Made by a program: the position numbers and the translations under genes. The notes under the pieces were generated by a model that did not search any database, was not told the DNA's origin, and saw nothing but the letters and a program-made list of their open reading frames with translations. Positions 1 through 64,000 of a stretch of DNA of 64,000 bases are shown in pieces (the first letter of the stretch is position 1; each line of letters begins with the position of its first letter). Origin of the DNA: Lutibacter sp. A80 (GTDB taxonomy: Bacteria; Bacteroidota; Bacteroidia; Flavobacteriales; Flavobacteriaceae); NCBI RefSeq assembly GCF_022429645.1, contig NZ_CP092480.1:1842501-1906500 (forward strand), read 5' to 3'.

Positions 1-1
1 A

Positions 2-2575
2 TTATTCACTTTTTAACTCTTGTGTCCACTCGCTGGCAAATCCCCATTGTTTAATAACTCTCATTTTAAAATAAATAGGAGTTCCTTTTTTAATATTAGG
101 AATATTAAGCACTCCTTGTACTTTGGTTGTTAATTTATAATCATACTTATTAGGACTTGTACCATAAACTATTTCATATAAATAATCGTATGGACTTACA
201 CTATAAGCTATAAAAACACCATTTTGGGTATGTTTTGTATTCCAAATAATTGGTGGTAATTCATCTTCATCTTTTGTTAGTTCTTTTGCTTTAGAAGGAA
301 TACTCTCTCCTCTATTGTTTACAGCGATGAGTTGATATTTCCACACCTGACCTTGTTTTATTTTTTTATCCTCAACATCAATAAAATTATTGGTTGTTTC
401 TTTAGTATTAAAAGTTAAACTATCTTTTCCATATCGAACATAATACGCTTCTGCATCTTTACTTTTATCATAAAAAATACGAATACCACTGTTGGCTGTA
501 TTTACAAATGTTATGACAGGCTGCTCAGGAACTTGAAACTTTATAAGGTCTGTATGAACTTTATAACCTTGCGGATCTAAGAAACTAACTTCTATCATAC
601 TTAAGTTTTCTTTAGCACTCCATTCTAAAAAAACATCAAATGCTTTATCTCCAGGAAAAATAGTTTTAACAAGTTGTGTTTTTGTTTCAACTGGCTTAAA
701 ATCCGAATTAAAAAGAGTATACTGTACTTTATAGTTTCTCAATACATTTGCAGGAACGTCTAACTTTTCTCTTGGTTGAATGGTTACTTTAGCAGTTCCA
801 TTTGTTGTATTTATAGAAGACACAACTAATTTTTTTATCGGACTAAATTCTTTTTGAATACTATAAAACCCCTTTTTCTTATCTCTAAAAGATGTTACAA
901 CTCCCCAAGCTCTATTTTGTGAAGGAGGTGTTTTCCACCCATCTACACCGTGATAATCACTTCTATAATCATTAAAAGTCCATAAAGAACCTCCTAAAAC
1001 ATATTCTTTATTTCGTAGCTCATTCATTATTTTTTCAGCAGGAATATTACCTAAACTTGGATCTTCAGAATTTAGCACTTCACCAAACTCAGACATGAAA
1101 ATTGGTTTCTTATGATTTTTCCATGTACGATCTAATCTATTTCCCCAATTTTTATAAGCATTTATCAAAACTAAATCGGTATATTTTGCGGCATCATTAG
1201 GAGAACCTGCAGCCGTATTAGAAGCGTAAGTCGCTAATCTATTAGGGTCTAAACCTTTTACCATTTCGATGGCTCCTTTTATATAGCTGTGTGCTTTTGG
1301 ATTTTTAGACAAACCCCCTATTTCATTCCCTACACTCCAACCTACAATTGCTGGATGATTGTATTTTACTTCAATAATTTTACGCAACCATTCTTTTGGT
1401 TTTGGATGTTCAGGATCTACTAATACATCTTTCCCCCAAAGTCCAACTTCTTCAAAAATTAAAATTCCTTTTTCATCCAAATAATCTATATATTCTTTAG
1501 GTAAATTTACATGACTTAGTCGAGCCATATTTGCTCCCAAACTTTTCATTAAATCTACATCTTCTTTAATACGTTCCATAGGTAGCGTATTACCTGTAAA
1601 TCTATCTTCTGGAACCACATTAAATCCTACAGGACGAATACTTTCACCATTTAAAAGTAATTGTAATCCATCTATTTCTATTTTTCGAATACCAAATCTA
1701 TCAGAGTTTGCATGTAAAATTTCTTCATTTTCAGATAAAGTAACTATAGATTCATATAAATTAGGAAAATCAAAATGCCATAAATTAACTTTAGATTTTG
1801 ATAACTTATAAGACCAATTAACAATGTGTTTATTTGTATTTGCAGGTATTGTTGCTTTTACTTTACCATTAGCTACAACCTTTCCATTACTTTTAATATT
1901 TATATTATAAACTACCTTTTTAGAAATATCGCTAGAATTACTACTAACTATTTTTACGTTTAATGCTGCATTCCCTTTTTTTAAATCTGGAATAGCATCT
2001 ATATGCTGAAATTCAATACGTGTTTTAGGTGTTAACTCCAACCAAACAGGTCGTCTAATACCACCCCAATTCCACATAGCTCCACTTTTAAAAACGTTAT
2101 TAACCAATACTGTTAACCTATTTTCACCCTCTGGATTTAAAAACTTTGTTATATCAAAATGAAAAGGTAAAAAACCAAAATTATTTTCACCTACTAAATG
2201 TCCATTTACCCAGATTTTTGAATCGTTATAAACAGATTGAAATACTAAACGCAATTGCTCTGTACTTTGTATTTCTTCAACAGTAAAAGTTCTGGTATAC
2301 CAAGCATCTCCCACATATTCGGCATATTCATTTACCAAATCCCAGTTTCCAGGAACAGCCATAGTATCCCAAGAATCAGTATTTACATTACTTGCAAACC
2401 ATTTAAAAGATTCTCCTTGTGCATACGGATCTATTTTAAAAGACCACTCCCCATTTAATGGTATTTTTTGATTGTGTTGTGCATAACTTAAATTTGTTAC
2501 AATAGAACATAAAAATGCTATTAAAATAGAAGTTCTTAAAATTGATTTTTTAACAATTGTGAAACTATTTACCAT
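2..2575 (-). CDS. Glycoside hydrolase family 2 enzyme with C-terminal FN3-like modules
   Basis: Retaining exo-glycosidase of the beta-galactosidase/beta-mannosidase/beta-glucuronidase superfamily. A signal peptide (residues about 10-32) points to the periplasm or cell surface. The order is an N-terminal jelly-roll sugar-binding domain (about 38-185), an immunoglobulin-like domain (about 190-300) and a TIM barrel (about 303-600). The acid/base is Glu418 in GWSVGNEIG and the nucleophile Glu496 in FMSEFGE. Two fibronectin-III-like modules follow from about residue 690. The gene is complete, with its stop at the window edge. It lies 121 bp downstream of susD, on the same strand, with a hairpin between, so it is probably the last or a late gene of the utilisation locus. 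The family is clear; the sugar it acts on cannot be read from the sequence. Confidence 0.9.
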   Translation of the reverse strand: MVNSFTIVKKSILRTSILIAFLCSIVTNLSYAQHNQKIPLNGEWSFKIDPYAQGESFKWFASNVNTDSWDTMAVPGNWDLVNEYAEYVGDAWYTRTFTVEEIQSTEQLRLVFQSVYNDSKIWVNGHLVGENNFGFLPFHFDITKFLNPEGENRLTVLVNNVFKSGAMWNWGGIRRPVWLELTPKTRIEFQHIDAIPDLKKGNAALNVKIVSSNSSDISKKVVYNINIKSNGKVVANGKVKATIPANTNKHIVNWSYKLSKSKVNLWHFDFPNLYESIVTLSENEEILHANSDRFGIRKIEIDGLQLLLNGESIRPVGFNVVPEDRFTGNTLPMERIKEDVDLMKSLGANMARLSHVNLPKEYIDYLDEKGILIFEEVGLWGKDVLVDPEHPKPKEWLRKIIEVKYNHPAIVGWSVGNEIGGLSKNPKAHSYIKGAIEMVKGLDPNRLATYASNTAAGSPNDAAKYTDLVLINAYKNWGNRLDRTWKNHKKPIFMSEFGEVLNSEDPSLGNIPAEKIMNELRNKEYVLGGSLWTFNDYRSDYHGVDGWKTPPSQNRAWGVVTSFRDKKKGFYSIQKEFSPIKKLVVSSINTTNGTAKVTIQPREKLDVPANVLRNYKVQYTLFNSDFKPVETKTQLVKTIFPGDKAFDVFLEWSAKENLSMIEVSFLDPQGYKVHTDLIKFQVPEQPVITFVNTANSGIRIFYDKSKDAEAYYVRYGKDSLTFNTKETTNNFIDVEDKKIKQGQVWKYQLIAVNNRGESIPSKAKELTKDEDELPPIIWNTKHTQNGVFIAYSVSPYDYLYEIVYGTSPNKYDYKLTTKVQGVLNIPNIKKGTPIYFKMRVIKQWGFASEWTQELKSE

Positions 2576-2629
2576 ATTTTATTTTATTTAGTAATAAACG
2601 ATATTTTAAATTGGTTGTAAATTAATAAG

Positions 2630-2662
2630 CTAAGGGATTATAAATATCTTATAACCCCTTAG
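2630..2662 (-). terminator. Stem-loop between susD and the GH2 gene
   Basis: A 14-bp inverted repeat (2630-2643 with 2649-2662, 5-nt loop). The single A.C mismatch on the plus strand becomes a G.U pair in minus-strand RNA, so the stem is complete in the operon transcript. The U-tract after it is poor (CUUAUUAAUUU). It may act as a partial terminator or as an mRNA-stabilising 3' end for susCD, lowering GH2 expression relative to the porin pair. Confidence 0.5.
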
Positions 2663-2696
2663 GCTCAATAAACCAAACTATAATATATTATAAAAA

Positions 2697-4478
2697 TTAA
2701 TAACCTTCATTTTGCGTTAAATTAGGATTAAGTCTTCTCTCATCATCTGGTATTGGCCATAAATATTGATGTGAAGGAAAAGATGTTGTTGTTAATATTT
2801 GAGCTAATCCAGCATCAACCAAAGGCATAAAATCTGCTACCCCATTTTCATCTATTTGCGGTGTTACCCCCCAAAACCAATTACCTGGATTAACAACATT
2901 AACCATTAAATCACTATTTTCTTGTATTACATCAGGATCTGCATTTGCGGCAATTGGAGCTAAACCATATGTATGGCCACCATCCATAATAACATCTGCC
3001 AATCTCCAACGTATTAAATCCATATATCTAAGCCATTCACCCGCTAATTCAGAACGTCTTTCATTTCTAACAATGTATCTAAGTTTAGCTTGATCTGTTG
3101 CTACTACTGTAGGATTTTCAAAGTCTGAATTTGCATAAGCTCGATCTCTTACTTCATTAATAGCGTTTAAAACCGATGCATCAATCTCATTTAATTCAAT
3201 TTTAGCTTCTGCATACATTAACAATACATCTGCATAACGCATTAAAATTAAATCGTTCGCAGCAATTTTATCTGCCCAATCACTATCAATTCCTTTTTTA
3301 AATAGCAGACCATTAAAACTACAAAAATTTTGATTGGATTTGGTATCTTTATTTGTTTCTTCAGAGCCTGTTAAGTAATTAAAAACTCTAGTATGTTCTG
3401 GGTGAGGATTATACTCTCTAGCCATATGTCTACTTCCAGAGTCTGGAGATAGACCATCACCATCTTTTAACGATCCAAAAGGCACTATAGTTGCCAACAA
3501 TCTAGGGTCTCTGTTTTTAAATGGATTATGGGAGTCGAAAAGAGGAGATTCATCTATTGGCAAACCATCCACACATTCAAAAGAAGCTAATAATTCCCAA
3601 CTTGGAATAACACTAGCATACCCTCCTTCATTCCTAGGAATCATATAAAGAATAAAATTACTTTTAATAGTTTGTAAAAACTCTTCACTTCTAGGCAATT
3701 TAAATATTATTTCTTTAGACTCTTTTGTGGAAGATAAAAATAATTCTTCAAAATTAGGATGTAATTCGTAAGCATTTAAATCCATACAAGCCTTTGCAGC
3801 TATCGCAGCCGTTGCATTATCTCCCATATATAAAGCAGCTCGCGCCTTAAATGCAAGAGCAGCACCTTTTGTAGCATATTCCATGCCTGACGAATAACTT
3901 ACCGGCAAATTTTGAGATGCAACATCAAAATATTCATAAATTTTTTGAAGGATAAAAGCTTTATCTGTTCTTTCTATGGTAAATGATTCATCAACTGTAA
4001 TAGACGAATCATAAAAAGGTACATCGCCATAATGCGTAATTAGGTATGTCCAATATACTCCTAGAAAAAAACTAGCTTCTCCCTCATATTCTTCTTTTTC
4101 TGTAGGAGTTAAAACACCATTTTGGGTTTGAATTTGTTCTAGAACTGCTAACATTCTTGTAATTGCCTTATACATATTAGTCCAATCATTTTTAGCTCTA
4201 CTATAATTTGAATCTACGGTACCCGATTTAATTGGTCCTAAATTTGTACGGTAATTTACATCATCATCCCAACCTGGGTTATAAGCTCCATCATTTCCAT
4301 CTGAAGGGAAAAAAGTTGGTCTATACCCTTCGTTTAAAGATTGCCTAAATTGTTCACTTGTTTGATACCAATTCTCAGAACTAGCGGCATCTTGTTGATC
4401 CAAATCAAGTTCAACACATGATGATACTATGAATATAATTGCAATTAACATCGCAACATTATTTATATGTTTTTTCAT
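2697..4478 (-). CDS. SusD/RagB-family surface glycan-binding lipoprotein
   Basis: Surface lipoprotein that caps the SusC transporter and binds the incoming glycan or glycoside. A lipoprotein signal peptide ends in SSC with the lipidated Cys at 21. The acidic residues after it (CVELDLD) fit the Bacteroidota export signal that sends lipoproteins to the cell surface. The rest matches the SusD/RagB layout: an N-terminal helical TPR scaffold (YWTYLITHYGDVPF at about 148) and the conserved RNERRSELAGEWLRYMDLIRW block (split at about 475-495) near the C-terminus. The length of 593 aa is typical. It follows susC by 12 bp, so the two are surely co-transcribed. The ligand cannot be predicted. Confidence 0.95.
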   Translation of the reverse strand: MKKHINNVAMLIAIIFIVSSCVELDLDQQDAASSENWYQTSEQFRQSLNEGYRPTFFPSDGNDGAYNPGWDDDVNYRTNLGPIKSGTVDSNYSRAKNDWTNMYKAITRMLAVLEQIQTQNGVLTPTEKEEYEGEASFFLGVYWTYLITHYGDVPFYDSSITVDESFTIERTDKAFILQKIYEYFDVASQNLPVSYSSGMEYATKGAALAFKARAALYMGDNATAAIAAKACMDLNAYELHPNFEELFLSSTKESKEIIFKLPRSEEFLQTIKSNFILYMIPRNEGGYASVIPSWELLASFECVDGLPIDESPLFDSHNPFKNRDPRLLATIVPFGSLKDGDGLSPDSGSRHMAREYNPHPEHTRVFNYLTGSEETNKDTKSNQNFCSFNGLLFKKGIDSDWADKIAANDLILMRYADVLLMYAEAKIELNEIDASVLNAINEVRDRAYANSDFENPTVVATDQAKLRYIVRNERRSELAGEWLRYMDLIRWRLADVIMDGGHTYGLAPIAANADPDVIQENSDLMVNVVNPGNWFWGVTPQIDENGVADFMPLVDAGLAQILTTTSFPSHQYLWPIPDDERRLNPNLTQNEGY

Positions 4479-4490
4479 AATTAATATATT

Positions 4491-7400
4491 TTATAAATTA
4501 ACTTTTAAGCCTAATAAAAAAGTTTTTGTTACTAAATAAGAACCTACTTGCTCAGGATCAATACCATTAGGCAAATGATCGAAAGAAAATAAATCATTTC
4601 CTGATACATAAACACGTAGTTTTGAAATACCTATTTTGTTTATTACATCACTAGGTAAAGTGTAGCCAAGAGTAATATTTTTAAGTCTTAAATAAGCTCC
4701 ATTTTTAAGCCAATAATCGGAAAATCTAAGATTGTTACTTTGGTTATTAAAACCTAACCTAGGATAGTCTACTGCAGCATTTTCTTCGATTGTATTATAA
4801 ACACTCCAATAATTCCCATCTACAATTTCACGTGGTGAATTACCTGCATCAAAAGCTTTTACATAAGTATTTGGATTTAAGTAAAACTTTTGTTTCCCAA
4901 CTCCTTGAAAAGTCATTCCTAAATCAAACCCCTTATATCCTAAAGAAATATTAGCTCCATACTGGTATCTTGGTAAAGAACCTCCTAAAACTACTTGATC
5001 ATCTGTATTAATAACACCATCTCCTTTATCTGGTATACCATCGTTATCAGTATCAACAGTAAGCTGATCTACATATTTTATATCTCCTGGAGAAACTACA
5101 CCTGAAGTAACCGCTGAATTATCTACTTCTTCTTGAGTTTGGTATATACCATCTGACTCATATCCGTACCAAGATTGAAATTCTAAACCTTCTTCAGACA
5201 GTTTATTACTACTAAATAAACGTTTATCTGAAACATAACCAAGAATTGATTTTGAATCAAATATATTGGCCGAAGCAGAAAATTTTAAATCACCAATTAC
5301 ATCATTCCAACCAATAGAAGCTTCCCACCCTGTTGTTTTCATATCTCCTACATTTACAGTAGGGTCTATAAATCCACTTAGTGATGGAATATTTAGGCTT
5401 AAAAGCATATCTGATGTTTCCTTTTGAAAATATTCAGCTGTTAAAGAGAGCCTATCATCAAACATATTAGCATCTATGGCTATGTTTTTACTTACTGTGG
5501 TTTCCCAAGTAATATCTTCAACAGCAAAAAAGGTTTGTGCAGCAGAACGCACAGATTCAACACTGTTACCATTAGCAATCAAAACATCAGAAAACTGTAA
5601 TACCGAAGCATACAAATAGTTCCCTAGTCTATCATTCCCTAAAGTACCATACGATGTTCTTAATTTTAAGAAATCAATAGGTGCAACATTTTTCATAAAG
5701 TCCTCTTCTGAAATTACCCAACTGGCAGCTAACGATGGAAACGTACCCCATCTATAATCTTTTCCAAATCTAGAAGACCCATCTCTTCTTAAAGTTCCTT
5801 GAAGAAAATACTTTTTATTAAAGTCATAAGAAACTCTTCCAAAAAGTGAACTATAAGCCACTTCTGAAATACTAGATCCATTATCAAACACTTTGTCTAC
5901 TGGAGCTTGACTTAAATATGGATAATCATTACTAATAAATTCATTTCCTCTTACTTTTAAAGCTTCGGTTTCTTTATAATACTCTTCAACACCAAATACT
6001 GACTCTATACTATGATTTCCAAATAGTTTACTATATTCAACAAGAGCTTGTGTAGTTATGGTTTTTTCTGTAGTTCTAGACTCTATCAAATCTCTATCTG
6101 ATGGTGCACTACCAAAAATATAAGATGGCGTTTGTAATTTATCAGGATCATCAGACCCCCAATAAGGTATTGAATTATGAAAACTTTTATATTTCGTAAA
6201 TTCGTAGTTAGGAGCTATATTAACAGATATTTTTAAATCTTCAATTGGTTTAAAAAACAAACCGAATTTACCATAAACCAATGTATTGTTTGTTTCTTGC
6301 GTACCTGCATATAACAAAGTTGCATAAGGATTATCTCCTGTTTTTCCATCAGCTAATCTTCCATCCTCCCATAAAGCTGGATAAACTGTACCATAATTAA
6401 TAGCATAGTTAGTTGGATCGGTAAGAGGTTTTTCTTCATCTGTCTGCTTAAATGCTATATTTAATACAGCACCAATTTTATCGGATAATTGAAGTTCATT
6501 ATTAATTCTTCCTGTATAACGTTTCCAATCTCTATTGGCATATAAGGCGTTTTGATATTCATAACCAAAATTTGCACTCGTTTTTAATTTTTCAGTTCCT
6601 CCAGAAAGCGATAAATTATGTCTTGTAGTTTCTGACTGTTCTTTAAGTATTAACTCCCTCCAATTAGTATCTGGGTAGTTATCTGGATCTTGAGCATTTA
6701 GGCTTGCATAATTTGCAATTATTTCAGGATCATAAGTGCTAAATTCATTAACCAAATTATTATTATCATTCCAAATAGATTCGTTAAACATTTCCATATA
6801 ACGTACAGCTTGAACACTTTTTCTAATTTCCGTTGGTTTATTAATACCATACTCAGCTGTATAATCAATTTTAAAACTTCCTGTTTTTGCTTTTTTAGTA
6901 GTAATAATAACAACACCAGCAGCTGCTCTTGACCCATAAATAGCAGCAGCAGCACCATCTTTTAATATTGAAATTGATTCAATTTCTGCAGCATTTACAT
7001 CATTAATACTTGCAACTGGGATATCATCTACCAAAATTAAAGGACTACTATCTCCTTGTAAAGTAGTTATTCCCCTAATTTTTATTGTATTTCCTGCTCC
7101 TGGCTCTGTAGAACTTCTGGTTACACTAACACCCGCAACAGCACCTTGTAATGCATTAGATACGTTAGAAGTACTTCTAGAAGCAATATCGTCTCCAGAA
7201 ACTACTGATACAGATCCAGTAATATCCTTTTTAGATTGTGTTCCATAACCTACTACCACAACTTCTTCTAGTTGTGAAACATCTTCCTTAAGAATTATTA
7301 TTATTTCATTTTTTCCTTTTATATTTATTTCTTGAGTTACATATCCTATGTAAGATACTTTAATAATTTCATTACCATCCAAAAGTGTTACAGAAAACTT

Positions 7401-7568
7401 TCCATCAAAATCTGTTTGTGTACCCGTGGCTGTGCCCTTTGCAATTATATTTGCGCCAGGTATTGGCATGTTAGATTCATCCAACACCAGCCCTGAAACT
7501 GTATTTTGTTGAGCACGTACAAAAGTGCAAAACAATAATGTGGCGATTAATAATTTAATATTCCTCAT
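4491..7568 (-). CDS. SusC/RagA-family TonB-dependent outer-membrane transporter
   Basis: TonB-dependent beta-barrel that imports oligosaccharides or glycosides across the outer membrane. It has a signal peptide (1-19, ending VRAQ), a carboxypeptidase-regulatory-like domain (about 22-93), the SusC hallmark EEVVVVGYGTQSKKDITGSV before the plug (about 101-120), a plug domain to about 225 and then the 22-strand barrel. The C-terminus, ending FLLGLKVNL, suits BamA recognition. The length of 1025 aa is usual. The neighbour downstream is susD. Upstream is an FAD oxidoreductase with a 78-bp gap where I see no operator like those at 11.7 kb. Expression therefore probably depends on read-through from the symporter promoter. 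Confidence 0.96.
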   Translation of the reverse strand: MRNIKLLIATLLFCTFVRAQQNTVSGLVLDESNMPIPGANIIAKGTATGTQTDFDGKFSVTLLDGNEIIKVSYIGYVTQEINIKGKNEIIIILKEDVSQLEEVVVVGYGTQSKKDITGSVSVVSGDDIASRSTSNVSNALQGAVAGVSVTRSSTEPGAGNTIKIRGITTLQGDSSPLILVDDIPVASINDVNAAEIESISILKDGAAAAIYGSRAAAGVVIITTKKAKTGSFKIDYTAEYGINKPTEIRKSVQAVRYMEMFNESIWNDNNNLVNEFSTYDPEIIANYASLNAQDPDNYPDTNWRELILKEQSETTRHNLSLSGGTEKLKTSANFGYEYQNALYANRDWKRYTGRINNELQLSDKIGAVLNIAFKQTDEEKPLTDPTNYAINYGTVYPALWEDGRLADGKTGDNPYATLLYAGTQETNNTLVYGKFGLFFKPIEDLKISVNIAPNYEFTKYKSFHNSIPYWGSDDPDKLQTPSYIFGSAPSDRDLIESRTTEKTITTQALVEYSKLFGNHSIESVFGVEEYYKETEALKVRGNEFISNDYPYLSQAPVDKVFDNGSSISEVAYSSLFGRVSYDFNKKYFLQGTLRRDGSSRFGKDYRWGTFPSLAASWVISEEDFMKNVAPIDFLKLRTSYGTLGNDRLGNYLYASVLQFSDVLIANGNSVESVRSAAQTFFAVEDITWETTVSKNIAIDANMFDDRLSLTAEYFQKETSDMLLSLNIPSLSGFIDPTVNVGDMKTTGWEASIGWNDVIGDLKFSASANIFDSKSILGYVSDKRLFSSNKLSEEGLEFQSWYGYESDGIYQTQEEVDNSAVTSGVVSPGDIKYVDQLTVDTDNDGIPDKGDGVINTDDQVVLGGSLPRYQYGANISLGYKGFDLGMTFQGVGKQKFYLNPNTYVKAFDAGNSPREIVDGNYWSVYNTIEENAAVDYPRLGFNNQSNNLRFSDYWLKNGAYLRLKNITLGYTLPSDVINKIGISKLRVYVSGNDLFSFDHLPNGIDPEQVGSYLVTKTFLLGLKVNL

Positions 7569-7646
7569 ATGTTTAAATTTAGTTGTTAATAATATTTTTT
7601 GGTTAATGCTTTAATTATTAAGCACATCCCTTTAAATTCATATATA

Positions 7647-9926
7647 TTATGCTATAAATACTTCAAATAATGACACGGGTATATTTTTCTCAGAAGAAAC
7701 TAATTCTATATAGAGTATTCTTGTTTTTACAGTTTCGGATAATGAGGCAGTAACAATTGTTTGATGATTATCAACTTTTTCAAATATTACATTACCTTCT
7801 TCATCTTTTATTTTAAAGTGTTTTACACAAAAAGGCATTACATTTTCTGGATGACCATAAAGAGAAGATTCCATGGCGTGGTCATAATCAGTATCAAAAA
7901 ATAATTTGATTGAATTTATATTTTGAATCTTTTCCCATTTTATGGTAATTTTAGGCTGTTCATCATTAAAGTTTGCAGCCCAAGCATTAGTACCAAGATA
8001 AGGCCTAACAAAACCATTAAACAGGTTATCCTTATTAAACACCTCTAAAGCAGGACTTATTGAAAATGCTAGATTCTGCCCCTGAGGTCTACGTTGTGGA
8101 ATCCAAAATTCAAATGTATCAATTCCAATATTATCAGGAGGTACTTGTTTACCATTATTGTTAACTGCTTTATTTTCACCATTAAATAAAGACATTACGC
8201 CTGTAACACGCTGTTTGCTAGTACGTATTAAAACACTATCATTCTCTAAAAAAGTTATAAACCCATATTGATTTGTTTCTAAAATGGTATCAAAAGAAAA
8301 ACTAACTTCCTGCTCTCCTTCTTGTAACTGAATCTCAATATCCTTTAAAATAACATCAGGTGTATAGTAGCCCGTATTTTTACAAATCCTAAGTTGAACT
8401 TGTATTGACGTATTTTTTTTTGAAGAGAAATAAAAAGAATACTTATAGTTGATTCCAGCTTGTAAAGGTAGTAATTGCGCTACCCCTGTTTTTAAAGTAC
8501 ACCAGCCATTATCACCAGAAAAACCATCCAAGCATAAAGAACTAGATGTAGTTATAGTTGCATTTCTAACCAAATTACCCTCTTGATTTATAGGGATTTC
8601 AGGAATACTTTGCCCATTCAAATTTAAGGTTTGCTGTAACTGAGCTATTTCCTTATCTTCAATTAAATCTTTAGGCAATAATTTATTTTTAATACATTGA
8701 GCTGCACCGTACCCGATAGATTGCCCACTATGTGCTGTTGTAGCCATTACTCGAGTTGTACCAAAAGCAACATGAGTTGCACTCATAATACGACCTCCAA
8801 TAAATAAATTTGTAATATTCTTACTAATTAGAGATCTAAGTGGTATTTGATAAATCCCTTTAGAATGGTATTGAGTACACCCTGGTTTGCTATCATATAC
8901 ACCATCTGCAGGATGTAAATCAACAGCCCAACCTCCAAAAGCAACCGCATCATTAAAAAGGCGTTGTTCAATAATATCTTGTTGCTTCATCATATACAAA
9001 CCTTCAAAACGTCTACTTTCCCTTTTCCCTGGAATAGTACCAACCCACTCTAATGTTAAATTTTCTGCATCTGGAAAATTGCCTGAATTTTTTATATAAT
9101 CCCAAACTCCATATACAACTTTCCACAATTCCATTTTAATATTTTCAGACTCATGAACAGTATCTTTTCTACCTCCATATTCTAACCACCACAGTCTACA
9201 ACCTTGAGAGCTAGCACTTATATCTTTATATCTTGGTATTTTTGTAATATCTTTTAATGCAAATTCTGGCGCCACATATTTTATTGGTTTTCCGGCGTCT
9301 TTACTATAAAAATATATGGTGTGTCCTAAAAGTTCTCCATAAGCTACATCTGGAGCAAATTTTTCTCCAAACTCCTCTTTTGTTTCTGCTCCCATTCTAA
9401 AAGCAGCTCCTGCTTGAAAACCAACAATTCCATCTCCAGAAGTATCGCAAAAAAGGCTTCCATTAATTTTATAAGTTGTTGAATTTTGACTGCAAAAAGC
9501 AGAAACCCCACTTATTGTAGTTGAATCTGATTTAGAAACCTCATATACAGAAGTATTTAATAATAACGTAATATTCTTTTCATTTAGAACTTTTTCTAAT
9601 AATATAGTATCCAATATTAAAGTATTACCTTCTTTATTACGATACATGTTTTCTACTAGTATTTCATCTATAATTCCACCTTCCCTTGACCATCTATTAT
9701 TATTTCCCATATGTGAAGTTGCTCCCAAAATCCATAATCTAACCTCACTAGACGCATTACCTCCTAAAACAGGTCTATCTTGTATTAAAGTTACAGACAC
9801 ACCTTCTCTTGCAGCAGAAATAGCAGCACAAACACCAGCCATTCCACCACCTACTATAACCAAATCTGAAGTGACTATAACAGTTTTATTACTTCTTAAA
9901 TTAATATCAAAGTCCTTTTTTAACAT
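7647..9926 (-). CDS. FAD-dependent oxidoreductase with a C-terminal beta-rich, discoidin-like region
   Basis: Flavoprotein of the FAD_oxidored type (Pfam PF12831) often found in utilisation loci; the substrate is unknown. The ADP-binding GGGMAG is at 26-31, followed by LGGNASSEVRLW (54-65). DTSGDG is at 161-166, PGKRESRR at 299-306 and GGRIMSATHVAFG at 377-389. Residues about 450-759 are beta-rich. The stretch with NLFNGFVRPYLGTNAW resembles F5/8-type-C (discoidin) domains, which usually bind carbohydrate. There is no signal peptide, so I infer that it acts in the cytoplasm on material brought in by the symporter encoded just upstream. Databases sometimes call relatives 'xanthan lyase' through such accessory domains; no lyase domain is visible here. 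Confidence 0.85.
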   Translation of the reverse strand: MLKKDFDINLRSNKTVIVTSDLVIVGGGMAGVCAAISAAREGVSVTLIQDRPVLGGNASSEVRLWILGATSHMGNNNRWSREGGIIDEILVENMYRNKEGNTLILDTILLEKVLNEKNITLLLNTSVYEVSKSDSTTISGVSAFCSQNSTTYKINGSLFCDTSGDGIVGFQAGAAFRMGAETKEEFGEKFAPDVAYGELLGHTIYFYSKDAGKPIKYVAPEFALKDITKIPRYKDISASSQGCRLWWLEYGGRKDTVHESENIKMELWKVVYGVWDYIKNSGNFPDAENLTLEWVGTIPGKRESRRFEGLYMMKQQDIIEQRLFNDAVAFGGWAVDLHPADGVYDSKPGCTQYHSKGIYQIPLRSLISKNITNLFIGGRIMSATHVAFGTTRVMATTAHSGQSIGYGAAQCIKNKLLPKDLIEDKEIAQLQQTLNLNGQSIPEIPINQEGNLVRNATITTSSSLCLDGFSGDNGWCTLKTGVAQLLPLQAGINYKYSFYFSSKKNTSIQVQLRICKNTGYYTPDVILKDIEIQLQEGEQEVSFSFDTILETNQYGFITFLENDSVLIRTSKQRVTGVMSLFNGENKAVNNNGKQVPPDNIGIDTFEFWIPQRRPQGQNLAFSISPALEVFNKDNLFNGFVRPYLGTNAWAANFNDEQPKITIKWEKIQNINSIKLFFDTDYDHAMESSLYGHPENVMPFCVKHFKIKDEEGNVIFEKVDNHQTIVTASLSETVKTRILYIELVSSEKNIPVSLFEVFIA

Positions 9927-9975
9927 ATCTTATTCAGTAATTTATTTAATTATTAAATTCTTTTTGAATACTTTT

Positions 9976-11622
9976 TTATTTCAAATTTTTATGAATAATA
10001 AATCCACCTAAAACCATAACAAAAAACCCCATACAACCAACAAGTAATGCTCCATTTTCAGCTAGAAAAGACAACAAAAAGATTAATAAACCTGTGGATG
10101 CAACACCTATACCAATAACACGGCCTCCTTTTGCATTTCCTTTTGTTGAATCTTCCTCTGTTGAATCCAACTGTAATTCATTAATTTTTATATATTTTAG
10201 ATAATCTATCTTATCGCTTTTATTAATGAAAAAATAAAATTCTGTTAGAGCTAATAATAATATAGGTATACCTACTCCAAAACTCATTTCTAAAGTTCTA
10301 CTCAAGGTAAAGTTGTATAATTCAGGTGTTATAAACTTGAAAAAGCTATTAATAATTAATGCAATTATTGTTACAAATAAGGAAGTTTTACCTGTTTGCC
10401 TGCTTGAAAACATAGCCCATAATGGAGGTAAAAACATTGCGCCTCCTGTAATAGCAGCCAAAGACAAAACAAATTCTACAACACCTCCTAAAAAGGGTAC
10501 TAATAATGCTACAACTATAGTTATTAAACCTAAAATTACTGTTGATAGTTTTGCTACTTTTATAAGTTGTTGTGTAGTTACTTTTGGTCTAAAATGCTTA
10601 TAAACATCGTTTGTCAATACACCTGCAGAAATATTTAAAGTTGTATTTACAGAACTAGAAGTTGCAAAAATCATTCCACCTAGCATAAGTCCTAACATTC
10701 CAACAGGTAGTACCTCTTTACACATTAACAAATAAGCGCCCTCACTTGCAAGCCCATCTAAATTAGGGTTTAACACTCGATAAATCATAGGAGGTAACAT
10801 CCAAATAATCGGGCTTATTACATATAAAGCTCCAAAAAGCCATCCCACTTTTTTAGCTTCTTTAGGTGTTGAAACACTAGTATATCTTTGCACGTAAGCC
10901 CAATTCCCGGCAATAAAGAAAAGATTATAAAACCCAAAAGCAATAATAAATCCCCACGAATATTCTTCATTTACTAAATTAAAGAATCCAACAGGAGCAT
11001 TTGCAATAAAATCATTTATTCCCCCAATTTTGTTTAAGGATAATGGAACCACAATTAATACTGCCGCAGTAAGAACAACAAACTGTAATACATCTGTAAC
11101 TATAACTGCCCATAGACCACCTACAGCTGTATAAATAAGAATTAATATACCTAAAATTATAATACTTGTAGTAATTGGTACACCTGTAGATACTTCAACT
11201 ATCTTAGCAACTGGATATAAAAAAGCTCCCGTTGTAAATAATGAAATAACCAAAAATAAATATGTATATACTTTTTGCGTATTATAACCCAACCTATTTG
11301 TTATAAATTCTGCAGCCGTTAAAGCTTTTGTTTTACGCCATTTTGGAGCAATAAAAAATCCGATTACAAATCCAGCAGCTGCCATAGTTAACTGAATAGT
11401 AACTGCTACCCAACCACTATCGTATGCTATGGATCCCCAAACAACAAAAGTACCTGCTGAGAAAAAACTCATAAATAAAGATAAACCACTCATCCACCAA
11501 GGCAAATTACCTCCTGCAGCAAAATATGATTTCATGTTTTTCCCAGATTTGGAAAAAGAAAGACCACAAATAAAAATTAGAATTGTGAATATAATTATGA
11601 TACCGATATCTATAGTTCCCAA
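9976..11622 (-). CDS. Sodium:solute symporter (SSS/SGLT family)
   Basis: Inner-membrane Na+-coupled transporter, most likely for the sugar or aglycone released by this locus. It has about 13-14 hydrophobic segments over 548 aa. SSS-type features include the GGLWAVIVTDVLQFVVL block (residues about 168-184) and a charged C-terminal linker (about 470-500) before the last two helices. It is the first gene of the minus-strand locus, 390 bp from the divergent lacI-type gene. A -7 element at 11649-11656 lies 27 bp before the start codon, and three LacI-type operators lie further upstream. This makes it the best-supported direct target of the regulator. Family assignment is firm; the substrate is inferred only from context. 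Confidence 0.92.
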   Translation of the reverse strand: MGTIDIGIIIIFTILIFICGLSFSKSGKNMKSYFAAGGNLPWWMSGLSLFMSFFSAGTFVVWGSIAYDSGWVAVTIQLTMAAAGFVIGFFIAPKWRKTKALTAAEFITNRLGYNTQKVYTYLFLVISLFTTGAFLYPVAKIVEVSTGVPITTSIIILGILILIYTAVGGLWAVIVTDVLQFVVLTAAVLIVVPLSLNKIGGINDFIANAPVGFFNLVNEEYSWGFIIAFGFYNLFFIAGNWAYVQRYTSVSTPKEAKKVGWLFGALYVISPIIWMLPPMIYRVLNPNLDGLASEGAYLLMCKEVLPVGMLGLMLGGMIFATSSSVNTTLNISAGVLTNDVYKHFRPKVTTQQLIKVAKLSTVILGLITIVVALLVPFLGGVVEFVLSLAAITGGAMFLPPLWAMFSSRQTGKTSLFVTIIALIINSFFKFITPELYNFTLSRTLEMSFGVGIPILLLALTEFYFFINKSDKIDYLKYIKINELQLDSTEEDSTKGNAKGGRVIGIGVASTGLLIFLLSFLAENGALLVGCMGFFVMVLGGFIIHKNLK

Positions 11623-11648
11623 AATTGTCTAGTTTAATTTAGTTTAAT

Positions 11649-11656
11649 CAAAAATA
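11649..11656 (-). promoter_or_regulatory. -7 element of the utilisation-locus promoter
   Basis: Reads TATTTTTG on the minus strand, an exact match to the Bacteroidota TAnnTTTG element, 27 bp before the symporter ATG. No convincing -33 TTG is visible. The operators lie roughly 45-95 bp upstream of it. Confidence 0.5.
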
Positions 11657-11699
11657 TAGATTAAATATATTGTAAGATTATATAGTCTTTAAAATAACA

Positions 11700-11750
11700 C
11701 CGATAACGTTTTCGGAAACGTTTTCGATTTCCGATAACGTTATCGGAAAT
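11700..11750. promoter_or_regulatory. Cluster of three LacI-type palindromic operators
   Basis: Three palindromes centred on CG: CCGATAACGTTTTCGG (11700-11715, one mismatch pair in the arms), CGGAAACGTTTTCG (11713-11726, one mismatch pair), and a perfect 24-bp palindrome at 11727-11750 with core CCGATAACGTTATCGG (11731-11746). Centres are 12 and 19 bp apart. A CG-centred palindrome is what LacI-family HTH dimers bind, and a LacI gene starts 263 bp away. Possible extra half-sites CCGAAAA lie near 11871 and 11893. Confidence 0.8.
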
Positions 11751-11936
11751 TAAGTATATTAGTCTTTTTTTATAATTAACCCCTAAAAACAACCATTATA
11801 AAACAAGAAAAAACCATATAAAACCCTCATAATAAACAACATAAACATAACAGCATTATTAATTATTTTAACCGAAAACTTTAGTCTGTTCCCGAAAATT
11901 AACTCTTCATAATAATTTTCACATTGGTATATTTAT

Positions 11937-11944
11937 TATATTTG
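11937..11944 (+). promoter_or_regulatory. -7 element of the lacI-type regulator gene
   Basis: TATATTTG matches TAnnTTTG exactly, 69 bp before the ATG at 12013. The nearest TTG (11924-11926) is too close for a -33 element, so support rests on the -7 match. The rest of the 11751-12012 stretch is A+T-rich and shows no gene. Confidence 0.4.
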
Positions 11945-12012
11945 ATTCATATCTTTAAAGGAAAGCTACAATTTTAAAATCAATTTTTTTCTTAATTATA
12001 TTCAATAAAACT

Positions 12013-13029
12013 ATGAACTATATAACGATAAAAGATGTTGCTAAACGATTGAATATTTCAGTTTCTACAGTTTCAAGAGCCTTTAATGATAAATATGACA
12101 TAAAAAAAGAAACTAAAGAACTTATATTAAAAACTGCAATAGAAATGGGGTATCGCCCTAATCCTATGGCTAAAAAACTAATTCAAAAAAGATCATTTAA
12201 TATTGGTATTGTTGTCCCTGAATTTATAAATGATTTCTTTCCTGAAGTTATTATTGGAGCTCAAGAAATTTTATTTGAAAAGGGATATCAAGTTTTAATA
12301 ACTCAATCAAATGAATGTTTTGAAACCGAACTAAAAAACGTTAAAACTTTAGAAGATAATATGGTAGAAGGTCTTTTATTATCCATTTCTAGTGAAACCA
12401 GTAATACCGAATATTATCAAAAATTAATAGAATCTGGCTTACCTATTGTTCTTTTTAATCGTGTAAATAAAAACCTTAAGGCTTCTAAAGTATTATTTAA
12501 TGATTACAAGTGGGCTTTTTTTGCTACAGAGCATTTAATAACTCAAGGATACAAAAAAATTGTTCATCTTAAAGGTACAGGAACACTTTCTCTTTCACAT
12601 GAAAGGTCAAGAGGATTTACAGATGCTTTTAAAAAACACAAAATAGCTATTACAAAAGATAAAATAATACCTACTGGTTTTAATATTGAAGATGGCATGC
12701 GAGTTGCTGAAAACATGATTAAGAATAATAACATTCCTGATGCTATTTTTGCTTGTAATGATCCATCTGCCATTGGTGCTATGAAAGTTTTCAAAAAAAA
12801 TGGTTATAACATACCAAACGACATTGCGTTTGTTGGTTTTACAGAGTCTAAAATAGCAGATTTAATTGATCCTCCATTAACTTCTGTTTCCCAACCAACT
12901 CTAGACATTGGTAGAGAAGCCGCAAAATTACTAATTGAACAAATTGAAAACCGTACCAATACTTTTATTCCGCAAACTATTATTTTAAATGGACAATTAA
13001 ATATACGAGAATCCACTGTTAAAATTTAA
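12013..13029 (+). CDS. LacI/GalR-family transcriptional regulator
   Basis: Sugar-responsive DNA-binding repressor or activator. The N-terminal LacI helix-turn-helix (ITIKDVAKRLNISVSTVSRA, residues 4-23) is followed by a hinge helix region (RPNPMAKKL at 49-57). A periplasmic-binding-protein-like effector domain (about 60-330) contains the usual FACNDPSAIGAMKV and IPNDIAFVGF blocks. The length of 338 aa is normal. It is divergent from the symporter, and the intergenic palindromes are its obvious binding sites. Many Bacteroidota loci of this type use hybrid two-component, AraC or SusR regulators; LacI control is less common and suggests a small, soluble cytoplasmic inducer, perhaps a mono- or disaccharide product. 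Confidence 0.95.
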   Translation: MNYITIKDVAKRLNISVSTVSRAFNDKYDIKKETKELILKTAIEMGYRPNPMAKKLIQKRSFNIGIVVPEFINDFFPEVIIGAQEILFEKGYQVLITQSNECFETELKNVKTLEDNMVEGLLLSISSETSNTEYYQKLIESGLPIVLFNRVNKNLKASKVLFNDYKWAFFATEHLITQGYKKIVHLKGTGTLSLSHERSRGFTDAFKKHKIAITKDKIIPTGFNIEDGMRVAENMIKNNNIPDAIFACNDPSAIGAMKVFKKNGYNIPNDIAFVGFTESKIADLIDPPLTSVSQPTLDIGREAAKLLIEQIENRTNTFIPQTIILNGQLNIRESTVKI

Positions 13030-13112
13030 GCTACCTACTTTTTAAATTTTAGTTATTAAGATTAAAAGTGTTATTGAACAATTATTCTAATAACCCAATA
13101 ATTTATTTCGTT

Positions 13113-13147
13113 AAATAAAAAAGGCATTGACAAAAATCAACACCTTT
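13113..13147 (-). terminator. Probable terminator after the yqeY-tRNA-Arg unit
   Basis: On the minus strand AAAGG..TTGA pairs with TCAA..CCUUU (13120-13130 with 13137-13147, 2x2 internal loop), followed by a U-rich run (13111-13122 complement). It lies 47 bp past the tRNA 3' end and 84 bp past the lacI stop codon. The plus strand lacks a U-tract here. Confidence 0.5.
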
Positions 13148-13193
13148 AGCTATTCTATAACATTATTTTAAAATGCTACATTAAAAACTTTAG

Positions 13194-13267
13194 TGACCCC
13201 GGTAGGATTCAAACCTACAACCGCTGGAGCCGAAATCCAGTGCGCTATTCAGTTGCGCCACGAGGCC
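13194..13267 (-). tRNA. tRNA-Arg, anticodon TCG
   Basis: A complete cloverleaf can be folded on the minus strand. The acceptor GGCCTCG pairs with CGGGGTC with two G.T pairs. The D-stem is GCGC/GCGC, the anticodon stem CTGGA/TCCAG has loop TTTCGGC (anticodon TCG at 13231-13233), and the T-stem is GTAGG/CCTAC. The discriminator base is A at 13194. CCA is not encoded. The gene starts 11 bp after the yqeY stop codon with no visible promoter, so it is probably co-transcribed with yqeY and cut out. Confidence 0.95.
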
Positions 13268-13278
13268 CTAATTATAAT

Positions 13279-13728
13279 TTATGCTAACAACTGTTTTACA
13301 GCATTAGAAATTGCTTTACCATCAGCTTTACCAGCTAATTGTTTAGAAGCCATACCCATTACTTTACCCATATCTTTCATAGATGTTGCTCCAACTTTTG
13401 CTATAATCTCTTCAATAATTTTATTTAAAGCAGCTTGATCTAATTGTTCTGGTAAAAATTGAGCAATAATCTCAACTTGTGCTAGCTCAGGAGCTGCTAA
13501 ATCATCTCTACCTTGTTCTTTGTACAAGGTTGCACTATCTTTTCGTTGTTTTACTAATTTTTGAAGTAGCTTTATTTCTTCTGCTTCTGTTAAATCTTCA
13601 GTTGCTCCAGTTTTAGTTTGCGCTAATAGTATTTCAGACTTTATGGCTCTTAAAGATTCTAAAGCTATTTTATCTTTAGATTTCATAGCTTCTTTAATTT
13701 TAACCATTAATTTTTGCTGTAAACTCAT
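13279..13728 (-). CDS. GatB/YqeY domain-containing protein
   Basis: Small (149 aa) helical YqeY-family protein. It is related to the tail domain of the GatB subunit of the tRNA-dependent amidotransferase but stands alone; its cellular role is unsettled. The family pattern is present: an N-terminal MSLQQKLMVKIKEAMKSKDK, the central KLVKQRKDSATLYKEQGRDDLA (in two pieces, about 74-95) and the C-terminal KDMGKVMGMASKQLAGKADG. It lies downstream of ftsZ but is separated by a strong terminator, so it is transcribed by read-through or from a promoter I cannot identify. A tRNA-Arg gene follows at once. Confidence 0.92.
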   Translation of the reverse strand: MSLQQKLMVKIKEAMKSKDKIALESLRAIKSEILLAQTKTGATEDLTEAEEIKLLQKLVKQRKDSATLYKEQGRDDLAAPELAQVEIIAQFLPEQLDQAALNKIIEEIIAKVGATSMKDMGKVMGMASKQLAGKADGKAISNAVKQLLA

Positions 13729-13752
13729 AATTTAAATTTTGTTGCACGAAGA

Positions 13753-13802
13753 TAAAAAAAAGAACTCGAAAATCTTTAATTTTAAGAAAGATTTCCGAGT
13801 TC
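13753..13802 (-). terminator. Strong rho-independent terminator of the dcw cluster
   Basis: A 16-bp stem (13762-13777 with 13787-13802, 9-nt loop) is fully paired in minus-strand RNA, counting one G.U pair. It is followed by about nine U residues (complement of 13753-13761). It lies 47 bp after the ftsZ stop codon and ends the mraZ-ftsZ transcript. Confidence 0.85.
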
Positions 13803-13849
13803 AAAACTTAGAAAATTAATCTAAGGATTCCTGTCTTTGGGCAACATTT

Positions 13850-15784
13850 TTAGTCTACATTATCATGTAAAAATGAGTTGTTCGATCTAAATTTCAAATC
13901 ATCATTTCCATCAATATCTAATGTAGTTCTTGACTGATTAATTTCTGAAGAATGTGATGTTCTATCTAATTGAACTCCCATTCTTTTATAAGCTGGTTCT
14001 TTTTCAATTTCATCAATATTTTTATTTACCTTATTGATAAATTTATAGTTGAAATTTTTCATTTTTTCTCTTCGATCTTTAGCTCTTTTTTGTAATTCTG
14101 CAATTGTTAAGTCTAAAGGCGAAACTTCTTTATGATCAACTACCTCTTGGTTATTTACATTTACATCAACTTCAGTTTTATTAGTAGAGCGCAAGGTCAG
14201 ATTTAATTCTTCATTTACTACTTCTATATTTTTATTTTCAGCTGGTTTTGATGCATTGGTTAAATTATTTTCTAACTCGGTGTAATCTTCTAACTTAAAA
14301 TAAACATCTTTTTCAACTTTTTTTTCTGGCTCAACTACTTTATGATCAACTACCTCAATAGAGTTTATTTTAATTTCCTGATCTTGAGTAACAGTTTTTT
14401 GCGGTTTTTTTGGAAGTGGCATATCAAACGTTAATTCAATCTGCTTCTCATTTTCATCTTTTACTATTGGTGCTACCTCCTTAGCTTCTGGTTGAACTGA
14501 AGTGATTACAAAATCATCGTCATCTATTGTATTTACAGAAATTTCCTCATGTACAACATCTATATTTTTTATAAATTCTGTAGTAGGAATAATTGAAAAA
14601 TCATCTTCATTTTCCTCTTCATCTCCTAAATCAAAAATAACTTTATCTTCAACAACGTCATTTGTATCATTGGCTGTTTTATCCGTTGTTGTTGACATCG
14701 TTTTAACTGTATCATTTTCTAAAAAATCGAAAGAAGCCTCTTGTTCATCACCTAAAGTATGAATAATTTTTTTGGCTTCCAAATTTGAAATTTCATGTTG
14801 TTGAGCTTTATTAAATCCCGTTGCAACTATAGTAACTGCAATAGCATCTCCTAAATTTTCATCTTCACCAACACCCATTATAATATTTACATTAGATTTT
14901 GCTTCGGATTGAATGTAGTCGTTAATTTCACCAATTTCATCTATTGTAATTTCTTCAGCACCTGAAACAATTAACAACAATACGTTTTTAGCTCCTGTAA
15001 TTTTATTGTCATCTAATAGAGGAGAATCTAATGCTTTAGAAATAGCTTCTAAAGATCTATTTGCTCCTGATGCAGTTGCAGACCCCATAATTGCAGTACC
15101 ACTATTAGAAAGTACAGTTTTTGCATCTTTTAAATCTATATTTTGAGTGTAATGGTGTGTTATAACCTCTGCAATACCTCTAGATGCAGTCGATAAAACT
15201 TCATCTGCTTTAGAGAATCCTGCTTTAAAGCCAAGATTACCATACACTTCTCTTAATTTATTATTATTTATTACCAATAAAGAATCTACATATTCACGTA
15301 ACCTTTCAATACCTTTTTGAGCCTGACTATTACGCATTTTACCTTCAAAAGAAAAAGGAATTGTAACCACACCAATAGTTAACAAATCTAATTCACGCGC
15401 AACTTTAGCAATTACAGGAGCTGCACCAGTTCCTGTACCACCACCCATTCCAACAGTTATAAATATCATTTTAGAATTGGTAGAAAGCATATCTTTTATT
15501 TCTTGAATACTTTCTAAGGCTGCTTGCTCTCCAACATCAGGGTTTGCTCCTGCTCCTAAACCTTCTGTTAAGGATACTCCTAATTGAATTTTTGTTGGAA
15601 TTGGACTGTTTTGTAATGCCTGAGCATCGGTATTACAAACTACAAAGTCAACTCCATCAATTCCTTGTGAATACATGTGGTTTACAGCATTGCTACCTCC
15701 ACCTCCTACTCCTATTACTTTTATTACGTTTGATTGATTTTTCGGTAAATCGAATGAAATATTGCTAAAATCTGAACTGCTCAT
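13850..15784 (-). CDS. ftsZ: Cell division protein FtsZ (long C-terminal linker)
   Basis: Tubulin-like GTPase that forms the division ring. The tubulin signature GGGTGTG is at 114-120, the N-terminal GVGGGGSNAV is at 25-34, and the T7-loop region is near NIDLKDAKTVLS. The globular core ends near residue 330. It is followed by about 300 residues of acidic, low-complexity linker and a conserved C-terminal tail FRSNNSFLHDNVD of the Flavobacteriaceae type. At 644 aa it is much longer than enterobacterial FtsZ (about 380 aa) but usual for this family. The linker contains two copies of VVDHK matching an 18-bp direct DNA repeat (14129-14146 and 14339-14356). It is the last gene of the dcw operon, 52 bp after ftsA. 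Confidence 0.98.
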   Translation of the reverse strand: MSSSDFSNISFDLPKNQSNVIKVIGVGGGGSNAVNHMYSQGIDGVDFVVCNTDAQALQNSPIPTKIQLGVSLTEGLGAGANPDVGEQAALESIQEIKDMLSTNSKMIFITVGMGGGTGTGAAPVIAKVARELDLLTIGVVTIPFSFEGKMRNSQAQKGIERLREYVDSLLVINNNKLREVYGNLGFKAGFSKADEVLSTASRGIAEVITHHYTQNIDLKDAKTVLSNSGTAIMGSATASGANRSLEAISKALDSPLLDDNKITGAKNVLLLIVSGAEEITIDEIGEINDYIQSEAKSNVNIIMGVGEDENLGDAIAVTIVATGFNKAQQHEISNLEAKKIIHTLGDEQEASFDFLENDTVKTMSTTTDKTANDTNDVVEDKVIFDLGDEEENEDDFSIIPTTEFIKNIDVVHEEISVNTIDDDDFVITSVQPEAKEVAPIVKDENEKQIELTFDMPLPKKPQKTVTQDQEIKINSIEVVDHKVVEPEKKVEKDVYFKLEDYTELENNLTNASKPAENKNIEVVNEELNLTLRSTNKTEVDVNVNNQEVVDHKEVSPLDLTIAELQKRAKDRREKMKNFNYKFINKVNKNIDEIEKEPAYKRMGVQLDRTSHSSEINQSRTTLDIDGNDDLKFRSNNSFLHDNVD

Positions 15785-15836
15785 ACTTAATTAATTTATT
15801 GGTGTTATTTTTCTTTTTCTTACTCTTTATATTTTA

Positions 15837-17177
15837 TTATTCTGCGTTGTCTAAAAAATCTCTAAACTTATCAGCCCATTTTTCAAAAATTGTTTTTTTA
15901 GACTCTTGATGTTCTTCAATTTCGTCTACAACTTCTTTCTTTTCTGTTTCTTCTACTTCATTAACAACTTCTTCTTCATCAGCTTGCTGTTGTTTTATTT
16001 TTATATTTTTTTTATCCAGTCTGTTTAAGCCGTTCATTAACAACCCTACAGCAGTAGCATATTGTGGTGTTGAAAAAATTTCATCGGAATCTCCTGCTAA
16101 ATTTTCATTAGGATATCCAATTCTAGTATCCATACCAGTTATATATTCTACCAATTGTTTTAAATGTTTTAGATTAGCTCCACCACCAGTTAAAACAATT
16201 CCTGCTATTAATTTTTTCTTTGGCTCTTCGTGCCCATAATTTTTAATTTCTAAAAATACTTGATCAACAATTTCAACTACACGTGCATGTATTATTTTTG
16301 ATAAGTTTTTTAGAGTAATTTCTTTAGGTTCTCTACCTCTTAAGCCTGGAATAGATACAATCTCATTTTCTTTATTTTCTCCTGGCCAAGCTGACCCAAA
16401 TTTTGTTTTTAATAACTCTGCTTGTTTTTCAATTATAGAACAACCTTCTTTAATATCTTCTGTTATTACATTTCCACCAAATGGGATAACTGCTGTATGG
16501 CGAATAATTCCATTTTTAAAAATAGCTAAATCAGTTGTCCCTCCACCTATATCAATTAAAGCTGCTCCAGCTTCTTTTTCTTCAGCACTTAAAACAGCTT
16601 CAGCAGATGCCAAAGGTTCTAAAGTAATACCTGCTAAATCTAAACCAGCGCTTTTAATACAACGCCCCACATTTCTAATAGAGGAAACTTGCCCTACAAC
16701 AACATGAAAATTTGCTTCTAATCTACCTCCATACATACCAACTGGCTCTACAATTTCTGGTTGACCATCAACTTTAAATTCTTGCGGTAATACATGGATA
16801 ATTTCTTCTCCAGGTAACATTACCAATTTATGAACTTGTTTTTCTAATTTATCTAAATCATCTTCATCAATTACATCTTCTGCATTTGGTCTAGTAATAT
16901 AATCGCTATGTTGTAAACTTCTAATGTGTTGTCCTGCAATGCCTACAACCGCTTCATCAATTTTAATTCCAGAAACAGCAACAGCCTCATCTACTGCCAT
17001 TTGAATAGATTGTATAGTTTGTGTAATATTATTTACAACACCACGGTGTACACCCAAACTCTTGGCTTTTCCAGTACCAAGTAACTCTATTTTACCATAT
17101 TCATTTCTACGACCTATCATAGCAACAATTTTTGTTGTTCCTATATCTAATCCAACTGAAATATCGTTATGTTCCAT
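15837..17177 (-). CDS. ftsA: Cell division protein FtsA
   Basis: Actin-like ATPase that tethers FtsZ to the membrane and recruits late division proteins. The phosphate-1 motif is in GLDIGTTKIVAMIG (9-22) and the phosphate-2 motif in DIGGGTTDLAIF (about 208-219). A charged Glu/Lys-rich linker (about 385-425) leads to a C-terminal amphipathic helix (IFEKWADKFRDFL, about 430-442), the membrane-targeting sequence. At 446 aa it is slightly longer than the E. coli protein because of the linker. It starts 3 bp after ftsQ ends, so translational coupling is likely. Confidence 0.97.
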   Translation of the reverse strand: MEHNDISVGLDIGTTKIVAMIGRRNEYGKIELLGTGKAKSLGVHRGVVNNITQTIQSIQMAVDEAVAVSGIKIDEAVVGIAGQHIRSLQHSDYITRPNAEDVIDEDDLDKLEKQVHKLVMLPGEEIIHVLPQEFKVDGQPEIVEPVGMYGGRLEANFHVVVGQVSSIRNVGRCIKSAGLDLAGITLEPLASAEAVLSAEEKEAGAALIDIGGGTTDLAIFKNGIIRHTAVIPFGGNVITEDIKEGCSIIEKQAELLKTKFGSAWPGENKENEIVSIPGLRGREPKEITLKNLSKIIHARVVEIVDQVFLEIKNYGHEEPKKKLIAGIVLTGGGANLKHLKQLVEYITGMDTRIGYPNENLAGDSDEIFSTPQYATAVGLLMNGLNRLDKKNIKIKQQQADEEEVVNEVEETEKKEVVDEIEEHQESKKTIFEKWADKFRDFLDNAE

Positions 17178-17180
17178 ACC

Positions 17181-17903
17181 CTACTTTTTTGTACAAACAA
17201 CTTGGTTGTTATATTTTAAATTTATTGACGTATATTTATCTATTGTTTTATCAGCCATTGTTTTATTAAAAAACGACTTTAGGTTTTTAAATTTTGAATC
17301 TAAATTATCAATAGCACCTATTTCAATATCTTGCTCTCCTATTCTAGTTTTTAAAATAAACTGATTTTTTTGTGTTTTTTGCACACCAACAATTTGTTTT
17401 TTTAAAAATTCATCGTTTAAAATTGTTGTTACTAAAAGATAAATTTCATCTATATCTTTATCAATTATATTACCTGAAACCAATAAAACTCTTGCTGAAT
17501 GATTTTCTGACAAAGGCATTTTTTTGGCCTGTTTATCAATATAATAACTATCAGCATTAGATACAACTCTAGCAATTGGGGTACGCTGCTTTATTTTAGC
17601 TTTAAGCACACCATCAACTGTTAAGAAAACAGCTGCTTTTTCCACCATGGGGTGTGATAAAACATTCGCTTCTAGTTTTTGTAAATCTATAACAGTTTTA
17701 GCTTCATTTAGAACTGGTATTCCATTTTGTATTAACAATTTATTAACCATATCATAATTCATAAAAAGATTACCTCCTTGCCCAAATTCAACAACAATAT
17801 CCCCCACTTTTTTAGCAGTGTGTTTATGGTGCGAAAACCCATACAAAAACACCACCAAACTCAGTAGTAAAAATCCCTTTATGTAATTCCAATTAATTTT
17901 CAA
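17181..17903 (-). CDS. ftsQ: Cell division protein FtsQ/DivIB
   Basis: Bitopic inner-membrane division protein linking cytoplasmic and periplasmic parts of the divisome. One transmembrane helix lies at about residues 5-23 (WNYIKGFLLLSLVVFLYGF). The periplasmic part has a POTRA-like start (about 30-95) and a beta domain with TPIARVVSNADSYYIDKQAK. Sequence conservation in this family is low, so the call rests partly on its place between murC and ftsA. It overlaps the murC end by 11 bp. The length of 240 aa is normal for the phylum. Confidence 0.93.
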   Translation of the reverse strand: MKINWNYIKGFLLLSLVVFLYGFSHHKHTAKKVGDIVVEFGQGGNLFMNYDMVNKLLIQNGIPVLNEAKTVIDLQKLEANVLSHPMVEKAAVFLTVDGVLKAKIKQRTPIARVVSNADSYYIDKQAKKMPLSENHSARVLLVSGNIIDKDIDEIYLLVTTILNDEFLKKQIVGVQKTQKNQFILKTRIGEQDIEIGAIDNLDSKFKNLKSFFNKTMADKTIDKYTSINLKYNNQVVCTKK

Positions 17904-19239
17904 CTATTAAACTTTTTTTAATATTTTCTACTTGTAATCCAATATCTCCAGCCCCAATTACAACGATAATTTGTGCTTTAGATTTTAATACATTCGCAAT
18001 TAAATTTTCTGTTGAAGAAAGTTGCTTTTTTTTACATGAAATTTTCTTCAATAACCACGCTGAACTTATACCTTCTATTGGCAACTCTCGAGCAGGATAA
18101 ATATCTAATAAAATCAATTCGTCAAAACGCGATAAACTTTTTGCAAAATCACTTGCAAAATCTCGAGTTCTACTATACAAATGCGGCTGAAAAACTCCTA
18201 AAACTTTTTTCTCTGGATACATTTCCTTTACAGAATCTACAACTGCATCTATTTCAATTGGATGATGTGCATAATCATCTATTAACACTAGATCTTCAGT
18301 ATTAATTTTATACGTAAAACGCCTTTTTACACCTTTAAAATTTAGTAAAGCTTTAGCAATAACTTCAATTGAAATTCCAAAATGATTAGCCATTGCCAAA
18401 GCTGCCACTGCATTTAGCACATTATGTTTTCCTGGTAGGTATATTTTTATGTTTTCAAAAATTTCAACTGGTGTTTTTACATCAAAAATATAAGCTCCAT
18501 TTTCTATTCTAATATTATAAGCATTGTAATCTGCATTTTCTTCAATTCCATAAGTTTGCCCTTTAATTGGCAATCCTTTTCGAACAAATAATTTACCTGA
18601 AACTTTAGAAGCAAATTCTTGAAAAGATTTCTCCAATTCCAACTGCTCTCCATAAACATCTAAATGATCTGCATCCATAGAAGTTATACAGGCAATATCT
18701 GGAGATAGTTTTAAAAATGAACGATCAAACTCATCGGCTTCTACAACCGAAACCTCATTACCTCCTAAAATTATATTTGAATTGTAGTTTTCTGAAATTC
18801 CACCTAAAAAAGAAGTTGCATTTGTATTCGCCTCTTTTAAAATATGACCTAAAATTGTTGAAGTTGTAGTTTTTCCATGGGTACCTGCAACCGCCAAACA
18901 ATTTGTATTTTTAGTGATTTCACCCAACACTTCCGAACGCTTTAAAACTGTAAAATTATTTGCTATAAAATAATTTAATTCTACATGGTTTTTAGGCACA
19001 GCTGGTGTATAAACTACAATTGTATTTTTAGGATCTTTAAAAACAGTATCAATTAAATTTACAGTATCTTCAAAATGTATTTTAATAGCCATTTTTTGAA
19101 GATTATTTGTAATTTCACTAGGCGTTTTATCGTAACCCGCTACATGCTTACCATTGCTTTTAAAATAAATTGCAATAGCGCTCATACCGATACCTCCAAT
19201 ACCTATAAAATAAACGTTATGTATACTGTTTAAATTCAA
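17893..19239 (-). CDS. murC: UDP-N-acetylmuramate--L-alanine ligase MurC
   Basis: Cytoplasmic ATP-dependent ligase adding the first amino acid (L-Ala) of the peptidoglycan stem. The N-terminal nucleotide-binding fold has GIGGIGMS (13-20). The ATP-binding GTHGKTTT is at 119-126, the central-domain HLD metal/carbamate region is near DADHLDVYGEQ, and the C-terminal domain has IDDYAHHPIEIDAV and the late FQPHLYSRT. At 448 aa it is full length. It starts directly after murG and overlaps ftsQ, in the usual dcw order. Confidence 0.98.
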   Translation of the reverse strand: MNLNSIHNVYFIGIGGIGMSAIAIYFKSNGKHVAGYDKTPSEITNNLQKMAIKIHFEDTVNLIDTVFKDPKNTIVVYTPAVPKNHVELNYFIANNFTVLKRSEVLGEITKNTNCLAVAGTHGKTTTSTILGHILKEANTNATSFLGGISENYNSNIILGGNEVSVVEADEFDRSFLKLSPDIACITSMDADHLDVYGEQLELEKSFQEFASKVSGKLFVRKGLPIKGQTYGIEENADYNAYNIRIENGAYIFDVKTPVEIFENIKIYLPGKHNVLNAVAALAMANHFGISIEVIAKALLNFKGVKRRFTYKINTEDLVLIDDYAHHPIEIDAVVDSVKEMYPEKKVLGVFQPHLYSRTRDFASDFAKSLSRFDELILLDIYPARELPIEGISSAWLLKKISCKKKQLSSTENLIANVLKSKAQIIVVIGAGDIGLQVENIKKSLIVEN

Positions 19240-20334
19240 TTAACTATTTATTAATTTTTCTATTTCTTTTACTATATCTTTTGTAGCGTTAGGCAAAGCC
19301 AATGCTTTTATATTTTTACTTAATTTTTGTTGTAATTCTTCATCATTTTTCAACTCTAACAACATATTTTGAAACATGTTTAACTCAGATTCTTTTAATA
19401 ATAAAGCTGCATTTTTTGTAACTACAGAAAGTGCATTTTTTGTTTGATGATCTTCTGCAACATTAGGCGAAGGAATAAAAATTACTGGTTTCCCAACAAT
19501 ACATAGTTCTGAAATTGAACCAGCTCCTGCTCTACTAATTATAAAATCTGCTGCAGCATATGTTAAATCCATTCTATTTAAAAAAGCATGTGTTTGTACT
19601 CCATCAATATCATCATACTTTTTAAACTCATCATAATATAATTTTCCAGTTTGCCATATAACCTGAATGTTATTACCAACTAGCCAATCAATCTGTTTTT
19701 CAATTAAATTATTTAACGCTCTCGCTCCTAAACTACCACCGATAATTACAAGTGTTTTTTTATCAGGTTTTAACCCAAAAAATTTAATTGCCTCGTCTTT
19801 TTTTGCTGAAATATCTAATAAATCTTGTCGTACAGGGTTTCCTGTTTTTATTATTTTTTGAGCAGGAAAAAATCGCTCTAATCCATCATAAGCCACACAA
19901 ATTTTATCTGCTTTTGTACTCAACAATTTATTAGTAATTCCTGGATACGAATTTTGCTCTTGAATTACCGTTTTTACTCCCTTAATACTTGCTGCATATA
20001 ATGTTGGACCACTAGCAAAACCTCCTGTACCAATTACAATTGTTGGTTTAAATTTTCTTATAATTTTAAAAGCGTTCCACAAGCTACTTATTAACTTAAA
20101 TGGAAATGCTAAATTTTTTAAAGTCAGACTTCTTTGTATTCCAGAAATCCATAATCCTTCAATTTTGTAACCAGATTGAGGAACTTTTTCCATTTCCATT
20201 CTATCCTTAGCACCTACAAACAAAAAATTAGCCTCAGGATATTTTTCCTTTAGCTCATTTGCTATAGACACAGCTGGATATATATGACCACCTGTTCCGC
20301 CTCCACTTAATATAATATTAATCGATTGCTTCAT
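19240..20334 (-). CDS. murG: UDP-GlcNAc:lipid-I N-acetylglucosaminyltransferase MurG
   Basis: Peripheral membrane GT28 glycosyltransferase that converts lipid I to lipid II. The G-loop [11 protein letters not shown] is at 11-21, a second G-loop is in GTGGFASGP (about 103-111), and the C-terminal UDP-GlcNAc site is in [12 protein letters not shown] and [12 protein letters not shown]. The length of 364 aa is standard. Its start overlaps the ftsW end by 17 bp and its end abuts murC, which indicates tight translational coupling. Confidence 0.98.
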
Positions 20335-21511
20335 GTAAAATATCTAAAGGGTTTTCTTCACTTTCATTATCTACAATTTTTTCTTTTTCAGCTGTTACAC
20401 TTAAAATAATACCAATGGCAAAACAGGTCATCCAAATAGAAGTTCCACCACTACTAATTAAAGGCAATGTTTGCCCTGTAACTGGAAATAAATTTACAGC
20501 TACAGCCATATTTATTATGGCTTGAAAAATAATTGGCAAACCTACGCCAATTATTAATAATGTTGCAAAAATAGTTGTAGCTTTTTTTGCTGCAACTAAA
20601 ATTCTTATTAACAATAATAAATACATTAATATAACTGTCAAGGCTCCAAATATTAAACCGTATTCTTCAACTATTATAGCAAATATAAAATCGGATGAAG
20701 ATTGCGGTAAAAAATTCTTTTGAACACTTTTTCCAGGACCTCTTCCTTGTAATCCACCACTTGCAATTGCTATTTTAGCCTTTTCAACTTGATATCCTTC
20801 TTCAGCGTTTTTATTAGAAAAATTTTCTATCCTACTCACCCAAGTATCTACTCTATTTGGCATTAAATCTGGAAATGCCTTTGCTAGTAAAACAAATACC
20901 ATAAATAATGCAATTCCAATTCCTAGAATAGAAGCTAAATATTTTACTGGATATCCACCTAAAAAAGTTAAAAGCAACACCATTGAGAAAATAATAGCTG
21001 TGGTTGAAAAATTTGCAGGTAAAATAAAAGCTAATGTAATAGCTACTGGCAACCACAATCGCCAAAGACTTTCTTTAAAACTAATTGCTTTCTCTTTATT
21101 TTTAGCTAAATACCGCGCTACAAAAATCATTAAAACTACACCTGCCAAAGTAGATGTTTGAAATCCAACACCAATAAATGGTATGGTTATCCATCTACTT
21201 GCATTTGCACCACCAATAACAGTACCTTTTGCCAATGTAAAAATTAACAAAACTATTACCAGAGGAAGCATTAAAACTGAACCTCCACTAAAATACCTAT
21301 AAGGTATTTTGTGTACACCATAAATAATTAAAAAACCAAAGAATAATAAAACAACATGCTTTATTAAATGATACGTTGTTGTTCCCGAATTAGCAACATA
21401 TACTAAATTAGTACTTGCGCTATAAACAGGCATAAACGACAACAATGCCATAAAAACTACAATAGCCCAAATAGCACGATCACCTTCTATATTTTTTAAT
21501 ATTTTTTTCAT
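20318..21511 (-). CDS. ftsW: SEDS-family peptidoglycan polymerase FtsW
   Basis: Polytopic inner-membrane glycosyltransferase that polymerises septal peptidoglycan with its partner FtsI. About ten transmembrane helices are visible. The periplasmic loop contains [20 protein letters not shown] (about 256-275), the FtsW/RodA signature region. Near the C-terminus [20 protein letters not shown] (about 350-370) is the other conserved block. The length of 397 aa is normal. It starts directly after murD. Its cognate transpeptidase, ftsI, is in the same operon, which favours FtsW over RodA. Confidence 0.97.
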
Positions 21512-22900
21512 TTACAATTCTCTAACTGCTTGTTTAAATTGAGCTCCTCTATCTTCGTAACTCTTAAATAAATCAAAACTTGCACAAGCTGGGGACAATA
21601 AAACAGCATCTCCTTTTTCAGCTATTTTATAAGCTACTTTAACCGCTTCTTCGGCTCCTGCAGTTTCAACAATTAAATCTACTACATTGTTAAAAGTTTG
21701 CTTTATTTTATGATTATCTACTCCTAAGCAAACAATTGCTTTAACCTTTTCTCTAACCAATGGCATTAAATCTAAATAATCATTTCCTTTATCTACCCCA
21801 CCAACTATCCAAACTGTAGGGGATTGCATACAATCTAAAGCATAATATGTAGCATTAACATTGGTAGCTTTAGAATCGTTTATATATTGAACACCATTAA
21901 TTTTCAATACAGGCTCTAGCCTATGCTCTGCACCTTCAAAATCTTCTAAACTCTCTCTTATTGTATTTTTTCTAACCTTTAATAATGTAGCTGTCATTGC
22001 AGCTGCCATTGCATTTTTAGTATTGTGTTCTCCTTTTAATGCTAAAGTTGATATTTCCATTATTGTTTCTTCGGTTTTATATTTTATTTGTATGTTATTA
22101 TCTTTTAAAAAAACACCTTGATCTAATTTCTTTTTTACTGAAAAAGGAAGAAGTGTTGCTTTTACTTCATTGTTTTTTAACCAGTTTGTAATTACAGGAT
22201 CATCTGCATCATAAATTAAAAAATCATTTTCTGTTTGATTTTTTGTAATTTTAAATTTCGATTCAACATAATTTTCAAACTTATAATTATACCTATCTAA
22301 ATGATCTGGTGTAATATTTGTAATTATTGCTATATGCGGTGCAAAAGACTCAATGCCATCTAACTGAAAACTGCTTAATTCCAACACGTGAAAATCAAAA
22401 TTGTGTTCAGCTACTTGCTGCGCAAAACTAAAGCCTATGTTTCCACCCATAGCAACGCTCAATTTTGCTCTTTTCAAAATATGATTTACAAGCATTGTTG
22501 TAGTGGTTTTGCCATTTGAACCGGTAATACCTACAACCAAACCTTTGGTATATTTTGCAGCAAACTCTATTTCAGAAATCACTTTAATATTTTTCTGTCT
22601 TAAAGCCTCTACTATTGAAATATTATCTGGTATACCAGGACTTTTAATAACAATATCTGCATCAAATATTCTTAACTCTGAATGATTTCCTTCTTCAAAA
22701 GAAATTTCGTTATCCAGAAGCACTTTCTTATATTTTTCTGCAATGGTTCCCATATCTGAAACAAAAACATCATATCCTTTCTGCTTTCCTAAAATAGCAG
22801 AACCAACACCACTTTCTCCAGCTCCAAGCACCACTAAAAGGTGTTTATATCCGGCAAAGACAGATGCGTCATATTCGTTTTTATTTCCTCTATTATTCAT
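21512..22900 (-). CDS. murD: UDP-N-acetylmuramoylalanine--D-glutamate ligase MurD
   Basis: Cytoplasmic ligase adding D-Glu to UDP-MurNAc-L-Ala. The Rossmann-like loop LGAGESGVG is at 25-33, the ATP-binding GSNGKTT at 127-133, and the central NITPDHLDRY and C-terminal NDSKATNVNATYYAL are present. At 462 aa it is longer than most. About 20 residues (1-20, rich in Asn, Lys and Tyr) precede the usual start of the fold, and no closer ATG exists. The 36-bp gap to mraY holds no other gene, so the extension is probably real. Confidence 0.96.
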   Translation of the reverse strand: MNNRGNKNEYDASVFAGYKHLLVVLGAGESGVGSAILGKQKGYDVFVSDMGTIAEKYKKVLLDNEISFEEGNHSELRIFDADIVIKSPGIPDNISIVEALRQKNIKVISEIEFAAKYTKGLVVGITGSNGKTTTTMLVNHILKRAKLSVAMGGNIGFSFAQQVAEHNFDFHVLELSSFQLDGIESFAPHIAIITNITPDHLDRYNYKFENYVESKFKITKNQTENDFLIYDADDPVITNWLKNNEVKATLLPFSVKKKLDQGVFLKDNNIQIKYKTEETIMEISTLALKGEHNTKNAMAAAMTATLLKVRKNTIRESLEDFEGAEHRLEPVLKINGVQYINDSKATNVNATYYALDCMQSPTVWIVGGVDKGNDYLDLMPLVREKVKAIVCLGVDNHKIKQTFNNVVDLIVETAGAEEAVKVAYKIAEKGDAVLLSPACASFDLFKSYEDRGAQFKQAVREL

Positions 22901-22936
22901 TATAATTCTCTCAAATAATTTTTCCTTACTTTAAAG

Positions 22937-24163
22937 CTATCTTAATTTTAATGTAACTATTGTTAGTACAGCCAACATAATACCTACAATCCAAAAACGA
23001 GTTACAATTTTACTTTCATGATATCCCGATTTCTGATAATGATGATGTAGTGGAGACATTTTAAATATGCGTCTTCCTACTCCGTATTTTTTCTTTGTGT
23101 ATTTAAAAAACCCTACTTGCATTATAACAGATAGATTTTCAACTAAAAAAACACCTGCTAAAATTGGAATCAATAATTCTTTACGAACTGAAATTGCCAA
23201 AACAGCAATAATTCCTCCTATGGTTAAACTTCCTGTATCTCCCATAAAAACTTGAGCTGGATAGGTGTTATACCATAAAAACCCAACTAAAGCCCCTACA
23301 AATGCCGCTATAAAAATGGTCATTTCACCAGAATTAGGGATGTACATAACATCTAAATAATCAGCAAAAATAATATTCCCCGAAACCCAGGTAAAAATAC
23401 CTAAGGTTAATACAATTATAGCTGAAGAACCCGCTGCTAAACCATCTATCCCGTCAGTTAAATTAGCTCCGTTTGAAACTGCTGTTATAATAAAAATTAC
23501 AATGGGTATAAATAAAATCCAAGCATAATCTCTTAGTCCATCACCAAATAAATCTAACACAGCTGCATAATCTAATTCGTTATTTTTTAAAAAAGGAATA
23601 GTTGTTTTTGTTGATTTATGTGCGTCTGCAAACAAAACAGGAACACCTGCTTCTGTTTCGTATTGAAATTTTTGAGGTAACTGTTCTTTCATAGTAACAT
23701 TTGGATGAAAATACAACATAGCACCTACAAAAATTCCTAAAGTAACTTGACCTAAAACTTTAAATCTTCCTTTTAAACCTTCTTTATTTTTTCTAAAAAT
23801 CTTAATATAATCATCAACAAAACCAATAGTTCCCATCCAAATTGTTGTAACTATTAAAATAATGATATACACATTGTCTACTTTAGATAATAACAACACT
23901 GGAATTAGAGTTGCAAGTATTATTATTATTCCACCCATAGTTGGCGTACCTGCTTTTTCAACTTGACCATCCAAACCTAAATCTCTTACAGATTCTCCAA
24001 CTTGCTTACGCTGTAAATAATTAATAACTCGTTTTCCATAAATTGTTGAAAACAACAATGAACCAATAAAAGCTAATGCAGAACGAAAAGTTATGTATTG
24101 AAACAACCCTGCTCCTGCCAAATTATAATGTTTGTCTAAATATTCGAATAAATAATATAACAT
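22937..24163 (-). CDS. mraY: Phospho-MurNAc-pentapeptide translocase MraY
   Basis: Integral membrane enzyme that makes lipid I from UDP-MurNAc-pentapeptide and undecaprenyl phosphate. About ten helices are visible. The catalytic aspartates are in GFVDDYIKI (Asp117-Asp118), [12 protein letters not shown] is at 234-245, and the histidine-rich [14 protein letters not shown] lies near the C-terminus. At 408 aa it exceeds the 360 aa of E. coli. The extra residues (about 150-215) form a hydrophilic loop with [13 protein letters not shown], which I believe is usual in Bacteroidota. It sits between murE (4 bp) and murD. Confidence 0.98.
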
Positions 24164-24167
24164 TGTT

Positions 24168-25631
24168 TTATTTTTCTATAGCTTTTAATAATTGTGAAAT
24201 TTTTTCGTAATCGTCAAAATGAGTACGCACCCCTTTAACTTCTTGATATGTTTCGTGCCCTTTTCCAGCAATTAAAATAATATCATCTTTTTTTGCCAGT
24301 TTAGTTGCTGTCTTTATAGCTTGCTCTCTATCTACAATTGATAGTGTTTTTCTATAATTTTGAGGATCAACACCCTCTTCTATCTCTTTTATAATTGTTT
24401 CAGGATCTTCATTTCTTGGGTTATCAGAAGTGAATATTACCTGGCTACTAAGTTGCGAAGCAATGCGCCCCATTACCGGACGTTTTGCCTTATCTCTATT
24501 TCCACCACAACCTACAACAGTAATAACCTGCTCGTTTCCGGTTCTTATATCATTAATAGTTTCCAACACATTTTTTAAAGCATCTGGTGTATGTGCATAA
24601 TCAATTATAGCAGTGACTCCTTCTTTAGATCTAAAGTGTTGAAATCGTCCTGTTACATTTTCCAATTCACTAATTAAGGTTAAGGCTTCAGTAGCCTCTA
24701 GCTCTAACAATTGTGAAACACCATAAACCGCCAACAGATTATACGCATTAAAACTTCCTATTAATTTTGCACAAACCTCATTATTATTTATGTTTAAAAA
24801 CAATCCAGAAAACTGATTTTCTAGAATCTTAGCTTTATAATCCGCCATTGTTTTTAAAGCATAGGTATATTTTTTTGATACTGTATTTTGAAGCATTATC
24901 AAACCATTTTTATCATCTACATTCACCAAAGAAAAAGCGGTTTTTGGCAAGTTGTCGAAAAATGATTTTTTTACATCTCTATATTCTTTAAACGAGTTGT
25001 GATAGTCTAAATGATCGTGTGTTAAGTTGGTATAAACACCACCTGTAAAATGCAAACCAGCCGTTCTTTTTTGATGAATTCCGTGCGAACTCACCTCCAT
25101 AAAACAATAATCTACACCTGCTTCAACCATTTTATTTAAACAGCTATTAATTGCTAAAGAATCTGGCGTTGTATGTGTTGCATTAAATTGCTGATGGTCT
25201 ACAAAAATTGTTACCGTAGATAACAATCCGGTTTTAAAACCTGCCTTTTGAAACAACTTATACAATAAGGTAGCAATAGTTGTTTTACCATTTGTACCAG
25301 TAACACCTATTAATTTTAATTTTGACGAAGGATTTCCATAAAAGTTAGATGCCATTATAGCTAGCGCCTCATTAGAATTACTAACCTTAACATACGTAAT
25401 TGTATCTTCTAAAACTTCAGGAAATTCTTCACAAACAATTACTTTAGCACCTAATTCAATGGCTTTACCTATAAATTTATGTCCGTCGAATACCAATCCC
25501 TTTTGAGCCACAAATAAATCATTTGGTTGAATTTTTCGCGAATCAAATTGTATAGCATTAATTAACACTTCAGTGTTTCCATGAACTGCATTAATACTTA
25601 CTTTGTACAATATGTCTTTAAATACTTTCAA
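24168..25631 (-). CDS. murE: UDP-MurNAc-tripeptide synthetase MurE (meso-DAP type)
   Basis: Cytoplasmic ligase adding the third stem-peptide residue. The ATP-binding GTNGKTT is at 112-118 and HDHLDYH lies in the central domain. The C-terminal DNPR at 403-406 is the motif that selects meso-diaminopimelate over lysine, so the cell wall is predicted to be of the DAP type. The length of 487 aa is normal. It starts one base after ftsI ends. Confidence 0.98.
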
Positions 25632-27623
25632 CTACGATAATTTTATATTAATTGTTGCTCCTTTTACTAATTTTGCTCCTTCATTAAGTGATTGCGATAC
25701 TACTTTTCCATTTCCAGAAAAACGCACTTTTAAACCTAAGTTTTCAAGTAAAGAAATAGCATCCATAGCCGCCATTCCTTTTACATTTGGAATTGATTTT
25801 ATTTCCTTATTAGAAATGGCATAATATTTTTCAAAATCATTTTTAACATTTTCAAAATCTGGGGTTTTATTCTCAATTTCGTTTATAATATGATTTGTAG
25901 TATAAATTTTTTGAGCTATATCTTTAAACACTGGACCTGAAACATCTGCTCCATAAAAACCCGTTTTTGTATTAGGCTCATGAATTACTACAATACATGA
26001 GTATTTTGGGTTTTCTGCTGGAAAATAACCTGTAAATGATGATATGTATTTTTTGTCTTTTAACCACTCTTGATAATTCCCATATTTCACACGAGCCGTA
26101 CCCGTTTTACCAGCCATTGAAAAGTCTTCAGAATATAATTTTCTTCCAGTTCCACGAGATACCACGTTTTTAAGTACTTCTTGAATTTTAGCAACTGTTT
26201 CTTTAGAACAAATAGCATTATTTATTACCTCTTTCCCAAAAGATTCTACATGCTTATTCCAAGATCTAATTTCTTTTACAAATCTCGGTTTCACCATTTC
26301 TCCATTATTAGCAATTGCATTGTAAAATGTTAATGTTTGCAATGGTGTTAATTTTAAATTATAACCATAAGCTATAGATGGCAGAGCATTTTTACTCCAT
26401 ATTTCGTGGTCTGGATTTGGAATAAGCGGCTCTCCCTCTCCCTTAATTGGTAAACCCAATTTATCGTTCAAATTCATCTTATATAATGCATTAATGAATT
26501 TTTCTGGATGTTCTCCAAAATTTTCATCTATCAACCTAGCAAAAGCAATATTTGAAGACACCTCTAAAGCTCGTGCTGCGGTTATTTTACCATACCCTCC
26601 TCTTTTAGAATCGTTAATATAACGTCCATGCATTCTATACCTTCCATTTCCAGTATCTACAACTGTACTTGTATCTATTGCACCCGTTTCTAAGGCTACA
26701 ACCATAGACATTAATTTAAATGCAGAGCCAGGTTCGTGTGATTCATAAACAGCATAATTTCGTTTTTCATAATATTTTCCATTAGAACCTCTTCCTAAAT
26801 TAGAAATAGCTTTAATTTCTCCCGTTTCAGTTTCCATTACAACAACACATCCATGCTCAGCTTCATAATACTCCAACTGCCTCAATAAAGAATGGTGTGC
26901 AATATCTTGAATATTAACATTTAAGGTTGTAACAATATCTTTACCATTTACAGGCTCTTTTTCATTTCTATCATTAATAGGTTTCCACTGACCTTTTGCT
27001 ATTTTCTGCTCTAATCTTAACCCATTTTTACCTTTTAAATATTTTCTATATGCACCTTCAATTCCAGGAGCACCTCTATAATCATCGTAACCAATAGTTC
27101 TTTCAGCCACTTTACCTAAAGGATGCGCCCTTACCGTAGATTGTTTTGCTATAAAACCACCTTTATACATTCCTAAATTAAAAATTGGAAAACTTTTAAT
27201 TTTTATATACTCTGTATAACCCAACTTTCTAGCAATAAACAAATACCTATTTTTACTATTTCTAGCTTTTCTAATTTTTCGCTCCCAATGTGAAACCGAA
27301 TTTCCTAACATTTTAGAAAGCTCTTGTGATAGTGCTCTTACATTTTTTTCAAAAACCTCACCAGCCACCGTAACCGCATCCATTCTAATTTCGTATTGCG
27401 ACATTGAAGTTGCAAGCAAACTACCATCTTCAGAAAAAACACTTCCTCTATTCGCATAAATAGTATCATTTCTCAATGTTAATTGCTCAGATATATGTCT
27501 ATACTTTTCTCCTTCGGAAAATTGAATATCTGTTAATTGGAAAATTATAGCCACCAAAAAAAGCGTTATAATAACAAATACAACGTACAATTTATTTAGT
27601 ATGCTTTTTTTTGTTGTTGCCAA
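25632..27623 (-). CDS. ftsI: Penicillin-binding protein 3 / FtsI with C-terminal PASTA domain
   Basis: Septal DD-transpeptidase that cross-links peptidoglycan beside FtsW. One N-terminal membrane anchor lies at about 12-30, a PBP dimerisation domain at about 55-220, and the transpeptidase domain follows. Catalytic motifs are SAFK (Ser300, Lys303), SSN (356-358) and KTGT (506-509). A single PASTA-like domain covers about 610-663 (IPNVKGMAAMDAISLLENLG). The length of 663 aa is standard for Bacteroidota. It is 7 bp after ftsL. Confidence 0.97.
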   Translation of the reverse strand: MATTKKSILNKLYVVFVIITLFLVAIIFQLTDIQFSEGEKYRHISEQLTLRNDTIYANRGSVFSEDGSLLATSMSQYEIRMDAVTVAGEVFEKNVRALSQELSKMLGNSVSHWERKIRKARNSKNRYLFIARKLGYTEYIKIKSFPIFNLGMYKGGFIAKQSTVRAHPLGKVAERTIGYDDYRGAPGIEGAYRKYLKGKNGLRLEQKIAKGQWKPINDRNEKEPVNGKDIVTTLNVNIQDIAHHSLLRQLEYYEAEHGCVVVMETETGEIKAISNLGRGSNGKYYEKRNYAVYESHEPGSAFKLMSMVVALETGAIDTSTVVDTGNGRYRMHGRYINDSKRGGYGKITAARALEVSSNIAFARLIDENFGEHPEKFINALYKMNLNDKLGLPIKGEGEPLIPNPDHEIWSKNALPSIAYGYNLKLTPLQTLTFYNAIANNGEMVKPRFVKEIRSWNKHVESFGKEVINNAICSKETVAKIQEVLKNVVSRGTGRKLYSEDFSMAGKTGTARVKYGNYQEWLKDKKYISSFTGYFPAENPKYSCIVVIHEPNTKTGFYGADVSGPVFKDIAQKIYTTNHIINEIENKTPDFENVKNDFEKYYAISNKEIKSIPNVKGMAAMDAISLLENLGLKVRFSGNGKVVSQSLNEGAKLVKGATINIKLS

Positions 27624-27630
27624 TTTTTAA

Positions 27631-27957
27631 TTATTTTTTTGTTATTACTCTTATAACTTGAGGTGGTTGTTCACTTGGTACAATTCCAAGGTTAACTACT
27701 TTTTTTCTCACTGTTGACTCCAGTCTCATCTCCATTGAAATTGCACGTTTATCTAAAAACTCGGCTCTTAACTCCTTAATTTCATTGGTTAATTTTGCAA
27801 TTTCCATTACTTTTTTATCAGTACTATGTGCACTCGCAATCATTAATAACATAAGAATAACCACGAAAAAAATGAATCGCCAGTTCTTAAAGGAATCTTT
27901 ATTTACTAAAAAATCCCCTTTTAAAAGGTTAAATATGCTGGATTTTATAGCTGACAT
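27631..27957 (-). CDS. ftsL: FtsL-like cell division protein
   Basis: Short bitopic membrane protein of 108 aa with one hydrophobic helix (about 27-45, RFIFFVVILMLLMIASAHS), followed by a probable coiled-coil (about 47-85) typical of FtsL/DivIC partners. FtsL sequences diverge strongly. The assignment rests on size, topology and position exactly between rsmH and ftsI, where ftsL always lies in this cluster. It abuts rsmH with no gap. Confidence 0.88.
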   Translation of the reverse strand: MSAIKSSIFNLLKGDFLVNKDSFKNWRFIFFVVILMLLMIASAHSTDKKVMEIAKLTNEIKELRAEFLDKRAISMEMRLESTVRKKVVNLGIVPSEQPPQVIRVITKK

Positions 27958-28854
27958 TTATTTAATTGTTGCAATTCTTAATTTGGCACTTCTAGCTCTA
28001 TTATTTTTCTTTATTTCAGAAAAGCTTGGAATTATTAGTTTCCCTACTTTTTTCATTGGCACATCTATATTACCAAACATATCCTTTTCAGGTTCACCTT
28101 CAAACAAACCACTTCTAATAAATCTTTTTACCAATCTATCTTCTAACGAATGATATGAGATTACACTTAACCTTCCATCTTCTGTTAACAAATCAGGTAT
28201 TTGCAACAAAAACTCTTTTAAAACTTCTATTTCTTGATTTACTTCAATACGAATACCTTGAAATATTTGAGCTAAAATTTTATGTTCAACAGATTTTGGC
28301 ACAAACTCGCTCAATACTTCTTTAAGCTCAAAACTTGTTTTAATTTTTTTTTCAGAACGTGCTTCAACAATTTTTCTAGCAATAGCCCTTGCGTTTCGCA
28401 ACTCGCTATACTGAAACAAAACTGAACTTAATTTTTCCTCCTCATAATTATTTACAACTTCAAATGCAGATAATTCTCCTGTTTGATTCATCCTCATATC
28501 TAAATCTGCATCGAAACGTGTTGAAAACCCACGTTCTGCTTCATCAAATTGATGTGACGAAACACCTAAATCAGCCAAAACACCATCTACTTTTTTAACA
28601 CCATAAAATCTTAAATACCTTTTTATGAATCTAAAATTTTGAGGAATTAAGGTAAACCTTGGATCATCTATTACATTTCTTTGGGCATCTTCATCTTGAT
28701 CAAAAGCAAACAACTTTCCATTTTCATTTAACCTACTCAAAATCTCTTTTGAATGTCCACCGCCACCAAAAGTAACATCCACATACACGCCATTAGGTTT
28801 AATATCTAAACCATCAACACTTTCTTTTAATAAAACTGGACTATGATATTCCAT
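27958..28854 (-). CDS. rsmH: 16S rRNA (cytosine1402-N4)-methyltransferase RsmH
   Basis: Methylates N4 of C1402 in 16S rRNA at the ribosomal P-site. The SAM-binding motif is in VDVTFGGGGHSKEIL (25-39). The family blocks DGVLADLGVSSHQFDEAERG (about 91-110) and YHSLEDRLVKRF (near 255-266) are present. At 298 aa it is full length. The start overlaps the mraZ end by 14 bp, the canonical mraZ-rsmH (mraW) arrangement. Confidence 0.98.
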   Translation of the reverse strand: MEYHSPVLLKESVDGLDIKPNGVYVDVTFGGGGHSKEILSRLNENGKLFAFDQDEDAQRNVIDDPRFTLIPQNFRFIKRYLRFYGVKKVDGVLADLGVSSHQFDEAERGFSTRFDADLDMRMNQTGELSAFEVVNNYEEEKLSSVLFQYSELRNARAIARKIVEARSEKKIKTSFELKEVLSEFVPKSVEHKILAQIFQGIRIEVNQEIEVLKEFLLQIPDLLTEDGRLSVISYHSLEDRLVKRFIRSGLFEGEPEKDMFGNIDVPMKKVGKLIIPSFSEIKKNNRARSAKLRIATIK

Positions 28855-29311
28855 CGCTATTTATTATGTTACCCATTACTTCTTCTGCTAAATCTGCAGT
28901 ATCTCCCTCAACATCATCAACTGCTACTTCATACCTTTCTTTATCCCAAATTTCAACAATATTAACTGCTGAAGACAATACAACGTTCTTTGTAATTCCT
29001 GCAAAAGCCTGCAAATCTTTAGGAATCAACAAGCGCCCTGAAGCATCTAACTCTACTATTTTAACACCCGCTGTAAATCGACGAATAAAATCGTTATTCT
29101 TTTTAACAAATCGGTTTAACTTATTCACTTCTGCCATCAAAATATTCCACTCATTCATCGGATAAAGCTCTAAACACGATTGAAACAACGAACGTTTTAG
29201 CACAAAACCATCTTGTAAAACTGGACTTAATTGCTTTTTTAAAGCAGCAGAAAGCAGCAACCGCCCTTTGGCATCCGCTTTTCCTTCATATGTTCCAATT
29301 AAATTTATCAT
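28841..29311 (-). CDS. mraZ: Transcriptional regulator MraZ
   Basis: DNA-binding regulator of the division cluster, built from two SpoVT/AbrB-like halves (DAKGRLLLSAALKKQL and DASGRLLIPKDLQAFA). I chose the ATG at 29309-29311, giving 156 aa starting MINLIGTYEGKADAKGR, because MraZ proteins begin there. The longer reading frame (to 29362) would add 17 hydrophobic residues and would start upstream of the -7 element at 29330-29337. Three repeats matching the MraZ recognition pattern lie 37-61 bp upstream, so autoregulation is expected. Confidence 0.96.
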   Translation of the reverse strand: MINLIGTYEGKADAKGRLLLSAALKKQLSPVLQDGFVLKRSLFQSCLELYPMNEWNILMAEVNKLNRFVKKNNDFIRRFTAGVKIVELDASGRLLIPKDLQAFAGITKNVVLSSAVNIVEIWDKERYEVAVDDVEGDTADLAEEVMGNIINSDGIS

Positions 29312-29329
29312 TATGATTTTGTATAAAAT

Positions 29330-29337
29330 CAAAAATA
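29330..29337 (-). promoter_or_regulatory. -7 element of the mraZ (dcw) promoter
   Basis: TATTTTTG on the minus strand matches TAnnTTTG exactly, 18 bp before the chosen mraZ start. It lies just downstream of the MraZ box, so MraZ bound there would cover the -33 region. Confidence 0.6.
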
Positions 29338-29347
29338 TAAATTTTTT

Positions 29348-29372
29348 CCCACATTTATCCACTTTTACCCAC
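29348..29372 (-). promoter_or_regulatory. MraZ-binding box: three GTGGR repeats at 10-bp spacing
   Basis: Reading the minus strand, GTGGG (29372-29368), GTGGA (29362-29358) and GTGGG (29352-29348) repeat with exact 10-bp period, separated by A+T-rich pentamers. Known MraZ sites are direct TGGGN repeats with about 10-bp period upstream of mraZ. The position directly before the -7 element supports repression by occlusion. Confidence 0.8.
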
Positions 29373-29487
29373 TTTGTTGATAACTTTTACCACTAAATAG
29401 ATATTTGAAGCTATTTTTTTGAAAAACAGCCAATTAATAATTATATTACCTGAGTTTAGAAAAAAGTATTTTTTTAGAAAAAAAAGT

Positions 29488-29495
29488 TACCTTTG
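29488..29495 (+). promoter_or_regulatory. -7 element before the alpha/beta hydrolase-engB operon
   Basis: TACCTTTG (TAnnTTTG) with the common flanks GT...TAGT, 25 bp before the ATG at 29521. No clear -33 TTG. It is divergent from the mraZ promoter. Confidence 0.6.
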
Positions 29496-29520
29496 TAGTA
29501 AGCTTAAAAATTAAAAATTA

Positions 29521-30285
29521 ATGAGCAAAAATCTTATTGAAGATAATAAATTCAAGTATGTAGAAGCTGGAGAAGGGCAACCGATGATTGTTCTTCATGG
29601 GCTTATGGGAGGATTAAGCAACTTTGAAGGAGTACTTAACTATTTTTCTAAACAAGGATATAAAGTTATAATTCCTGTCTTGCCAATTTATACCTTACCA
29701 ATTCTAAAAACCAATGTTAAAAACTTATCAAAGTTTTTAAAAGATTTTATGGCTTATAAGAAAATTGATAAGGCTATATTAATTGGAAATTCTTTGGGTG
29801 GACATATTGGACTTTATTTCACAAAATTAAATCAAAAGAACGTTACTGCTTTAGTTTTAGCAGGAAGTTCTGGATTGTATGAAAAGTCTATGGGAGACAC
29901 CTACCCTAAAAGAGGTAATTACGAATATATTAAGAAAAAAACCGAAGAAGTTTTTTACGACCCAAAAGTAGCTACTAAAGAAACAGTTGACGAAATATAC
30001 GAGTCTGTAAATGACAGACATAAAGTAATTAGAACCCTAACTATTGCTAAAAGTGCTATAAGACATAATATGGCAAAAGACTTGCCAGAAATGCATATTC
30101 CAACGTGTGTTATTTGGGGTAAAAATGACAATGTTACACCTCCTGAAGTAGCCATAGATTTTGAAAAATTAATGCCTGATGCTGACTTATTTTGGATAGA
30201 TAAATGTGGCCACGCTCCAATGATGGAACATCCAGATGAATTTAATAGAATTCTTGAAAACTGGCTAAAAAAAAGAAATTTGTAA
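29521..30285 (+). CDS. Alpha/beta-fold hydrolase
   Basis: Soluble serine hydrolase of unknown substrate, 254 aa with no signal peptide. The nucleophile elbow GNSLGG places Ser91. The oxyanion region is HGLMGGLSNF (26-35), the acid residue is likely in WGKNDNVTPPE (about 198-208), and the catalytic His is in CGHAPMMEHP (near 230-239). It starts a three-gene plus-strand unit (3 bp before engB, which abuts the rluA-like gene). The pairing with engB next to mraZ is, from memory, conserved in flavobacteria, but does not reveal the substrate. Confidence 0.88.
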   Translation: MSKNLIEDNKFKYVEAGEGQPMIVLHGLMGGLSNFEGVLNYFSKQGYKVIIPVLPIYTLPILKTNVKNLSKFLKDFMAYKKIDKAILIGNSLGGHIGLYFTKLNQKNVTALVLAGSSGLYEKSMGDTYPKRGNYEYIKKKTEEVFYDPKVATKETVDEIYESVNDRHKVIRTLTIAKSAIRHNMAKDLPEMHIPTCVIWGKNDNVTPPEVAIDFEKLMPDADLFWIDKCGHAPMMEHPDEFNRILENWLKKRNL

Positions 30286-30288
30286 AAA

Positions 30289-30900
30289 ATGAAAATTAAA
30301 ACAGCTGACTTTGTAATAAGCAATAGTGACGTTTCAAAATGCCCAAAAGAAAGGTTAGCCGAATATGCTTTTATCGGACGATCCAATGTTGGAAAATCTT
30401 CTTTAATAAATATGCTAACTGGTCAAAATAAGTTAGCAAAAACATCTGGAAGACCCGGAAAAACACAATTAATCAATCATTTTAAAATAAATAATAATTG
30501 GTTTTTAGTTGACTTACCTGGCTATGGTTATGCTAAAGTTTCTAAAAGTGTTAAAAAGACATTCCAAAGTTTTATAAAAAATTATTTTTTACAACGAGAG
30601 CAACTTATCTGTTCTTTTGTTTTAGTTGATTGCAGACACGAACCTCAAAAAGTTGATTTGGAGTTTATGGAGTTTTTAGGTGAAAATGAAATTCCCTTTT
30701 GTATTATTTTTACGAAATCTGATAAATTAAAACTTTCTGAACTGAATAGAAATATTAAGAACTATTCTAAAAAAATGACAAGTACACTTTGGGAAGAAAT
30801 GCCTCAATATTTTATAACTTCTGCAACTTCAACAGCAGGTAAAGAAGAGCTATTAAACTATATAGACATCATAAATCAGCAATTAGAAAAAACCTCATAA
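30289..30900 (+). CDS. engB: Ribosome-biogenesis GTPase EngB (YihA/YsxC)
   Basis: TRAFAC-class GTPase needed for late 50S subunit assembly. G1 is GRSNVGKSS (about 30-38), G3 DLPGYGYAK (about 76-84), and G4 TKSDK (about 142-146). The EngB hallmark SGRPGKTQLINHF covers the G2/switch I part. The length of 203 aa is normal. It is translationally linked to the hydrolase upstream (3 bp) and the pseudouridine synthase downstream (0 bp), making a small ribosome/RNA-modification operon. Confidence 0.97.
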   Translation: MKIKTADFVISNSDVSKCPKERLAEYAFIGRSNVGKSSLINMLTGQNKLAKTSGRPGKTQLINHFKINNNWFLVDLPGYGYAKVSKSVKKTFQSFIKNYFLQREQLICSFVLVDCRHEPQKVDLEFMEFLGENEIPFCIIFTKSDKLKLSELNRNIKNYSKKMTSTLWEEMPQYFITSATSTAGKEELLNYIDIINQQLEKTS

Positions 30901-31590
30901 ATGGCTTCTACTAAAAACAATTTAGAAGTACTTTTTGAAGATAATCACTTAATAATTGTTAATAAAAAATCTGGTGATATTGTTCAAGGTGATAAAACTG
31001 GAGATGCTCCATTAAGCGATATTGTTAAAGCGTATATTAAGGAAAAATACAACAAACCGGGTAACGTATTTTTAGGTGTTGTTCACCGTTTAGACAGACC
31101 AACAACCGGCGTTATAGTTTTTGCAAGAACCTCAAAATCTTTAGAAAGGTTCAATAAAATGTTACGCGATAAAACTGTAAATAAAACTTACTGGGCACTT
31201 GTAAAAAACAAACCAAAAAAGGATAAAGACACTCTTACTGGGTATTTAAAAAAGAATCCTAAAAACAATAAATCCACATCTTACTCATCTGAAATTGAAG
31301 GAAGTAAAAAAGCAATTCTTCATTATAAAATCATCAAATCTTTAGACAACTATCATTTATTAGAAGTAGATTTAGAAACAGGAAGACACCACCAAATTCG
31401 CTGTCAATTAGCAGCCATTGGGTCTCCAATTAAAGGCGATTTAAAATATGGTTTTAACAGAAGCAACAAAGATGCAAGTATAAGTTTACACGCACGTAAA
31501 ATTGAGTTTATTCACCCAGTAACCAAAGAAAATATATCAATTATAGCTCCAACACCTAAAGATGTTATTTGGAGCGCTTGTCTTCAATAA
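30901..31590 (+). CDS. RluA-family pseudouridine synthase
   Basis: Isomerises specific uridines in rRNA or tRNA. The catalytic block HRLDRPTTGVIVFART begins at residue 62, with the essential Asp at 65. Later family motifs HLLEVDLETGRHHQIRCQLA and PIKGDLKYG are present. The length of 229 aa, with no N-terminal S4 domain, is that of the short RluA-like subfamily; which site it modifies cannot be told. It directly abuts engB and ends near an intergenic palindromic repeat, convergent with argH. Confidence 0.93.
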   Translation: MASTKNNLEVLFEDNHLIIVNKKSGDIVQGDKTGDAPLSDIVKAYIKEKYNKPGNVFLGVVHRLDRPTTGVIVFARTSKSLERFNKMLRDKTVNKTYWALVKNKPKKDKDTLTGYLKKNPKNNKSTSYSSEIEGSKKAILHYKIIKSLDNYHLLEVDLETGRHHQIRCQLAAIGSPIKGDLKYGFNRSNKDASISLHARKIEFIHPVTKENISIIAPTPKDVIWSACLQ

Positions 31591-31600
31591 GAATTAATTT

Positions 31601-31665
31601 CCGTCAAACTGAACCTCGCAACTTCACTATGGTAATGAGATTCTGAAACAAGTTCAGAATGACGT
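31601..31665. repeat. Intergenic palindromic repeat, copy A
   Basis: The 30-bp unit at 31636-31665 contains ATTCTGAA..TTCAGAAT (8-bp stem, 5-nt loop) and is 28/30 identical to the copy at 34948-34977. A degraded inverted copy (CCGTCAAACTGAACCTCG, 31601-31618) lies on its left, giving an element with related inverted ends. It fills the gap between the convergent rluA-like and argH genes and may also act as a terminator (the hairpin is followed by AATATTTTT on plus). Confidence 0.7.
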
Positions 31666-31683
31666 AATATTTTTAAAATAATT

Positions 31684-32961
31684 TTAAGCTTTATTCTTTT
31701 TAGCAACTATTTCATCTAAACACAAGTTTCCAACACTTCCTTTATGTGTATGATTTACCGTTTTATTAGGCTTAAACTCACCTTCTTCAATACTTTTACC
31801 TACAATTTTATAAGCATCTCTAAACGGTGTTCCATTTTGAACTAATCTATTTACCTCCTCAACACTAAACATATATAAATATTTATCCTCTTCAACAATA
31901 TTGGTTCTAACTTGAATATTTTTTAATGAATACGTTAACATTTCCAAACAAGATTTTAATGTTGAAAACGAAGGTATTAATCCTTCTTTTAACAATTGCA
32001 AATCTCTGTGATAACCACTGGTAAGATTGTTACTAATTAAAGTAAACTCCACAGGCAATGCTTGTAATTTGTTACATTTTCCTCTAATTAATTCAAAAAC
32101 ATCTGGATTTTTTTTATGAGGCATAATGCTTGAACCTGTTGTTAATTCATCTGGAAATGAAATAAAACTAAAATTTTGACTCATATACAAACAAATATCC
32201 ATACTCATTTTAGATAAGGTTGCAGCAACTGAACTAATTGCAAAAGAAACCGATTTTTCTAATTTCCCACGTCCCATTTGCGCTGCAACTGAATTGTATT
32301 TTAACACTTCAAAATCTAGCAATTTAGTTGTTTCATCTCTATCAATTGGAAAAGAACTTCCGTAACCCGCAGCAGAACCTAACGGATTTTGATCTGCAAC
32401 TTTGTAAGCGGCTTTTAAAAAGTAAATATCGTCAATTAAAGTTTCTGCATAAGCTGAAAACCACATTCCAAAAGAAGATGGCATAGCTACTTGTAAGTGC
32501 GTGTAACCAGGCAATAACACGTTTTTATATTGTTCAGCCAACGAAATTAATAAATCAAATAAATCATCAACCTCAGCATTTATATCATTTAAAGCATCTT
32601 TTAAATACAAATGAACATCTACTAAAACCTGATCGTTTCTTGAACGCGCTGTATGAATTTTCTTTCCAGTATCACCTAATTTTTCAGTTAATAAAAACTC
32701 AACTTTAGAGTGCACATCTTCAAAAGAATCTTCAATTGTAAAAGTACCAGCTTCAATAGTTTTTAAAATAGCATTTAATTCAACCTCTAAATTCGAAATT
32801 TCTTCAGAAGTTAACAAACCAATTTTATGCAACATTTTAGCATGTGCCAAATTGCCTATTACATCGTATTTTGCTAAAATTAAATCTAACTCTCTATCGT
32901 TACCAACGGTGAAAATATCTATTTTTTTATCGGTTGAAAATCCTTTATCCCAAAGTTTCAT
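31684..32961 (-). CDS. argH: Argininosuccinate lyase
   Basis: Last step of arginine synthesis: splits argininosuccinate into arginine and fumarate. The fumarase/aspartase signature GSSIMPHKKNPD is near residue 275, HSKVEFLLTEKLGDTGKKIH near 84, and the active-site TARSRNDQV follows it. At 425 aa it is slightly shorter than the 455-460 aa of E. coli but complete in the conserved parts. It is the last gene of the arginine-proline operon; a 129-bp gap with repeat-like sequence separates it from the argE-like gene. Confidence 0.97.
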   Translation of the reverse strand: MKLWDKGFSTDKKIDIFTVGNDRELDLILAKYDVIGNLAHAKMLHKIGLLTSEEISNLEVELNAILKTIEAGTFTIEDSFEDVHSKVEFLLTEKLGDTGKKIHTARSRNDQVLVDVHLYLKDALNDINAEVDDLFDLLISLAEQYKNVLLPGYTHLQVAMPSSFGMWFSAYAETLIDDIYFLKAAYKVADQNPLGSAAGYGSSFPIDRDETTKLLDFEVLKYNSVAAQMGRGKLEKSVSFAISSVAATLSKMSMDICLYMSQNFSFISFPDELTTGSSIMPHKKNPDVFELIRGKCNKLQALPVEFTLISNNLTSGYHRDLQLLKEGLIPSFSTLKSCLEMLTYSLKNIQVRTNIVEEDKYLYMFSVEEVNRLVQNGTPFRDAYKIVGKSIEEGEFKPNKTVNHTHKGSVGNLCLDEIVAKKNKA

Positions 32962-32998
32962 ATTTGTTTTTTATTTTTAATTATTTAATGCTTTAATT

Positions 32999-33070
32999 GT
33001 AATTCTGAATGAAATGAATAATCTATATTGAAATTACTCAATTTAGACACTTCGACAAGCTCAGTGTGAC
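32999..33070. repeat. Intergenic repeat relic, copy C
   Basis: GTAATTCTGAAT (32999-33010) matches the reverse complement of one end of copy B. A second element, CTTCGACAAGCTCAGTGTGAC (in two parts within 33050-33070), is of a type I recall as common between genes in flavobacteria. The element lies in the argE-like/argH gap. Confidence 0.5.
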
Positions 33071-33090
33071 ATTCACAAAAAAAGCTTCAA

Positions 33091-34149
33091 CTAAATTATT
33101 TCTTCTAATATTTTTATGTATAAATCTACACCTTCTTCTATTTCATGAATGTAGATAAACTCGTCTGCTGTGTGCGAACGTAAACTTTCTCCTGGCCCTA
33201 ATTTTAATGAAGGACAAGTTAATATTGCTTGATCTGAAATTGTTGGCGACCCATACGTACTTCTTCCTAATTTAACACCCGCTTTTACAATTGGATGTTC
33301 TTTAGGTATGGAAGAAGAGTTTAAACGCTGCGATCTAGGGCAGACCTCAGATTTTACATGCGCCTCTATAATTTCAAACACTTCCTGATTTGTATAACAA
33401 TCGGTTACACGAACATCAACTACAAAACTACAACTTGAAGGAATAACATTGTGCTGATGACCTGCATTTATTTGCGTAACAGTCATTTTAACTTTTCCTA
33501 AGGTCTCCGATATTTTTGGAAATTCATAGGTTTTAAACCAATTAATATCTTCTAAAGCATTGTAAATTGCATTATCTCCTGTTCCGTGTGCTGCGTGACC
33601 CGATGTTCCTTTTGCTTCGCAATTCACCACCATTAAGCCTTTTTCTGAAATAGCTAAATTCATTAAAGTTGGCTCTCCAACAATTGCAAAATCTATTTTT
33701 GGCAATATTGGCACAATGCTCACTAAACTATTTGGCCCCGTGTTTTCTTCTTCAGCAGAAGCCACCATAAGAAAATTATAATTTAAATCTTCTCGTTCGT
33801 AGAAATACGTAAATGTTGCCAATAATGAAACTAAACATCCACCAGCATCATTACTCCCCAAACCATACAATTTTCCATCAACAATTTCCGGATTTAAAGG
33901 GTCTTTTGTATATCCTTTATTCGGTTTTACAGTATCGTGATGCGAGTTTAATAAAATGGTTTTTTTAGCAGGATCAAAGTGTTTGTTTTTTGCCCAAACA
34001 TTGTAAACTTGACTTTCAAACTTAATATTGTGATCTATAAACCATTGCTTTATTAACAAAAATGTTTCACTCTCTTCCCCTGAAAAAGATTGCTTTGAAA
34101 TTAAATTTTTAAGCAATTCAATGGCTTCTTTTGTAAGTTTTTCTATCAT
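33091..34149 (-). CDS. argE: M20-family N-acyl-ornithine deacylase (ArgE-type)
   Basis: Zinc-dependent amidohydrolase expected to release ornithine or citrulline from its N-acyl form. Metal and catalytic residues are in SHHDTV (His70, Asp72), GSNDAGG (Asp101) and SAEEENTGP (Glu133-Glu134), with the M20 dimerisation domain around 175-280. The length of 352 aa is normal. The start ATG overlaps the argB stop by 1 bp. Because the transcarbamylase here is ArgF' (acts on acyl-ornithine), this enzyme should act on acyl-citrulline; whether the acyl group is acetyl or succinyl is discussed under findings. Confidence 0.88.
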   Translation of the reverse strand: MIEKLTKEAIELLKNLISKQSFSGEESETFLLIKQWFIDHNIKFESQVYNVWAKNKHFDPAKKTILLNSHHDTVKPNKGYTKDPLNPEIVDGKLYGLGSNDAGGCLVSLLATFTYFYEREDLNYNFLMVASAEEENTGPNSLVSIVPILPKIDFAIVGEPTLMNLAISEKGLMVVNCEAKGTSGHAAHGTGDNAIYNALEDINWFKTYEFPKISETLGKVKMTVTQINAGHQHNVIPSSCSFVVDVRVTDCYTNQEVFEIIEAHVKSEVCPRSQRLNSSSIPKEHPIVKAGVKLGRSTYGSPTISDQAILTCPSLKLGPGESLRSHTADEFIYIHEIEEGVDLYIKILEEII

Positions 34150-34934
34150 TATTTTAAACTTATTGTAGTGTATAAATCATTTGAATTTTGAATCATAGAA
34201 GCGTCTCCAATTTTCACTTTTTGAACACCTCTATTTAATGCATTAAAACAATTTTGCATTTTTGGAAGCATTCCATCTGAAATAATTCCTTCTGAAATTA
34301 ACGTTTCATATTTAGATGAATTGATTTTTTTTATTACTGAATTTTTATCTTCAATAGTTGACAAAACACCTTTTAATTCAAATATAAAATTAAGTTCTGT
34401 ATGGTATAAATCACTCATTCCAATAGAAACTTCCGAAGCAATTGTATCTGCATTTGTATTTAATAATTGTCCATTTTTATCGTGTGTAATTGCACAAAAA
34501 ACAGGTGTTACATTATTTTGAAGCAACACATTTATTATTTCAGAATTAATTGCATCAACATCTCCTGCAAAACCGTAATCTATATCTTTTACAATGCGTT
34601 TATGCGCTAAAATACAATTGGCATCAGCTCCTGATAAACCCATAGCATTACAGCCAAAACTTTGTAATTTTGCTGTAATATTTTTATTTAACAAACCTGC
34701 ATACACCATTGTTACCACTTCAACAGTAGCTGCATCTGTTACACGTCTTCCATTAATCATTTGAGGCTTTAAACCCATTGCCGAAGAAACTTCCGTAGCT
34801 TTTTTACCTCCTCCGTGAACCAGTATTTTTGGACCTTTTAATTCAGAAAAATCTTTTAAAAATGAAGTTAATGCAGCATTGTTATTTATAACATTTCCTC
34901 CAATTTTAACAATTTGTAAAGTTTGTTTATTCAT
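34149..34934 (-). CDS. argB: N-acetyl(acyl)glutamate kinase
   Basis: Phosphorylates N-acylglutamate, the second step of arginine synthesis. It has the amino-acid-kinase fold, with VKIGGNVINN near the N-terminus (10-19), the HGGGKKATE glycine loop (about 40-48) and the C-terminal KMQNCFNAL region. The length of 261 aa is that of the short, arginine-insensitive class that lacks the N-terminal helix of feedback-inhibited enzymes. If so, control would fall on transcription, which fits the arginine-rich leader found upstream of this operon. The acyl group (acetyl or succinyl) is uncertain. Confidence 0.93.
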   Translation of the reverse strand: MNKQTLQIVKIGGNVINNNAALTSFLKDFSELKGPKILVHGGGKKATEVSSAMGLKPQMINGRRVTDAATVEVVTMVYAGLLNKNITAKLQSFGCNAMGLSGADANCILAHKRIVKDIDYGFAGDVDAINSEIINVLLQNNVTPVFCAITHDKNGQLLNTNADTIASEVSIGMSDLYHTELNFIFELKGVLSTIEDKNSVIKKINSSKYETLISEGIISDGMLPKMQNCFNALNRGVQKVKIGDASMIQNSNDLYTTISLK

Positions 34935-34947
34935 TTTTAATTAGTGA

Positions 34948-34977
34948 TGAGATTCTGAAACAAATTCAGAATTACGT
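34948..34977. repeat. Intergenic palindromic repeat, copy B
   Basis: A 30-bp unit containing ATTCTGAA..TTCAGAAT, 28/30 identical to copy A (31636-31665). It sits in the 44-bp gap between argF' and argB inside the operon. Confidence 0.75.
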
Positions 34978-34978
34978 T

Positions 34979-35926
34979 TTATAAATTTTCTAATATCTTC
35001 TTCAACACTATTTGCGCTGAATACGTTCTATTATTTGCTTCTTGAATTACAATTGAATTTGCTGAATCTATCACTTCATCTGCCACAACTACATTTCTTC
35101 TCACAGGCAAACAATGCATAAACTTACCATTGTTGGTCAACTTCATTTTATCAGCTGTAATCATCCAATTTTCATCTTCATTAAGCACTTTTCCGTAATC
35201 GTTAAAATTACTCCAATTCTTTGCATACACAAAATCGGCATTTTCAAATGCTTTTTCTTGATTGTATTCAATTTTAGAATTTTTAGTAATGTTTTCATCT
35301 AATTCATAACCTTCTGGATGTGTAATTACAAAATCGGCATCCTGTAATTGCATCATTTCAACAAAAGAATTTGCAACTGCTTGCGGCAATGCTTTTGGAT
35401 GTGGCGCCCAAGACAATACTACTTTTGGTTTATGCGGAACTTTAAATTCTTCCATAGTAATAGCATCGGCCAAGGCTTGTAATGGATGTCCTGTGGCACT
35501 TTCCATATTTACTACTGGAATCCCAGCATATTTTTCAAAATTACTTAAAACTATTTCAGCTAAATCTTTTTCTTTATCTGTTAAGGAAGCAAACGCTCTA
35601 ATTGCAACAATATCACAATACTGTGCAATCACTTGAGCAGCTTCTTTTACATGTTCCGATTTATTTTGGTTCATTACTACACCATCTTCAAACTCCAATT
35701 GCCAACCTTCACTTCCAAAATTCATTACAATAGGATTTAAACCTAAATTTTGAGCGGCTTTTTGAGTACTTAAGCGAGTTCTTAAACTATTATTAAAAAA
35801 CAATAAGCAAATGGTTTTCCCTTTTCCTAAGTCTTGAAATTCAAGCTCGTTTTCCTTTAACTGAACTGCTTCTTTTACTGTTTGTTGTAAATTTTTTAAA
35901 TCTTTTATATTCAGATAATGTTTCAT
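34979..35926 (-). CDS. argF': N-acylornithine carbamoyltransferase ArgF' (Ser90: possibly succinyl-specific)
   Basis: Transfers a carbamoyl group from carbamoyl phosphate to N-acyl-ornithine. The carbamoyl-phosphate site is FNNSLRTRLSTQ (44-55). The ligand block MHCLPVRRN lies near 280, and WAPHPKALPQAV (about 184-195) is the block by which this family differs from ordinary OTCases. The length of 315 aa matches Bacteroides fragilis SOTCase. Residue 90 (NKSEH) is Ser. In acetylornithine enzymes this position is Glu and in the B. fragilis succinylornithine enzyme it is Pro; published swaps of this residue to Ser, Pro or Val changed the preference to succinyl. A role in ordinary ornithine transcarbamylation is unlikely. 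Confidence 0.9.
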   Translation of the reverse strand: MKHYLNIKDLKNLQQTVKEAVQLKENELEFQDLGKGKTICLLFFNNSLRTRLSTQKAAQNLGLNPIVMNFGSEGWQLEFEDGVVMNQNKSEHVKEAAQVIAQYCDIVAIRAFASLTDKEKDLAEIVLSNFEKYAGIPVVNMESATGHPLQALADAITMEEFKVPHKPKVVLSWAPHPKALPQAVANSFVEMMQLQDADFVITHPEGYELDENITKNSKIEYNQEKAFENADFVYAKNWSNFNDYGKVLNEDENWMITADKMKLTNNGKFMHCLPVRRNVVVADEVIDSANSIVIQEANNRTYSAQIVLKKILENL

Positions 35927-35933
35927 CTGTATG

Positions 35934-36716
35934 TTATTTTGTGGTTATTTTAGTAAACTTAGATTTATTTTCAAGGGCTTCTACCATAAAGTTATCCGTT
36001 AACCCGTTTAAAATCCATGTTTCAATTTCTGCTTTTTGTGCAATTTCAGCTGCGGCAATTTTTGTTACCATGCCCCCTGTTCCGTGTAATGATATTGAAC
36101 TTTGTATCTGATTTTTTAAAGTTTCAACATTTGAAGTTTCTTTAATAGTTTCAAGACTGTTTGAATCAATAGATTCTTTTGTATAAACTCCGTTTGTATT
36201 TGTAGCTATTAATAATAAGTCAACATCTAACAACACTGCTGCTAAAGCAGATAGTCTATCGTTATCTCCAAACTTAATCTCATCGGTTGCCACGGTATCA
36301 TTTTCATTAATAATTGGAATATAATTATTTTCAATTAACACATTAATGGTATCTTTAATATTTGTACGTGATTCTTCTTTCTTAAAATCTGAATACGATA
36401 ATAAACACTGTGAAGTTAACAAACCTAGTTCCCAAAAATTTTCATGAAAAATTCGCATTAAATGTGGCTGCCCAATAGATGCTAAAGCCTGTTTTACGTT
36501 TATTGGTTTTCCATTACTTTCTAAATCAACAAACTGTTTTGCTACAGCAATTGCTCCAGAACTTACTATAACAAACTCGTACTTATCCTTTAATAAAGCT
36601 ATTTGACGAGCAATATCTTCTAATTTCCCTCTTGAAATTTGATTGGTTTCTTTTGTTAAAACATTAGAGCCAATTTTTAGTAAGATTCGCTTTTTATCTA
36701 ATTTGCCCATCTCCAA
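35934..36716 (-). CDS. proB: Glutamate 5-kinase without PUA domain
   Basis: First step of proline synthesis: ATP-dependent phosphorylation of glutamate. It has the amino-acid-kinase fold, with RILLKIGSNVLT near the start, VSSGAIAVAKQF (about 51-62), NENDTVATDEIKFGDNDRLSA in two pieces (about 136-156) and GTGGMVTKI near 212. At 260 aa it lacks the C-terminal PUA domain of E. coli ProB (367 aa). The start overlaps the proA end by 23 bp. An ATG at 36710 two codons on is an alternative start. It lies inside the arginine operon between proA and argF'. Confidence 0.94.
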   Translation of the reverse strand: MEMGKLDKKRILLKIGSNVLTKETNQISRGKLEDIARQIALLKDKYEFVIVSSGAIAVAKQFVDLESNGKPINVKQALASIGQPHLMRIFHENFWELGLLTSQCLLSYSDFKKEESRTNIKDTINVLIENNYIPIINENDTVATDEIKFGDNDRLSALAAVLLDVDLLLIATNTNGVYTKESIDSNSLETIKETSNVETLKNQIQSSISLHGTGGMVTKIAAAEIAQKAEIETWILNGLTDNFMVEALENKSKFTKITTK

Positions 36717-37890
36717 AAATATACCATTTATTTGTTACTAAATGCTGTAAACCCATTGGCCCTCTATGATGCAGTTTATCTGTACTTATTGCTAATTCGC
36801 CTCCCAAACCAAACTGTCCGCCATCGGTAAAACGAGTGGATGCATTTTGATAAACTGCCGCTGTATCTACAGATTGCATAAAAACTTGAGCAGTTTCATT
36901 CGTTGTTGTAATTATAGAAGCCGAATGTCCACCTCCATATTTATTTATTTTAGCAATGGCTTTATTTATATTTTCAATACTTCCTAAAACAATTTTATAA
37001 TCTAAAAACTCTTCAAACCAAATTTCATCACTTTTTATCTCTTTCACGTGATCATATTTTGAAATAATAGCATCACCTAAAATTTTGACATCTGCCGCTA
37101 TTAGTTTTTCAATTAAATTTTTAACAAAATTAGTTTTAGAAATTAACTCATCGTGAATTAACACTTTATCAACAGCATTGCACGCAGAAATTTTAGCCGT
37201 TTTGGCATTTAAAATAACATTTAAGGCTACGTTTAAATCTGCTTCAGCATCTACATAAACAAAGTTATTTCCACGTCCGCTAACAATTACGGGGCAAGAT
37301 GCATTTTGTTTTACAAATTTAATTAGTCTTTCACCTCCACGTGGCACAATTAAATCTACTTTTTGAGTTGGATTTTCTAAAAAAGCTTGTGTTTCGGTTC
37401 TATTATAATTTAAATAAGCTACCCAATCTGTAGAAATATCATGAGCCTTTAAAGCTTGATGCCATAAGTCAACAATTTTTAAGTTGGATTTAGCAGATTC
37501 TTTCCCTCCTTTTAGTAAAATTTTATTACCAGATTTAAAAGCAATTCCTGCAGCTTCAACGGTAACGTCTGGCCTAGATTCATAAATAATTAAAACCGTA
37601 CCAAAAGGTGCGGTTTTATTAATTATGTTCATTCCATTTGTATGCTTAAAATTATAAAGTTCTTTGTTTAACGGATCAACATCTGCAACTAATTGCTGTA
37701 AGGACAATATCATTCCTTCAATTTTTGCAGTATCTACTTTTAAACGGTCGTACATTGCTAAATCACCGCCTTTATAAGCATCGACTTCAATTTTATTAAC
37801 GGCCAAAATTTCAGATTGTTTCTTCTGAATTAATTCGGCCATTGTTAGCAACACATTATTTCTTTGTTGTTCTGTTAGCATCGCATTCAT
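36694..37890 (-). CDS. proA: Gamma-glutamyl phosphate reductase
   Basis: NADPH-dependent reduction of glutamyl-5-phosphate to glutamate semialdehyde, the second proline step. It has the aldehyde-dehydrogenase fold with catalytic Cys237 in KISACNAVDKV, family blocks VIYESRPDVT-like (IIYESRPDVTVEAAGIAF, 101-118) and LIVPRGGERLI (180-190). The length of 398 aa is normal. It overlaps proB by 23 bp and argD by 1 bp, so the pro and arg genes are translationally linked. Confidence 0.96.
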   Translation of the reverse strand: MNAMLTEQQRNNVLLTMAELIQKKQSEILAVNKIEVDAYKGGDLAMYDRLKVDTAKIEGMILSLQQLVADVDPLNKELYNFKHTNGMNIINKTAPFGTVLIIYESRPDVTVEAAGIAFKSGNKILLKGGKESAKSNLKIVDLWHQALKAHDISTDWVAYLNYNRTETQAFLENPTQKVDLIVPRGGERLIKFVKQNASCPVIVSGRGNNFVYVDAEADLNVALNVILNAKTAKISACNAVDKVLIHDELISKTNFVKNLIEKLIAADVKILGDAIISKYDHVKEIKSDEIWFEEFLDYKIVLGSIENINKAIAKINKYGGGHSASIITTTNETAQVFMQSVDTAAVYQNASTRFTDGGQFGLGGELAISTDKLHHRGPMGLQHLVTNKWYIFGDGQIR

Positions 37891-39017
37891 TATACTAAAA
37901 CTTCTTTTAGAGCTTTTATAAAAATTGCCACTTGTTCTTTTGTTATTGTTAAAGGAGGTAAAATTCTTAATAAATTTTTATTACTAGATCCTCCAGTAAA
38001 AATATGTTTATCAAAAATTAATTTTTTACGTAATTCTCCAACTTCAAAATCAAATTCGAGGCCTAACATTAAACCTTTTCCTTTTACTTTTTTAATTTTT
38101 GGAACCGATTTAATTTCTTCTAAAAAATAGCTATAAACATCATTTACATTCTCAATTAATTGCTCTTCTTCAATAATATCCAATACTGAAATTGCTGCTG
38201 CACAGGCTAAATGATTACCTCCAAAAGTGGTACCCAACATACCGTATTTCGCTTTAATTTTTTTTGAAATTAAAACACCTCCAATTGGAAATCCGTTTGC
38301 CATTCCTTTGGCAGTAGTAATAATATCTGGCTTAATTTTATGATGTTGAAATGCAAAAAATTGACCACTTCTACCGTAACCAGATTGAATTTCATCTAGA
38401 ATTAATATGGTTTTAGTTTTTTTACACTCTTTTCTAACTTTTTTAAAGAATTTTTTCTTTCCTTCATCTAAACCTCCAACACCTTGAATTCCCTCAATAA
38501 TTACAGCAGCCACATCTCCTTTACCCAGCTCGTGAACCACCAATTCAATATTATTTAAAGGAAGAAAAGTTACTTGTTGTTGTAAATTTATAGGTGCGTT
38601 TATATTTAAATTATCAGTAGCTGCAACTGCAGCTGATGTTCTACCATGAAAAGCATTTTTAAAAGAAAGAACTCTACTTTTACCTGTTATAAAAGATGCC
38701 AATTTTAAAGCATTTTCATTAGCTTCGGCTCCAGAATTACATAAAAACAAGTTGTATTTATCACAACCTGAAATACGCCCTAATTTCTCAGCTAATTCAT
38801 GTTGTAATGGATTTTGAATTGAGTTAGAATAAAATCCTATTTTCTCAATTTGTTCTTTTATAGCTGTAACATATTTTGGATGCGAATGTCCCACAGAAAT
38901 AACTCCATGGCCACCATATAAATCTAAATATTTTGTTCCTTTATCATCCCAAACATAAGCGCCTTCAGCTTTTACAGGTGTTACATTATACAACGGATAA
39001 ACATCGAATAGTTCCAT
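37890..39017 (-). CDS. argD: Acylornithine aminotransferase (class III, PLP)
   Basis: Class-III aminotransferase that makes N-acylornithine from its semialdehyde. The PLP lysine is Lys237 in TTAKGMANGFPIGG, the phosphate-binding region is NSGAEANENALKLA (94-107), and Asp208 in ILDEIQSGYGRSG contacts the cofactor ring. The length of 375 aa is normal. Its place between argC-proC and proA makes ArgD the best call. An ornithine aminotransferase role linking the arginine and proline branches is possible, since glutamate semialdehyde is the product of the next gene. Confidence 0.92.
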   Translation of the reverse strand: MELFDVYPLYNVTPVKAEGAYVWDDKGTKYLDLYGGHGVISVGHSHPKYVTAIKEQIEKIGFYSNSIQNPLQHELAEKLGRISGCDKYNLFLCNSGAEANENALKLASFITGKSRVLSFKNAFHGRTSAAVAATDNLNINAPINLQQQVTFLPLNNIELVVHELGKGDVAAVIIEGIQGVGGLDEGKKKFFKKVRKECKKTKTILILDEIQSGYGRSGQFFAFQHHKIKPDIITTAKGMANGFPIGGVLISKKIKAKYGMLGTTFGGNHLACAAAISVLDIIEEEQLIENVNDVYSYFLEEIKSVPKIKKVKGKGLMLGLEFDFEVGELRKKLIFDKHIFTGGSSNKNLLRILPPLTITKEQVAIFIKALKEVLV

Positions 39018-39029
39018 AATTTATATATT

Positions 39030-39824
39030 TTAAATCTGATTAATTTTTTCAAAAGAAGTAACTAAACCCCTTATTAATGAAGCGCTTAAACCTTGATGTT
39101 CCATTTCGTTTAAACCTTCTATTGTACAACCGCTTGGCGTAGTTACCTTATCAATTTCTTCTTCAGGATGATTTCCTGATTTAATTAATAAACTAGCTGC
39201 ACCTAATGCAGTTTGCATAGATAACTCTTGAGCCTCTTTAGCATCAAAACCTAATTGAACTGCACCTTGCGTTGTAGCTCTAATTAAACGCATCCAAAAA
39301 GCAATTCCACTAGCACAAATAACAGTTGCTGCTTGCATTAAATTTTCTTCAATACACATAGTTTGACCTAAAGAGTTAAAGATACTTTTTGCCAATTCAA
39401 TATTTTTAACACCTTTTGAATTTGCACTCATACAAGTCATAGATTGTTTAACTGAGATTGCGGTATTCGGCATACTTCTAACAATAGCTACTTCATTTCC
39501 AATAACAGCTTCTAGATCTGCTATTTTTCTACCCGTTACCACAGAAATTATGGTATGCCTTTTAGGATTTACCACCTCTTTAATTTCTTCTAAAACACCC
39601 TGTAAATGAGCTGGCTGCACCGCAATAATTATAACATCTGAAAAACGAACTGCTTTTCTATTATCGGTCGAAATTTTTACGTTTGGTAACTTATACCACG
39701 ATTCTAAAGATTTTGTATTTCGTTTAGTTAAGTATAAATTCTTGAACTTAAAATTTTCTTGTGATAAAATTCCAAGAGCAATTGAATACCCTAAATTTCC
39801 TGTACCTAAAATTGCTATTTTCAT
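39030..39824 (-). CDS. proC: Pyrroline-5-carboxylate reductase
   Basis: Final step of proline synthesis. The NAD(P)-binding ILGTGNLGYSIA is at 3-14 and VRSMPNTAISVKQSMT near 115-130. The C-terminal family signature GAASLLIKSGNHPEEEIDKV and TTPSGCTIEGLNEME are present. The length of 264 aa is normal. With proA and proB it completes the glutamate-to-proline route within this operon. Confidence 0.96.
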   Translation of the reverse strand: MKIAILGTGNLGYSIALGILSQENFKFKNLYLTKRNTKSLESWYKLPNVKISTDNRKAVRFSDVIIIAVQPAHLQGVLEEIKEVVNPKRHTIISVVTGRKIADLEAVIGNEVAIVRSMPNTAISVKQSMTCMSANSKGVKNIELAKSIFNSLGQTMCIEENLMQAATVICASGIAFWMRLIRATTQGAVQLGFDAKEAQELSMQTALGAASLLIKSGNHPEEEIDKVTTPSGCTIEGLNEMEHQGLSASLIRGLVTSFEKINQI

Positions 39825-39879
39825 AATTATTATTGCTCGTTATTGTTTAATTGTTTAGGAACCTTAAGTTTGCAACAAA

Positions 39880-40857
39880 CTAAAATGAATTCGCTTTTAA
39901 TTTTAATCCTTCTGTTTCTTCAAAACCAAACATTAAGTTCATATTTTGAATTGCTTGACCAGATGCTCCTTTCAGTAAATTATCAATTTCTGAAGTTATT
40001 AATAGCATTCCTTCATGTTTTTGTAAATGCAAAAAGCAATTATTTGTATTTACAACTTGTTTTAAATTAATTGGCGTTTTAGATACGTGTGTAAAAACAG
40101 CATCTTTATAAAAATCTTCAAATAAATTAAATGCTTTTTCTATACTTTCATCGAATTTTAAATAGATTGACGCAAATATTCCACGACTAAAATTCCCTCT
40201 ATTTGGTATAAAAAACAAGTCTTTATTAAAATTATTTTGAAGGCTTTTTAGACTTTCTCCAATTTCACCTAAATGTTGATGTGTAAATGCTTTATAAATC
40301 GAAAAATTATTATCTCTCCAAGCAAAATGCGTAGTTGCACCTGGAGAAACTCCCGCGCCTGTAGCACCAGTTGTTGCGTTAATATGCACCGAACTGTTTA
40401 ACAAACCTGCTTTTGCTAATGGCAATAAAGCCAACTCAATTGATGTTGCAAAACAACCTGGATTTGCTATATTTTTTGCTGTTTTAATCTTTTCTTTTTG
40501 AAGTTCTGGAAGTCCATATACAAATTCTTTCCCTTGAAAAACAGCATCGGCTTCAAGTCTAAAATCGTTACTTAAATCGATAATTTTTGTGTTTTCAGAA
40601 AATGAATTATTCTCTAAAAATGCGGTGGAATTTCCATGTCCTAAGCATAAAAACAACACATCAACTTCAGAATTAATTTCACTTGAAAATTTTAAATCTA
40701 GCGCTCCTAATAAATCTTGATGCACTTGATAAATATAGTTTCCAGCATTAGAAGTGCTATACACAAAATCTAATGCTACTTTTGGGTGATTTACCAATAA
40801 TCTAATTAATTCTCCTGCAGTATATCCTGCTCCTCCAACAATTCCAACTTTAATCAT
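39880..40857 (-). CDS. argC: N-acetyl(acyl)-gamma-glutamyl-phosphate reductase
   Basis: Third step of arginine synthesis. The NADP-binding GIVGGAGYTAGEL is at 5-17 and the catalytic Cys135 lies in ANPGCFATS. The length of 325 aa is typical of the Bacteroidota form. It overlaps the argG end by 4 bp. The acyl substituent is presumed to be the same as for ArgB and ArgF'. Confidence 0.95.
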   Translation of the reverse strand: MIKVGIVGGAGYTAGELIRLLVNHPKVALDFVYSTSNAGNYIYQVHQDLLGALDLKFSSEINSEVDVLFLCLGHGNSTAFLENNSFSENTKIIDLSNDFRLEADAVFQGKEFVYGLPELQKEKIKTAKNIANPGCFATSIELALLPLAKAGLLNSSVHINATTGATGAGVSPGATTHFAWRDNNFSIYKAFTHQHLGEIGESLKSLQNNFNKDLFFIPNRGNFSRGIFASIYLKFDESIEKAFNLFEDFYKDAVFTHVSKTPINLKQVVNTNNCFLHLQKHEGMLLITSEIDNLLKGASGQAIQNMNLMFGFEETEGLKLKANSF

Positions 40858-42041
40858 AATTCTGAATTTACGCTATGATAGATTTTATTAGCAGTTCCTA
40901 AAATTTTAATAAATCCTTTAGCATCTTCTGCATCCCAAGCTTTATTTGTTTCACCATATTCACCAAATTTAGATTTCATTAAATCGTGTTTAGAATCAAT
41001 TCCATTTAAACTGAAATGGTACGGTTTTAGAGTTACAAAAACTTCACCTGTTACTACTCTTTGTGAGCTTGTTAAATAAGCTTCAATATCTCTCATTACA
41101 GGCTCAAAATATTGTCCATCGTGCAATAATGTTCCGTAAGTACTACCTAAACCTTCTTTTAAATTTTGTTGCGCTTTAGAAAGTACATGTTTTTCTAATA
41201 AATGATGCGCTTTAATAATTACGGTTGCAGCCGCTGCTTCAAATCCAACCCTTCCTTTAATACCAACAATGGTATCTCCAACATGAATATCTCTACCAAT
41301 AGCATATTTTGAAGCTAGTTCTTCAACTTTTAAAATATTGTTTACAGGTGTATCCATTTCATCATTTACTCCAACCAACTGACCTTTTTCAAAATGAAGT
41401 TTTAAATCTGATGGCTCAGTTTTTTCTAACTGACTTGGATATGCTTCTTCTGGTAATGCTTGGTGTGATGTTAGTGTTTCAACACCTCCAACGCTTGTTC
41501 CCCAAATTCCTTTATTTATTGAATATTTTGCTTGAGACCAAGGATAATCTACACCGTGTTTTTTTAAATAATCAATTTCTTCTTTTCTAGATAATTTTAA
41601 ATCTCTAATTGGTGTAATAATTTCAATTTCTGGAGCTAATGTTTGAAAAATCATATCAAAACGAACTTGATCGTTTCCTGCTCCTGTACTTCCATGAGCT
41701 ATATATTTAGCGTTTAGTTTTTTAGCATATTCAACAACTTCAATTGCTTGAAAAACACGCTCTGCACTTACAGATAATGGATACGTATTATTTTTTAACA
41801 CATTACCATACACCATATATTTAATGGCTTTCTCATAATAAATATCTAAAATATTATGATTGGTATGCGATTTAACCCCCATATCATAGGCTTTTGCTTC
41901 AACAACTTTTAATTCTTCCGAAGAAAAACCTCCCGTGTTTACTAATACACTGTGAACTTCTAAATTTAGTTCGTTTTGTAAATACTTTACACAATAAGAT
42001 GTGTCTAAACCTCCGCTATATGCTACTACAACTTTTTCCAT
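40854..42041 (-). CDS. argG: Argininosuccinate synthase
   Basis: ATP-dependent condensation of citrulline and aspartate. The N-type ATP pyrophosphatase loop AYSGGLDTSY is at 7-16, with HGSTGAGNDQVRF near 118-130 and the second signature KWSINKG-like YSINKGIWGTS around 192. The length of 395 aa is normal. It follows the GNAT gene by 5 bp, so the operon starts GNAT-argG. Confidence 0.97.
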   Translation of the reverse strand: MEKVVVAYSGGLDTSYCVKYLQNELNLEVHSVLVNTGGFSSEELKVVEAKAYDMGVKSHTNHNILDIYYEKAIKYMVYGNVLKNNTYPLSVSAERVFQAIEVVEYAKKLNAKYIAHGSTGAGNDQVRFDMIFQTLAPEIEIITPIRDLKLSRKEEIDYLKKHGVDYPWSQAKYSINKGIWGTSVGGVETLTSHQALPEEAYPSQLEKTEPSDLKLHFEKGQLVGVNDEMDTPVNNILKVEELASKYAIGRDIHVGDTIVGIKGRVGFEAAAATVIIKAHHLLEKHVLSKAQQNLKEGLGSTYGTLLHDGQYFEPVMRDIEAYLTSSQRVVTGEVFVTLKPYHFSLNGIDSKHDLMKSKFGEYGETNKAWDAEDAKGFIKILGTANKIYHSVNSEL

Positions 42042-42046
42042 GACTT

Positions 42047-42664
42047 TTATTTATTACTTTTTTTTAAAAACAATGATTGCTTAATTTTTTTTAATCTGTT
42101 TAATACTTTTGAATTGTATTTGTGTCTTTTTACATTTTTTTGAACCTTTGGATCATATAACATCCCAGTACACAAACACATTTTTCGATTTGTTCTAGTT
42201 AAAACATCAAAATTCTTACAGGTTCTACACCCATTCCAGAAAGCTTCGTCTGTAGTTAATTCAGAAAAGGTTACTGGTTGATAACCTAATTCGTAATTAA
42301 TTTTTAATACTGCTAGCCCTGTAGTAATACCAAATACTTTTGCTTCTGGATATTTTTCTAATGAATACTCAAGTATTTTCTTTTTAATAGTTTTTGCCAA
42401 ACCTTGGTTTCTAAAATTTGGATGTACAATTAAACCAGAGTTTACTACAAAGGAAGAATTGTCCCAAGTTTCTATATAACAAAACCCAGCAAATTCATCA
42501 TTTTCAATAGCAATTACAGCATCACCTGTACTTATTTTTTTTATGATATATTCAGGAGTTCTTTGTGCAATACCTGTACCTCTAACCTTGGCAGACTCTT
42601 CAATAGTCTCACAAATTAACTCAGCATATTTAATATGCGATATATTAGCAATAACAACTTTCAT
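42047..42664 (-). CDS. GNAT-family N-acyltransferase with C-terminal cysteine cluster; candidate N-acylglutamate synthase
   Basis: First full gene of the arginine operon. The GNAT core (about 1-140) has the acyl-CoA loop RNQGLAK (85-91) after SGLIVHPNF, and a beta-bulge region around FCYIETWDNSSFVVNSG. The C-terminal extension carries C146xxC149 and C163xC165, a possible metal site, then a basic tail (about 180-205). The operon otherwise lacks a gene for the first step (argA or argJ). I therefore infer that this protein acylates glutamate with acetyl- or succinyl-CoA. The GNAT call is firm; the substrate is an inference from context. Confidence 0.75.
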   Translation of the reverse strand: MKVVIANISHIKYAELICETIEESAKVRGTGIAQRTPEYIIKKISTGDAVIAIENDEFAGFCYIETWDNSSFVVNSGLIVHPNFRNQGLAKTIKKKILEYSLEKYPEAKVFGITTGLAVLKINYELGYQPVTFSELTTDEAFWNGCRTCKNFDVLTRTNRKMCLCTGMLYDPKVQKNVKRHKYNSKVLNRLKKIKQSLFLKKSNK

Positions 42665-42716
42665 TGATTACTTTTTAAATTTTATAAATGTATTTTGATG
42701 TTTTGTTTGAAATGTG

Positions 42717-42732
42717 AAAACGGACGCACCGT
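42717..42732 (-). terminator. Weak candidate attenuator hairpin in the arg leader
   Basis: In minus-strand RNA ACGG (42732-42729) pairs with CCGU (42723-42720) around a UGCGU loop, followed by UUU. It starts 14 nt past the leader-peptide stop codon. The four-pair stem is short, so this may be part of a larger alternative fold; ACACGCC inside the leader ORF could pair with GGUGCGU of the hairpin (six of seven positions). Confidence 0.3.
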
Positions 42733-42745
42733 AATCAATAGAAAT

Positions 42746-42811
42746 TTAAGCCCTCAAGGGGCGACGAGTAAAGCGGCGTGTATTTAATATGTTAAAACGC
42801 TGTGTTTTCAT
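42746..42811 (-). CDS. Arginine-rich leader peptide of the arginine operon (21 aa)
   Basis: ATG at 42811-42809, TAA at 42748-42746. The 21-residue product has Arg at 5, 12, 13, 16, 17 and 20 (second half TRRFTRRPLRA). Five of the six are CGC/CGT codons in an A+T-rich genome, which explains the isolated G+C-rich patch here (about half G+C over 42719-42780). The start codon lies 5 nt after the -7 element TAAATTTG, so the transcript should be leaderless or nearly so. It precedes the arginine operon by 81 nt. I read it as a sensor: ribosomes stalling at Arg codons when charged tRNA-Arg is short would change the downstream RNA fold. No protein function of the peptide itself is implied. Confidence 0.7.
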   Translation of the reverse strand: MKTQRFNILNTRRFTRRPLRA

Positions 42812-42816
42812 TGACA

Positions 42817-42844
42817 CAAATTTACACAAATATTTTAAAGCAAA
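42817..42844 (-). promoter_or_regulatory. Promoter of the arginine operon
   Basis: -33 TTTG at 42844-42841 and -7 TAAATTTG at 42824-42817 (exact TAnnTTTG), 16 bp apart on the minus strand. The predicted start of transcription falls within a few bases of the leader-peptide ATG at 42811. The 260-bp gap 42665-42924 holds only this promoter, the leader ORF and the leader RNA. Confidence 0.65.
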
Positions 42845-42924
42845 CATCAATTTGTTTAATAATTAACAATATTTTTATTAAATTGTTTATTATTAACAAT
42901 CTTCTTTATCAAAGACCTTATATT

Positions 42925-44187
42925 TTAAACTAAAAATTGAAACAATTGTTGATTTTCATTTAAATATTCACTTAAAAATCCTTTTTGTTCCATTCTTTCC
43001 ATTAAAGGTTTAAAATCACTTTTAGATTTTAATTCTATACCAACTACTGCCGGCCCTTTATCTCTATTATTCTTTTTGGTATATTCAAAATATGCAATAT
43101 CATCATTAGGACCTAAAACGTCAACTACAAATTCCTTTAAAGCTCCTGCTCTTTGTGGAAAACGGATAATAAAATAATGCTTTAAACCTTGATATAACAA
43201 GGCGCGCTCTTTCATTTCTTCCATTCGGGTAATATCATTATTACCTCCACTTACAATACAAACAACTGTTTTACCCTTAATTTGTTCTTTTTGTTTTTCT
43301 AAAGCTGCAATAGATAACGCTCCCGCTGGTTCTACCACCAAAGCATTTTCATTATACACCTTTAAAATAGTTTCACAGATTAAACCTTCGCAAATTGTGT
43401 CTGTTCCATTTAATAAACCTTTACAAAACTCAAACGTAAGTTCTCCCATACGTTTTACAGCAGCTCCATCAACAAATTTTTCTATTTCGCTTAAGGTGGT
43501 ATTCTCTCCTTTTTCTAATGAAGTTGTTAAAGATGGTGCTCCTTTTGGTTCTACACCAATTAACTTTGTTGTTGGACTTAAGGTTTTAAATACACTTCCA
43601 ACACCAGATGCTAGACCACCACCACCAACAGGCATATATAAATAATCTATCTGTGTATCTATATCATTTAGAATTTCTAAACCAATAGTTCCTTGTCCGG
43701 CAATTACATCTAAATCGTCAAACGGATGCACAAAAGTGCTATTATGAAGCTTACAAAATTCTGACGCAGCTTTTTGACTATCATCAAAGCTATCTCCAAT
43801 TAGTTTAATATCAACAAAACTACCTCCAAACATAGTTACCTGTTGAATTTTTTGAGGCGGTGTTGTAACTGGCATAAAAACCGTACCGTGTACTTTTAAC
43901 TTTTTACAAGCAAAAGCAACACCTTGTGCATGGTTACCTGCACTAGCACAAACAATTCCGTTTTTTAACTCATTATCAGATAAACCTTGAATTTTATTAT
44001 AAGCACCTCTAATTTTATAAGAACGAACTACTTGTAGATCTTCTCTTTTAAAATAAATATTGGCATTATAATATTCTGAAAAGTTTTTCATAAACACTAA
44101 AGGAGTTGCATGTACAACTCCTTTAATGCTCTGCTGAGCTTTATATATTTCTTCTAATGAAATACTGTTTTTAATACTTTCACTCAA
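42925..44187 (-). CDS. ilvA: Threonine ammonia-lyase (biosynthetic threonine deaminase)
   Basis: Makes 2-oxobutanoate from threonine, the entry step to isoleucine. The PLP lysine is Lys58 in RSYKIRGAYN and the glycine-rich cofactor loop is PVGGGGLASGVGSVF (about 181-195). At 420 aa there is room for a single C-terminal ACT-like regulatory domain (about 335-420), as in the short IlvA class; E. coli IlvA has two (514 aa). Its place at the end of the ilv operon supports a biosynthetic rather than catabolic role. It is 3 bp after ilvC. Confidence 0.95.
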   Translation of the reverse strand: MSESIKNSISLEEIYKAQQSIKGVVHATPLVFMKNFSEYYNANIYFKREDLQVVRSYKIRGAYNKIQGLSDNELKNGIVCASAGNHAQGVAFACKKLKVHGTVFMPVTTPPQKIQQVTMFGGSFVDIKLIGDSFDDSQKAASEFCKLHNSTFVHPFDDLDVIAGQGTIGLEILNDIDTQIDYLYMPVGGGGLASGVGSVFKTLSPTTKLIGVEPKGAPSLTTSLEKGENTTLSEIEKFVDGAAVKRMGELTFEFCKGLLNGTDTICEGLICETILKVYNENALVVEPAGALSIAALEKQKEQIKGKTVVCIVSGGNNDITRMEEMKERALLYQGLKHYFIIRFPQRAGALKEFVVDVLGPNDDIAYFEYTKKNNRDKGPAVVGIELKSKSDFKPLMERMEQKGFLSEYLNENQQLFQFLV

Positions 44188-44190
44188 AAT

Positions 44191-45663
44191 TTAAACTATT
44201 TTAATCATAGCAGTCATAGATGCTCTTAAAAATTCTCCAACTTCTTCAACTGGATGGTTTCTAATAACCGAATTTACCTCGATCAACTCTTTATTATCAA
44301 CTGCTGTTTCCCCACCGTTAAATGGTTTTCCAATAAAATTACTTGGTGTTTTATTAATATAATCAGCTATTAAAGGTTTACAAGCGTGATCAAACAAATA
44401 ACATCCATATTCTGCTGTATCAGAAATTACACGGTTCATTTCAAATAATTTTTTACGTGCAATTGTGTTTGCAATTAATGGTGTTTCGTGTAAAGATTCG
44501 TAATAAGCTGATGCATCAATAATACCCGATTCTGTCATTGCCTCAAAAGCTAATTCTACTCCTGCTTTTACAATAGCAACCATTAACACTCCATTATCAA
44601 AATATTCTTGTTCAGAAATTTCTACATCTGAAGCTGGTGTTTTTTCGAATGCTGTTTCTCCAGTTTCAGCTCTCCAAGTTAATAAGTTAACATCGTCATT
44701 TGCCCAATCTTCCATCATTGTTTTAGAAAAATGACCACTCATAATATCATCCATATGTTTTTGGAATAATGGACGCATAATATCTTTCAATTCTTCTGAA
44801 GCATTAAATGCAGCAATTTTTGCTGGATTTGACAAACGATCCATCATATTGGTAATTCCACCATGTTTTAAAGCTTCTGTAATTGTTTCCCAACCATATT
44901 GAATTAATTTTGAAGCGTAACCAGCATCAACACCTTCAGTAATCATTTTATCGAAACATAAAATAGAACCTGTTTGTAACAATCCACAAAGAATTGTTTG
45001 CTCACCCATTAAATCTGATTTCACCTCAGCAACAAATGAAGATTCTAACACACCTGCTGTATGTCCTCCTGTTCCAACAGCATAAGCTTTTGCATAATCC
45101 CAACCTTTTCCTTCAGGATCGTTTTCTGGATGCACAGCAATTAAAGTTGGTACTCCAAAACCTCTTTTAAACTCTTCTCTTACTTCAGAACCAGGTGATT
45201 TAGGTGCCACCATTATTACCGTAATATCTTTACGAATTTGCATTCCTTCCTCAACAATATTAAATCCGTGAGAATAAGATAATGCAGCTCCTTTTTTCAT
45301 TAAAGGCATTACTGCAGATACTACTGCGGTATGTTGCTTATCTGGCGTTAAGTTAATTAACAAATCTGCTGTAGGAATCATTTCTTCATAGGTTCCAACT
45401 GCAAAATTGTTTTCACTTGCATTTAAGAACGATTGCCTTTTTTCAGCAATTGCAGCTGGTCTTAAAGTATAAGAAACATCTAAACCAGAATCTCTCATAT
45501 TTAAACCTTGGTTTAAACCTTGGGCTCCACAACCTACTATTACTATTTTTTTACCTTTTAAAGCCGCTACACCTTCACTAAATTCTGTAGGATCCATAAA
45601 TCTACATCTTCCTAACTGATCTAATTTATCTCTTAATGAAAGTGTGTTAAAATAATTTGCCAT
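44191..45663 (-). CDS. ilvC: Ketol-acid reductoisomerase, class II
   Basis: NADPH-dependent isomerisation and reduction of acetolactate and acetohydroxybutyrate. The Rossmann loop is in [20 protein letters not shown] in part (about 36-55), followed by SYTLRP (65-70), and [14 protein letters not shown] lies near 151-164. The 490-aa length with two C-terminal knotted domains identifies the long class II form found in E. coli and many Bacteroidota; most bacteria have the 330-aa class I. It is the fourth gene of the operon, 72 bp after ilvN. Confidence 0.97.
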
Positions 45664-45735
45664 TTTCTTTTTATTTTTGTTAATCTTTTTATTTGTTATT
45701 TAAAGCCTAAAAATAATTTACTATTATTTTTTAGT

Positions 45736-46257
45736 CTAATTAATTTCTGCTAATAATTGAGATATTTCCATTTTTGGTCGTGTAATTGCAATACGTCCTG
45801 AACGAACAAATTGTAACAAGCCATAAGGTTTTAATTTCCTATACATTTTGTCAATATTTTCTTTTGTTCCGGAAGCTTCAATAACGAAAAAACTTTCAGT
45901 TATTGTAAGTATATGCGCTCTTCTAAATTTAAATTTCTTCTGAAGTTTCTCATCATTTAAATGTTCTGTTGAAATTTTAAACAACGCTGTCTCATTATAA
46001 ATAATTTCATCTTGTGTGTGATAGAAGGCACGTATTACTTCAATTTGTTTTTCTAATTGTCCAGCAACTTTTCTAGCTAATACTTCAGATATGTTTACTA
46101 CAAATGTAAATCTGTGCACATGTTCTATCTCCGATTTTGAAACAGACATACTCTCGATATTAATATGTCGTTTTAAAAATATTGCCGAAAGGCGATTTAA
46201 TATTCCTACGTTATTTTCAGTATATACTGAAAATGTAAAATTTTTAATTACTTCCAT
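45736..46257 (-). CDS. ilvN: Acetolactate synthase small (regulatory) subunit
   Basis: Regulatory partner of IlvB that normally confers valine feedback inhibition. An N-terminal ACT domain (FTFSVYTENNVGILNRLSAI in 8-27, then the RHINIESMSVS segment) is followed by a C-terminal ACT-like domain. The length of 173 aa is intermediate (E. coli IlvH 163, IlvN 96). It starts 1 bp after ilvB ends, so it is co-translated with the catalytic subunit. The symbol could equally be ilvH. Confidence 0.94.
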   Translation of the reverse strand: MEVIKNFTFSVYTENNVGILNRLSAIFLKRHINIESMSVSKSEIEHVHRFTFVVNISEVLARKVAGQLEKQIEVIRAFYHTQDEIIYNETALFKISTEHLNDEKLQKKFKFRRAHILTITESFFVIEASGTKENIDKMYRKLKPYGLLQFVRSGRIAITRPKMEISQLLAEIN

Positions 46258-46258
46258 T

Positions 46259-47992
46259 TTAACTTAATCTTATATCTGAAACACTTGCTCCTGTTGGTAT
46301 CATAGGAAAAACATTATCCTCTTGCTCAATAATAACCTCTAAAAAATAAGCTTCTTTTGAAGCCATCATTGTTTTAATTGCTTCTGCTAAATCCTCACGT
46401 TTTGAAACTCTTTGCGCTTCAATATCATATGCTCCAGCTAATTTTACAAAATCTGGACTTACCATTTCTGTAGAGGCATAACGTTTATCAAAAAATAATT
46501 CTTGCCATTGGCGTACCATTCCTAAATAGCTATTATTTAAAACCACAATTTTAACAGCAGCTTTTGTTTGCAGAATAGTTCCTAATTCATTACAAGTCAT
46601 TTGGTAACCACCATCACCAATAATAGCAACTACTTCTCTATTTGGCACTCCCATTTTTGCTCCAATTGAAGCTGGTAAAGCAAATCCCATAGTTCCTAAA
46701 CCTCCTGAGGTTACGTTACTTCTTGTTTTAATAAAATCGGCATAACGACAGGCAAACATTTGATGTTGCCCTACATCTGAAACTATTACCGCATCTCCAT
46801 TGGTTTCTTTATTAATACCTCCTAAAACTTCACCCATTGTTAAACCTGGTTTTGTTGGATTTAGTTGATCATTAATAACTTGATCTTTTTCAATTTGAAG
46901 TAACTTATCAAATTCTTGCATCCATATTTTATGATCCGATTTCTTAACATACTGCATAATTTCTACTAATGTCTGCTTAACTGTTCCTAATACAGCTACG
47001 TCAGTTTCTACATTTTTATCAACTTCTGCAGGATCAATTTCAAAATGAATCACTTTTGCTTGTTTTGCATAGGTTTGTAAATTCCCTGTAACCCTATCAT
47101 CAAAACGCATTCCAATAGCAATTAAAACATCACATGAATTAGTTAAAACATTTGGTGCATAATTTCCGTGCATCCCCACCATTCCAACATTTAACGGGTG
47201 ACTTGTTTCTAAAGCAGAAAGCCCTAAAACTGTTGATGCAGAAGGAATATCTGTTTTTTCTATAAAGCTTTTAAATTCTTCTTCAGCACCTCCAATAATT
47301 ACTCCTTGTCCCCAAACTATTAATGGTTTTTTTGCCGCATTAATTAGCTCAGCAGCTTCTTTTATTTTTTCAATATCAAATTTAGGAATAGCTCTATAAC
47401 TTCTTATTTTTTCACATTTTTGATACTCAAAATCTAATTCACCAAACTGTGCGTCTTTTGTAATATCAATTAATACTGGTCCTGGACGTCCAGACTTAGC
47501 AATATAAAATGCTTTAGCCATAACTTCAGGTATTTCTGAAGCCTTAGTAATTTGATAATTCCATTTTGTTACTGGTGTAGAAATACCAATAATATCTGTT
47601 TCTTGAAAAGCATCAGACCCTAATAAATGTGAAGCTACTTGCCCTGTAATACAGACTAAAGGTGTAGAATCTATTTGCGCATCTGCAATACCTGTTACTA
47701 AATTTGTTGCACCTGGACCTGAAGTTGCAAATACAACTCCTGGTTTACCTGTAACACGTGCAAAACCTTGAGCTGCATGAATTGCTCCTTGCTCATGACG
47801 TGTTAGAACATGGTGAAATTTTTCACGATATTTATATATCTCATCATATACTGGCATAATGGCCCCTCCTGGGTAGCCATAAGCTAAATCGGCACCTTCT
47901 TCTAATAAACATTTTAGAACTGCCTCAGCACCTGATACTTTAACAGCTGCTGTTGTTTTTTTTTCTTGAACCTGTTTACTCAATGTCTCCAT
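46259..47992 (-). CDS. ilvB: Acetolactate synthase large (catalytic) subunit
   Basis: Thiamine-diphosphate and FAD enzyme making acetolactate or 2-aceto-2-hydroxybutyrate. The N-terminal YGYPGGAIMPVYDEI (about 39-53) and HEQGAIHAAQGFAR with the catalytic Glu are present. The ThDP/Mg motif starts at GDGGYQMTCNELGT (about 464) and ends at NNSYLGMVRQWQ. The length of 577 aa is normal. It follows ilvD by 4 bp. Confidence 0.97.
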   Translation of the reverse strand: METLSKQVQEKKTTAAVKVSGAEAVLKCLLEEGADLAYGYPGGAIMPVYDEIYKYREKFHHVLTRHEQGAIHAAQGFARVTGKPGVVFATSGPGATNLVTGIADAQIDSTPLVCITGQVASHLLGSDAFQETDIIGISTPVTKWNYQITKASEIPEVMAKAFYIAKSGRPGPVLIDITKDAQFGELDFEYQKCEKIRSYRAIPKFDIEKIKEAAELINAAKKPLIVWGQGVIIGGAEEEFKSFIEKTDIPSASTVLGLSALETSHPLNVGMVGMHGNYAPNVLTNSCDVLIAIGMRFDDRVTGNLQTYAKQAKVIHFEIDPAEVDKNVETDVAVLGTVKQTLVEIMQYVKKSDHKIWMQEFDKLLQIEKDQVINDQLNPTKPGLTMGEVLGGINKETNGDAVIVSDVGQHQMFACRYADFIKTRSNVTSGGLGTMGFALPASIGAKMGVPNREVVAIIGDGGYQMTCNELGTILQTKAAVKIVVLNNSYLGMVRQWQELFFDKRYASTEMVSPDFVKLAGAYDIEAQRVSKREDLAEAIKTMMASKEAYFLEVIIEQEDNVFPMIPTGASVSDIRLS

Positions 47993-47996
47993 AGGT

Positions 47997-49679
47997 TTAA
48001 AATTTATCCGTTACACACCCTTCAGAAGCAGATGAAACGGTTTTTGCATATTTATATAATATTCCTTTTGTATGTTTTAATTCTGGTGCTTTCCATTGTT
48101 CTTTTCTTTTGACCAATTCAGCATCGGAAATTTTCATATTAATTGTTTTATTAACTGCATCTATTACAATTATATCTCCATCTTTTACCAATCCAATTCC
48201 TCCTCCACTTTGGGCTTCAGGTGTAATATGTCCCACTACAAATCCGTGTGTTCCTCCTGAAAAGCGTCCATCCGTTATTAAAGCAACTGATTTTCCTAAA
48301 CCTGCTCCCATAATCATAGAAGTTGGCTTTAACATTTCTGGCATTCCTGGTCCTCCTTTTGGACCTACATATCTAATTACTACAACATCTCCTCTAGATA
48401 CTTTTCCAGCTCCAATACCATCATTTGCTTCTTGCTCACTATTAAAAACGACTGCTTTCCCTTCAAATAAATTCCCTTCTTTTCCACTTATTTTAGCAAC
48501 CGAACCTTCTGCTGCTAGATTTCCATATAGAATTTGAAGATTCCCTGAAGATTTTAAAGCTTTATCTTTTGGATGAATTACCTGTTGATCGTCTTCAAAA
48601 CTTAAAGGTTTTACATCTGCTAAATTTTCAGCTAGAGTTTTTCCAGTAACAGTCATACAATCTCCATGTAAATAACCTTCTTCTAACAAATATTTCATTA
48701 CAGCTGGCGTACCTCCTACTCCATGAACATCTTCCATTAGATACTCTCCACTTGGTTTTAAATCTGCAATTAAAGGTGTTTTATCACTTACACGCTGAAA
48801 ATCTTCTAATGTAAATTCTATTCCTGCAGCATGTGCAATAGCTAAATAATGCAATACAGCATTGGTTGACCCTCCTAAAGCATTTACCAAAGCAACTGCA
48901 TTTTCTAACGATTTTTTAGTAATTATATCTAAAGGCTTTAAATCTAATTCCAATAAGTTTTTAATTGCAGCAGCAATACGTGCACTTTCATCTTGTTTAT
49001 AAGGATTTTCTGCTGGAATAGAAGAATTATAAGGTAATGCAAACCCCAAAGCCTCTATAGAAGATGCCATTGTATTTGCGGTATACATACCTCCACAAGC
49101 ACCTGCTCCTGGAATTGCGTTTTTTATAATTTCTTTATATTCTTCTTCTGATATTTCTCCAGCTATTTTTTGACCTAAAGCTTCAAAGGCAGAAACAATA
49201 TTTAATTTTTTCCCATTGTATCTTCCTGAAGCAATAGTACCTCCATACACCATTAAAGATGGACGGTTTAAACGCAACATTGCAATAATTGCTCCTGGCA
49301 TATTTTTATCACAACCTACAACAGTCACTAAACCATCGTAACTTTGTGCATTCATTACTATCTCAATAGAATCCGCAATAACATCTCTAGATGGTAAAGA
49401 ATAATTCATTCCTGAAGTTCCCATAGAAATACCATCACTTACTCCAATAGTATTAAATACTAAACCAACTTCGTTGTTTTTATTAACAGCCTCTTTAATT
49501 TTACCAGCTAAACCATTTAAGTGCATATTACACGGATTGCCATCATAACCAGTACTTGCAATACCAATCTGTGGTTTTTTCATATCATCTTCAGATAACC
49601 CCACGCCATATAACATTGCTTGAGCTGCTGGTTGAGTAGCATCTTGAGTAACTCTTTTACTATATTTATTTAACTGCAT
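47997..49679 (-). CDS. ilvD: Dihydroxy-acid dehydratase
   Basis: Iron-sulphur dehydratase producing the 2-oxo acids of valine and isoleucine. Cluster cysteines are in [12 protein letters not shown] (about 120-131) and [12 protein letters not shown] (about 192-203), and the C-terminal SDGRF-like [16 protein letters not shown] is present. The length of 560 aa is normal. It is the first full gene of ilvD-ilvB-ilvN-ilvC-ilvA. Upstream lie 280 bp of leader, then a strong hairpin and an Ile/Val-rich leader ORF, so the operon is probably controlled by attenuation. Confidence 0.97.
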
Positions 49680-49958
49680 TTAATTTAATATTTCTTTATA
49701 TATTTTGAATTATCCTTAAAAATAATTCATTTTTATTGTTTACTTTTTAATAGGACACAAATTTACTTTAGTCATTTATTTTATCATTATTCCATTTACT
49801 TTTTTTACAATAGTCACAACAAGATATTTTACACTAAAATACTGTATAACAATATATTAACTCTTATTTTTTTACAATGATTATTTTATAAAAAAACCTT
49901 TACCAATATAAACAACCAAAAATCTCCAATTAATCAAATAAATTATTTATAACTAAAA
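49680..49958 (-). other. Non-coding leader between the ilv attenuator and ilvD
   Basis: An A+T-rich stretch without a credible gene. It contains a second exact -7 element, TAAATTTG at 49765-49758 on the minus strand. The following four bases (TGTC) are also the same as at the arg promoter, giving a 12-nt identity. This may be an attenuation-independent promoter 79 bp before ilvD, though chance matches are easy in such sequence. The only short ORF after it is four codons long. Confidence 0.4.
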
Positions 49959-49989
49959 GAGCCTTCCTAAAAAAAATTTAGGAAGGCTC
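49955..49989 (-). terminator. Attenuator terminator upstream of the ilv operon
   Basis: A perfect 13-bp stem GAGCCTTCCTAAA/TTTAGGAAGGCTC (49959-49971 with 49977-49989, 5-nt loop). In the minus direction it is followed by UUUU. There is no T-run after it on the plus strand, so it works on minus transcripts. It stands 34 nt past the stop codon of the Ile/Val-rich leader ORF and 280 nt before ilvD. By position it could also just end the transcript of the 514-aa gene. Confidence 0.8.
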
Positions 49990-50023
49990 AATAATTCTAT
50001 ATTAATTATAATAACAATCCTAT

Positions 50024-50083
50024 CTACTTGTGAATAATCACAGAGACAATAATAGAAATGATATTAATAAGTATGTTTGTCAT
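50024..50083 (-). CDS. Isoleucine/valine-rich leader peptide of the ilv operon (19 aa)
   Basis: ATG at 50083-50081, TAG at 50026-50024; product MTNILINIISIIVSVIIHK. Eleven of 19 residues are branched-chain (8 Ile, 2 Val, 1 Leu), matching the products of the operon that follows. A strong terminator hairpin begins 34 nt after its stop. A near-match -7 element CATATTTG (50101-50094, one mismatch) ends 10 nt before the ATG. It starts 30 nt after the stop of the 514-aa gene, so read-through from that gene could also feed it. The layout of leader, terminator and biosynthetic operon is that of classical ilv attenuators. A small hydrophobic toxin is an alternative I consider less likely. Confidence 0.65.
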   Translation of the reverse strand: MTNILINIISIIVSVIIHK

Positions 50084-50113
50084 AATTGAACTACAAATAT
50101 GTAACATTTTTTA

Positions 50114-51658
50114 TTACTTTAAAAGTTTTTTTTCTTTTTGTTGAATAATTAATTCTACGGGTTCATTTTTAATTTTACTTTCTAACCAAGATAAAACATC
50201 TAAATATAAAAATGCACGTCTTTCAAAAGGATGGTTTTCATATTTTTTTAATTCGGCATGCAGTTTAATAAATTCTTTCTTTAAATCTTGTGGATAAATA
50301 TTACTTAGATTCTTTAAAAATTCTATCATTTTCTTTTGAACCTCGTGTAAATCGTTCATTTTCAACAAAAACTTATATGTTGAAACAATTAATTTATCTA
50401 TGTTATAATCTATTCCTGCTTCATAATGCGCAACTAAATTTAAAACTCGAGAAAAACACAATAAGTCTTCACGCATTTTTAGATCTTTATTTTGAATAAT
50501 TTTCTCAAGATAAAAAATACACGTTTTATTATCTCCAGCTCCAAAATACATACAAGCAATTCTATAATAAAAAACCATTATATGATGCGCATCAATATGC
50601 CCTTCATATTTCTTAATTTCTTCAACTAGGTTTTTAACAAAATCTAAGCCATTTGTAAAGTTACCTTCTAAAAAATAAAGGCTCAGCATATTTTGATTGT
50701 AATATAAAAACGCCAAAGTTTTAGTGTTTTCATTTAAAACAATTACATTATTTTTAATATCAAAATCGAGGTTCTCTAATACTTTTTTAAACTTTTTTCG
50801 ATATTTAATAAGGTATAAAGCTTCTGCTAAGTAGTTAACTCCTTTTAAATAAAAAACAGGATTTTGTTTTTTCATTTCAGGTTTCTCATCAAACAAATCA
50901 ACCCATTTTTGAGCATATTTAAAACTCGAAACAAAATCTTGTTTTATTAAACTATGCCATAAATAAGCTTTATATAAGAAAAGTTTTTCTGTAAAACCTA
51001 GTTCTGATAATTCGTATTTCGGTATTCTTTTTTTAAAATACTCCGTTAATGCTTTAGAATCTATATTGTCTTTAGCATAGCCTGTTCGCAACATTAAACT
51101 ATACAATTGCAACGACAGGTTAGACAACTTACTAATTCTAATATTTCTTAAGCTTAATTCTTTTGCTTGTATTGTAAGTTCATCAGCCCTATTACTCATA
51201 CTTCTTGTAATATACTGGGACTCGATTATTTTCTCAAACTCAACAATTTCATATGCTAAATTATTTTCGCCATTATTAATTGCAACATCTTTTGCTTTAT
51301 CTAATATTTTAAGACTTTGCTTATAAAGACCTTTATTATATAAAATTGTAGCAAAATCGAATTGCTCTCTAATTTGAGTCCGTATATTTTGGTGTACAGG
51401 GTTAAATCTTAAACTCACTAAAATCTGACGATATAAATGTGCCTTTGTATTAGAAATTTGTTGCTTTTTTATGTTTGTTTTTTCTAAAATAAGTTTATCA
51501 TCATAGGCACTCACTTTATCTAACAGATTAAATAAAGAAATAAAATTTGCATCAGCATTTCCACCTAATCTACCTACATATAATTTAAATTGTCGCTTTT
51601 CAGATTTTGAAAGTGACTTAATTAATGTAAAAAGCGAATCTTTTTGTTCAATAGCCAT
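50114..51658 (-). CDS. Conserved hypothetical protein, all-helical TPR-like repeats
   Basis: I do not recognise a named family. The 514 aa are almost wholly helical and rich in Lys, Leu and Tyr. There is no signal peptide or membrane segment. Several stretches look like TPR or related helical pairs, for instance around FATILYNKGLYKQSLKILDKA (split, about 101-121) and MYFGAGDNKTCIFYLEKII (about 373-391). This suggests a cytoplasmic scaffold. It lies between the divergent leuA and the ilv operon on the ilv strand, 30 bp before the ilv leader ORF, and may share transcripts with ilv. A role in branched-chain metabolism or its control is possible, but nothing in the sequence shows it. Confidence 0.7.
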   Translation of the reverse strand: MAIEQKDSLFTLIKSLSKSEKRQFKLYVGRLGGNADANFISLFNLLDKVSAYDDKLILEKTNIKKQQISNTKAHLYRQILVSLRFNPVHQNIRTQIREQFDFATILYNKGLYKQSLKILDKAKDVAINNGENNLAYEIVEFEKIIESQYITRSMSNRADELTIQAKELSLRNIRISKLSNLSLQLYSLMLRTGYAKDNIDSKALTEYFKKRIPKYELSELGFTEKLFLYKAYLWHSLIKQDFVSSFKYAQKWVDLFDEKPEMKKQNPVFYLKGVNYLAEALYLIKYRKKFKKVLENLDFDIKNNVIVLNENTKTLAFLYYNQNMLSLYFLEGNFTNGLDFVKNLVEEIKKYEGHIDAHHIMVFYYRIACMYFGAGDNKTCIFYLEKIIQNKDLKMREDLLCFSRVLNLVAHYEAGIDYNIDKLIVSTYKFLLKMNDLHEVQKKMIEFLKNLSNIYPQDLKKEFIKLHAELKKYENHPFERRAFLYLDVLSWLESKIKNEPVELIIQQKEKKLLK

Positions 51659-51769
51659 TGTAACTATTTTATTTTTATCTTATTGAAAATCAATTACTTG
51701 CAAAAAATACAACTCGTTTGAATATAGTAAACAACCATATTTACCATAATTATAAAAAACGTATACTCA

Positions 51770-51777
51770 TATTTTTG
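51770..51777 (+). promoter_or_regulatory. -7 element of the leuA promoter
   Basis: TATTTTTG (exact TAnnTTTG), 30 bp before the ATG at 51808. Its position rules against the in-frame ATG at 51718, which would lie upstream of transcription start. No clear -33 and no leucine-rich leader ORF is seen here. Confidence 0.5.
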
Positions 51778-51807
51778 GTATTCAAAAGTGATAAAAAAAA
51801 ATTAGAA

Positions 51808-52983
51808 ATGAGTAAAAATCGAGTCCAAATTTTTGATACTACATTAAGAGATGGAGAACAAGTCCCAGGTTGCAAGTTAAATACTGAACAAAAATTAGTA
51901 ATTGCCAAACGACTTGATTTATTAGGAGTAGACGTTATAGAAGCTGGATTTCCTATATCTAGCCCTGGTGACTTTACATCAGTTGAAGAGATTTCAAAAT
52001 TAGTTAAAAACGCTACTGTATGTGGACTAACTAGAGCCAATAAAAAAGACATTGAAGTTGCTGCACAGGCATTAAAATATGCAAAAAAACCAAGAATACA
52101 TACTGGTATTGGTACTTCAGAATCTCATATTAAATATAAGTTTAATTCCACACAAGATAAAATAATAGAACGTGCTTTCGAAGCTACTGCTTATGCTAAA
52201 AAGTTTGTAGAAGATGTAGAATTCTACGCTGAAGATGCTGGAAGAACTGATAACGAATATTTAGCAAGAGTTTTAGAACAAGTTATTAAAGCTGGTGCAA
52301 CTGTTTTAAATATCCCAGATACAACAGGCTATTGCTTACCAGATGAATACGGAGCAAAAATAAAATACCTAAAAGAAAATGTAAAAGGTATTGACAATGT
52401 AACAATTTCTTGCCACTGCCATAACGATTTAGGTTTAGCTACTGCAAATGCAATCTCAGGAATCCAAAATGGTGCACGACAAATAGAATGTACTATTAAT
52501 GGAATTGGAGAACGCGCAGGAAATACAGCCTTAGAAGAAGTTGTAATGATTATGAAACAACATCCGTATTTAAATTTAGATACCGGAATTAATACAAAAT
52601 TATTATACGACACTAGCTTATTGGTGCAACGTAGTATGGGAATGTTAGTACAACCAAACAAAGCTGTTATAGGTGAAAATGCTTTTGCCCATAGTTCAGG
52701 GATTCATCAAGATGGAGTAATTAAAAATAGAGAAACCTACGAAATTATGAATCCAGAAGATGTTGGAGTTACTGAATCTTCAATTGTTTTAACTGCTAGA
52801 AGCGGTAGAGCTGCTTTAGCATATAGAGCTAAAAACATTGGATACGACTTAACCAAGATACAGTTAGATGACCTCTATCCTCAATTTTTAAAATTTGCAG
52901 ACTTCCATAAAGAAGTGAATAATAACGACATTCACCACCTTATGGAATTAAATAAAATTCAAAAAACAAGCGTCCATATTTAA
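51808..52983 (+). CDS. leuA: 2-isopropylmalate synthase, short form without regulatory domain
   Basis: Condenses acetyl-CoA with 2-oxoisovalerate, the first committed leucine step. The TIM-barrel signature [13 protein letters not shown] lies near the start and the metal-binding HxH is in [16 protein letters not shown] start it at ATG 51808 (391 aa, [10 protein letters not shown]), where homologues begin, because a -7 element lies just upstream. The upstream in-frame ATG (51718) would add 30 basic residues. The protein ends soon after the catalytic and linker region (about 390 residues), so the C-terminal LeuA allosteric domain of the usual 500-560-aa enzyme is absent. Homocitrate or citramalate synthase activity is an alternative, but the leuB neighbour supports LeuA. 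Confidence 0.9.
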
Positions 52984-53079
52984 CACCAAATATAATCCTA
53001 TTAATTTTTTGTGTTTTATTAAAAATAATAACTTAAATTCACCTAAATTTTAGATTAAAAACACTCAATTAATATAGTT

Positions 53080-54195
53080 ATGAAATTAAATATCGCTTTG
53101 CTTCCAGGCGATGGAATAGGTCCAGAAGTAACACAACAAGCAGTAAAAACATTAGATGCTGTTGCCGAAAAATACAACCATAAATTTGTATATAAATATG
53201 CAAACATTGGCGCAGTTGCTATAGAGGAAACCGGAAATCCATTACCCGACGCAACTTTAAAAACATGTATTGATGCAGATGCAATTTTATTTGGAGCTAT
53301 TGGCGATCCAAAATATGATAATAATCTAACAATTAATGTTCGACCAGAACAAGGTTTATTAGAACTAAGAAAAAGTCTGGACTTATTTGCCAATATACGC
53401 CCTTTAGCAACCTATGACGCTCTAATTGATCAATCTAACTTAAAAGCACAAGTAATAAAAGATGTAGATTTTGTTATTTTTAGAGAACTAACAAGTGGTA
53501 TTTATTTTGGTCATAAAGAATTAAGTGAAAATGGTAATGAAGCTACTGATGTTTGTAAATATACTATTGAAGAAATAGATAGAATTGCCCACTTAGCTTT
53601 TAAGAGTGCACAAATTAGGCGAAAAAAATTAACATTGGTTGATAAATCTAATATTTTAGAAACATCAAGATTATGGCGAAAACGTGTAATAGAAATTTCT
53701 AAAAATTACCCAACTGTAAATTTAGACTTTTTACTTGTTGACAATGCTGCAATGCAACTAATTTTAAACCCAAAACAGTTTGATGTAATCTTAACAGAAA
53801 ACATGTTTGGAGATATTTTATCTGATGAAGCAAGTGTTATTTCAGGCTCCATAGGCCTGTTAGCTTCTGCTTCCATTGGCACAAATACTGCTATGTTCGA
53901 ACCAATACATGGCTCGTATCCACAAGCAAAAGGAAAAAATATAGCAAATCCTTTAGCCGCAGTATTATCCGCAGCAATGCTTTTAGATCATTTCGAATTA
54001 CATGAGGAGGCTGAAGCAATTAGATCAGCTGTTGAAAAATCAATTGAGTTAAACATAACAACACCCGATTTAAATAGCACCAATCATTTTTCAACAACTA
54101 ATGTTGGGAATTTTTTAAGCGATTTTATTTTAGATGATGAAAATACATTTTACAACAAGAATAATATTGATTTAGGACAGTCAACAATTATTTAG
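53080..54195 (+). CDS. leuB: 3-isopropylmalate dehydrogenase
   Basis: NAD-dependent oxidative decarboxylation in leucine synthesis. LLPGDGIGPEV is near the N-terminus (7-17), RPEQGLLELRKSLDLFANIRP (in two pieces, about 88-108) and the signature NMFGDILSDEASVISGSIGL (split, near 246-265) are present. The length of 371 aa is slightly above the usual 350-365. It lies 96 bp after leuA with no obvious terminator, so it is probably the same operon. leuC and leuD are not in this window. Confidence 0.95.
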   Translation: MKLNIALLPGDGIGPEVTQQAVKTLDAVAEKYNHKFVYKYANIGAVAIEETGNPLPDATLKTCIDADAILFGAIGDPKYDNNLTINVRPEQGLLELRKSLDLFANIRPLATYDALIDQSNLKAQVIKDVDFVIFRELTSGIYFGHKELSENGNEATDVCKYTIEEIDRIAHLAFKSAQIRRKKLTLVDKSNILETSRLWRKRVIEISKNYPTVNLDFLLVDNAAMQLILNPKQFDVILTENMFGDILSDEASVISGSIGLLASASIGTNTAMFEPIHGSYPQAKGKNIANPLAAVLSAAMLLDHFELHEEAEAIRSAVEKSIELNITTPDLNSTNHFSTTNVGNFLSDFILDDENTFYNKNNIDLGQSTII

Positions 54196-54257
54196 TTTGT
54201 AATTAATTGTTAGTAAAATAAAAATTCTTCGACCAATCTTGAAAAGATGCAGTAAAA

Positions 54258-55046
54258 ATGACTGACAAAGAACGTAGTATCCATAAAATTATTTCTAGTA
54301 AAAATAAGCCGCATTTAGATTTTAATTTAAAATCTAAAACTGAAAAATTTACAAACAAACTATTTTATACATTATTTGATGCAAACGCATGTGTTGCCAA
54401 AAACATAGAACAATTAGAGCTAGATTTTAATGAAATTTATAAATTAGCCTGCAGAGTTGATGCTGAATCTTGCGGTTCAATTTGGAATTCTTTTTTATCT
54501 GAACTTCCAGAAATTTTAGAAGATTTAAATTTAGACGCACAAGAATTGGTAAACAGCGACCCTGCATCTAATAATATAGAAGAAGTTTACTTAGCTTACC
54601 CTGGTTTTTTTGCTATTGCTATTTATAGATTAAGTCATAAATTGTATAAGCTTAAAACACCATTAATTCCAAGGTTAATGAGTGAATATGCTCATAGTAA
54701 AACTGGTACAGACATTCATCCAGGAGCAACTATTGGAAAATCATTTTTTATAGACCACGCTACAGGAACTGTAATTGGTGAAACTTGCTTAATTAAAAAC
54801 CATGTAAAAATTTACCAAGGAGTTACTTTAGGTGCATTACAAGTTTCTAAGGATTTAAAAGATGTAAAAAGACACCCAACGGTTGAAGACAATGTAACAA
54901 TATATGCCAATGCAACCATACTTGGAGGAGAAACCATTATAGGAAAAAATAGCATAATTGGTGGTAATGTTTGGATTACAGAATCAATTCCAGAAAACTC
55001 TTTAGTCTATCACAAAGCAGAAATTAGAATGAAACAAAAAAAATAG
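54258..55046 (+). CDS. cysE: Serine O-acetyltransferase
   Basis: Makes O-acetylserine for cysteine synthesis. The C-terminal left-handed beta-helix carries hexapeptide repeats (IHPGATIGKSFFIDHATGTV in about 152-171, then VIGETCLIKNHVKI and the NSIIGGNVWIT end). The catalytic His lies in FFIDHATG. The helical N-terminal domain is about 140 residues, giving 262 aa in all. It pairs with cysM 3 bp downstream. The C-terminus is short after the beta-helix and ends in lysines, without the usual Ile end that inserts into cysteine synthase. Confidence 0.93.
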   Translation: MTDKERSIHKIISSKNKPHLDFNLKSKTEKFTNKLFYTLFDANACVAKNIEQLELDFNEIYKLACRVDAESCGSIWNSFLSELPEILEDLNLDAQELVNSDPASNNIEEVYLAYPGFFAIAIYRLSHKLYKLKTPLIPRLMSEYAHSKTGTDIHPGATIGKSFFIDHATGTVIGETCLIKNHVKIYQGVTLGALQVSKDLKDVKRHPTVEDNVTIYANATILGGETIIGKNSIIGGNVWITESIPENSLVYHKAEIRMKQKK

Positions 55047-55049
55047 TAC

Positions 55050-55937
55050 ATGAAAACTAAAAGTTTATTCGATTTTATTGGGAACACACCTTTAGTTAAA
55101 GCTAAAAATATTTTAACCAAAGAAAATGTTTCGCTTTATCTTAAGTTAGAAGGAAATAACCCTGGAGGAAGCGTAAAAGATAGAGCGGCATACAACATGA
55201 TAGCTTCAGCTTTAAAAAATGGTGACATCCAAAAAACAGACTATTTAATTGAAGCTACAAGTGGAAATACGGGTATTGCACTAGCAATGATTGCACAACA
55301 ATTCGGAATCAATATTGAATTGGTAATGCCAGAAAACTCTACTAAAGAGAGGGTGCAAACTATGCGAGCTTATGGCGCAAAAGTTACCTTAACATCTAGT
55401 GAAACTGGCATTGAAGGCTCCAGAGCTTATGCTGAAAAAAAAGTAATAGAAAAAGGATATAAAATGCTTAATCAATTTGCTAATGAAGCTAATTGGCAAG
55501 CACATTATAAAACTACTGGACCAGAAATATGGAGAGATACTAATGGAGAAATCACCCATTTTGTTTCTGCAATGGGTACAACCGGTACCATTATGGGAAC
55601 TTCTACCTTTTTAAAAGAAAAAAATAACAACATTCAAATAATTGGCGCACAACCAACCGATAATTCTAGAATTCCGGGTATAAGAAAATGGTCTCCAGAA
55701 TTTTTGCCCAAAATATTTAATCCTAAAAAAGTAGATACCGTTATTGAAGTTAGCGAAAATGAAGCTAGAAAAATGACTAAAAGACTTGCAAAAGAAGAAG
55801 GTATTTTTGCAGGAATGAGCAGTGGTGGAGCCGTAACTGCAGCATTAAAATTATCAAAAACTATAGAAAAAGGCATTATAGTTGCCATAATTTGCGATCG
55901 TGGAGATCGTTATTTATCATCTGATTTATTTGAATAA
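55050..55937 (+). CDS. cysM: Cysteine synthase (CysM-type)
   Basis: PLP enzyme forming cysteine from O-acetylserine and sulphide or thiosulphate. Lys43 in GGSVKDRAA is the Schiff-base residue, EATSGNTGIALAM (about 69-81) binds the amino acid, and GTTGTIMGTSTFLKE the phosphate. The length of 295 aa and the substitution pattern near the active site fit CysM better than CysK (about 310-320 aa), though the two are hard to separate by eye. It follows cysE by 3 bp, so both are co-translated. Confidence 0.9.
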   Translation: MKTKSLFDFIGNTPLVKAKNILTKENVSLYLKLEGNNPGGSVKDRAAYNMIASALKNGDIQKTDYLIEATSGNTGIALAMIAQQFGINIELVMPENSTKERVQTMRAYGAKVTLTSSETGIEGSRAYAEKKVIEKGYKMLNQFANEANWQAHYKTTGPEIWRDTNGEITHFVSAMGTTGTIMGTSTFLKEKNNNIQIIGAQPTDNSRIPGIRKWSPEFLPKIFNPKKVDTVIEVSENEARKMTKRLAKEEGIFAGMSSGGAVTAALKLSKTIEKGIIVAIICDRGDRYLSSDLFE

Positions 55938-55966
55938 AACGTTATAGCAACTATCCGTATTTTAGA

Positions 55967-55997
55967 TTGGATAGCAACCTCTTTTATTGTATTTTTG
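55967..55997 (+). promoter_or_regulatory. Promoter of the aminotransferase-galE unit
   Basis: -33 TTG (55967-55969) and -7 TATTTTTG (55990-55997), 20 bp apart: a good Bacteroidota promoter, 27 bp before the ATG at 56025. An in-frame ATG at 55995 falls inside the -7 element and therefore cannot be the start. Confidence 0.65.
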
Positions 55998-56024
55998 TTT
56001 GTTAGAATACATACAAATCTTACC

Positions 56025-57155
56025 ATGAAAAAAATACAAATGGTTGACCTCCAAAGTCAATACACCAAAATACAAGAACAAGTTGATTCTAAAATTTCAG
56101 AAGTTTTAAAATCTGCAGCTTATATAAATGGACCGGAAGTCCAGTCTTTTCAAAAAAATTTAGAAACTTATTTAAATGTAAAACACGTAATTCCTTGTGC
56201 AAATGGTACCGATGCTCTTCAAATCGCTATGATGGGATTAGGACTAGCTCCTGGAGACGAAGTTATTACAGTTGATTTTACCTTTGCTGCAACTGTTGAA
56301 GTAATTGCTTTATTACATTTAACTCCTGTTTTAGTAGATGTTGAAAAAGATACTTTTAACATAAATATTGAAGCATTAAAAAAAGCAATTACCCCAAAAA
56401 CTAAAGCTATTGTTCCAGTACATTTATTTGGACAATGTGCAAATATGGAGGCAATTTTAGAAGTTGCAAAAGAATATAACTTATTTGTAATTGAAGATAC
56501 AGCACAAGCTATTGGTGCCAACTACACCTTTAAAGATGGCACAACTAAAAAAGCAGGAACTATTGGAAATATAGGTACAACTTCATTCTTTCCTTCAAAA
56601 AATTTAGGTTGTTATGGTGATGGTGGTGCTATTTTTACAAATGATGATGATTTAGCACATACAATTAGAGGAATTGTAAACCACGGAATGTACAAACGCT
56701 ATTACCACGATGTTGTAGGTGTTAATTCTAGATTAGACAGCGTACAAGCAGCTGTTTTAAATGTAAAATTACCTCTTCTAGATTCGTATTGTGAAGCTAG
56801 ACAAAAAGCCGCTGCATACTACTCTAATGCTTTTGCTGGAAATGAAAACATAATTACACCTGCCACAAGCAACTTTACATCACATGTTTTTCATCAATAT
56901 ACATTACAAATTTTAACTGGTAAAAGAAACGAATTACACCAACATTTACTAGACAATGGAATTCCAAATGCCATTTACTACCCTGTACCACTTCACAGTC
57001 AAAAAGCATATAAAGACAAACGTTATAATGAGGATGATTTTAAAGTAACAAATGAATTAATTGATACTGTTATTTCTTTGCCAATGCACACAGAATTAGA
57101 TGAAGAACAATTAAATTTTATTACATCAACAATTTTAAATTTTATAAATAAATAA
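56025..57155 (+). CDS. DegT/DnrJ/EryC1/StrS-family sugar aminotransferase
   Basis: PLP aminotransferase acting on a nucleotide-linked keto-sugar for polysaccharide or O-antigen synthesis. I start it at 56025 (376 aa, MKKIQMVDLQ) because the upstream ATG overlaps the promoter. The cofactor lysine is Lys192 in FFPSKNLGCYGDGGA, the N-terminal CANGTDALQIAMMGLGL holds the cofactor pocket, and VIEDTAQAIG carries the Asp facing the pyridine ring. The conserved NSRLDSVQAAVL is also present. The last base of its stop overlaps the galE ATG. Its exact sugar substrate is unknown. Confidence 0.9.
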   Translation: MKKIQMVDLQSQYTKIQEQVDSKISEVLKSAAYINGPEVQSFQKNLETYLNVKHVIPCANGTDALQIAMMGLGLAPGDEVITVDFTFAATVEVIALLHLTPVLVDVEKDTFNINIEALKKAITPKTKAIVPVHLFGQCANMEAILEVAKEYNLFVIEDTAQAIGANYTFKDGTTKKAGTIGNIGTTSFFPSKNLGCYGDGGAIFTNDDDLAHTIRGIVNHGMYKRYYHDVVGVNSRLDSVQAAVLNVKLPLLDSYCEARQKAAAYYSNAFAGNENIITPATSNFTSHVFHQYTLQILTGKRNELHQHLLDNGIPNAIYYPVPLHSQKAYKDKRYNEDDFKVTNELIDTVISLPMHTELDEEQLNFITSTILNFINK

Positions 57156-58174
57156 TGAAAAAAGTTTTAGTTACTGGAGGGTTAGGATTTATTGGCTCAC
57201 ACACAGTTGTAGAGTTACAAAATGAAGGTTTCGAAGTTCTTATTATTGATAATTTATCAAACTCAAGCATTGAAGTTTTAGATAAAATAACTTCAATTAC
57301 AGGAACAAAACCTACATATTTTAATATCGATTTAAGAGAAAAAACTGCTGTTAAAGATTTTTTCGCAAATAATAAAGTAGATGGAATTATTCATTTTGCA
57401 GCATCTAAAGCAGTAGGTGAAAGTGTTCAAATGCCATTAGAATATTATGAAAACAATCTTGGTAGTTTAATTTCTATTTTACAAGAAATGAAAGCTAACA
57501 ACTTAAATAACTTTATTTTTAGTTCATCTTGTACCGTTTATGGACAAGCAGATGAACTTCCAATTACAGAAAATGCACCTATAAAACCTGCGGAATCTCC
57601 TTACGGAAATACAAAACAAATTGGTGAAGAAATTATAAAAGATGCTACCAAAATTTCAGATTTAAAAGCTATTGCATTGCGTTATTTTAATCCAATTGGC
57701 TCACACGAATCTTCAAAAATTGGTGAATTACCTATTGGAATACCTCAAAACTTAATTCCTTATGTAGTACAAACTGCAGCTGGAATACGTAAAGAACTTT
57801 CCGTTTTTGGAAGTGATTACGATACACCTGACGGTACAGCCGTTAGAGATTACATTCATGTAGTTGACTTAGCAAAAGCACATATTGTTGCTTTAAAAAG
57901 ACTTATTGAAAATAATAACAAAGCTCAATATGAAATTTTTAACTTAGGTACTGGTAAAGGAAATTCTGTTTTAGAAGTTATAAATACTTTTGAAAAAGTT
58001 ACTGGTAAAAAAGTAAACTATAAATTAGTAGATAGACGGGAAGGCGACATTACAGCCGCTTATGCCGATACAAATTTTGCAAATGAAGAACTTGGATGGA
58101 AAGCTGAATTAACTCTAGATGAGGCTTTACTTTCTGCCTGGAAATGGCAAGAAGCTTTAAATAGCGAAAAGTAA
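57155..58174 (+). CDS. galE: UDP-glucose 4-epimerase
   Basis: SDR-superfamily epimerase interconverting UDP-glucose and UDP-galactose (or the GlcNAc/GalNAc forms). The NAD-binding GGLGFIG is at 8-14 and the catalytic Tyr150 and Lys154 lie in SPYGNTKQ. SSSCTVYG (123-130) and the late RREGDITAAYAD (about 295-306) fit GalE. The length of 339 aa is standard. It shares 1 bp with the aminotransferase, suggesting joint use in surface-polysaccharide sugar supply. A bidirectional terminator follows. Confidence 0.95.
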   Translation: MKKVLVTGGLGFIGSHTVVELQNEGFEVLIIDNLSNSSIEVLDKITSITGTKPTYFNIDLREKTAVKDFFANNKVDGIIHFAASKAVGESVQMPLEYYENNLGSLISILQEMKANNLNNFIFSSSCTVYGQADELPITENAPIKPAESPYGNTKQIGEEIIKDATKISDLKAIALRYFNPIGSHESSKIGELPIGIPQNLIPYVVQTAAGIRKELSVFGSDYDTPDGTAVRDYIHVVDLAKAHIVALKRLIENNNKAQYEIFNLGTGKGNSVLEVINTFEKVTGKKVNYKLVDRREGDITAAYADTNFANEELGWKAELTLDEALLSAWKWQEALNSEK

Positions 58175-58206
58175 ACAACTCCTATTTTAAGTAACAACAC
58201 ACTATT

Positions 58207-58249
58207 AAAAAAGGGCTTTTAAATAAAATTTGAAAGCCCTTTTTATTTT
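58207..58249. terminator. Bidirectional terminator between galE and fabD
   Basis: A 9-bp stem AAGGGCTTT/AAAGCCCTT (58211-58219 with 58233-58241) with A-run before and T-run after, so it has a U-tract in both directions. It is placed between two convergent genes. Confidence 0.85.
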
Positions 58250-58295
58250 ATCTGTATAAAACTGTTAACCGCAAATTGCAACTGAGCGTTAGAAA

Positions 58296-59177
58296 CTAAG
58301 CAACAGCTCCACTAGCAGAAACACTTCTATCTATTTTACGCATTAAACCTTGTAAAACCTTACCTGGTCCAACTTCAACAAATTCTGTTCCACCATCTGC
58401 AATCATAGCTTGCACGCATTGTGTCCAACGTACAGGCGCCGTTAATTGCGCTATTAAATTTCCTTTAATTTCATCTGGATTTGTAACCGCTTTTGCCACA
58501 ACATTTTGATAAACCGGACAAATAGGTTCACTAAATACAGTATTTTTAATCGCTTCAGCTAATTCCTCTCTTGCTGGCGCCATTAAAGGAGAGTGAAATG
58601 CTCCACCAACTGGTAATTTTAAAGCACGTCTTGCTCCTTTTTCTGTTAGCAACTCACAAGCTTTATCTATAGCTGAAATTTCACCAGAAATAACCAACTG
58701 ACCAGGACAATTATAATTAGCTGCCACTACTACACCATCAATACTAGCACATACTTCTTCAACAACATTATCATCTAAACCTAAAACTGCAGCCATTGTT
58801 GATTCTTGAGCTTCACAAGCTTTTTGCATTGCTAAAGCTCTTTTAGAAACCAATTTTAGACCATCTTCAAAAGTCAATACTCCATTAGCAACTAAAGCTG
58901 AAAGTTCACCTAAAGAATGCCCTGCAACCATTTCTGGTTTAAAATCATCTCCTAATGTTTTTGCCAAAATTACTGAATGCAAAAAAATTGCAGGCTGTGT
59001 TACTTTTGTTTGTTTTAAATCCTCTGCAGTACCTTCAAACATAATGTCTGTTATAGAAAAACCTAAAATACTGTTTGCTTTTTCAAAAAGTTCTTGAGCT
59101 AAGGGTGAGCTTTGATATAAATCTAATCCCATTCCGACAAATTGAGCTCCTTGACCTGGAAATATATATGCTTTCAT
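58296..59177 (-). CDS. fabD: Malonyl-CoA:ACP transacylase
   Basis: Loads malonyl units onto acyl carrier protein for fatty-acid synthesis. The nucleophile Ser88 is in VAGHSLGE, His195 in GGAFHSPLM completes the dyad, and the N-terminal FPGQGAQFVGMG and QPAIFLHS are present. The length of 293 aa is normal. It is a single-gene unit here, divergent from the next transporter gene. A -7 element TATTTTTG (59218-59211, minus) lies 34 bp upstream with a possible -33 TTG at 59244-59242. Confidence 0.97.
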   Translation of the reverse strand: MKAYIFPGQGAQFVGMGLDLYQSSPLAQELFEKANSILGFSITDIMFEGTAEDLKQTKVTQPAIFLHSVILAKTLGDDFKPEMVAGHSLGELSALVANGVLTFEDGLKLVSKRALAMQKACEAQESTMAAVLGLDDNVVEEVCASIDGVVVAANYNCPGQLVISGEISAIDKACELLTEKGARRALKLPVGGAFHSPLMAPAREELAEAIKNTVFSEPICPVYQNVVAKAVTNPDEIKGNLIAQLTAPVRWTQCVQAMIADGGTEFVEVGPGKVLQGLMRKIDRSVSASGAVA

Positions 59178-59210
59178 TCTATTTATTTTATTCGATTTAA
59201 ATTAAAAAAA

Positions 59211-59244
59211 CAAAAATAAGAATAAATTACTATATTCGTATCAA
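59211..59244 (-). promoter_or_regulatory. fabD promoter
   Basis: -7 TATTTTTG (59218-59211, exact TAnnTTTG) with TTG at 59244-59242, spacing 23 bp, at the long end of what is usual. It overlaps the divergent region in front of the transporter, which itself has a near-match TATATTCG at 59231-59238. Confidence 0.45.
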
Positions 59245-59254
59245 CTTGATAGTA

Positions 59255-59947
59255 ATGAATCAAAAACTAAAATCCGAAGCTTTTACAATTTATTTAATTT
59301 TAGCATCCATGTTTATTGCAGCATTGGTAGCTTCAAATTTAATTTTTCAAAAATTTTTTTATTGGAATCCTTTTGGATGGTTCAGATTTGAACTTTCTGT
59401 TGGTATTTTACCTTACCCTATTACCTTTTTAATTACCGATATTATTTCAGAAATTTATGGGCGAAAAAAAGCAAATCAGGTTGTAATTGCAGGTATTTTT
59501 GCTTCATTTTTTTCAATGTTGATTGTTCTTATTGCAAATTATACTCCAGCAATTGATAATTCACCTATTAACAACCAAATATTTACAAAAGTATTTGGAC
59601 TATCTCCTATTGCTGTTTTAGCTTCTATGTTAGCTTATTTATTTGCTCAATTTATTGATATCCGCCTATTTCATTTTTGGAAAAGAAAAACCAAAGGTGA
59701 ACATTTATGGTTACGCAATAATTTTTCCACCTTCGCTTCACAATTAATTGACACTGTAACGGTGGTAGGTTTACTGTGTATTTTTAAAGTTTTACCTTGG
59801 AATATTTTTGGGACTTTAGTTTTAAGTGGTTTTTTATTTAAAATTATAATTGCACTTTTAGATACTCCTATTTTATACTTTATAGTTTACCTATTTAAAA
59901 AACGATTTCATTTAGCGAAAGGAGAAGAAATTTCATTTTTTAAATAA
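59255..59947 (+). CDS. Queuosine-precursor transporter (VUT/YhhQ family)
   Basis: Inner-membrane protein of the YhhQ/COG1738 family, which takes up 7-cyano- or 7-aminomethyl-7-deazaguanine for tRNA queuosine. About six hydrophobic helices are visible. Family blocks are ASMFIAALVASNLI near the N-terminus, PYPITFLITDIISEIYGRKKA in part (about 54-74) and FASQLIDTVTVVGLL. The ATG at 59255 gives 230 aa; a TTG at 59246 would add three residues but lies too close to the presumed transcription start. It is convergent with the YitT-type gene 10 bp away. Confidence 0.88.
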   Translation: MNQKLKSEAFTIYLILASMFIAALVASNLIFQKFFYWNPFGWFRFELSVGILPYPITFLITDIISEIYGRKKANQVVIAGIFASFFSMLIVLIANYTPAIDNSPINNQIFTKVFGLSPIAVLASMLAYLFAQFIDIRLFHFWKRKTKGEHLWLRNNFSTFASQLIDTVTVVGLLCIFKVLPWNIFGTLVLSGFLFKIIIALLDTPILYFIVYLFKKRFHLAKGEEISFFK

Positions 59948-59957
59948 AAACAAGTGC

Positions 59958-60923
59958 TTATTTTAAAGGTCTTTTTTTTATCATTCCTCCTTTGGTGTCT
60001 TTTATACTGTTCATAATTATAAATGCATGCTCGTCAATTTTTTCTATTTCGGTTTTAATTCTTGCAATTTCTAATCGTGTAACAATTGTATAAATAATAT
60101 CAAAATTAGTTAAATCTTGTTCTTGCTTTCCAAATCCACCTTTTCCAACATATACGGTTACTCCACGTCCTAAATCTTCAGTTATCATTAACCTAATTTT
60201 TTCACTTTTGGTTGAAATTATTGAAATTCCGGTATATTCTTCAACTCCTTCAATAATAAAATCAATTGTTTTTGCTGCAGCCATATAAGTTAACATTGCA
60301 TACAAGGCTACTTCTATTGATAAAATATAGGCTCCAAAGGAAAATATTATAATGTTAAAAATTAAAATTATATCACCTATTGTAAGTCCTGATTTTTTAC
60401 TCAAAAATATTGCTAAAACTTCTGTTCCATCAATAACAGCACCACCTCTAATAGACATTCCAATACCACCTCCTAAGAAAAAACCACCAAAAACAGCGAT
60501 TAACAACTTATCTGAAGTAATTAAAGGGTATGGAATAAAATGAACCGATAATGCTAAAGCTATAATTGCTAAAATACTTTTTAAAGCAAATTGTTTACCA
60601 ATATTAGAATACCCTAAAACTATAAAAGGCAAATTAATAAGTACAATTAATACCGATAGGGAATAACCTGTAACATCTGAAATTAATAAGGATATCCCCA
60701 TTGCTCCACCATCAATAAAAGAGTTTGGCAATAAAAATCCTTTTAATCCAAAACCGGCAGAAACAACACCTATTAAAATAAAAAACACCTCTCGTACACT
60801 ATGAGAGATGCTTACTTCTATACTTTTAACCTCTTCAGACAATCTTTTAGTTTGTCTAAACGAGCTTTTTTTAAATCTACGTTTTACGGTTTTAACAATT
60901 AAATTATGTATAAATGCAATCAT
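59958..60923 (-). CDS. YitT-family membrane protein (DUF161/DUF2179)
   Basis: Polytopic inner-membrane protein of unknown function. A basic N-terminal stretch (about 1-35) precedes about five to six helices with small-residue motifs (GAMGISLLISDVTGYSLS and FGGFFLGGGIGMSIRGGAVI). A cytosolic DUF2179-type domain (about 220-310) carries GVTVYVGKGGFGKQEQDL. This pairing is typical of YitT proteins. At 321 aa it is slightly longer than average because of the N-terminal extension. It follows the DUF2797 gene by 23 bp and may share its transcript. Confidence 0.88.
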   Translation of the reverse strand: MIAFIHNLIVKTVKRRFKKSSFRQTKRLSEEVKSIEVSISHSVREVFFILIGVVSAGFGLKGFLLPNSFIDGGAMGISLLISDVTGYSLSVLIVLINLPFIVLGYSNIGKQFALKSILAIIALALSVHFIPYPLITSDKLLIAVFGGFFLGGGIGMSIRGGAVIDGTEVLAIFLSKKSGLTIGDIILIFNIIIFSFGAYILSIEVALYAMLTYMAAAKTIDFIIEGVEEYTGISIISTKSEKIRLMITEDLGRGVTVYVGKGGFGKQEQDLTNFDIIYTIVTRLEIARIKTEIEKIDEHAFIIMNSIKDTKGGMIKKRPLK

Positions 60924-60946
60924 ATATTATTTCTTCTCCTCTAAAA

Positions 60947-61744
60947 TTAATTAACCGTTATTATTACTTTATAACCTTCGTTATTTCTAATGTTAAAAAC
61001 GGTATTATCTTCAAATAATAAATACTGCCCTTTTACACCTTTTAATTTACCTGAATATACATGAGATTTTTCTAAATTTAAGGTTTTAATTTTTGTTGGA
61101 TATTGTAAAACTGGATAATTTACCTCTGTAATTTTATTATTATTTGCTAAAAAGTAAGGTTGAACTTCTTCTGGAATATATTTTTTTAATTTTTCACGTT
61201 CTTCAATCAAATCTGCACTAGAGATATCATTTTTCAACATTTTTTGCCAGCTTGTTTTATCTGCTACGTATTCTTTAAGCGCAACTTCTGTAATACCTGC
61301 CAAATATCTATTAGGAACCTCAACAATTTCAATTGCTTTTGAGGCACCTTGGTCAATCCAACGTGTTGGCACTTGGGTTTTTCTTGTTACACCTACTTTT
61401 ACATTACTTGACAGTGCTAAATATACAATATGTGGCTTTAACTGAACACTTTTTTCATAGGCTAAATCTCTATCTTCAATATCTTTATGTGCTGTGCTTA
61501 ATTCGGGTTTCATTATCCAATCTCCAACGGCAGCACTTTTGTAAAAACAATCATAACAAAAGCCTTGTCTAAAAATTTTCTTTTCTTTACCACAACACAA
61601 ACATTGATACCCTTCAAAACTAATCTCAATTTCTTTATCTAATAATTGGTTTAAAACTAAAAAATCATTTTCAACATCTAAGTAATATTGAACTTGATTG
61701 TTTAATTCTGTTTTCATTTTTTTTAGTACTGTTTGATATTGCAT
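60947..61744 (-). CDS. DUF2797 protein with zinc-ribbon-like cysteines
   Basis: Cytoplasmic protein of unknown function, 265 aa. A four-cysteine cluster C48xxC51 and C63xxC66 (CLCCGKEK ... GFCYDCFY) looks like a zinc ribbon. The following part has HIVYLALSSNVKVGVTRKTQ, reminiscent of a GIY-YIG-like fold, then PTRWIDQGASKAIEIVEVPN. I recall this combination as the DUF2797 family. No catalytic role is established. The gene is divergent from the GH3-family gene and precedes the YitT-type gene. Confidence 0.8.
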   Translation of the reverse strand: MQYQTVLKKMKTELNNQVQYYLDVENDFLVLNQLLDKEIEISFEGYQCLCCGKEKKIFRQGFCYDCFYKSAAVGDWIMKPELSTAHKDIEDRDLAYEKSVQLKPHIVYLALSSNVKVGVTRKTQVPTRWIDQGASKAIEIVEVPNRYLAGITEVALKEYVADKTSWQKMLKNDISSADLIEEREKLKKYIPEEVQPYFLANNNKITEVNYPVLQYPTKIKTLNLEKSHVYSGKLKGVKGQYLLFEDNTVFNIRNNEGYKVIITVN

Positions 61745-61791
61745 TTAAAGTTTTTTATTAAATTTAACATTCCAAATATACTGATTAAAAT

Positions 61792-63312
61792 ATGCCATTT
61801 CAAATAGTAAATTCAATAATATCTTGGTTCTTAAAAAAAAGAAAACATCAAATGGAGTTATTTTTAAAATATCCTATAGATGTACAACATGAATTATTGT
61901 TTAAATTATTAAATAAAGCTCAAAATACAGAAATAGGAATTAAATATGACTTTTCGAAAATAGACACTTACAAAGATTTTACAAAAAATGTACCAATTCA
62001 ACAATACGAATCTATAGAACCTTTAATAGATCGTACTAGAAAAGGTGAACAAAATATTTTTTGGCCTACACATATTAGATGGTTTGCAAAATCTAGTGGA
62101 ACAACAAATGCTAAAAGTAAATTTATTCCCGTAAGCGATGAAGCTTTAGAAAACTGCCATTTTAAAGCAGGAAAAGATATGCTTTGTTTGTATTTTAACA
62201 ATAATGAAGAAGCTCAACTTTTTACTGGTAAAGGCTTACGTTTAGGAGGAAGCAGTGCTGTATATGAAGATAATGACACGTATTTTGGTGATTTATCTGC
62301 TATAATTATTGAAAACATGCCATTTTGGGCAGATTTTAGAAGTGCACCTAAACAAGAAACTGCTTTAATGGAAGAATGGGAAACCAAATTAAATGCAATT
62401 GTTAAAGAAACTATTAACGAAGATATTACAAGTTTAGTAGGTGTTCCTTCTTGGATGCTGGTTTTATTAAACAGAGTTTTAGAAAAAACAGGAAAAGATA
62501 ATATTCTAGAAGTTTGGCCAAATTTAGAAGTATATTTTCATGGCGGTGTAAATTTCAATCCATACAGAGAACAATTTAAAAAACTAATACCAAAAAAAGA
62601 TTTTAAATATTACGAAACCTACAATGCTTCTGAAGGATTTTTTGCAATTCAAGATGTAAATGATTCTTTAGACATGTTATTAATGCTCGATTATGGAATT
62701 TTTTATGAATTTATTCCTATGCACGCATTTAATGGTGAAGATTCTGAAGCTATTCCGCTTGAACAAGTAGAATTAAATACCAATTACGCCATTGTTATTA
62801 CTACCAATGGTGGCTTATGGCGCTACTTAATTGGTGATACTGTAAAGTTTACATCATTAAACCCTTATAGAATTCGAATAACCGGACGCACAAAACACTT
62901 TATCAATGTTTTTGGTGAAGAATTAATTGTAGAAAATGCTGAAGAAGCATTAAAACAAGCTTGCTTAAAAACAAATGCTGAAATTTCTGAATACACTGCT
63001 GCACCTGTTTTTATGGATAACAAAAAAAGTGGTAGACACGAATGGATTATTGAATTTAAAAAACTTCCAGAAGATATCGATTATTTTACAGAAATACTTG
63101 ATAACACAATTAAAGCTATAAATTCAGATTATGAAGCTAAAAGGTATCATGATTTAACCTTAGAAATGCCTAAAGTAAATGTAGCTCCAGAAGGTTTATT
63201 TTACAATTGGTTAAAACTTAAAGGTAAATTAGGCGGACAACATAAAATACCAAGGCTTTCAAATTCTAGAAAACATTTAGAGGAATTATTAGAACTCGAA
63301 TTGGTAAATTAA
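61792..63312 (+). CDS. GH3 auxin-responsive promoter family protein (acyl-adenylating fold)
   Basis: Member of the GH3 branch of the ANL adenylate-forming superfamily. In plants these conjugate amino acids to auxin or jasmonate; the bacterial substrate is unknown. The ATP-binding KSSGTTNAKSKFIPVS lies at about 103-118, the YNASEGFF motif near 281-288, and the hinge GRTKHFINVFGEEL near 368-381. At 506 aa it is within the usual length for bacterial members. No signal peptide. It is transcribed alone and ends at a strong terminator that lies inside the 3' end of the convergent gene. Confidence 0.9.
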   Translation: MPFQIVNSIISWFLKKRKHQMELFLKYPIDVQHELLFKLLNKAQNTEIGIKYDFSKIDTYKDFTKNVPIQQYESIEPLIDRTRKGEQNIFWPTHIRWFAKSSGTTNAKSKFIPVSDEALENCHFKAGKDMLCLYFNNNEEAQLFTGKGLRLGGSSAVYEDNDTYFGDLSAIIIENMPFWADFRSAPKQETALMEEWETKLNAIVKETINEDITSLVGVPSWMLVLLNRVLEKTGKDNILEVWPNLEVYFHGGVNFNPYREQFKKLIPKKDFKYYETYNASEGFFAIQDVNDSLDMLLMLDYGIFYEFIPMHAFNGEDSEAIPLEQVELNTNYAIVITTNGGLWRYLIGDTVKFTSLNPYRIRITGRTKHFINVFGEELIVENAEEALKQACLKTNAEISEYTAAPVFMDNKKSGRHEWIIEFKKLPEDIDYFTEILDNTIKAINSDYEAKRYHDLTLEMPKVNVAPEGLFYNWLKLKGKLGGQHKIPRLSNSRKHLEELLELELVN

Positions 63313-63999
63313 TTACTTCCAAAGCACCTCTGTTTTAGAGGTGTTTTTATCGTTTTCTGAAATATATTTTAGATTTTGAATTTTTGCTTTTAACAATAAT
63401 TTTTTTCCTTCTAAACTTCTAGAATAAAGCAACTCTGATTTTCCAACATACTTTTTCCAATTTTTATAAAACAATGTAGCTGATTTTTTATTAGAATCGA
63501 AAATATTTGGCACTGAATGCATATTGTAAATTCCTATTTTATCCTTCATCCAATTTTTTCGTGAAATAATATATCTAGGATTTTTTATTGGTTGTAATAT
63601 TTCATTTAAACTTGTTACAAAAAGTGAATTTTCAAAATAAGACGCCCCAATTAACGAACAACTAATTGCTCCTTTTTTATCTTTAACAACTTCAATTTGA
63701 ATGGTGTTAAAATCTGTTTTTATTAAATTTGATTGTAACATAGTTTGTAAAACTGCTTTCCCAATTTTACTAACTAGCTTATCTACATTTCCTAAAACAT
63801 AATACAGTCTAATTACTTTTAATGTTCTTGGTAGAAACACAATAAATAAACTTACTATAAAATATTTTAATACAATTAAAAAATTACCTCTTAATAAGTT
63901 AACAAGATTATTGGTTATGTATTCAGTTGTAAAATATAAAAAACCAAGTCCCAATTCAATAAATCCATTTTTAGATAATTTAGTATAAACTGCTTTTTT
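63313..63999 (-). CDS. Unrecognised protein, 5' part cut by the window edge
   Basis: The frame stays open from the stop at 63313 to the window end, so a start near 63954 (a TTG) is not required and the gene is truncated here: 228 residues are visible. One strong hydrophobic segment (FLIVLKYFIVSLFIVFLP) precedes a soluble region of about 170 residues. That region has NPRYIISRKNW and LLYSRSLEGKKLLLKAK. It vaguely recalls the C-terminal part of large Bacteroidota proteins annotated as helicase or restriction-subunit-like, but I cannot support that. It is convergent with the GH3-family gene with adjacent stop codons. Confidence 0.6.
   Translation of the reverse strand, partial: KKAVYTKLSKNGFIELGLGFLYFTTEYITNNLVNLLRGNFLIVLKYFIVSLFIVFLPRTLKVIRLYYVLGNVDKLVSKIGKAVLQTMLQSNLIKTDFNTIQIEVVKDKKGAISCSLIGASYFENSLFVTSLNEILQPIKNPRYIISRKNWMKDKIGIYNMHSVPNIFDSNKKSATLFYKNWKKYVGKSELLYSRSLEGKKLLLKAKIQNLKYISENDKNTSKTEVLWK
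63325..63348 (+). terminator. Terminator of the GH3-family gene, inside the convergent CDS
   Basis: CACCTCT/AGAGGTG stem (63325-63331 with 63337-63343, 5-nt loop) followed by TTTTT. The hairpin lies within the last codons of the minus-strand gene ending at 63313. Confidence 0.85.
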
Positions 64000-64000
64000 A

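Follow-up and report, generated by a model that had tools for sequence, protein, structure and literature searches.

A probable ribosome-mediated attenuator before the ilvDBNCA operon of Lutibacter sp. A80 and serial attenuator-like units in related Flavobacteriaceae

The DNA upstream of ilvD in Lutibacter sp. A80 very probably specifies a ribosome-mediated transcription attenuator of the ilvDBNCA operon. The open reading frame (ORF), the terminator, the complementarity, the spacing and the conservation that point to it are established from the sequence. The window (the whole stretch of 64,000 nucleotides analysed here) belongs to a genome of one contig of 3.93 Mb, and its ilvD shares 95% identity with the ilvD of L. 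litoralis. The genes 3' of the attenuator serve isoleucine and valine synthesis:

47997..49679, minus strand: ilvD (TIGR00110 of NCBIfam, above cut-off)
46259..47992, minus strand: ilvB, acetolactate synthase large subunit (TIGR00118, above cut-off)
45736..46257, minus strand: ilvN, acetolactate synthase small subunit (TIGR00119, above cut-off)
44191..45663, minus strand: ilvC (NF003557 and TIGR00465, both above cut-off)
42925..44187, minus strand: ilvA, threonine ammonia-lyase (NF006390 and TIGR02079, both above cut-off)

Anatomy and conservation of the leader element

The preliminary description of this DNA had named an Ile/Val-rich leader of 19 aa, a perfect 13-bp hairpin and ilvD-B-N-C-A on the same strand, and all of these are present in the window. 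The unit is compact and consists of a leader, a hairpin, a partner segment and a terminator:

50101-50094, minus strand: CATATTTG, a -7-box-like element 10 nt 5' of the leader ATG; candidate first promoter
50083-50024, minus strand: leader ORF MTNILINIISIIVSVIIHK, 19 aa with 8 Ile, 2 Val and 1 Leu; stop codon UAG at 50026-50024
50029..50042, minus strand: P1 hairpin UGUGA-UUAU-UCACA, spanning the final Val-Ile-Ile codons of the leader
50022-50018, minus strand: putative antiterminator segment UAGGA, just 3' of the leader stop codon and complementary to UCCUA at 49983-49979
49989-49959, minus strand: intrinsic terminator of unit 1, a perfect 13-bp stem (49989-49977 / 49971-49959) with a 5-nt loop, then UUUU
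49983-49979, minus strand: UCCUA in the terminator 5' arm, partner of UAGGA at 50022-50018

Ile or Val makes up 10 of the 19 leader residues, and the core NIISIxVSVII is kept among relatives. The spacer between the leader ORF and the terminator stem is 34 nt, and the U-tract behind the stem has four U only. The fold of the 169-nt leader RNA has a z score of −5.4 against dinucleotide shuffles, none of 200 being equally stable. The leader frame stays open up to an earlier ATG at 50107, which would give 27 aa; the 19-aa start is the better one, because most relatives keep it and because CATATTTG falls inside the extension. Of the 48 unit-1 leaders, 29 have TATTTG no more than 22 nt 5' of their ATG, vs. 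a mean of 0.8 and a maximum of 3 after shuffling; the box of the window differs at its first letter from the sigma-A consensus TAnnTTTG. The next gene upstream (50114-51658, minus strand) has a BT2802-family model as its sole match, far below the cut-off.

One scan supplied 80 ilvD loci whose upstream regions were read, and an Ile/Val-rich leader with a terminator was assigned by hand in 47 of them, giving 48 unit-1 sequences with the window. A segment at the stop codon that is complementary to the terminator 5' arm recurs with the leader and terminator in these 47 loci. A covariance model of unit 1, R1, was built from 33 of the 48 sequences. It matches 34 of 38 genomes of the genus (29/29 near-complete ones) and 98 of 299 genomes of the family (89/249 near-complete ones), with no match in the other 201. 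Among 57 best matches that were fetched, 55 have ilvD within 1.5 kb, and the remaining two (L092 and L120) are cut by contig ends.

An automatic detector was also used, which requires a terminator and an Ile/Leu/Val-rich ORF ending at most 60 nt before it. On block-shuffled versions of 109 upstream regions of ilvD or ilvE it found one unit in 1/109 and two units in 0/109. Since the unit is conserved in relatives and the shuffled controls are nearly empty, its origin by chance is unlikely.

The preliminary description had counted it against an attenuator if close relatives kept the hairpin and lacked the ORF. Such cases occur in the distant family members L034 and L030, where the terminator is kept and a leader was searched for but not found; within the genus, leader and terminator stay together wherever both could be assigned. 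L038 has, upstream of ilvD, a remnant resembling the Val-Ile-Ile-Ser-Gln end of the leader, with no terminator found, and looks like another decayed attenuator.

Pairing, spacing and codon use in the proposed switch

The start site, translation, stalling, termination and amino-acid dependence are predicted from these features as follows. Transcription would begin just 5' of the leader ORF. When charged Ile- or Val-tRNA is short, the ribosome would stall at the final Val/Ile codons with its front edge short of UAGGA, which could then pair with UCCUA in the nascent RNA; the terminator could not close, and RNA polymerase would continue into ilvD. When both tRNAs are charged, a ribosome at the stop codon would cover UAGGA, the 13-bp terminator would close, and the transcript would end near 49955.

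The partner sequences change among relatives: UUAGGA/UCCUAA in most Lutibacter, UAGGGA/UUCCCUA in a Confluentibacter, and AAGGGA/UCCCUU in L036. Pairing of the segment with its own terminator arm exceeds the shuffled mean in 57 of 58 units, with p ≤ 0.05 in 32 of the 58. The sole exception is L042, in which a poor, degenerate leader stands together with a poor partner segment. For the window by itself, the antiterminator helix has 5 bp and −5.6 kcal/mol, a value matched by 12% of shuffles (p 0.12). The unit-1 alignment contains five pairs of P1 and the partner segment that vary on both sides, and 10 of 500 shuffles score as high. With the partners slid by +1 column there are also five two-sided pairs, but 43% of the cells are then paired vs. 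86% in the true register. Covariation in unit 1 is thus modest.

The last Ile/Val codon pair and the first paired base are separated by 14 nt (median of 106 class I units) or 15 nt (median of 33 class II units), the script having excluded codons less than 9 nt from the first paired base, which cuts the low tail. In the window the distance is 13 nt. At four loci (the window, L001, L004 and L009) the stop codon comes a few nt earlier relative to the segment, and even there the codon-to-segment spacing is 13–16 nt. A ribosome has its front edge at about this distance from the codon in its A site. The spacing fits the front edge of a stalled ribosome: a stall would free the segment, and finishing the leader would cover it.

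When the leader codons are resampled synonymously, P1 exceeds the mean stability of the resamplings in 44 of 48 unit-1 leaders, with p ≤ 0.05 in 32 of the 48 (p 0.05 in the window); in unit 2 only 1/10 reaches p ≤ 0.05 in such resampling. P1 therefore appears to be under selection at the synonymous level in unit 1; that it serves in pausing is no more than a guess.

The valine codon GTC accounts for 18 of 1375 Val codons (1.3%) among the 48 ORFs of 200 aa or more that were called mechanically in the window, and for 7.3% of the 1969 Val codons counted for a set of ilvD genes. In the leaders its share of Val codons is 38.8% (of 129) for unit 1 and 76.2% (of 21) for unit 2, and in further leaders of the family it is 34.8% of 158 in class I and 62.3% of 53 in class II; the leaders are related by descent, so formal p-values overstate this enrichment. 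Base pairing in P1 could account for some of the GTC in unit 1, hardly for that in unit 2. We infer that GTC is likely favoured since a poorly read codon sharpens the sensitivity of the sensor. Two Val tRNA genes, both with the anticodon TAC, are among 36 tRNA matches, a list which is incomplete because it holds no Ile or Ala tRNA; a single tRNA may read GTC.

As far as a comparison of sequences can tell, partner pairing, spacing and GTC enrichment favour the initial proposal of an attenuator with Ile/Val specificity. The competition between UAGGA and UCCUA, which had been only a guess, gains support from the relatives.

Serial units in relatives and the gap before ilvD

A second, different attenuator lies between unit 1 and ilvD in 10 of the 80 loci (L001-L006, L009-L011 and L080). 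Its terminator is mostly CCUGUAUC or CCUGCAUC, and its partner segment resembles UUGAUGCA or UUGAUACA, with the stop codon UGA inside the segment. Both classes of unit are rich in Ile and Val codons. A model of unit 2, R2, adjoins R1 in 12 of 38 genomes of the genus (coordinates compared by eye) and matches 51 of 299 genomes of the family; neighbouring unit matches were seen by eye in 22/299, a lower bound. The models missed the second units of L149 and L154 as well as L276, so the tandem counts based on the models are to be read as at least these values. The genome of the window gave no R2 match, and two intact units are accordingly not found in the window.

The 109 distinct ilvD/ilvE upstream regions given to the detector were mostly chosen by model or ilvD matches. 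Of these, 26 carry at least two units; 10 of the 26 belong to the genus, and the other 16 are spread over 14 further genera. Among the ilvD regions, 20 have none, 61 one and 18 two, two of the latter being judged spurious and dropped (L135 and L138, in which the first ORF is spurious); among the ilvE regions, nine have two units and one has three. Spurious single units were dropped by eye at L265 and L277, and the second leader of L175 is doubtful. When six regions with neighbouring model matches were re-read by the detector, five had two or three units and L281 had one. In 20 genomes sampled at intervals from the listed ilvD places, a genuine unit was present in five and a tandem in one of these, and the arrays are therefore a minority feature. 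Three attenuator-like units in series were observed in L141, before ilvE, and in L280, at the ilv-type matches of G129. A class II unit alone is kept at some loci, for example L165, L171 and L181.

The tandem arrangement does not form one clean clade, and this simple history was rejected: an ilvD tree with 40 rows requires seven changes to account for its 10 tandem rows, and well-supported branches force at least four of these changes. Repeated gains or losses of the tandem follow from this.

Each segment can be compared with its own and with the foreign terminator arm. The unit-2 segment pairs with its own arm at a mean of −8.2 kcal/mol vs. −1.4 with the unit-1 arm at the 10 genus loci, and at −10.6 vs. 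−3.2 at the 16 others; for the unit-1 segment the values are −7.3 vs. −5.7 and −8.4 vs. −6.4, respectively. The own arm is preferred by unit 2 in 25 of 26 loci (10/10 in the genus and 15/16 elsewhere) and by unit 1 in 19 of 26 (7/10 and 12/16). The preference is strong in unit 2 and weaker in unit 1, and the insulation is therefore asymmetric. In the unit-2 alignment none of eight pairs has changed on both sides, and 110 of 500 shuffles reach its covariation score; because such covariation is absent, the case for unit 2 rests on own versus cross pairing. UGA is the stop codon of 26 of 34 class II leaders vs. 22 of 108 other leaders, an excess that is expected if the stop codon belongs to the pairing code.

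These data leave roughly even odds that the Flavobacteriaceae inherited a series circuit of two to three branched-chain amino acid attenuators before ilvD or ilvE. In such a circuit, three-part codes for each class (stop-codon segment, terminator 5' arm and 3' arm, of a CCUUCC type and a CCUGUAUC type) would limit cross-pairing, and the need to pass all gates would make the array a sensor of a steep AND type, in which the very rare GTC would be a sensing codon; one or the other unit would then have been shed in individual lineages, as probably in that of the window. We do not put it higher because the insulation is asymmetric and the covariation of unit 2 is missing.

The distance to ilvD bears on what the window may have lost. 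In Lutibacter with a single unit, the terminator ends about 200–215 nt before ilvD. In tandem Lutibacter, the unit-2 terminator takes this position and the unit-1 terminator ends 326–357 nt before ilvD. In the window, the unit-1 terminator ends about 279 nt before ilvD, and the intervening DNA contains the following features:

49886..49958, minus strand: probable wreck of unit 2, a stretch of 73 nt behind the intact unit 1, recognised by its position, by relatives and by a left-over terminator end
49899-49888, minus strand: AGGTTTTTTTAT, beside the usual flank ATAATCATTGTAAAA, resembling the end of a unit-2 terminator without its 5' arm
49680-49885, minus strand: conserved region, the 205 nt before ilvD
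49872..49877, minus strand: conserved TTGTAA box, 198 nt before ilvD
49805..49810, minus strand: second conserved TTGTAA box, 131 nt before ilvD
49758..49765, minus strand: TAAATTTG, a sigma-A-like -7 box 86 nt before ilvD; candidate second promoter

The window thus probably keeps unit 1 and a decayed unit 2. L001, which stands closest to it on the ilvD tree, has the tandem (this pairing is weakly supported, 92/50), and L110, with an ilvD 95% identical, has by eye the same decayed unit-2 state. The part of the window that would belong to unit 2 only is not significantly similar to unit 2 of L001, as 32 of 500 shuffles score as high. The preliminary description had called a gap of about 280 nt between terminator and ilvD unusual; the length is confirmed, and it would be explained by about 73 nt of a decayed second attenuator together with about 205 nt of a conserved, promoter-like region.

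In the latter region, TTGTAA(A/T) occurs at least once in 38/38 loci and at least twice in 28/38, usually at 198 and 131 nt before ilvD. TAnnTTTG is present in 36/38 loci, vs. a mean of 2.5 after shuffling, and stands 83–87 nt before ilvD in 35 of them and 72 nt before it in one; this motif is given as the sigma-A -7 box of Flavobacterium psychrophilum in the available part of PMC9723704. The region 49680-49885 is probably a second, perhaps regulated, promoter. The operon may accordingly have a start that bypasses the attenuator, with ilvD also transcribed from it, and a promoter-like box between the terminator and ilvD could reduce the attenuator to a minor control.

Alternative explanations, known systems and the same design at other genes

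The conserved TAnnTTTG 86 nt before ilvD would also suit a simpler explanation, in which the hairpin serves only to terminate the upstream gene 50114-51658 at its 3' end, the ORF has arisen by chance and the downstream promoter-like region drives ilvD. That gene is on the same strand and ends 125 nt before the stem. However, the Ile/Val leader, the partner segment and the spacing are conserved along with the terminator, the unit is duplicated together with its ORF, similar units precede ilvE in 10 loci, and leaders for other amino acids precede fitting genes; we consider a mere 3' terminator improbable. Still less probable is that the leader ORF acts by translation coupling or reinitiation and not by termination. 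Leader ORFs near genes have been proposed to raise translation by reinitiation, but the proposal, in the available part of PMC4833913, concerns distances of about 10–16 nt, whereas the leader stop lies 344 nt from ilvD with the terminator between.

A long structured leader before amino-acid genes could also be a riboswitch or T-box that senses the amino acid or the tRNA directly, the ORF being incidental. At the curated gathering score, Rfam 15 gave one tRNA gene only in the window and nothing in six relatives; two further matches in the stretch are sub-threshold chance matches. The codon-level and spacing signals, too, point to translation, and we find direct sensing the hardest of the three to believe. 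Ribosome-mediated attenuation remains the preferred reading.

Attenuation of this kind is classical for amino-acid operons, with trp, his, ilvGMEDA and ilvBN of E. coli as examples. Textbooks cover leader-peptide attenuation, which is known for the most part from Proteobacteria and Actinobacteria. Like the attenuators of E. coli, the element in the window has a leader peptide rich in the product amino acids, a terminator before the first gene and a competing pairing that a stalled ribosome would free. Unlike them, it occurs in another phylum, is compact, has an antiterminator segment that overlaps or abuts the leader stop, has no Rfam match, and is serial in relatives. The layout of enterobacterial ilv attenuators, with which it had been equated at the outset, is thus matched in kind; kinship with these attenuators is not borne out, given the compact anatomy and the missing Rfam match.

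The closest parallel to the tandem relatives is mgtCBR of Salmonella, where one leader RNA has two leader ORFs, each with its own attenuator, a case that its authors call singular (PMC3641672, in the part available). There, mgtM and mgtP sense ATP and proline, whereas the units of Flavobacteriaceae are both Ile/Val-rich, stand before ilvD or ilvE and number up to three. It is the only tandem leader-ORF case that the literature search found. For F. psychrophilum, of the same family as the window, strong clues are reported that leader-peptide attenuators precede operons of amino-acid biosynthesis; the available part of the paper (PMC9723704) names no ilv unit, partner segment or tandem. A broad survey of attenuators describes terminators that precede genes with leader peptides and, for the rimP leader, a second terminator in tandem, and its available text is without Bacteroid, Flavobacteri or ilv (PMC2965389). 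No report of ilv attenuators in Flavobacteriaceae or of tandem branched-chain amino acid attenuator arrays was found in a search that covered subscription journals thinly, and a 2010 survey (Lopatovskaya and co-workers, cited in PMC4833913) may hold cases from Bacteroidetes. The element in the window would be a further case of a classical mechanism, and the array in relatives would be a new arrangement.

Translation initiation in the host group departs from Shine-Dalgarno use (PMC9723704, available part). The leader-peptide attenuator design appears to recur in this group before ilvD, ilvE, ilvA, hisG, thrA-like and GatA-family genes, partly in series. If the arrays work as their sequences suggest, they would allow asking whether the effects of attenuators in a stack are multiplied or added, how RNA switches avoid interference after duplication, and why a nearly unused codon serves as sensor.

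An inspection of 20 weaker or paired model matches gave eight Asn leaders (GatA-family gene), one Thr leader and further leaders upstream of ilvE in four cases, of ilvD in three and of ilvA in one; the remaining three seem to be unrelated terminators (L153, L155 and L157). At L142 to L146, L152, L156 and L159, an Asn-rich leader (NNNNNNFNNPN-like) with a similar terminator is followed by a small ORF and a gene for a GatA-family amidotransferase/amidase; a possible reading is an Asn-tRNA attenuator. The GatA-family gene of L142, the one tested, is below the GatA cut-off. L150 has a Thr-rich leader, MKHIITNTTTTTTGTS, before a gene for a bifunctional aspartate kinase/homoserine dehydrogenase (thrA-like). 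In the genome of the window itself, hisG (L225) is preceded by a His leader ORF, MRTIQLHHHLNTCNQAS, in which UCAAGCG before the stop copies, by eye, part of the terminator 3' arm, and this leader seems by eye to have the same design as the ilv unit.
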